Source: Bacteroidia bacterium
GTDB taxonomy: Bacteria; Bacteroidota; Bacteroidia; JAESSM01; NORP286
Assembly (NCBI GenBank): GCA_016764115.1
Contig: JAESSM010000222.1
Location: 1 to 25,219, forward strand
Direction of reading: 5' to 3'
Length of the DNA: 25,219 bases
Shown here: in pieces, positions 1 to 25,219 of the stretch
How the letters are laid out: each line of letters opens with the position of its first letter
How positions within the stretch are numbered: position 1 is the first letter of the stretch
Notes under the pieces: generated by a model
The model's input: only the letters and a program-made list of their open reading frames with translations
Database searches by the model: none
Told to the model about the DNA's origin: nothing
Program-made: the position numbers and the translations under genes

Positions 1-1
1 C

Positions 2-628
2 AACGATGTTTTCTCTGAAAATCCTTCTATTTATAGTTCAAGTCTGGATATGCAATTTATAGAAATAAAGCAGTTTCTAAAGGACAATACCTATACTTAT
101 CCATTTTTAGTTAATAGAGTTAAACAAATAGGCTTTCTTCGAAAAATATTCAGTTCTATCGGAATTGTTAACAACACCTGGGGTAGTTATATATTAGATT
201 TACTTAACACTAAAAAGCAAGATCTATTTAATACAAACTGGGAAATAGTATTCAAAAATATCAAAGAGATCAATAATTACGCACCAACCAGCTTGATCTT
301 GATCCCATACCGAGAACAAGTTGACTCAGAGGCTTTAGATAAGTATGCCCAACTAATTAGCTACGATACGGATAGTATTGATGTAACTATCCCTGGCAAA
401 AAATTAATTAAATTTGGAAGAGATATTGACATCCAAGTTATTGATCTATTAACTGACTTTAAAAAAGAATTCAATAAAAATGGCATCCCTTTATTCTATG
501 CAATAGATCCTCACTTCAATATCCAGGGAAATACTGTTGCTGCACACGCAATTGAAATAGAATTTGCAAACTATTATATTATTGAAAACAAGGTCATGTT
601 GAACGGAGTCGAAACATCGACCAACTAG
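2..628 (+). CDS. SGNH-hydrolase-like protein, C-terminal part (5' truncated by window)
   Basis: The reading frame is open from base 2 to the TAG at 626-628, so the gene begins left of the window; the first ATG inside it (base 50) is probably internal. About 208 residues are visible. The C-terminus carries D-P-H-F-N followed by a Gly-Asn and a short Ala-rich helix, the usual surroundings of the catalytic Asp and His in SGNH/GDSL hydrolases and AlgJ/AlgX-like acetyltransferases. A strand with the sequence LILIPYREQVD precedes it, as in polysaccharide-associated members of Bacteroidota. The catalytic Ser block would lie upstream and cannot be checked. A role in O-acetylation or deacetylation of a surface glycan is inference. 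The stop codon sits in the loop of a stem-loop (599-645). Confidence 0.55.
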   Translation, partial: NDVFSENPSIYSSSLDMQFIEIKQFLKDNTYTYPFLVNRVKQIGFLRKIFSSIGIVNNTWGSYILDLLNTKKQDLFNTNWEIVFKNIKEINNYAPTSLILIPYREQVDSEALDKYAQLISYDTDSIDVTIPGKKLIKFGRDIDIQVIDLLTDFKKEFNKNGIPLFYAIDPHFNIQGNTVAAHAIEIEFANYYIIENKVMLNGVETSTN

Positions 629-645
629 ATTTCGACTCCGCTCAA
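599..645 (+). terminator. Stem-loop containing the stop codon of the SGNH-like gene
   Basis: Bases 599-614 and 630-645 are inverted copies, 15 of 16 positions pairing (core CGGAGTCGAAA / TTTCGACTCCG). The 15-base loop 615-629 contains the TAG stop at 626-628. There is no long T tract after it. It is probably a transcript-end or stability hairpin. The motif TTTCGACTCCGCTCAA resembles a sequence I recall recurring at gene ends in Bacteroidota genomes, but that has not been checked. Confidence 0.65.
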
Positions 646-687
646 TCTGACTTTCAATTTGTCAACAGATTATAGCAAACTAAGTAA

Positions 688-1308
688 ATGAATCCTATAA
701 TAGTACAATGGCAAAGATCGCTATATGATCTGCATGAGTATTACATAGAGAACAGGCCAAGAAAGTTTATCTTTTACCCTGGGCTATTTATATTTTTTAT
801 TTTAATTAATGACCTGTGTTATTGGGGGGCAATGTGGACTGCTTTCTCAGATCTGCTAATTGGAAGGTCTTTTCAATATTACTACAAAGTTCAGTTTCCG
901 GTAGCAATACTAGGAGCATTATTTGACAGTCTATCATTTTATGTAACCCTCATTATTGTACGAAAGGCACTTCAAACAACTTCAAAGGAAAGTTTCATTG
1001 GGCATTTATCAATTGACTTAATAATCGCAATTCTCGCCGCTTTTTGGGTACTATTTGTTTTCTCGATTTCCGGCTGGATCATCAATATTACGGAATCAGT
1101 TAGTTGGTTCTCCAATGAAACACTTTCAGATAGAAATGCATTGTATCAGGAAAGAGTGATCGCTGCGATCAAGGAACCTACTAAAAATATCAGGAATATT
1201 TATTTTGGATTGGTAATGGGAATTTCCGCCATGATCCCAACTACAATTCATCTTTTTATGGCCGCTAAATCTGTCATAATGGTATTACTAAAACGTAAAC
1301 CCATCTAA
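688..1308 (+). CDS. Four-helix integral membrane protein of unknown function
   Basis: I do not recognise a family. The 206-residue product has a charged N-terminus and about four hydrophobic segments, near residues 27-47, 72-92, 108-132 and 172-197. A soluble stretch between the third and fourth (about 133-168) contains a serine/asparagine-rich turn and acidic and basic residues. The protein ends in a short KRKPI tail. No catalytic motif, signal peptide or metal cluster is evident. It starts 59 bases after the SGNH-like gene on the same strand, beyond a hairpin, so co-transcription is possible only by read-through. The 226-base gap to the next gene holds a terminator-like hairpin at 1353-1376, so this gene probably ends its transcript there. 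Coding status is supported by length and coherent hydrophobicity only. Confidence 0.6.
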   Translation: MNPIIVQWQRSLYDLHEYYIENRPRKFIFYPGLFIFFILINDLCYWGAMWTAFSDLLIGRSFQYYYKVQFPVAILGALFDSLSFYVTLIIVRKALQTTSKESFIGHLSIDLIIAILAAFWVLFVFSISGWIINITESVSWFSNETLSDRNALYQERVIAAIKEPTKNIRNIYFGLVMGISAMIPTTIHLFMAAKSVIMVLLKRKPI

Positions 1309-1352
1309 AAACCTGACAAATCATCGCAATTTAGCTGATGGCATCAATTTTT

Positions 1353-1376
1353 ATAATATTCAATTCAGAATATTAT
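1353..1376 (+). terminator. AT-rich hairpin between the membrane-protein and rhomboid genes
   Basis: A perfect 9-bp stem, ATAATATTC (1353-1361) and GAATATTAT (1368-1376), with the 6-base loop AATTCA, is followed by TGTTTGT. It lies 45 bases past the upstream stop and is placed as a terminator, although its stem contains little GC. A weaker inverted pair CTAACC / GGTTAG occurs at 1446-1469. Confidence 0.5.
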
Positions 1377-1534
1377 TGTTTGTCCGTAATGTCAAGAGTT
1401 TACATAAAATGGGGTACCAAATAACAAATCACAATTAAATCCCAACTAACCTTTATTACTCATGGTTAGCGACATCTCTTCTTTAAACATAACGATATTC
1501 GTATACTTGCTGGTGAAATAGTGGATCAATAATA

Positions 1535-2128
1535 ATGAGTAATCAAATTCAAACCAAGGGAATCGAGACGAATTCCAAAAATTGGTCAATTACCTATAAT
1601 GCAAAATTCACCCTTAGTTTTTGCATAATTGCCTTTGTAACAGTTATTTTGAATCTTGTGTTTGGAGGTTTAATTAATCAATCATTTGCACTGAATCCAA
1701 ATATTCAAATTCGTGAGATTTACCGATTACTCACCTATGTTTTCTGTCATGGAAATTTCGATCATTTAATTGGAAATTTTTTTTATTTATTGATGCTAGG
1801 GCCAATTTTGGAAGAAAAATATGGCGCCAAACTACTAACCATAATGACTGTCATTACAGCCATTGTAACAGGTCTTCTTAATGCATTGTTATTTAATAAT
1901 GGGATAATTGGTGCTAGCGGAATAGTTTTCATGTTCATCATATTATCATCAATTGTGAATATGAGAAGTAAGGAGATCCCACTCACCTTTATATTTATTG
2001 TAGTAATTTATTTAGGAAAGGAAGTTTACAATAGTTTTTCTGCAGATGACATATCTCAATTCGCACATATTTTCGGTGGATTGTGCGGAGGAGCGCTCGG
2101 ATTCTTATTTAATACAAATAAGTCCTAA
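1535..2128 (+). CDS. Rhomboid-family intramembrane serine protease
   Basis: The 197-residue protein shows all the core rhomboid signatures in order: HGNFDHL at 72-78 followed by G80-N81 (oxyanion helix), GASG at 126-129 with the predicted nucleophile Ser128, and AHIFGG at 177-182 with the predicted general base His178. These form the Ser-His dyad used to cleave transmembrane substrates within the bilayer. About six transmembrane segments fit the minimal bacterial fold, and there is no extra soluble domain apart from about 25 polar residues at the N-terminus. Substrates cannot be predicted. The gene has its own upstream region (1377-1534) and ends four bases into the convergent XRE regulator gene: its TAA overlaps the other gene's TAG, so no terminator separates them. 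Confidence 0.9.
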   Translation: MSNQIQTKGIETNSKNWSITYNAKFTLSFCIIAFVTVILNLVFGGLINQSFALNPNIQIREIYRLLTYVFCHGNFDHLIGNFFYLLMLGPILEEKYGAKLLTIMTVITAIVTGLLNALLFNNGIIGASGIVFMFIILSSIVNMRSKEIPLTFIFIVVIYLGKEVYNSFSADDISQFAHIFGGLCGGALGFLFNTNKS

Positions 2129-2853
2129 CTATTTCCTTCAAGATTTTTGATTCTCTCTTCAATAGTTAACAATCTTTCAGCCAAATTAGAAGACGGTTTG
2201 GCAGGAAGTGAAACAATTAGCTTAACTTCAAACAATTTTTGAATTCCTTCAATTAGCGTATCCTCCTGAGAATCTAATAACTTTAGCGTTAGGTTGTTTT
2301 TACCACTGACATATTCACCGAGTACAATGCGCTTATTCGATAGCGCTAAAACAGTCATGTTTTTACTAGCCTGTTTAATACTAAAGCATATCAGTCCATA
2401 AGTATGTTGATTTTTCACACCAGGAATTAACAATCCTTTCAGCTCTATGAATTTATCAGCTTTGTCTACAACTTTAGGAAATTGGATTTGGTGAAGGTCC
2501 TCACCCTCTTTAAGTTGTTCAAAAAGCTTATTCTTGTTCATCAATAATTCGGCACTGATAAAATCCAATAGCAGATAGTTTTCTGAATCACCCAACCCCT
2601 GGCCGATTTTTATTTTTTTAGACAAATGAAAATTCGTAAGTTGATTTACGGTTAGGTCTTTCGTAAACACATCGCTTAACGGGATGCTAAAATAATTAGC
2701 AATTTCGATTACCACATCTATTTTCGGTTCGGCACGAAGTTCTTCATACGCTCCTATACTTGCACGAGTCAAACCAAATAAATCTGCGAAAGCAGATTGA
2801 CTTAGCCCTTTAACTGACCTGATTTTTCGAATATTTGATCCTATATTTGACAT
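2125..2853 (-). CDS. XRE-family HTH transcriptional regulator with long C-terminal domain
   Basis: Residues about 5-60 form a Cro/C1-type helix-turn-helix: IRKIRSVKGLSQSAFADLF, then LTRASIGAYEELRAEPKID, with the typical Q-S-A-F recognition block and the following helix ending near D55. The remaining 180 residues are not a domain I recognise. They contain a predicted alpha/beta region (about 110-200) and end in a heptad-like helix (LAERLLTIEERIKNLEG), which suggests oligomerisation. It is transcribed away from the psp/polyamine operon and shares the 244-base region 2854-3097 with it. A 13-bp palindrome lies 20 bases upstream of its start codon, which fits autoregulation and possibly control of the divergent operon (inference). 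Its stop overlaps the rhomboid stop. Confidence 0.85.
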   Translation of the reverse strand: MSNIGSNIRKIRSVKGLSQSAFADLFGLTRASIGAYEELRAEPKIDVVIEIANYFSIPLSDVFTKDLTVNQLTNFHLSKKIKIGQGLGDSENYLLLDFISAELLMNKNKLFEQLKEGEDLHQIQFPKVVDKADKFIELKGLLIPGVKNQHTYGLICFSIKQASKNMTVLALSNKRIVLGEYVSGKNNLTLKLLDSQEDTLIEGIQKLFEVKLIVSLPAKPSSNLAERLLTIEERIKNLEGNS

Positions 2854-2872
2854 AATTACTCAAAGTAGTCTA

Positions 2873-2885
2873 AGTACAAAGTACT
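2873..2885. promoter_or_regulatory. Candidate operator: perfect palindrome AGTAC-AAA-GTACT
   Basis: Five-base arms separated by three A residues, 20 bases upstream of the XRE regulator start. Read on the minus strand the right arm and spacer give GTACTTTG, close to the Bacteroidota -7 box TAnnTTTG with one spacer base missing, so a bound dimer would cover the regulator's own promoter. A related TAGTC at 2866-2870 is next to it. Confidence 0.5.
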
Positions 2886-2923
2886 AATTAATTTTGCAAT
2901 AAAGAAAATTAAATGATAAAAAT

Positions 2924-2950
2924 ATTAGTATATGCTAAATTATTTAGTAT
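2924..2950. repeat. Short cluster of the octamer family ATTNGYAT / ATRCNAAT
   Basis: ATTAGTAT at 2924-2931 is directly followed by ATGCTAAA at 2932-2939 (7 of 8 to ATRCNAAT), then TTTAGTAT at 2943-2950 (7 of 8 to ATTNGYAT). It is the same word family as the larger array at 16822-16984. It lies between the divergent XRE and psp promoters, so it may instead be an operator cluster. Confidence 0.4.
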
Positions 2951-3056
2951 ATTTATAATCTGATCAGCGACAAAAAAATTATTAATGCACGAAAATAATA
3001 ATTCACCAATTCGATTTTTGAGATATTCAATTTTCGTTTTAACAAATCTAAATGTT

Positions 3057-3064
3057 TACATTTG
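3057..3064 (+). promoter_or_regulatory. -7 promoter box of the psp/polyamine operon (TACATTTG)
   Basis: Exact match to the Bacteroidota primary-sigma -7 consensus TAnnTTTG, 33 bases before the ATG of the first operon gene at 3098. No clear TTG is seen at the expected -33 distance, so the promoter may be weak or activator-dependent. Confidence 0.55.
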
Positions 3065-3097
3065 GGACTCAAATCACAAATTTTAACTATAAATTAA

Positions 3098-3493
3098 ATG
3101 AAAGATAATTTCAATATAGTAAAGAACTATGTATTAGACTTAGGCTATACAATTACAACCACTAATGAAGAAGATCAGATTATCATCATAGATGATGAGT
3201 CATCTGGAATTAAAAATTGTGCAATTGGTTGTGCCGATCCAATATTGATAATGGAACAGTATTTAATGGAACTAGATGATGATTCAAAAGAAGTGTTCCA
3301 AAGTTTATTGATAAAAAACCGAGACATTATTCACGGTGCTTTTGTTTTGGATGAAACCGGAAGAAAAGTAATATTTAGAGACACTTTACAGATTGCGAAT
3401 CTGGATTTGAACGAGTTAGAGGGATCATTGAATTCTTTAAGCTTACTTCTGACAGAATACGCAGATGAACTAATAAAATTTTCAAAAAAATAA
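3098..3493 (+). CDS. YbjN / Tir-chaperone-like small protein, first gene of the psp-polyamine operon
   Basis: This is a 131-residue soluble acidic protein with no signal peptide. The pattern is an N-terminal helix (NIVKNYVLDLGY), beta strands (QIIIIDDE, KNCAIGCADPILIMEQYLM), then a central helix with LLIKNRDIIHGAFVLDE, a strand KVIFRDTLQ, and a long C-terminal helix. That order is typical of the YbjN/CesT-Tir chaperone fold, proteins that bind partner polypeptides. Homologues next to pspA are often labelled molecular chaperone Tir. It occupies the place held by YjfI (DUF2170) in the E. coli yjfI-J-K-L-M operon. It starts 33 bases after a -7 box, and its TAA overlaps the strong Shine-Dalgarno site of pspA. 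A partner role for PspA is inference. Confidence 0.7.
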   Translation: MKDNFNIVKNYVLDLGYTITTTNEEDQIIIIDDESSGIKNCAIGCADPILIMEQYLMELDDDSKEVFQSLLIKNRDIIHGAFVLDETGRKVIFRDTLQIANLDLNELEGSLNSLSLLLTEYADELIKFSKK

Positions 3494-3499
3494 GGAGGA
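3492..3499 (+). promoter_or_regulatory. Strong Shine-Dalgarno site for pspA (AAGGAGGA)
   Basis: AAGGAGGA overlaps the TAA stop of the upstream gene (3491-3493) and lies 6 bases before the pspA ATG at 3506. It is the only near-perfect anti-Shine-Dalgarno match I noticed before a gene in this window, where other starts have AT-rich leaders. It suggests that PspA is made in larger amounts than its operon partners. Confidence 0.75.
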
Positions 3500-3505
3500 C
3501 AAAAA

Positions 3506-4213
3506 ATGAGTTTATTTAAAAGACTATTCACATTAGGAAAAGCCGAGGCAAATTCCGTGGTGGATAAATTGGAAGATCCAATTAAAATGACAGAGCAAGG
3601 AATAAGAGATATGAAAAAAGATCTTGAAAATTGCTTGAAAGCATTGGCTGAAGTAAAAGCTTTAGCAATTAGATCTCGAAATGAGATTAGAGAACAACAA
3701 GAAAAAGCCGTTGATTATGAGAAGAAGGCAATGTTGTTACTTCAAAAATCAGAATCCGGACAAATGGAAGCATCAGAGGCGGATCGTTTAGCAACAGAAG
3801 CTTTAAATAAGAAAAATGAATGCGAAAGTCATGTGGAAAGGGCTTCTGCAGACCAAACTAAATTTGAGCAGAATGTAAGTAAACTCGAAGTAAATATTAA
3901 AACATTGAGATCAAAAATTAGCTCTTGGGATAATGAACTTAAAACTCTAAAGGCCAGGGTTAAAGTTGCTTCAGCAACGAAAAACCTAAACAAACAAATG
4001 GCATCCATTGATTCTGGTGATACGATTTCCATGCTTGAAAGAATGAAGGAAAAGGTGGAGCAGGAAGAAGCGTTGTCTGATGCTTACGGAGATATTGCAA
4101 ATGAGAGCAAATCTTTAGATGACGAAATTAACAGCGCAATCGGTGGAGATTCTCAATCAACTGCATCTGATGACCTTGCAGCGCTTAAAGCAAAAATGAG
4201 TAAATCCAAGTGA
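3506..4213 (+). CDS. pspA: PspA/IM30 (Vipp1)-family membrane-remodelling protein
   Basis: The 235-residue, almost wholly helical protein begins with the family hallmark: an amphipathic N-terminal helix (MSLFKRLFTLGKAEANSVVD) followed by LEDPIKMTEQGIRDM. Long coiled-coil helices rich in E, K, A and Q run from about 25 to 190, including MLERMKEKVEQEEALSDAYG, a stretch with the M-x-x-K-x-x-x-x-E-A spacing common to this family. The C-terminal 40 residues are acidic and Ser/Ala-rich. PspA/IM30 proteins polymerise on stressed inner membranes and limit proton leakage. No PspF, PspB or PspC homologue is present, so regulation must differ from the E. coli psp operon. Here the protein belongs to a polyamine-associated psp variant like YjfJ. 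Its strong Shine-Dalgarno site suggests high expression. Confidence 0.93.
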   Translation: MSLFKRLFTLGKAEANSVVDKLEDPIKMTEQGIRDMKKDLENCLKALAEVKALAIRSRNEIREQQEKAVDYEKKAMLLLQKSESGQMEASEADRLATEALNKKNECESHVERASADQTKFEQNVSKLEVNIKTLRSKISSWDNELKTLKARVKVASATKNLNKQMASIDSGDTISMLERMKEKVEQEEALSDAYGDIANESKSLDDEINSAIGGDSQSTASDDLAALKAKMSKSK

Positions 4214-4291
4214 GCGGCATCCTGATGCAGCATAGTTTAATTGTTCATCCTGAGGAAGTTCTCTTCTTCTGACAGTAATTCATGAAATCAA

Positions 4292-4447
4292 GTGAAAACA
4301 AGAACAATAGTCCAGGTAATTTTTATAATTGCGTTGCTCACCGTCGCTTGGTGGCTATTTAAATTAGCATTAACATTCCTAGTCCCTATTTTAATCATAG
4401 CAGTAGGAGTTTATATCTGGTATAACTACATCAGGGCAAAAGATTAG
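4292..4447 (+). CDS. Small two-helix membrane peptide (51 aa, GTG start)
   Basis: An open frame starting at GTG 4292 and ending with TAG 4445-4447 encodes 51 residues: MKTRTIVQVIFIIALLTVAW, a short link WLFKLALT, a second hydrophobic stretch FLVPILIIAVGVYIWYNY, then IRAKD. An in-frame TGA at 4283-4285 makes GTG the first usable start. Two hydrophobic segments with positive charges at both ends are typical of a small inner-membrane protein. It sits between pspA and speD in the same direction and ends 5 bases before the speD ATG, which supports translation as part of the operon. It could occupy the membrane-partner role that PspB or PspC plays elsewhere, but no sequence match to those is claimed. 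No Shine-Dalgarno site is visible. Confidence 0.72.
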   Translation: MKTRTIVQVIFIIALLTVAWWLFKLALTFLVPILIIAVGVYIWYNYIRAKD

Positions 4448-4452
4448 TTAAA

Positions 4453-4836
4453 ATGGAAGCATTAGGTTTGCATGTTCTCATGGAATTTCATAAGTGTCCC
4501 TTTGAAATTTTAAATAATCTCAAAGCACTGGAGCTAACGATGAATGATGCAGCCAAAGCTTCAAAAGCAACAATAATAAAATCAGTTTTTCACCAGTTTT
4601 CACCTCAAGGAGTAACTGGAGTAATCGTAGTTGCAGAAAGTCATATAGCCATACACACATGGCCAGAGCATGGATATGCAGCAGTAGATTTTTTCACTTG
4701 TAACATGGACATGGATTACAAGAAAGCATATTACCTGTTAGTTCACAACTTAAAATCAAAAGTTTATACCTACCGGAGTATAAAAAGAGGTAATCTTCAA
4801 TATAAAGATGTGGGTTATGAGCTATCAAAAAATTAA
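4453..4836 (+). CDS. speD: S-adenosylmethionine decarboxylase proenzyme, prokaryotic class 1B
   Basis: The 127-residue protein has the length and landmarks of SpeD. The self-cleavage site is in AESHIAIHTWPE: Glu62-Ser63, with Ser63 becoming the pyruvoyl cofactor. His68 and Cys83 (in FFTCN) match the processing and proton-donor residues of the family, and GYAAVDFFTC is diagnostic. The enzyme removes CO2 from S-adenosylmethionine to give decarboxylated SAM, the aminopropyl donor for spermidine-type synthases. Two such synthases are encoded downstream, so donor and transferase are supplied by one locus. No ornithine or arginine decarboxylase or agmatinase is present, so the acceptor amine comes from elsewhere or is not putrescine. 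The 3' end overlaps the channel gene by up to 29 bases. Confidence 0.95.
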   Translation: MEALGLHVLMEFHKCPFEILNNLKALELTMNDAAKASKATIIKSVFHQFSPQGVTGVIVVAESHIAIHTWPEHGYAAVDFFTCNMDMDYKKAYYLLVHNLKSKVYTYRSIKRGNLQYKDVGYELSKN

Positions 4837-5653
4837 GAAACGTACTTACGAAATTCTTGAAAAAGGTCATGAAAATGATGACTGGAGCAAGCGGGTAGAT
4901 ATTTTTATCATCATATTGATTCTCCTGAATATTCTGGCGGTAATTCTGGAGTCTGTACAATGGCTAAAATCCGACTATGAAACTGTTTTTGCAAATATTG
5001 AAAAGTTTTCTATTGCATTTTTTTCGATTGAGTATTTGCTGAGAATTTGGTCTATTACTGAACAAGAAAAATATGCCTCGCCATTTACTGGAAGATTGAA
5101 ATACATGTTTTCATTTTATAGCATGGTTGATTTAGCCGCAGTGATTCCAGCATACATTCCTTTATTAATAACGGTTGATGCCAGAGTTCTAAGAGGAATT
5201 AGAATACTGAGACTTTTTAGAATATTAAAATTATCGAGATACAACAAGGCGTTTAGTCAAATTCAATATGTCCTTAAATCGGCAAAAGAAGAATTGGTGA
5301 TTTCACTTTGCGGAGTGCTAACACTGTTAGTTATCGCATCTTGCTTAATGTATTTTATTGAGCATGATGTCCAACCAGAGGCATTTTCAAGTATTCCTGC
5401 AACTATGTGGTGGGGAGTTGCGACACTTACGACAGTAGGTTATGGAGATGTATATCCTATTACTGCTATAGGAAAGTTAATAGGAGGAATAATGGCAATT
5501 CTTGGTGTTGGATTGTTTGCGTTACCTGCTGGAATTCTCGCAAATGGTTTTGGTCAAGCGATTGCAAAATCACAAGAATTAGAAAAACAAGATAAATGGT
5601 CTCAAGAGCACGAATTAACGTGTAAAAATTGTGGCCAAAAAATTCACAAATAA
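4808..5653 (+). CDS. Voltage-gated-type potassium channel with C-terminal CxxC tail
   Basis: The 281-residue protein has six transmembrane segments and a re-entrant pore, the Kv layout. S1 is about 33-50, S2 63-81 and S3 103-122. S4 has Arg or Lys at about every third position (126, 129, 132, 135, 138, 141, 144). S5 is 163-185, the selectivity filter TVGYGD is at 209-214, and S6 is about 222-250. Filter and S4 are intact, so a voltage-sensitive K+ channel is expected. The tail ends TCKNCGQKIHK: Cys272, Cys275 and His280 could form half of a zinc site, completed across the tetramer (inference). The start at 4808 overlaps speD by 29 bases; an ATG at 4817 is an equal alternative. Its place in a psp/polyamine operon suggests a link to membrane potential, and polyamines are known blockers of some K+ channels. 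Confidence 0.9.
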   Translation: MWVMSYQKIKKRTYEILEKGHENDDWSKRVDIFIIILILLNILAVILESVQWLKSDYETVFANIEKFSIAFFSIEYLLRIWSITEQEKYASPFTGRLKYMFSFYSMVDLAAVIPAYIPLLITVDARVLRGIRILRLFRILKLSRYNKAFSQIQYVLKSAKEELVISLCGVLTLLVIASCLMYFIEHDVQPEAFSSIPATMWWGVATLTTVGYGDVYPITAIGKLIGGIMAILGVGLFALPAGILANGFGQAIAKSQELEKQDKWSQEHELTCKNCGQKIHK

Positions 5654-5661
5654 CAATTATT

Positions 5662-6192
5662 ATGGGTTTATTTGATTCATTTAAGAAGAAGAAAAAAGAA
5701 GTTAAGATAGATTTTAACTTGAACGAATTAAAAGTTGGGTTTATGGTTGATTATTTCATGCAAACCTGGGAAGTAAAAAAGGTTTATTTGTATGATTGGG
5801 GAAACAACATAGAGACAAGAGAATATTTAATCGATTCTGGTAAAGAAACATATTATTTACACATTGAAGACGATGATAAATTAAAATGCTCATTATCTCA
5901 AAAAATTGAGTTAAGGGATATCGATCCGGGGTTAGCAGTACAAATTACTAGTCAGGATGATGCACCTCAACAGATTGTTTTTGAGGGTATTACTTATCAT
6001 AGGGTTTCATCTGGACAAGGGTATTGTGGAGAAGAAGGAGATAATGATGAAGATTATTCTAATTTTGTGAACTGGATGTTCGAAAATGAAAATGATTTTA
6101 TCTCGATTGATAGGTGGGGAGAAGAGGAGTTTTCAGCAGCTAAAGGGAGCTTTGTCAAGGAGATAGAGTTCTCAAATATTTTGCCTAAATAA
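5662..6192 (+). CDS. DUF4178-type protein
   Basis: I take the ATG at 5662, giving 176 residues, rather than an in-frame ATG at 5629 that overlaps the channel gene; the product then begins MGLFDSFKKKKKEV, a short amphipathic, lysine-rich start that could touch the membrane. The body is beta-rich (VGFMVDYFMQTWEVKKVYLYD, TREYLIDS, KETYYLHIEDD, CSLSQKIEL), followed by a second segment with ITYHRVSSGQGYCGEEGDND and a conserved-looking ISIDRWGEEEF. This pattern fits DUF4178 proteins, which recur beside DUF350, PspA and spermidine-synthase genes and take the position of YjfK (DUF2491) in E. coli. The biochemical function is unknown. The start is 8 bases after the channel stop, so the genes are probably co-translated. 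Confidence 0.72.
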   Translation: MGLFDSFKKKKKEVKIDFNLNELKVGFMVDYFMQTWEVKKVYLYDWGNNIETREYLIDSGKETYYLHIEDDDKLKCSLSQKIELRDIDPGLAVQITSQDDAPQQIVFEGITYHRVSSGQGYCGEEGDNDEDYSNFVNWMFENENDFISIDRWGEEEFSAAKGSFVKEIEFSNILPK

Positions 6193-6214
6193 ATGATAAT
6201 TATCTAGTAAGAAA

Positions 6215-6904
6215 ATGAATAAGCTTTTAAAAATATTAGGTCCAATTCTAATGCTATTGTTTATAGTAAGTTGTGGAGGTCGTGATTTTGTTAAATCACC
6301 CGTGGACGAATACATCACTCAATTTGTGGATGAACAAAACTTTGCGATTATATTGGAGGACATGGATGTAGAAGGTACGTTTTTCAAAACCTATAAACAT
6401 CGGTATCAGGTTATTTTAGAAGATTCGGACGGTAAGCCATTAGATACTAAAAGTGAATGGAAGGAAGTAGGAGAAAAGTTTTTCTGGCATAACGAAGGAA
6501 ATTTAGGCATGACCCTCTGCTACAGGAAAGATGGAAAGCTTGAAAAAAATGTATCTCCTCCCGGTTATCAATATGTTGGAAATAGTAAATATGGAGAATT
6601 TAGAACTAATAATGGCACTTCATTTTGGGCGTTTTATGGGCAATACATGTTCATGTCACATATGTTTGGCATGATGAACCGGCCCATTTATAGAAATGAT
6701 TACAATACTTATAGATCAGGATATTATGGAAGTAAAGGTTATTATGGCCCGAAAACAGGAGGGAATCATAAATATGGAACCAATTCGGCAGGAACACGAA
6801 AGTCCAGACCAGGCTTTTTTAATAGAAGAGCCAATAGAACTGGATGGGGTAGTAGCCGAGGCAGATCAGGTTTTGGAGGCAGAGGTTCTGGATTTGGAAA
6901 ATAG
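6215..6904 (+). CDS. Lipoprotein with Gly/Arg/Ser-rich tail, YjfM/YgiB (DUF1190)-like in layout
   Basis: The N-terminus is a lipoprotein signal: MNKLLK, a hydrophobic core, then the lipobox IVSC with Cys20. The mature protein has a beta-type region with several Trp and Tyr residues (about 30-115). An FWAFYGQYMFMSHMFGM block at about 142-158 is rich in Met and aromatic residues. A low-complexity tail from about 160 is dominated by Gly, Tyr, Arg and Ser and ends RSGFGGRGSGFGK. E. coli YjfM/YgiB (DUF1190) lipoproteins share this order (lipobox, SFW-plus-Met-rich segment, repetitive Gly/Ser/Arg tail) and sit in the same operon position next to DUF350. The resemblance is by layout, not by alignment. 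The basic Gly-rich tail could bind anionic lipid or nucleic acid. It lies 22 bases after the DUF4178 gene. Confidence 0.68.
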   Translation: MNKLLKILGPILMLLFIVSCGGRDFVKSPVDEYITQFVDEQNFAIILEDMDVEGTFFKTYKHRYQVILEDSDGKPLDTKSEWKEVGEKFFWHNEGNLGMTLCYRKDGKLEKNVSPPGYQYVGNSKYGEFRTNNGTSFWAFYGQYMFMSHMFGMMNRPIYRNDYNTYRSGYYGSKGYYGPKTGGNHKYGTNSAGTRKSRPGFFNRRANRTGWGSSRGRSGFGGRGSGFGK

Positions 6905-6919
6905 ATTAAAAGATAAAAA

Positions 6920-7783
6920 ATGAATATTCTAGCAACATTAGACGGGGTGCTAACTGCACTCATTTATTTATTAGCAAGTTTTGTACTCTTTTTCATAGGT
7001 AAATTTGTGTACAAACTAATCAACAAAAAAATTGATATAGACCATGAGTTAGTTGAAAAAGACAATTTAGCCTTTGCCTTCGCTAACGTTGGTTACTATG
7101 CCGGGTTGTTAATTGCAATTTCAAGTTTGTATGAAGGAGATGACATTGGACACATTATAGATAACCTAACAGAAATATTAATATTTGGACTTCTTGCCAT
7201 TGTTCTTTTGAACATTTCAATTTTTATTACGGATAAATTTATTCTTAGGAAGTTTGATCTTCGAAAAGAAATAATAGAAGATCAAAATGTTGGGACAGGT
7301 GTAATAGAGGGAGCTATTTGTGTGTCGAATGGCTTGATCATTCATGGAGTAATGGCAGAAAATCCAGACAATTATTTAGGCATCATCAGTCTATGGGCTG
7401 TATCTCAAGTACTCTTGTTATTGGTATCTAAAGTTTACAACTTGATTACACCTTATGATATCCATGAGCATATTGAGAAAGATAATGTTGCCGTAGGTGT
7501 CGGGTATGCAGGAGCCATGGTGGCCATCGCAATATTAATCCGACACGGTGCTCAAATTGATGCAGATACTTGGTTGGAAGTACTAGAAAACCTAGGATTG
7601 GAAACTGGTATAGGATTGTTGATGTTGCCATTAGCACGAATGTTAACTGATAAGATATTATTACCAGGAAGAAAATTAACAGATGAAATTGTCAATCAAG
7701 AAAAACCCAATGTTGGAGCTGCATTAATTGAAGCATTTAGCTACATTGGAGGCTCTATGTTGATTTGCATGAGCTTCGCATAA
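6920..7783 (+). CDS. DUF350 (YjfL-type) polytopic membrane protein, duplicated
   Basis: The 287-residue protein is almost all membrane helix, with about eight segments. A charged motif E-x-x-N followed by Gly/Ala-rich helix occurs four times: EKDN at 46-49, EDQN at 120-123, EKDN at 186-189, and K-P-N ending at 264. Three of the four are followed by a helix containing G-x-x-x-G or similar. DUF350 is the YjfL family; each domain holds two such half-repeats, so this protein is a tandem duplication, about twice the size of YjfL. The molecular function is unknown; association with PspA and polyamine synthases is recurrent. The stop is 1 base before the TTG start of the synthase gene, so translation is very probably coupled. 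Confidence 0.85.
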   Translation: MNILATLDGVLTALIYLLASFVLFFIGKFVYKLINKKIDIDHELVEKDNLAFAFANVGYYAGLLIAISSLYEGDDIGHIIDNLTEILIFGLLAIVLLNISIFITDKFILRKFDLRKEIIEDQNVGTGVIEGAICVSNGLIIHGVMAENPDNYLGIISLWAVSQVLLLLVSKVYNLITPYDIHEHIEKDNVAVGVGYAGAMVAIAILIRHGAQIDADTWLEVLENLGLETGIGLLMLPLARMLTDKILLPGRKLTDEIVNQEKPNVGAALIEAFSYIGGSMLICMSFA

Positions 7784-7784
7784 C

Positions 7785-9317
7785 TTGAAACAGCGCTCGT
7801 ATTTTCTAAAAATAGCAATATTTGCAACGGGTGTATCTGGTTTAGTTTCCGAATTTATATTATCCACCCTAGCATCTTATTTTATTGGTGATACGATTGT
7901 ACAATGGACCATTGTACTGTCCATTATGTTATTTACTATGGGACTTGGAAGTCAACTTAGTAGATACATCAGCAAAAACATTCTGCGTACATTCTTGCTA
8001 ATCGAATTTTGCCTATCCCTTCTCATCAGTATAGCCCCGTTGTTTGTTTACAGCGTTGCAGGCTACACACAGTACATACATATTGTAGTTTATGGTCTTA
8101 GCGCTTTGATCGGATTGTGTATTGGTTTTGAAATCCCATTGGTCACTAGACTGAATGAAGAATTTGAAAATATCAGAACAAATGTATCAAGTGTAATGAC
8201 ATGGGATTATGTTGGTGGTTTAATTGGAGGATTGGCATTCGCTTTTTGGGGATTACCGGTATTAGGGCTCAAGAACACAGCATTCCTTTTCGGGTTACTG
8301 AATTTGTTGGCAGCGATAATACTTCTTTTGGTTTATTGGCAAGAACAGAAGAAAAGTAAATTGATTATTACCGGAACAGCGTTAACAGTTGTTTGTTTAT
8401 TGGTCTTTGGGTTTGTAAAGTCAGATCAAATAATGCTTTATGGTGAACAAAAACGATACAAAGACAAGATTGTTTATGTGAAGGAATCGAAATATCAGAA
8501 ATTAGTGATTACCACTTGGCTGGATAATTATTGGCTGTACATTAATGGAAATTTACAATTGAGCACAATTGACGAGTTTCTTTATCACGAACCAATGATC
8601 CATCCAATTATGCAAATTAGCCAAGAGCATAGAGATATTTTGATAATTGGCGGAGGAGATGGTTTTAACGTTAAGGAACTTTTAAAATATGATCAAGTTC
8701 AAAATATTACGTTGGTAGATATTGACCCAGAAATGACTTCTCTAGGAATGATATACGAACCATTTGTGCAAGGAAATGATTCGTCATTGCATAGTAACAA
8801 GGTGACTGTTTTAAATGAAGATGGTTTTGTTTACCTGCAGAATACAACCAATTTTTATGATGTTATAATTGTTGATTTACCGGATGCAAAGGGGGTAGAT
8901 TTAAACAAGTTATATACGAAGGAATTCTATGATTTGGCCAATTTGCATTTGAAACCCAATGGTCATATAATTACTCAGGCAGGAAGTCCTTATTATGCTA
9001 CGCGAGCATTCGAATGCATCAATAAGACTATGAAACATTCAGGATTTGAAACGTTGAAACTGCACAACCAAGTGCTATCAATGGGCGAGTGGGGATGGAT
9101 ACTAGGGTCAAAAAGATTTGGAAGAAACCAAATGATCAAATTGTTGCACGATCCTGATTTCCCGAAAGTAGATACACGTTGGTTAAATTTAGAATCTGTT
9201 GATATGATGCTAGCATTCGGAAAACCATTGACCGACACAAGTAAAATTCAAATCAATACGATCAACGATCCGGTGTTGTACCGGTATCAACTCAATTCAA
9301 ACTGGGATATCTACTAA
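7785..9317 (+). CDS. Membrane-fused polyamine aminopropyltransferase (spermidine synthase-like), copy 1
   Basis: The 510 residues comprise about seven transmembrane segments (1-210) and a C-terminal aminopropyltransferase domain (215-505). The catalytic half shows SKYQKL (235-240), LYINGNLQLSTIDEFLYHEP (251-270), the decarboxylated-SAM loop IIGGGDGFN (287-295), VDIDPEM (311-317) and VDLPDAKG (363-370), where D364 and D367 replace the usual DSTDP catalytic loop with its Asp pair kept. The reaction would be transfer of aminopropyl from decarboxylated SAM to an amine; the acceptor is unknown. The first possible start is TTG at 7785, because an in-frame TGA (7770-7772) lies just upstream, and the homologous N-terminus of copy 2 begins at the same alignment point. 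It overlaps the FAD oxidase gene by 4 bases at the 3' end. Confidence 0.88.
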   Translation: MKQRSYFLKIAIFATGVSGLVSEFILSTLASYFIGDTIVQWTIVLSIMLFTMGLGSQLSRYISKNILRTFLLIEFCLSLLISIAPLFVYSVAGYTQYIHIVVYGLSALIGLCIGFEIPLVTRLNEEFENIRTNVSSVMTWDYVGGLIGGLAFAFWGLPVLGLKNTAFLFGLLNLLAAIILLLVYWQEQKKSKLIITGTALTVVCLLVFGFVKSDQIMLYGEQKRYKDKIVYVKESKYQKLVITTWLDNYWLYINGNLQLSTIDEFLYHEPMIHPIMQISQEHRDILIIGGGDGFNVKELLKYDQVQNITLVDIDPEMTSLGMIYEPFVQGNDSSLHSNKVTVLNEDGFVYLQNTTNFYDVIIVDLPDAKGVDLNKLYTKEFYDLANLHLKPNGHIITQAGSPYYATRAFECINKTMKHSGFETLKLHNQVLSMGEWGWILGSKRFGRNQMIKLLHDPDFPKVDTRWLNLESVDMMLAFGKPLTDTSKIQINTINDPVLYRYQLNSNWDIY

Positions 9318-10816
9318 ATCCTTTTCGCTGCCTGAATTCCAGAATCTAAAGCATCAAACATCAAAGGCAATCGTCCTGTATCTACTCCCGCAAACGATAA
9401 CCCATCTTTTTCTACCTCTCGGTTTTTGCTTAAATATCCCGGCACTGGAATCGGCATTGCATGTCCCAATAATTTTACGTACACGTGCTTTATAAATGGA
9501 TCAAGATCCTTTTTAAAATAAGTATTGATAAAGGTAATGGTTTGATCCACAATTTCATTGGCTCCATTTTCCAAATCCTGCACCATGTGATGATAGATGT
9601 CTGGATAGCAATAATATGCTGTCAATACTCTGTTACCTTTCTTTGTCTGCGCTCTTGAATTTATGAATCCCAGGAATTGACCATTTGTTGAAAGAAAATC
9701 ATTTTGCCAAAAGTCCTCATCAATTGATTCTCCCTGGAGTTCAATATTTATGACAATCCAAGGGGCATATTTTACATCGTTAAATATCTTGTATGATTCT
9801 GGATGTATGTATTTTAAAAGATGTTTTTGCCCTGCATATATTACATTTTTGCAAGTATATCTTACTTTTCTTTCATTTGTAACTTCCCAGATATCAACGT
9901 CCCAGCCTTTTTGTAATTTTTCTAAGCCAACTACCAGACTATTGGGTTTTACTTGTTCAGAATTCAAATGATTCATCATTTTCTGAATAAAATAATAGTT
10001 TCCTTCTGTAGGAGAGAATATTTCGGGTTCTAGTTTGGAATAATATGGACGACAACGATAATAATGTATTCCGGCTAAGGCTGATACTTGATCACTTTTT
10101 CCGCCATAATCATCCATCATTTGATAGTCAATCGCTTCCATAAAATCGCTAGTTACCGGGAGATACTTGTTTAAATATACCGAAAATGTTAAGTGATCAA
10201 GATTCTTGATATTGGCGTTAATTTGAGTCGTTGGCAAGACCATTTTTCCATTATACGGATGCATTAAATCCAGGAAATTTTGCTTTAATTCTGAATCAAC
10301 CAATACGGATGGATAAAGTTGACCATTACGATAACATCTTTCTTCTAACTCTGTTTTGATTACATGTTGCTTGTCTTTAAAGTCCCAGCGATCGAGAGTA
10401 TTGTTGTAAACGATAATGTTTAGACTTTCTAACAACTCTAATCCATCTTCACCATAATACCCCGGATACGACATGTCATAATGCGCTCCTTGTGAAAATT
10501 GTTGATTGTCAATAGTTATGGCTCCAGAAGTGCCTCCCAAATGTGGGTTTAAATCACAGAGAATATTATCTCTTCCTTTTAAAGAGCAAGCCGCGGCCAT
10601 TCCTGCGATACCGGCTCCAACAATGAGTACATCAGTTTTTATTTCTTGAGAAATGCCATGCAGCAACGATTTACGAGCGAGATGCCCGATAGATCTGTTT
10701 GAATCAATCGTTATGGGATAGTTGGTTAATTTTCCTCCCTCATACTTTTTGGTATTACAGCCCATTCCAACCGCAAAAAACAGTGTCCCTATCTTTATGA
10801 ATGCTCGCCTATTCAT
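9314..10816 (-). CDS. Predicted exported FAD-dependent oxidoreductase, amine-oxidase-like
   Basis: The 500-residue protein starts MNRRAFIKIG with a twin-arginine pattern, then a short hydrophobic stretch ending GMGC (Cys20), which suggests Tat export and possible lipid attachment. A dinucleotide-binding fold follows: DVLIVGAGIAG (62-72) with GxGxxG, then the ribose-binding acidic residue (CDLNPHLGG) and GTSGA. The C-terminus, FAGVDTGRLPLMFDALDSG, matches the second FAD contact of flavin monoamine/polyamine oxidases and phytoene-desaturase-like enzymes. The substrate is not proven; in this locus an amine or aminopropylated product is the natural guess. The start overlaps the preceding gene by 8 bases and the stop overlaps the convergent synthase by 4, so it is the last gene of the minus operon. 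Confidence 0.82.
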   Translation of the reverse strand: MNRRAFIKIGTLFFAVGMGCNTKKYEGGKLTNYPITIDSNRSIGHLARKSLLHGISQEIKTDVLIVGAGIAGMAAACSLKGRDNILCDLNPHLGGTSGAITIDNQQFSQGAHYDMSYPGYYGEDGLELLESLNIIVYNNTLDRWDFKDKQHVIKTELEERCYRNGQLYPSVLVDSELKQNFLDLMHPYNGKMVLPTTQINANIKNLDHLTFSVYLNKYLPVTSDFMEAIDYQMMDDYGGKSDQVSALAGIHYYRCRPYYSKLEPEIFSPTEGNYYFIQKMMNHLNSEQVKPNSLVVGLEKLQKGWDVDIWEVTNERKVRYTCKNVIYAGQKHLLKYIHPESYKIFNDVKYAPWIVINIELQGESIDEDFWQNDFLSTNGQFLGFINSRAQTKKGNRVLTAYYCYPDIYHHMVQDLENGANEIVDQTITFINTYFKKDLDPFIKHVYVKLLGHAMPIPVPGYLSKNREVEKDGLSFAGVDTGRLPLMFDALDSGIQAAKRI

Positions 10817-11876
10817 TTAGTTTCATCATGATTCTAAGGTGAGGATTACTGTCATTCATTTTCCAAATAAAACCATCAAGTACATAATGCACAACTTGTG
10901 GTAAAGAAAGCAGTGCTAAGGCAATAGCCTGAAATCTCGTGTTCGTTATTTCCGGATAAGTTATCCAGGAACCAAATAACTCTTGTTTATCTTGACTCAA
11001 TAACAAATCCCAAAGGTACTCCTCTCCAAAAGCGAAAAATAATGATCCGATTATTACTAAACTACCAATAGCCAATGTGGGTGAAATTTTCTTTTGGGAA
11101 GAATCAGCCTGTTTAGTGGATTGGTAAAAAATAATTAGAACTATGTATGGAACTCCATGTGCTACAACATTGGTTAAGGTAAAAGCAAGGTCAGAATTGA
11201 AATAGATAATTCCTAAATACCAATTGATAGCGGTAGTAAACAACCACAAAATCCGACCCAATGACAAACGAATAGAACCATGTTTTATCAACCGAATTTC
11301 ATCTGTCAACCAGCCTGCAAGAATCAACCAGTAAAAAGTATTTAGAATCTGCCATAACAGAAGTGAGTCCATTTGAAATTGAATAAAATCACCATCCACA
11401 AACCAATTGAAATCACGAAAATTTAGATGCCAAAATAGCACGGGATAAAGCATTGATAAATAAATGGCAAACTTATCAGAAATGTAGCGTTTTACTTTCA
11501 TGGCCCCGGATCGAACCGAATAAAGAGCAAAAAAACCGTACTGCTGTTTTATAAAATGAAATAATGCCAGATAAGCCATCCCGCGCCAGAACCAATCAAT
11601 GGATTCCGAAGCTACAGTAAACAGAATTACAAAACACAATATTGGAGCCAGGCCCAATAGTCGCTTGTGATTTGCAAACTCTGCTTTATCGAAGTAGGTT
11701 CTAAAAATTGTGCTCCAAACATGGGCTACATCAATCATCAAAACTCCAACCACCCATACCCATAATGGAATTTCCGCATCAAGAGTTTGTGAAGGGATAC
11801 AGAACAACAATATCCATACTGCCCAAACAGGAAAGAACAGGGTTGTTAAATCTATATTTCGTCCGAATAACCACAT
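10809..11876 (-). CDS. Polytopic membrane protein with several intramembrane histidines, unknown
   Basis: I choose the ATG at 11876, which forms a TGATG overlap with the upstream synthase stop; a GTG one codon earlier (11879) is possible. The 355-residue product has about eight to nine transmembrane segments. In numbering from the GTG, striking polar motifs lie inside or beside helices: D50-V-A-H53-V-W-S-T, H108-F-I-K-Q-Q-Y-G, N238-V-V-A-H241-G-V-P-Y, and H331-Y-V-L-D335-G-F-I-W-K. Such spaced His/Asp residues in helices recall metal- or heme-dependent membrane enzymes (for example Brp/Blh dioxygenases), but I see no alignment-level match and assign no function. It lies between the second synthase and the FAD oxidase with overlaps on both sides, so all three are probably made together. 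Confidence 0.75.
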   Translation of the reverse strand: MWLFGRNIDLTTLFFPVWAVWILLFCIPSQTLDAEIPLWVWVVGVLMIDVAHVWSTIFRTYFDKAEFANHKRLLGLAPILCFVILFTVASESIDWFWRGMAYLALFHFIKQQYGFFALYSVRSGAMKVKRYISDKFAIYLSMLYPVLFWHLNFRDFNWFVDGDFIQFQMDSLLLWQILNTFYWLILAGWLTDEIRLIKHGSIRLSLGRILWLFTTAINWYLGIIYFNSDLAFTLTNVVAHGVPYIVLIIFYQSTKQADSSQKKISPTLAIGSLVIIGSLFFAFGEEYLWDLLLSQDKQELFGSWITYPEITNTRFQAIALALLSLPQVVHYVLDGFIWKMNDSNPHLRIMMKLNE

Positions 11877-13417
11877 CACATATACCTAGTCCAAGCTCCA
11901 TCAAGATAGTAACGATATAACACAGGGTTTTGGATGGTATTAACTTCAACCGAATCAGCATCTTGTAAATCCTTTCCAAATGATGTCATCAACATTATGG
12001 ACTCTGGTGTGATCCATTGTGTTTCAACATCGTCAAAAGAAGTGTGTTGTAGCACACTTTTAATCTCTTCTGATTGAAGTGTTTTCGAACCGATTACCCA
12101 ACCCCATTCTCCAAATGAATAAACATGATTATGGATTGCCAATGAATTGAAACCGGCTGATGCAACTGTTTTCTCAATGGAGCGATACGCTTTGGTTGTA
12201 TAATACGGGCTCACTGCTTGAGTTACTAACACGCCTTGAGGTCGAAGTTTCTTGTTACATAACTGATAAAATTCTTTTGTATAAACCCGATTAATATCAA
12301 TGCTTCTTGGATCCGGAAAATCCAGGATCATCACATCAAAAAGCTGATCTGTTTCCATTAAAAATTGAAAAGCATCTTGATTAATTACCTTTACTCTTGG
12401 ATCATAATAAGAGCTGTCATTCATTTCAGTGAAGATTGGATTTGACATGCCGATTTTTGTCATTTCCGGATCTATGTCTACCAAGGTGATCTCTTTGACC
12501 CCCTCATATTTAATCACTTCTCTGATAGCGCAACCATCACCTGCTCCTAATATCAAAACAGAACGTGGATCTTTGCTTAAATGCATTACCGGATGTACCA
12601 ACGGCTCGTGATACAACCATTCATCAAACGTACACAACTGCTTGCTACCATTGAGGTATAACCAATAATGCTCTTTGTATTGCGTGATCGTAATTTTTTG
12701 AAATCTTGTTTGCTCTGAGAAGATTACTTTGTCGCCATAGCGTTTTTGTTCTCCATGCAGAACAATCTCATCGGCTCCAATTCCAAGGAAAACAAGGAAG
12801 ATTAAAATGATTGGAATAAGTGTGGCAAAAATTCGTCTATAGGTTGTGGCAAGATGGTGTTTCAATTTCCAAAAAAGGAAGATGGCCACTAAAAAGTTGA
12901 TTCCACCCAGAATGAATGGGGTATGAGTCAATCCTAAATAAGGCAACCCAACAAATACAAAGAACAAACCACCAATTAAACTACCGTAGTAATCGTTCTC
13001 CAGTACTCCCGCAATGTTTGTTCTCAGCTCTTCATTATCTTCATTTATTCGTGTAACTAACGGGATTTCCATTCCGATTAGCAGCCCAATTGCAATCGCA
13101 AATCCATAGATCACAATGCCAATGTAACTGGTATACCCCATCATTACATAGCAACAAAGAACGGCAGTAGACGTCAATAATGACAATGCAAACTCAGCCA
13201 TCAGAAATTTCTCAAGAATCTTATCGGTAAATGAAGCGCTAATTCTACTACCCACTCCCATCGAAAATAGCATGCTGGAAAGGATCATCGTCCACTGAAA
13301 TATTGAATCCCCCAAAAAGTACGTGGCTAGAGTCGAAAGAATGTATTCAGCTACGATTCCTGCTAACCCCGTTGCGAACAATGCGAGCTTTAATATACTA
13401 GATTTTCGGGTTGTCAA
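11876..13417 (-). CDS. Membrane-fused polyamine aminopropyltransferase (spermidine synthase-like), copy 2
   Basis: This 513-residue protein is a clear paralogue of the plus-strand synthase, collinear over its whole length. It shares the seven-helix N-terminal half (LALFATGLAGIVAEYILSTL, IGMEIPLVTRINE) and the catalytic half: LYLNGSKQLCTFDEWLYHEP (253-272), ILGAGDGCAIRE (289-300), VDIDPEM (313-319), LDFPDPRS (365-372). The decarboxylated-SAM loop is GAGDG instead of GGGDG, and the catalytic loop keeps both Asp residues plus the canonical Pro. Substrate specificity may differ from copy 1. The start is TTG at 13417; the frame extends upstream to a TGA at 13460-13462 with no ATG or GTG between. 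It heads the minus operon and uses decarboxylated SAM presumably made by speD. Confidence 0.88.
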   Translation of the reverse strand: MTTRKSSILKLALFATGLAGIVAEYILSTLATYFLGDSIFQWTMILSSMLFSMGVGSRISASFTDKILEKFLMAEFALSLLTSTAVLCCYVMMGYTSYIGIVIYGFAIAIGLLIGMEIPLVTRINEDNEELRTNIAGVLENDYYGSLIGGLFFVFVGLPYLGLTHTPFILGGINFLVAIFLFWKLKHHLATTYRRIFATLIPIILIFLVFLGIGADEIVLHGEQKRYGDKVIFSEQTRFQKITITQYKEHYWLYLNGSKQLCTFDEWLYHEPLVHPVMHLSKDPRSVLILGAGDGCAIREVIKYEGVKEITLVDIDPEMTKIGMSNPIFTEMNDSSYYDPRVKVINQDAFQFLMETDQLFDVMILDFPDPRSIDINRVYTKEFYQLCNKKLRPQGVLVTQAVSPYYTTKAYRSIEKTVASAGFNSLAIHNHVYSFGEWGWVIGSKTLQSEEIKSVLQHTSFDDVETQWITPESIMLMTSFGKDLQDADSVEVNTIQNPVLYRYYLDGAWTRYM

Positions 13418-13489
13418 ATCAGTGATTTTGGAATTACAAAGAAAGTCAATTTTAGTTATTCAAAGGCTACTATTTCAAAAGCAACTTGT

Positions 13490-13595
13490 CTAGTGCTTTG
13501 TCAACTGTCATAGTCACTTGTCATTAGCAATGATTGCTTAGGATACAATTGCTTTACAACCAACGGATGATAAATGACAATTGACATGACACTAG
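13490..13595. repeat. 22-bp imperfect inverted repeat with 62-bp spacer
   Basis: Left arm 13490-13511 and right arm 13574-13595 match in opposite orientation at 18 of 22 positions, with blocks CTAGTG, TGTCAA and TGTCAT conserved. The arms are rich in TGTCA words. It could be a decayed mobile-element end pair or a regulator-binding region. Confidence 0.55.
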
Positions 13596-13627
13596 CCAAT
13601 TCGTATCTTCCCACGCATAAGCAATCA
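13531..13627. repeat. Interleaved 10-bp perfect inverted repeat TGATTGCTTA / TAAGCAATCA
   Basis: Arms at 13531-13540 and 13618-13627. The left arm lies inside the spacer of the 22-bp inverted repeat and the right arm lies outside it, so the two pairings cross. AGCAAT and ATTGCT words also flank the left arm (13526-13538). Confidence 0.5.
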
Positions 13628-13814
13628 AATACTGGGAATTATTCCGTTTAGGACGTAATACCAAGTGGAATTCATATATCAAGTAAGATTTCACCTACCT
13701 GTTGTTAGTAATGTCAAGCAATAAAACGCTAATTTGTATAAAACAGTTGAGATTCTTAAGGCAATCGAAATTCTTAATAAACACTGTATATTGCTAGTAA
13801 ATCTAATTTAAAAA

Positions 13815-15266
13815 ATGAGGATAGAAGAAAAAATAAAAGTATTAGAAAGAGTTGCGCTGCAACTTGAACCGGATCAAATTCAGCGAAGTGAATTAAGAGA
13901 TCAAGTTATTGATTACACTGAAGAATTTCTGGAAAACATTAATGAAAATAAAGCCTTTATTCAAACCGATCACAAAGGAAAGGCAATCTATGATCATCCT
14001 ATTTCAGAAGAACCACAACCTCTTAATGAATTAATAAATATCTTCAAAGAAAATGTAGAGAAAACAGGCCTCAATCCAGCCTCAGGTGGTCATTTAGCTT
14101 ATATACCGGGTGGTGGCTTATATCCTTCCTCATTAGGGGATTACATTGCAGATATCACCAATCGATATGCGGGGGTTTTTTATCCCTCCCCGGGAGCAGT
14201 TAGAATGGAAAATATGCTCATCAATTGGATGCGCGATGAAATTGGATATCCTGATACTGCAGCCGGAAACTTAACTTCAGGAGGTTCAATTGCTAACTTG
14301 ATTGGAATTGTTACTGCCCGCGATGCCTTTAACCTTCAGTCTAAAAATTTCCACAAAGTTGTTATTTATTTAACGGAGCAAGTCCATCACAGTGTGATGA
14401 AATCCATTAGGATAGCTGGTTTATACAACGCTCAGATCAGGCATGTACCAATGGATGATCATTTTAGAATGGATGTTGACCATCTAGAAGAATTGATCAA
14501 AACTGATGAAGAACATGGTTTACAGCCATGGCTAATAATTGCTTCTGCTGGCACTACAGATACAGGTGCTGTAGACCCAATTGATAAAATTGCAGATATT
14601 AAAGACGAACATAATCTTTGGCTTCATGTAGATGGCGCATATGGTGGCTTTTTTATTTTGTGCGATGAAGGAAAGAAGATCATCAAAGGGCTGGATAGAA
14701 CAGATTCCATTGTAATGGACCCACATAAAGGATTATTTCTTCCTTACGGAACAGGTATTGTATTAATAAAAGATCGCAAATTGTTATTTCAATCACATTA
14801 TTATAAAGCCAATTATCTACAAGATGCTGAAAAGTTCGATGAGGAACTCTCACCAGCTGATCTTTCTCCGGAACTTACTAAACATTACAGAGGCTTACGG
14901 ATGTGGCTTCCATTAAAACTATTTGGATTAAAGCCATTTAGAGCAGGATTGGAGGAAAAGATTTGGCTTGCAAGATATTTTTATGAAGAAATTCAAAAAA
15001 TAGAAGGGTTTGAAGTAGGCTCCTACCCTGACCTATCTGTGGTTACCTATAGATTTATGCCTAAAGATGGAAAGCCCAATGAGTTCAACCAAAAACTACT
15101 TGATCTTATTTTAGAGGATGGAAGGGTGTTTTTATCTTCAACTATGATAGGCGACAAGTTTTACCTGCGTTTGGCAGTTCTATGTTTTAGATCACACAAG
15201 GAAATAGTTGATTTGGCTTTGGAAGTATTGAAAGAGAAGTCAAAAATACTAGTCGAAAGAGATTAA
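13815..15266 (+). CDS. PLP-dependent group II amino-acid decarboxylase family protein
   Basis: The 483-residue protein follows the aromatic-L-amino-acid/glutamate/diaminobutyrate decarboxylase fold. Visible landmarks are PSPGAVRMENM, TSGGSIANL (154-162; phosphate binding), TEQVHHSVMKS with His191/192 stacking on the cofactor ring, SAGTTDTGAVDPI (244-256), HVDGAYGG with Asp273 bonding the pyridine nitrogen, and MDPHKG with Lys305 forming the Schiff base. It ends in a typical small C-terminal domain (YLRLAVLCFRSH). The substrate cannot be assigned: residues that mark glutamate or aromatic specificity are not clear to me. It is divergent from the aminopropyltransferase operon, and a role in making an amine acceptor for those enzymes is a hypothesis only. 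The start ATG at 13815 gives the usual family N-terminus. No Shine-Dalgarno site is visible. Confidence 0.88.
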   Translation: MRIEEKIKVLERVALQLEPDQIQRSELRDQVIDYTEEFLENINENKAFIQTDHKGKAIYDHPISEEPQPLNELINIFKENVEKTGLNPASGGHLAYIPGGGLYPSSLGDYIADITNRYAGVFYPSPGAVRMENMLINWMRDEIGYPDTAAGNLTSGGSIANLIGIVTARDAFNLQSKNFHKVVIYLTEQVHHSVMKSIRIAGLYNAQIRHVPMDDHFRMDVDHLEELIKTDEEHGLQPWLIIASAGTTDTGAVDPIDKIADIKDEHNLWLHVDGAYGGFFILCDEGKKIIKGLDRTDSIVMDPHKGLFLPYGTGIVLIKDRKLLFQSHYYKANYLQDAEKFDEELSPADLSPELTKHYRGLRMWLPLKLFGLKPFRAGLEEKIWLARYFYEEIQKIEGFEVGSYPDLSVVTYRFMPKDGKPNEFNQKLLDLILEDGRVFLSSTMIGDKFYLRLAVLCFRSHKEIVDLALEVLKEKSKILVERD

Positions 15267-15273
15267 CTTCCTA

Positions 15274-16455
15274 ATGAAGTTTGTTCTTAATATTGCATTT
15301 CTTCTCATCCCCTTATACTCTATTTCACAATCTGATTCCCTCATAGCATCTCAATATTTTGAAATAGGTGATTCTTTATATCAGAAGGGAAATTACAACA
15401 TGGCCAATGTTTATTATAAAAAAGCAGGAACCCATTATCAGCAAGCGGAAAATTGGGAGAGATATCTCAAATGTAAAAACTAGATCTGTTATAATCTTGG
15501 TAAGCTGGGCTTAGTAGATTCGGCTCAAAGTCTTTTAAAATCAGGCCTAAAAGAGTCATTGCAATATTTAGAACCAAATCATAATCTTATTGCTGCATAT
15601 TACGGAAGTTTGGGAATTAACTTTTGGCAAAAAAGTAATTTCATTAAAGCACTCGACTATTATCAAAAATCCCTATCCATAATTCAAAGTCAATCAGAAA
15701 TCAATCAACACTATTTAGCCGCAACATACAATAATATGGCATTGGTGTACAGAGAATTAGGAGATTATCATAATGCCATAAATACTCATAAAAAAGTACT
15801 TGCACTCAATAAAGAAAAATATGGAAGCGAGCACTATACAGCTTCTCAATCATATAACAACTTAGGAGTCATTTACGAACACTTGAATGACTTTAAGAAG
15901 GCCATGGAGAATTATCGCAAATCACTTGAAATAAAACTCAAAGTATTCGAACAAGATCATCCTGCCATTGCGACCAGCTATAATAATATCGGAATTATAT
16001 ATAAAAACATTGAGGAATATGATAAAGCCTTAGAATGCTATCAAAAAGCACTTAAATTAAGACTAAATAAATTTGGATTTAACCATCAAGAGATTGCCAT
16101 GTCTTATTCAAACATGGGTATTCTTTACGGCTCGATGAAAGATTACAAAAGTGCTTATTTGTATCTTAATAAATCACTATCTATATATAGCAGTGTTTAT
16201 GGAGGTCAAAGTATAGATGTAGCTTATTGTAATAATCGAATTGGCACAACAGCTCTTGATGAAAGGGACTTTGAAAAAGCTTTACAACATTTCCAATTAT
16301 CAATTGTCGGTATGATTGGCGACTTCAATAACAAAAATATCTATTCAAACCCTTCTCTTCATAAAACTTCCACCAACTTCTCACCAATATTACTTAAGGC
16401 AATAGAAGGAAAGGCGCATGCACTTTCGAAGAAGTGGAGATCCAGCAAAGAGTAA
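15274..16455 (+). pseudogene. Broken TPR protein gene (in-frame TAG, no C-terminal domain), probable TPR-CHAT remnant
   Basis: One reading frame runs from ATG 15274 to TAA 16453-16455 and is interrupted only by TAG at 15481-15483; the sequence on both sides continues the same repeat architecture. The N-terminus has a signal peptide (MKFVLNIAFLLIPLYSISQS). Downstream are tetratricopeptide repeats with the 42-residue kinesin-light-chain spacing (NNMALVYRELGDYHNAINTH, NNLGVIYEHLNDFKKAMENY, NNIGIIYKNIEEYDKALECY, SNMGILYGSMKDYKSAYLYL). The segment after the last repeat (NPSLHKTS...LLKAIEGKAHAL) is what normally leads into a CHAT protease domain in Bacteroidota TPR-CHAT proteins, but the frame ends after KKWRSSKE. 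It is therefore either a double-damaged remnant or, if the UAG is a sequencing error, a truncated TPR protein. It lies 7 bases after the decarboxylase gene. Confidence 0.75.
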
Positions 16456-16465
16456 CTTCTTTGCT
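16444..16465. terminator. Hairpin between convergent TPR remnant and hypothetical gene
   Basis: Perfect 8-bp stem AGCAAAGA (16444-16451) / TCTTTGCT (16458-16465) with loop GTAACT. The TAA of the plus-strand gene (16453-16455) is in the loop, and the minus-strand stop begins inside the right arm. It can act in both directions, although no T tract is present. Confidence 0.5.
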
Positions 16466-16820
16466 AGTAAGGAATGTAAACAAAATTGGCCCCTTGCTCA
16501 ACAAGGACAAATAAGCAAATGTGCTTTTTCGGATCTTTATAGTTTTTTTTAAATCCTTCTGACTTTTTTCTATCAATAATTCCTTTCTCGATAAATTGTT
16601 CCAATGTTGAGGCATTGATACTCCATTCCATTTCTAATTCATTTTTATCCAATATAACTTCTCCAACAGATACTTCATGTTGATGTGCTACGAATATAGG
16701 ATATTCAGAAAGGCCTTCTTTCAATATTTCAGATGCCACCTCCTTAATTGAGTCCTTATAAACCGTAATATCCTTTTTTATACTTTCCAGAATCGGACTA
16801 CCTGTACCATTCTCCTTCAT
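16464..16820 (-). CDS. Conserved-type hypothetical protein (118 aa)
   Basis: I recognise this as a kind of small protein seen in Bacteroidota but know no function or domain name for it. The 118-residue product has an N-terminal helix (ILESIKKDITVYKDSIKEVA), a segment SEYPIFVAHQHEVSVGEVIL, a middle WSINASTLEQFIEKGIIDRK, and a strand-rich end KHICLFVLVEQGANFVYIPY. There is no signal peptide, membrane segment or catalytic motif. Codon use and composition resemble its neighbours. It lies downstream of recG on the same strand, but the 167-base gap between them is filled by the octamer array, so it may have its own promoter or be transcribed through the array. It converges on the TPR remnant with 8 bases between the two genes. 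Confidence 0.68.
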   Translation of the reverse strand: MKENGTGSPILESIKKDITVYKDSIKEVASEILKEGLSEYPIFVAHQHEVSVGEVILDKNELEMEWSINASTLEQFIEKGIIDRKKSEGFKKNYKDPKKHICLFVLVEQGANFVYIPY

Positions 16821-16821
16821 A

Positions 16822-16984
16822 ATGCGAATATATTTATGCTAATATGCTAATTCATACGAATGATACCAATATATTATACTCATATACGAATACACGATTT
16901 TACGAATATACCAATAGGGTATATATTCTCATTTGTATATTAGTATCCACATTCGTAATACTAGTACCATTTGTATATTGGCAT
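16822..16984. repeat. Array of degenerate octamers ATRCNAAT, switching to the reverse complement ATTNGYAT
   Basis: The whole gap between recG and the 118-residue gene is built from one 8-base word. Exact ATRCNAAT copies start at 16822, 16836, 16844, 16854, 16863, 16884 and 16908, with degenerate copies at 16892 and 16900. After a centre GGGTATATATTCTC the word appears in reverse complement ATTNGYAT: exact at 16931, 16939, 16969 and 16977, degenerate at 16951 and 16960. Several copies abut directly. The middle base N varies freely (G, T, C, A) while the flanks are held. The two halves face each other and can pair imperfectly. An 18-bp direct repeat (16931-16948, 16969-16986; 2 mismatches) consists of two units plus CC. 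Confidence 0.8.
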
Positions 16985-16987
16985 CCT

Positions 16988-19105
16988 TCACGATATCCGA
17001 CTCCAATTACCTTTTCTCTTATTATAATCCGTAAGATGATTTTTCAAGAGTAGATTTTCAGTATTATTCAGGTCAGGATCTGAATTTAATAATTCGCTGG
17101 CTGAATATCTGGCTTCGATCAAAATGGGTGTATCTCTAGCTAAATCAGCAATTCTAAGATCTAAAATTCCACTTTGCTGGGTTCCTTCTAAATCTCCTGG
17201 GCCTCTTAACTTAAGATCCACTTCGGCAATCTCAAAACCATCGTTCGTATCTACCATAGTTCTCAACCGAGCAAGTGCATCATTACTTAATTTATTTCCA
17301 GACATTAAAATACAATACGATTGGTCTGCTCCACGTCCTACCCTACCCCTTAACTGATGAAGTTGAGACAACCCAAACCTCTCAGCACTTTCAATGATCA
17401 TTACACTTGCATTAGGAATGTTCACCCCTACTTCAATTACAGATGTTGCGACCATTATTTGGGTTTCTTTTTTTACAAACCGTTGCATCTCATAATCCTT
17501 ATCTGCACTTTTCATTTGACCATGTACAATACTAACTTGGTATTCAGGCATCTGGAAAGTCCGGCAAATACTTTCGTAGCCATCCATCAGATCTTTATAA
17601 TCCAGCGTTTCAGATTCCTTTATCAATGGATAAACAACATAAACTTGACGGCCCAGTTTAATCTGCTCTTTCATAAAACCAAAAGCCCTTAACCGATGAG
17701 AATCAAATCGATGGATAGTCTTTACAGTTTTTCTTCCGGGTGGAAGTTCATCAATAACTGAAACATCCAAATCACCATATAAAGTCATAGCTAGCGTTCT
17801 TGGAATGGGTGTGGCAGTCATTACCAAAACATGCGGAGCTATGGTATTTTTTTTCCACATCTTTGCTCTCTGTTCTACTCCAAAACGATGTTGTTCATCA
17901 ATAATCACTATTCCCAAATTCTTGAACTGAACCTTGTCCTCAATCAATGCATGTGTTCCAATAAGAATATTTAGTTCCCCGCTTAAAAGCTGTTCATCTA
18001 TATCTCTCCTTTTCGTAGTTTTTGAAGAACCAGTTAACAATTCAACCTTTAACTCAAGAGGTTTCACAAGTTCATAAATTGACTCTAAATGTTGGTTGGC
18101 CAATATTTCTGTAGGGGCCATGAAACATGCCTGGTACCCGTTATCAATTGCCTGCAAGATGCTCATCAAAGCAACAATAGTCTTTCCACTACCCACATCT
18201 CCCTGCAATAGGCGATTCATTTGTGTCCCGGATAATACGTCTTTCCTGATCTCTTTCAGTACTTTCTTTTGGGCCGTGGTTAGCTCGAATGGTAATATTT
18301 CATTATAAAATTTATAAAAATTATCACCTAAGTTTTCAAACACATGCCCTTTAAGTTTGTCTCTATTCAATTTTAACTTAAGAATCCTTAATTGGATCAA
18401 AAACAGCTCTTCAAATTTGAGTCTAGCTTGCGCTTTTTTCAAAACCTTTAGATCTTCAGGAAAATGTATAGCACAAAAAGACTCCTTTCTATTTAACAAT
18501 TTGTATTTGTTGGCAATTATTGGAGGGATGAACTCGTTAATTTGACCGTTTAATTTTAAATGCAGTTGTTGCTGCAATTTCATAATCCCTCTGCTGGTCA
18601 ACCCTCTGGATTTTAATTTTTCAGTTGAATGATAAACAGGTTGTAAATTTGAACCTACATTTTGAAGTTCATCTTTTACCGGCTCGATTTCGGGATGAGG
18701 AATATTGTATCTCCCCTTGAAATAATTTGGTTTACCGAAAATTATATATTCTTCATTTGGCTGAAGATATTTTGCCATCCATGTAACGCCTCTAAACCAA
18801 ATCAATTCAATTTTTCCGGTATCATCTGCCACTTGAGCAATCAACCTTTTGGACCGTCTAGCGCCTTCCGTTCGCATATTGATCAATCTACCTTTCAGCT
18901 GAATATAAGCTGCATTCTGGTCAATTTCATTGATCTTATGAAACTTGGTTCTATCAATATATCTGAATGGATAAAAACTAAGCAGGTCGGAAAATGTAAA
19001 GATCCCCAACTCCTTCTTTAATAGATCTGCCCTGGCCGGGCCAACGCCTTTCAAATATTCAATTGGAGTTAGAAGTTGGTTATCTTGCATTGAGCGAGGA
19101 ATCAA
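16988..19105 (-). CDS. recG: ATP-dependent DNA helicase RecG
   Basis: The 705-residue protein has the normal RecG length and order. The N-terminal wedge/OB-fold domain (about 10-250) includes LKGVGPARADLLKKELGIFT and an OB core with QLKGRL and GRYNIPHPE. The helicase domain shows Walker A GDVGSGKT (302-309), the Walker B variant DEQH (403-406), ATPIPRT (431-437) and, near the C-terminus, QLRGRVGRG (motif VI), followed by the usual TRG-type segment (FEIAEVDLKLRGPGDLEGTQ). RecG remodels stalled forks and branches Holliday-type junctions in the cytoplasm. It follows rsmG with a 30-base gap on the same strand and is probably co-transcribed. The ATG at 19105 gives MIPRSMQ; the second ATG five codons on is also possible. 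Confidence 0.96.
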   Translation of the reverse strand: MIPRSMQDNQLLTPIEYLKGVGPARADLLKKELGIFTFSDLLSFYPFRYIDRTKFHKINEIDQNAAYIQLKGRLINMRTEGARRSKRLIAQVADDTGKIELIWFRGVTWMAKYLQPNEEYIIFGKPNYFKGRYNIPHPEIEPVKDELQNVGSNLQPVYHSTEKLKSRGLTSRGIMKLQQQLHLKLNGQINEFIPPIIANKYKLLNRKESFCAIHFPEDLKVLKKAQARLKFEELFLIQLRILKLKLNRDKLKGHVFENLGDNFYKFYNEILPFELTTAQKKVLKEIRKDVLSGTQMNRLLQGDVGSGKTIVALMSILQAIDNGYQACFMAPTEILANQHLESIYELVKPLELKVELLTGSSKTTKRRDIDEQLLSGELNILIGTHALIEDKVQFKNLGIVIIDEQHRFGVEQRAKMWKKNTIAPHVLVMTATPIPRTLAMTLYGDLDVSVIDELPPGRKTVKTIHRFDSHRLRAFGFMKEQIKLGRQVYVVYPLIKESETLDYKDLMDGYESICRTFQMPEYQVSIVHGQMKSADKDYEMQRFVKKETQIMVATSVIEVGVNIPNASVMIIESAERFGLSQLHQLRGRVGRGADQSYCILMSGNKLSNDALARLRTMVDTNDGFEIAEVDLKLRGPGDLEGTQQSGILDLRIADLARDTPILIEARYSASELLNSDPDLNNTENLLLKNHLTDYNKRKGNWSRIS

Positions 19106-19135
19106 ATTCAGTACAAAAATAATTCTAAATCAATA

Positions 19136-19756
19136 CTATTTAGTGATGTGAACAACTTTTTTGGTAAGAAAAAATTCCTCTTCAAAAAAAGTGCTTATAT
19201 CAAAGGTGGTTGATTTATTTTTTACGGAGGAAAGTTCCTCAACCAAATCACCACCTTTCAATAATAACCAACCATTATTTAGATCATTTTTTGATCTTTT
19301 GTTGATACGGTGTTCTGTCCAAGAGCGCAAAATATCTACATTTTTAACCGCCCGAGCTAACACAAAATCAAATTTTCCATACAACTCTTCGGCCCTGATG
19401 TGCTGTGTTGTTACATTCTGAAGCTCCAGTTCACTTGCCACTGCTTCTACCACTTTTAGTTTTTTTCCGGTAGAATCAACTAAAGTAAACTTGCAATTAG
19501 GAAAGAAAATTGCCAGGGGAATTCCAGGAAACCCACCACCCGTTCCTATATCTAATAAAGAGGTATCATCTTTAAAGGAAATGATCTTAGTATAACTTAA
19601 TGAATGTAGTACATGCCGTTCATATAGGTTGTCAATATCTGCTCTTGAAATAACATTGATCTTATTATTCCAATCAGAATAAATTGGCTGTAGCTTTTGA
19701 AATTGTTGAATTTGAAGATCGGTAAGGTCTGGAAAGTATTTGGTGATGATCTCCAA
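19136..19756 (-). CDS. rsmG: 16S rRNA (guanine-527-N7)-methyltransferase RsmG
   Basis: The 206-residue Rossmann-fold methyltransferase has the RsmG/GidB hallmarks: YSDWNNKINVISR (27-39), ERHVLHSLSY (46-55), the SAM loop LLDIGTGGGFPGIPLA (67-82), LVDSTGKKLKVVEAV, and FDFVLARAVKN. It transfers a methyl group from SAM to N7 of G527 in helix 18 of 16S rRNA, near the decoding site. The length is usual. It starts 2 bases after the sigma-factor stop, so the two are tightly coupled, and recG follows after 30 bases. Confidence 0.95.
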   Translation of the reverse strand: MEIITKYFPDLTDLQIQQFQKLQPIYSDWNNKINVISRADIDNLYERHVLHSLSYTKIISFKDDTSLLDIGTGGGFPGIPLAIFFPNCKFTLVDSTGKKLKVVEAVASELELQNVTTQHIRAEELYGKFDFVLARAVKNVDILRSWTEHRINKRSKNDLNNGWLLLKGGDLVEELSSVKNKSTTFDISTFFEEEFFLTKKVVHITK

Positions 19757-19758
19757 GG

Positions 19759-20367
19759 CTACATTTTTTCCTTCTTGTTTTTAAGGATATTGAAAAGTAG
19801 TTCTCTTGCCCTAAATAATTGCGCCTTAACGGTTCCAAGTGGTAACTCTAGTTCACTTGCTATTTCTTCATAAGAGTATTCTTCAAAATATCTTAGCTCA
19901 ATGAGCCTTCTATATCTTGGACTAAGTTTTTCAACTACATCACGTATCAATTCCTTTTTCTGGTCTTTAATTGCAATTTCTTCAGGGTCTAAAGTTCCAG
20001 AAGGAATCTCATTCATAAGATCATCCTGTCTTTTTGCATCATAACCGGCTGTTGTAGTCGCAGCTCTATACTTCTTCTTTCGAATAAAATCAATGCAATT
20101 ATTGGTTGCAATTTTAAAGAGCCATGTACTGAACGCGTACTCTGGTGTATATAAATGTAAATTTTTAAATGCTTTACCGAAGGCCTCAATGGTAAGATCA
20201 TTGGCATCTTCAGAGTTATTAACCATTTTCAGCAACATATAATAAATTGATTCCCTATAACGATCCAGTAGTGAAGCATAGGCTTGTTGATCGCCATCTT
20301 TTGTTGCACGACATACTAGCCGATAGTCATAAAGAGCTTTTTCGGATAAATTAGGATTTACTGCCAC
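19759..20367 (-). CDS. ECF-type (sigma-70 family) RNA polymerase sigma factor
   Basis: The 202-residue protein contains only regions 2 and 4. Region 2: YMLLKMVNNSEDANDLTIEA through FSTWLFKIATNNCIDFIRKK (about 42-98), with the region 2.2 acidic pair and the 2.4 helix. Region 4: LSPRYRRLIELRYFEEYSYE and EEIASELELPLGTVKAQLFR (about 148-188), a helix-turn-helix for the -35 element. The linker (100-145) is charged and of ordinary ECF length. No anti-sigma factor gene is adjacent, which is unusual for a canonical ECF unit; instead the gene is embedded between a glycosyltransferase (10-base overlap) and rsmG (2-base gap). A constitutive or growth-linked role is therefore plausible. Target promoters cannot be inferred. 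Confidence 0.92.
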   Translation of the reverse strand: MAVNPNLSEKALYDYRLVCRATKDGDQQAYASLLDRYRESIYYMLLKMVNNSEDANDLTIEAFGKAFKNLHLYTPEYAFSTWLFKIATNNCIDFIRKKKYRAATTTAGYDAKRQDDLMNEIPSGTLDPEEIAIKDQKKELIRDVVEKLSPRYRRLIELRYFEEYSYEEIASELELPLGTVKAQLFRARELLFNILKNKKEKM

Positions 20368-21476
20368 TTACTTTTAGGAATAAACAAGTTCGAAAGATTC
20401 ATCAGGATTCCGAAGCCAAGGTACAAAAAGTCCATCAAAGGTGAAAATAGCCAAAATACTGTAGTTTCATTGAGTTTTTGAGCAACTTTCTTAAATACAA
20501 TCAGTTGTATCAAGAATCTTAAACCAAAAACTAGTAAAATTATATTAAGATTAATTTCTGAAAACAATAATAATAGAAATGAATAATAGAAGAAAAACTG
20601 ACTTAAGAACAATATTCCCAAAACCATAAGGTGGTCATTGCGATAGTATCTTCCCGCTCCCCAATGCCTTCTTTTTTGAATAATTAGTTCTTTAAATGTT
20701 TCTTTCGGCTGTGAAGCCACAAAACTGTCTTTACTTAAGGCAACCCTGGTATTTTTAACGTTAGCTGTTTCATTTACAAATAGATCATCATCTCCACAAA
20801 TAAATTCCAAGTGATTTTCAAACCCATTATTCTTAAAAAATAGTTCTTTGGTATAAGCTAAATTTCTTCCCACACCCATGTAAGGCATCTTTGAAAGAGT
20901 AAAAGAAAAGTATTGAAGAGCAGTGTAAAACACATCAAACCTAATGAGAAAATTCAGAAATGTACTTTGATGCAGATAAGGAGAATACCCCAACACAATT
21001 TGTACTTCTTCAGTATCAAAATTTCTAGCCATCATTTTGATCCAGTTATTGGAAACGGGCTTGCAATCAGCATCTGTAAGCAAAACTATATTGTGCTTAG
21101 CCGCACGAATCGCTTTTTCTAGCGCATGTTTCTTGCCTTCTCCTAGTTTATCTGCACTAGTTATTTCAATAATATTTAAGTGAGGATGCTTTAATTGCAA
21201 CTTAGCCAAAATCTCTGCAGAGTTATCTTCTGAGGCATCATTTACTACAACAACTTCAAAATCATGGTAATCTTGCTCAAGAACTGCGCTTAAATTATTC
21301 TTTAAGTTGACTTCCTCATTTCTTGCACAAATGATAACTGACACAGGCTGGGAAACCTCTTTTAAGTTCTTCTTGTCATTTCTATATAATACCAATCTGC
21401 TGAAAACAAGAAGATAAAACCCCAACTGAATAATAGCTGCAGACAAAAAAATGTACAAAAGTGTAATCGCTCCCAT
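20358..21476 (-). CDS. Membrane-bound family 2 glycosyltransferase
   Basis: I use the ATG at 21476 (372 residues, starting MGAITLLYIFL), because the longer frame to 21569 would add a poorly supported N-terminus and run into the tgt promoter. An N-terminal transmembrane helix is followed by a GT-A domain: VSVIICARNEEVNLKNNLSA, VVVNDASEDNS, the DAD metal motif in LLTDADCKP, an acceptor-loop region ICGDDDLFVN, and QKRRHWGAGRYY, which resembles the Q-x-x-R-W motif of processive enzymes. Three or four C-terminal hydrophobic segments complete a hyaluronan/cellulose synthase-like or lipid-linked sugar transferase layout. Nucleotide-sugar and acceptor are unknown. Its stop overlaps the sigma-factor start by 10 bases, and it heads the minus-strand sigma-rsmG-recG group. 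Confidence 0.85.
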   Translation of the reverse strand: MGAITLLYIFLSAAIIQLGFYLLVFSRLVLYRNDKKNLKEVSQPVSVIICARNEEVNLKNNLSAVLEQDYHDFEVVVVNDASEDNSAEILAKLQLKHPHLNIIEITSADKLGEGKKHALEKAIRAAKHNIVLLTDADCKPVSNNWIKMMARNFDTEEVQIVLGYSPYLHQSTFLNFLIRFDVFYTALQYFSFTLSKMPYMGVGRNLAYTKELFFKNNGFENHLEFICGDDDLFVNETANVKNTRVALSKDSFVASQPKETFKELIIQKRRHWGAGRYYRNDHLMVLGILFLSQFFFYYSFLLLLFSEINLNIILLVFGLRFLIQLIVFKKVAQKLNETTVFWLFSPLMDFLYLGFGILMNLSNLFIPKSKWQ

Positions 21477-21576
21477 GGCATTATCAAACCCAGCGCAAAT
21501 ATCAAAAATAGATCCTAATAATAAAATTACAATATGGTAAAGTTGAGAATTAGGTCCAGCAAGAACCAAGTATGTT

Positions 21577-21584
21577 TATCTTTG
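21577..21584 (+). promoter_or_regulatory. -7 promoter box upstream of tgt (TATCTTTG)
   Basis: Exact match to the Bacteroidota -7 consensus TAnnTTTG, 14 bases before the tgt ATG, implying a very short leader. No TTG stands at the expected -33 spacing. Confidence 0.5.
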
Positions 21585-21598
21585 CCTTTTGAAAAAAT

Positions 21599-22729
21599 AT
21601 GAAGTTTAATTTACAAGACCAAGATACCGGCTCTAAAGCTAGAGCAGGAATAATTACAACTGAACACGGTGAGATTAAAACACCCATATTTATGCCTGTT
21701 GGTACTGCCGGAACAGTAAAAGCTGTTCAGCAAAAGGAGTTAAAAGATGACATAAAAGCTCAAATAATATTAGGGAATACCTATCACTTATACTTAAGAC
21801 CCGGATTAGATGTAATAGAAAAAGCCGGAGGACTTCATAAATTCAACGGATGGGATATGCCAACCTTGACCGATAGTGGAGGTTATCAGGTTTATTCATT
21901 GGCCGATCAAAGAAAGATCACTGAGAAAGGTGCCAAATTTCAATCACATGTAGACGGTTCCACACATCTTTTTACACCTGAAAATGTGATGGATATTCAA
22001 CGAACCATTGGTGCTGATATAATCATGGCATTTGATGAATGTACTCCTTATCCATGCGAATTCGAATACGCAAAAAATTCAATGGAGCTTACGCACCGAT
22101 GGCTAACAAGATGCATTAACAGGTTTAAGGAAACTGAACCTAAATATGGACACAGTCAATCACTTTTTGGTATTGTTCAGGGAAGTACTTATCCAGACTT
22201 AAGAAAGCTATCAGCGGAGTTTATTGCAAACCAAAATATGGAAGGAAATGCAATTGGAGGATTATCGGTAGGTGAACCTGCTGAAGATATGTATGCCATG
22301 ACTGATCTGGTTTGTGGGATATTACCTGAAGACAAACCCCGCTATTTAATGGGTGTTGGAACTCCAGCAAATATTCTTGAATGTATTGCATTGGGAATCG
22401 ATATGTTTGATTGTGTAATGCCAACAAGAAATGCCCGCAATGGAATGTTGTTCACAAAGGAAGGTATCATCAACATCAAAAACGAAAAATGGAAAGCTGA
22501 TTTTTCACCAATTGATGAAAATAGTAATCTTGAAATTGATCAATTTTATAATAAAGCCTACTTGAGACATTTAATTACTTCTAAAGAAATTCTTGGTGCA
22601 CAAATTGCCAGCATTCACAACCTGCACTTTTATTTATGGTTAGTTACTGAAACAAGAAATCAAATTGAGCAGGATACTTTTGCAAGTTGGAAAAATGAAA
22701 TGGTCGGGAAGGTATCGACAAGGCTATAA
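21599..22729 (+). CDS. tgt: tRNA-guanine transglycosylase (Tgt), zinc cysteines absent
   Basis: The 376-residue TIM-barrel enzyme exchanges guanine-34 for preQ1 in GUN-anticodon tRNAs during queuosine synthesis. Seen directly: SARAG-like N-terminus SKARAGIITT, GNTYHL (59-64), LTDSGGYQ with the general acid/base Asp92, MAFDECTPYP, GGLSVGEP (220-227), and GIDMFDCVMPTRNARNG with the nucleophile Asp271. The zinc loop, which in E. coli and Zymomonas has three Cys residues, reads SNLEIDQFYNKAYLRHL here: Ser, Leu and Asp replace the three Cys, while the His of IASIHNLHFY (340) remains. The same replacement is what I recall for Bacteroidota Tgt, so it is lineage-typical and not a sign of decay. Length and all catalytic residues are normal. 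Confidence 0.95.
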   Translation: MKFNLQDQDTGSKARAGIITTEHGEIKTPIFMPVGTAGTVKAVQQKELKDDIKAQIILGNTYHLYLRPGLDVIEKAGGLHKFNGWDMPTLTDSGGYQVYSLADQRKITEKGAKFQSHVDGSTHLFTPENVMDIQRTIGADIIMAFDECTPYPCEFEYAKNSMELTHRWLTRCINRFKETEPKYGHSQSLFGIVQGSTYPDLRKLSAEFIANQNMEGNAIGGLSVGEPAEDMYAMTDLVCGILPEDKPRYLMGVGTPANILECIALGIDMFDCVMPTRNARNGMLFTKEGIINIKNEKWKADFSPIDENSNLEIDQFYNKAYLRHLITSKEILGAQIASIHNLHFYLWLVTETRNQIEQDTFASWKNEMVGKVSTRL

Positions 22730-22738
22730 AACATTTCA

Positions 22739-22786
22739 GAATTACAATTTTTGATTTACGATTAAATAAATTGAAAATCGTAATTC
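22739..22786. terminator. Bidirectional stem-loop between tgt and the efflux adaptor gene
   Basis: GAATTACAATTTT (22739-22751) pairs with AAAATCGTAATTC (22774-22786) at 12 of 13 positions, with a 22-base loop. It lies between two convergent genes, and the AT-rich arms provide T tracts on both strands. Confidence 0.6.
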
Positions 22787-22805
22787 CTTAATCTTAAATT
22801 TTCAC

Positions 22806-24140
22806 TCAGTCTTTCTTAAACAAATCCTCTTTTTTTACTTTCTTGACATCAGTTTCGTTCTTCAGCTTTTTAGAAATGGCGTTATATGGAGCACCAATCA
22901 CCTCTTGACCAGGTTCCAAACCGCTTTTTATCTGAATATAATTTTCATCCTGTATACCTGTCTTCACTTCTTGTAATTCGGCTTTGTTATCATCAGTATA
23001 TAAAAATACAACTTCCATTAAGTCTTCTTTTTTTGTTTTATCGGTTATTCCACCTTCTCTGTATTTATTTTTTTCTTCATTTCTATCCCTAATAGTCACA
23101 GCTTGAATTGGAATGGAAATCACATCTTCAACTGTTGCAGTTTCAATATCAACTGTGGCCGACATTCCAGGTCTGAATGGTGAATCACTTATATTTTTAT
23201 CTTCAAACAAATGCTCATACGATTCTCTAAACATCCTTATTTTAACTTCAAAATTAGTCACTTGTTCTGCTTGAATTCCTGCCACATTTGCTGAATTGGC
23301 AATAGAAGTTACGCTTCCTTCAAATTTCTCATTCAAATATGCATCCACTTCAATGGTTACCTTATCTCCTACACTTACACGTACTATATCATTTTCGTTT
23401 ACTTCCACATTCACTTCCATGTTATTCATATCTGCAATACGCATTATTTCCGTTCCTACCATCATAGAAGTTTGAACTACTCTTTCTCCTTTCTCTACAC
23501 TTAGTCGAGATACTTTTCCTGAAACCGGAGAATAAATATTGGTTTTTCTCAAATTGTCCCTGGCCTCTTTAAGCCCCGCCGCTGCACTCTTAACATTATA
23601 TTCAGCTGCCAATACGTTTTGTTCGGCCGCATCAATTTCTGCTTTCGCAACAGCATAAACTGAATTTATTTCTTCAAAGTTTGCTTTAGAAATAACCGAT
23701 TCATCAAAAAGTTTCTTATTCCTATTATAAGACGCCTCCGCTTTAATAAATTGAGCCTCAACTTGTGCCAGCCTTGCTTTCGAATTAGCCAAGTCCGCTT
23801 TTGATCTATTCAGTGAAGCAGTACTTCTTTCCGCCGCTGCTTCATAGGCTTTTGGATCAATATTCACCAACAATTCTCCTTGAACAACAGTATCTCCTTC
23901 ATCAACATAAAGACCAATGATCTCACCTGACACATCTGGTGTTATCTTTACTTCAACTTCCGGCTGCACTTTACCATTTGCAGAAACGATCTCTACAATA
24001 TGTCTTACTTTTACAGTATCAATACTTACTTCTATGGCATCTCCTTGCCCGATCCAGCCTTTTTTCTTGCCAATTACTATGAAAATGATAAGGAGTAGAA
24101 CAGCTCCTCCCAAATAATATATAGTCTTTTTCGATTTCAT
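22806..24140 (-). CDS. Periplasmic adaptor (membrane fusion) protein of a tripartite efflux system
   Basis: The 444-residue HlyD/MacA/RND-type adaptor has an N-terminal membrane anchor (residues 7-24), a first beta-barrel/lipoyl half (EVKITPDVSGEIIGLYVDEG, about 63-82), a long helical hairpin (about 100-200, rich in Ala, Glu and Lys with heptads), the second lipoyl half SPVSGKVSRLSVEKGERV, and C-terminal beta-barrel and membrane-proximal domains (RPGMSATVDIETA, IPIQAVTIRD). The C-terminus is Lys-rich (KNETDVKKVKKEDLFKKD). Such proteins bridge an inner-membrane pump to a TolC channel. The inner-membrane pump gene is not in the window; downstream lies tgt, convergent, so the pump is probably encoded further upstream of TolC. 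The start is 4 bases after the TolC-family stop, so the two are co-translated. Confidence 0.92.
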   Translation of the reverse strand: MKSKKTIYYLGGAVLLLIIFIVIGKKKGWIGQGDAIEVSIDTVKVRHIVEIVSANGKVQPEVEVKITPDVSGEIIGLYVDEGDTVVQGELLVNIDPKAYEAAAERSTASLNRSKADLANSKARLAQVEAQFIKAEASYNRNKKLFDESVISKANFEEINSVYAVAKAEIDAAEQNVLAAEYNVKSAAAGLKEARDNLRKTNIYSPVSGKVSRLSVEKGERVVQTSMMVGTEIMRIADMNNMEVNVEVNENDIVRVSVGDKVTIEVDAYLNEKFEGSVTSIANSANVAGIQAEQVTNFEVKIRMFRESYEHLFEDKNISDSPFRPGMSATVDIETATVEDVISIPIQAVTIRDRNEEKNKYREGGITDKTKKEDLMEVVFLYTDDNKAELQEVKTGIQDENYIQIKSGLEPGQEVIGAPYNAISKKLKNETDVKKVKKEDLFKKD

Positions 24141-24144
24141 ATTT

Positions 24145-25219
24145 CTATAATGTAATGGGTTTGCCTCTATAAAAATCTAGCACTTTAGTCTTAAATATAA
24201 AGTCATACTTCGCACTTAACAGATCAGATTCTGCTTTCCGTAATTTGTTCTTTGCATCAGCAAAATCGTAAGAGTTTACGACTCCAACATCATATTTCTT
24301 CTGCGAATATTTAAATGCTTCCTCCAACGCTTTTTTTTGGTTCTTGGTAGCTTCATATTTTTTCTGTGCTGATAACAATTCCTGAAATGCTTTCTGGATT
24401 ATTTTGTATAGATCATTATAAGCCATCTCTAAGTCTATTTCCTTGCTTTTTACATCGAACTGGGCTGATGCCACTGTTTCACTCGTTTGCAAATTATTAA
24501 ATATTGGTATAGACACGGTTAATCCCACATAATCCCTCCTGTTATCATCAATTTGTTTGTTAATGGATTCGGTAAATTCACTTGAAGATGAGGATCGAAT
24601 CGCACCACTTCCACTTAAAGATGGAAAATATTTTCCTACTGCAATTTTCGAATTAAGTCTTGCAATTTGCAAATTGCTTTCAGCAATTCTTATCTCGGGT
24701 AATGAATCTTTAGCTTCATTGAATATCATATCAACATTTATAGGATATTTTTTAGAACTAACACTCTCAATGATCGGCTTTGCAATTTTGAAACTCTGAT
24801 CGGATGAAAGGTCCAATAATTGAATAAGGTTTAAGTAATCAATATCAAGAGTATTCTGAGCATTTATAATGGCAAGCTCTTCACTCGCTTTTTGGGCTTC
24901 TAAATTATATAGATCCCCTTTTGGCAAGTTACCGGCATTTACCAACTTTTGAATTCTTTCATATTGTAGAACTGTGACCTTTATCTGTTTCTGAGCATTT
25001 TCCAGTTCTTCCATATCAAATAATATCTTTATATAAGCAGATGCAATTTGAAGTGAAATATCATTGATCGCTTTCTTGTGAGCATACCGGCTCAAATCAT
25101 AGGACTCCTTACTCTTTCTTAGGGTATTCAGTTTACTGAATCCATTAAAAATATCTACAGACGATGAGATATTTACACCGGATGAAGAAGTTCTATCATT
25201 TGTAAATAAAAATGTGTTA
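24145..25219 (-). CDS. TolC-family outer-membrane efflux protein (5' truncated by window)
   Basis: The frame remains open to the right edge (base 25219), so the N-terminus and signal peptide are missing; about 357 residues are visible. The upstream part reads SVDIFNGFSKLNTLRKSKES followed by YDLSRYAHKKAINDISLQIA, the standard TolC repeat 1. A second set appears further on: VGLTVSIPIFNNLQTSETVA, QFDVKSKEIDLEMAYNDL, then YSQKKYDVGVVNSYDFADAK. The two halves, each with a beta-barrel strand pair and long alpha-helical coiled coil, form the trimeric channel-tunnel. It is the first gene of the visible efflux operon and is followed 4 bases later by the adaptor gene. The substrate is unknown. Confidence 0.92.
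   Translation of the reverse strand, partial: NTFLFTNDRTSSSGVNISSSVDIFNGFSKLNTLRKSKESYDLSRYAHKKAINDISLQIASAYIKILFDMEELENAQKQIKVTVLQYERIQKLVNAGNLPKGDLYNLEAQKASEELAIINAQNTLDIDYLNLIQLLDLSSDQSFKIAKPIIESVSSKKYPINVDMIFNEAKDSLPEIRIAESNLQIARLNSKIAVGKYFPSLSGSGAIRSSSSSEFTESINKQIDDNRRDYVGLTVSIPIFNNLQTSETVASAQFDVKSKEIDLEMAYNDLYKIIQKAFQELLSAQKKYEATKNQKKALEEAFKYSQKKYDVGVVNSYDFADAKNKLRKAESDLLSAKYDFIFKTKVLDFYRGKPITL

Follow-up and report, generated by a model that had tools for sequence, protein, structure and literature searches.

The window, i.e., the whole stretch of 25,219 nucleotides that was analysed, belongs to a Bacteroidia genome (G000; 2.09 Mb, 69% complete, 244 contigs). Between recG and a 118-aa open reading frame (ORF) lies a 167-bp gap (positions 16821-16987) with 11 exact copies of the octamer ATRCNAAT (ATTNGYAT on the opposite strand), seven on the plus strand followed by four on the minus strand. 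The original prediction had described eleven exact copies that fill this gap in opposite orientations on the left and on the right, which is correct; its four near copies are about right, with five further positions that match 6 of the 7 fixed bases. In the mono-shuffled gap (2000 shuffles), the mean count is 0.14 and the maximum is 3, and none of the remaining 1241 segments of 167 bp in the window contains more than 2 octamers. The entire window has 31 matches vs. 15.4 expected from dinucleotide shuffles, none of 100 such shuffles reaching 31. The locus contains the following features:

16464..16820, minus strand: 118-aa ORF downstream of recG, without Pfam family
16822..16984, both orientations: whole octamer array, an ORF-less palindromic element with 11 exact words and blastn relatives in the window's genome
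16822..16829, plus strand: extra octamer beyond the left arm
16836..16870, plus strand: left arm with four octamers at spacings of 8, 10, and 9, which fits the arm template at all 28 fixed positions; letters ATGCTAAT ATGCTAAT tc ATACGAAT g ATACCAAT
16884..16915, plus strand: extra loop words ATACGAAT, TTACGAAT, and ATACCAAT
16931..16946, minus strand: a further pair of inverted octamers, read as ATACTAAT ATACAAAT on this strand, an inner copy or an arm remnant
16951..16984, minus strand: right arm, partly eroded, with 2 exact octamers and 1 with one fixed base off; read on this strand, ATGCCAAT ATACAAAT g GTACTAGT a TTACGAAT
16988..19105, minus strand: recG, with Pfam RecG domains; the array begins just past its stop codon

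The template that fits the left arm is the same one that was used on the CPR loci, and the best of 30 mono-shuffled windows matches 21 of its 28 fixed positions. In the right arm, whose register was set by eye, the third octamer is two bases off, and the strict arm scan (threshold of 21 of 28) misses this arm. By inspection, the window's two arms match neither at the single-base spacer nor at any of the four N positions, and in this they resemble related palindromes. ACGAAT-type words, comparable to those in the loop at 16884..16915, also border a GxxExxY gene (L344) in the window's genome.

Several simpler descriptions of this array can be rejected. A microsatellite is contradicted by the fixed words, the 8/10/9 spacing, and an order that is common across phyla, and a CRISPR array by 8-bp words that occur in both orientations, many of them adjoining or 1 to 2 bp apart; the original prediction had rightly set the array apart from both. 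It is not a conserved recG-linked element, because up to 400 bp downstream of recG in 29 other recG loci there is never more than one octamer (none in 22 loci and one in 7; the loci were fetched from 40 genomes searched, the window's genome included). At E values up to 0.01, tblastn does not find the 118-aa ORF in any of these 29 loci. An exceptional RNA fold alone is rejected as well: the z scores are -1.78 and -2.39, and 12 and 3 of 200 shuffles, respectively, are equally stable. Rfam finds no family at gathering score over the window array, with one sub-threshold GAIT match beside it, and three tRNAs only in eight related loci. Thus, of the structured RNA that had been suggested, a hairpin is possible, whereas an Rfam family at gathering score is not found. 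Elsewhere in the window, two similar-looking membrane proteins (7785-9317 and 11876-13417), each of which presumably includes a spermidine-synthase-like half, flank a pair of other genes.

Distribution and architecture of related elements

The original prediction was to be abandoned if the genome held no further clusters beyond chance, and such clusters are found: the pattern ATACNAATN{0,20}ATRCNAAT occurs at 46 places in the window's genome vs. 3 for the reversed control, and blastn searches with the window array retrieve relatives on many of its contigs. A switch of orientation at the centre, which the original prediction had put forward as a check, is seen in the related palindromes but not in most clusters of the window's genome, where 17 of the 21 clusters of at least 3 words are one-directional (36 loci examined). 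Many arrays there (L033, L036, and L038, among others) consist of a single left arm with ACGAAT-type words (acgaattaacgaatacacgattttacgaat) after it and no right arm.

Among 60 genomes, the window's included, only three are rich in octamers, namely, G000 (32 places vs. 2 in the control), G007 (86 vs. 5), and G058 (33 vs. 1); the remainder have at most 11 places each. G007 is assigned to the same class as the window's genome. A scan for the four-octamer pattern, with one genome per species, yields at least 116 stretches. Among the 80 matches listed with titles, 66 come from what we take to be Patescibacteria-type candidate phyla, 4 from Bacteroidetes (one genome), and 10 from unclassified bacteria; one further locus, L282, is in a record from Nitrospirae. 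In nine genomes picked for carrying arms, a similar pattern is found at 98 places and the control at none.

The unit in these loci (at least 116) is an arm of 35 bp, in which four octamers follow each other at spacings of 8, 10, and 9; 116 of the loci were selected by the arm pattern, which biases the fixed positions there but less so in the mirrored partner arms. Neighbouring arm pairs less than 100 bp apart (n = 47) are convergent in 40 cases, divergent in 6, and tandem in 1; the loops of the convergent pairs measure 0 to 58 bp, and the divergent pairs are all 2 bp apart. Most inverted arm pairs surround a short loop, and some surround a single GxxExxY gene of ~130 aa. Conservation is seen in the words, whereas many loops and flanks are variable. 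None of 40 palindromes lies within an ORF. Where both neighbours are close (26 palindromes), 24 are located between co-directional genes, which rejects a promoter or terminator element, and the distance from stop codon to arm is 8 bp or less in 20 of 26 cases. A GCTTCGCT- or CGCTCGCT-like word is found a few bases outside the arms in the left flanks of L443/L447, L478/L479, and L494/L495 and is perhaps a further element border. Small GC-rich hairpins, e.g., cccgatagccatcggg and ccctgcctgccggcaggcaggg, are located within G007 arms near the two-base spacer (L128, L132, L135, and L139) and look as if another palindromic element had been inserted.

The fifth base of the octamer, which had been described as free, is variable, but its composition in related elements depends on which octamer it belongs to. 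It is also anti-correlated between the arms; the effect is clear in octamers 1 and 4 and weaker in octamer 2. In 66 arm pairs, the arms agree in 15.4% of cases at N1 (35.8% when permuted) and in 10.9% at N4 (32.1%); the value at N2 (31.2% vs. 41.0%) is borderline, and there is no effect at N3. A pattern like that of N1 and N4 is seen in this set for the single-base spacer and for the first, but not the second, base of the two-base spacer. Agreement at the fixed positions is 96 to 97%. Thus, the conserved degenerate position of the original prediction is better put as a position at which the arms tend to stay different.

The same excess of mismatches is seen in 63 unique short-loop palindromes with both arms in template spacing (78 before repeats were removed), which differ at 5.33 of 7 free positions, vs. 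3.94 for random arm pairs; three or fewer differing positions are found in none of the 63, vs. 36% of random arm pairs. With one element per genome, the permutation p value is 0.0002 for 34 genomes or untitled loci, a number that may be too high because untitled loci are counted as separate genomes. When start-type arms are compared with end-type arms only, the effect persists, with 3.71 vs. 2.87 of five positions unlike (48 elements). Among pairs with exact arms and loops no longer than 12 bp, all 17 are unlike at N4 and at the single-base spacer, again with no effect at N3, and in 8 gene-carrying pairs with exact arms spaced by ~400 bp, the excess is weak. The strict arm scan retains just 1 pair from G007 and 3 from G058, with 4 to 6 of 7 free positions unlike. 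By inspection, several G007 palindromes go against the mismatch rule, having identical inner octamers in both arms.

The GxxExxY gene enclosed by the arms

An all-against-all comparison of the ORFs within 1.5 kb of arms places the GxxExxY family at the top, with 15 loci vs. 5 for the next family. By inspection, octamers are present on both sides of the gene in 13 of these 15 loci, and the start codon of the enclosed gene is often within the arm; of the remaining two loci, L259 has variant words and L183 represents a longer ORF without octamers. Among 14 convergent arm pairs that are 81 to 1500 bp apart, all 10 with a distance of 300 to 600 bp contain a GxxExxY gene, pairs at 147, 658, and 1206 bp have none between them, and L192, with arms 150 bp apart, contains a GxxExxY remnant (E = 1.4e-9). 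The HMM for the enclosed-gene search derives from proteins encoded at these very loci; PF13366 and TIGR04256 serve as an independent check. All 19 enclosed-gene members match PF13366 (PDDEXK_3) with E values up to 0.001, and one member scores 73.9 bits with TIGR04256 (cut-off of 35).

The enclosed protein has a predicted structure (pLDDT of 88 and pTM of 0.80) with a PD-(D/E)XK fold that is nearest to Cas4 proteins. Its invariant residues (A1) include E53, Y56, D85, K97, Q109, and Y113, and G48 is nearly invariant. Foldseek searches with the predicted structure give no match at E values of 0.001 or below, and sequence searches of solved structures give marginal Csn2 matches alone (E = 0.08). 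The PADLOC Cas4 and Cas4b models match 1 to 3 of the 19 members, weakly (best E value, 5e-5). In contrast to Cas4 and RecB-type nucleases, the protein is a single small domain whose gene lies inside a palindrome. Its first eight residues, mostly coded by octamers, have pLDDT values below 50. In the CPR start arm, e.g., that of L221 (5737-6141), the octamers are translated as an N terminus M-H-T-N-H-T-N-K, in which Thr codons have N3 and N4 as their third bases.

A tree of 95 rows relates these proteins to the words at their flanks. The "octamer flank" label requires 3 changes on it, vs. a mean of 17.7 for shuffled labels (0 of 500 as low); many octamer rows were chosen via their arms, so the tree tests agreement and not frequency. 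The tree is based on few alignment columns and has many open forks, and it includes some stray non-family rows on very long branches. Of 19 octamer-flanked rows, 17 fall into one clade, together with one ACGAA-type row. This clade crosses phyla, and the Bacteroidetes octamer row is placed in the tree among CPR rows. A second clade comprises 6 of the 7 ACGAA-type rows, including L344 of the window's genome, and two octamer rows.

Probable mobility and competing explanations

Copies of the palindromes are found at unrelated sites. In G060, the gene-less copies L443 and L447 are 94.7% identical over 132 columns that span arms and loop, and their flanks are unlike save for a short GCTTCGCT-like stretch. 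Further copies with unrelated flanks are L436/L440 (94.9%) and L438/L444 (91.3%) and, in other genomes, L494/L495 (91.3%) and L491/L492 (86.3%). One site in G060 carries an eight-octamer palindrome, upstream of a gene that we take to be recA, and the syntenic region of G061 contains no octamers. The site in G015 that matches a G058 palindrome is shorter and maybe has a remnant, and hence is not a clean empty site. The borders are mostly CG/CG and in some cases TA/TA on both sides; these are self-complementary and not separable from the inverted repeat, and no target-site duplication is demonstrable at them.

The array in the window is probably an ORF-less, partly eroded, non-autonomous member of a family of small mobile palindromes, in which the complete element has two inverted 35-bp four-octamer arms around a GxxExxY gene, encoding a small PD-(D/E)XK nuclease of the Cas4/RecB type. 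Among the three guesses of the original prediction, a self-propagating element is the best, because near-identical copies are dispersed, one copy is absent from a syntenic site, the family has spread across phyla, and complete versions carry a nuclease-family gene. Also observed are the arm-gene-arm anatomy, the absence of the gene from the dispersed copies, the correspondence of protein clades to arm words, and the mismatch excess. The GxxExxY protein would recognise those arms that bear the word of its class, probably in a cruciform or in folded single-stranded DNA, and would cut there. Both complete elements and copies without the gene would in this way reach intergenic sites, in the manner proposed for REPINs and their RAYT transposases. 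A hairpin with mismatches at the "free" bases may stay recognisable or may escape destruction as a perfect palindrome. The link between GxxExxY and word is an association; from the anatomy and this co-variation, we infer that the putative nuclease moves the arms.

Several observations count against a mobile palindrome. The window's genome, in its 69% complete assembly, has 3 PF13366 matches, none of them in the octamer clade, although it carries the ACGAAT-flanked L344, and most of its arrays have no second arm. The lack of a demonstrable target-site duplication, the possible remnant at the G015 site, the identical inner octamers in G007, the weak mismatch excess in the gene-carrying pairs, and the 2 of 19 rows outside the main clade point the same way. 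So does the Staskawiczbacteria genome of L196 (G064), which has 18 arm places and no PF13366 match; if GxxExxY is the mover, its gene would in that case have disappeared, have been overlooked, or be located elsewhere.

One alternative is a regulatory or structural array, in which the octamers are sites for a host protein or a GxxExxY regulator and are kept between genes by selection without being mobile. A free base within a fixed word is usual for protein-binding sites, and the constancy of the words amid varying loops and flanks, as well as their exclusion from ORFs, would fit this explanation. However, near-identical copies at unrelated loci share their loops too, the distribution is patchy, the position just past a stop codon between co-directional genes is unusual for a promoter, and none of the 29 other recG loci has more than one octamer in up to 400 bp downstream; we regard this explanation as unlikely. 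The narrow distribution likewise makes the nucleoid or segregation-protein array of the original prediction a poor fit. Still less likely, in our estimate, is a system of the RAYT/IS200 type, with ordinary REPINs whose movement depends on a HuH tyrosine transposase encoded elsewhere and with GxxExxY as a passenger. The palindrome anatomy resembles that of REPINs (PMC3116915), Y1_Tnp (PF01797) genes are present in G000 (3 genes), G007 (7), and G058 (8), and arms occur in G064 without a PF13366 match. However, PF01797 is also found in the array-poor genomes G005 (8), G030 (12), G006 (3), and G020 (1) and, in the 8 genomes searched, does not separate array-rich from array-poor ones; no Y1-like protein is seen by eye among the listed examples of the 15 largest near-arm families; and it is GxxExxY that is enclosed by the palindrome and whose clade predicts the word. 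A further possibility, to which we give a little less than an even chance, concerns the mismatches alone and is compatible with a mobile palindrome: long perfect palindromes could be avoided because of replication instability, SbcCD-type cleavage, or RNase III acting on the transcript, and the mismatches would then not reflect recognition. The strong excess in short-loop palindromes and the weak one in the gene-carrying pairs are in its favour, whereas the contrast between N4 or the spacer and N3 means that the positions are not interchangeable, with which avoidance is still compatible.

The mobile palindromes proposed here have partial counterparts among known elements. In the REPIN/RAYT system (REPtron), according to PMC3116915 and PMC6006769, REPINs are short extragenic inverted doublets with predicted hairpins that are dispersed and non-autonomous, and a related gene is flanked by the same repeats. 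The elements related to the window array share these features, but they have four octamers per arm and the same word across phyla, and the enclosed gene belongs to a PD-(D/E)XK nuclease family, PF13366, and not to the HuH/Y1 transposases. With MITEs they share terminal inverted arms, a shortened gene remnant (L192), and dispersed copies; they differ in having no demonstrated target-site duplication and in arms that are arrays of a degenerate octamer avoiding perfect complementarity. The enclosed gene itself is a member of the GxxExxY family (TIGR04256/PF13366). In one literature passage, a GxxExxY gene is named as the neighbour of a CRISPR-like reverse transcriptase, and the passages retrieved for GxxExxY by name or accession make no link to flanking repeats or mobility. 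No description of the octamer palindrome family was found in the openly licensed PMC literature.

If correct, this interpretation would provide a role for a nuclease family without known function and connect it with intergenic repeats that still lack an explanation. It would also mean that a REPIN-like parasite of intergenic DNA has arisen around an unrelated enzyme and that one and the same element passes between candidate-phylum bacteria and Bacteroidota. Given the match of clade and word and the mismatch excess, recognition is open to direct study with short oligonucleotides and a single small protein.

Possible further word classes

Inverted repeats at GxxExxY flanks extend beyond the octamer clade. 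In a first set, with a usable gene in 28 of 30 loci, the flanks of 25 of the 28 genes exceed the 95% level of 42 control ORFs as inverted repeats (p = 2.6e-9). In a second set from other genomes, with a usable gene in 23 of 29 loci, the p value is 2.2e-7, yet only 9 of 23 exceed the control 95% level. We tentatively propose that GxxExxY proteins could move a large, unrecognised class of palindromes with one octamer word per clade, of which ATRCNAAT and the CACAGAG-, CGCAAAG-, and CACAGATT-type arrays would be classes; a Cas4-like nuclease that reads mismatched arms, and not a transposase, would then spread them across phyla.

The pattern AYRCNRAK, picked after the first flanks had been seen, is found there 51 times in the forward and 13 times in the opposite orientation (shuffled, 7.8), and 5 of 3000 random patterns score as high. 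The second set has 24 forward and 14 opposite matches (shuffled, 6.8), vs. 18 and 32 in control flanks (43 ORFs), so an octamer frame AYRCNRAK common to the word classes is weakly supported by this set.

CACAGAG-, CGCAAAG-, and CACAGATT-type arrays are common intergenic repeats. In loci L316 to L345, arrays of these words are found in inverted orientation at the flanks of many GxxExxY genes of the GPGLLESAYE type.
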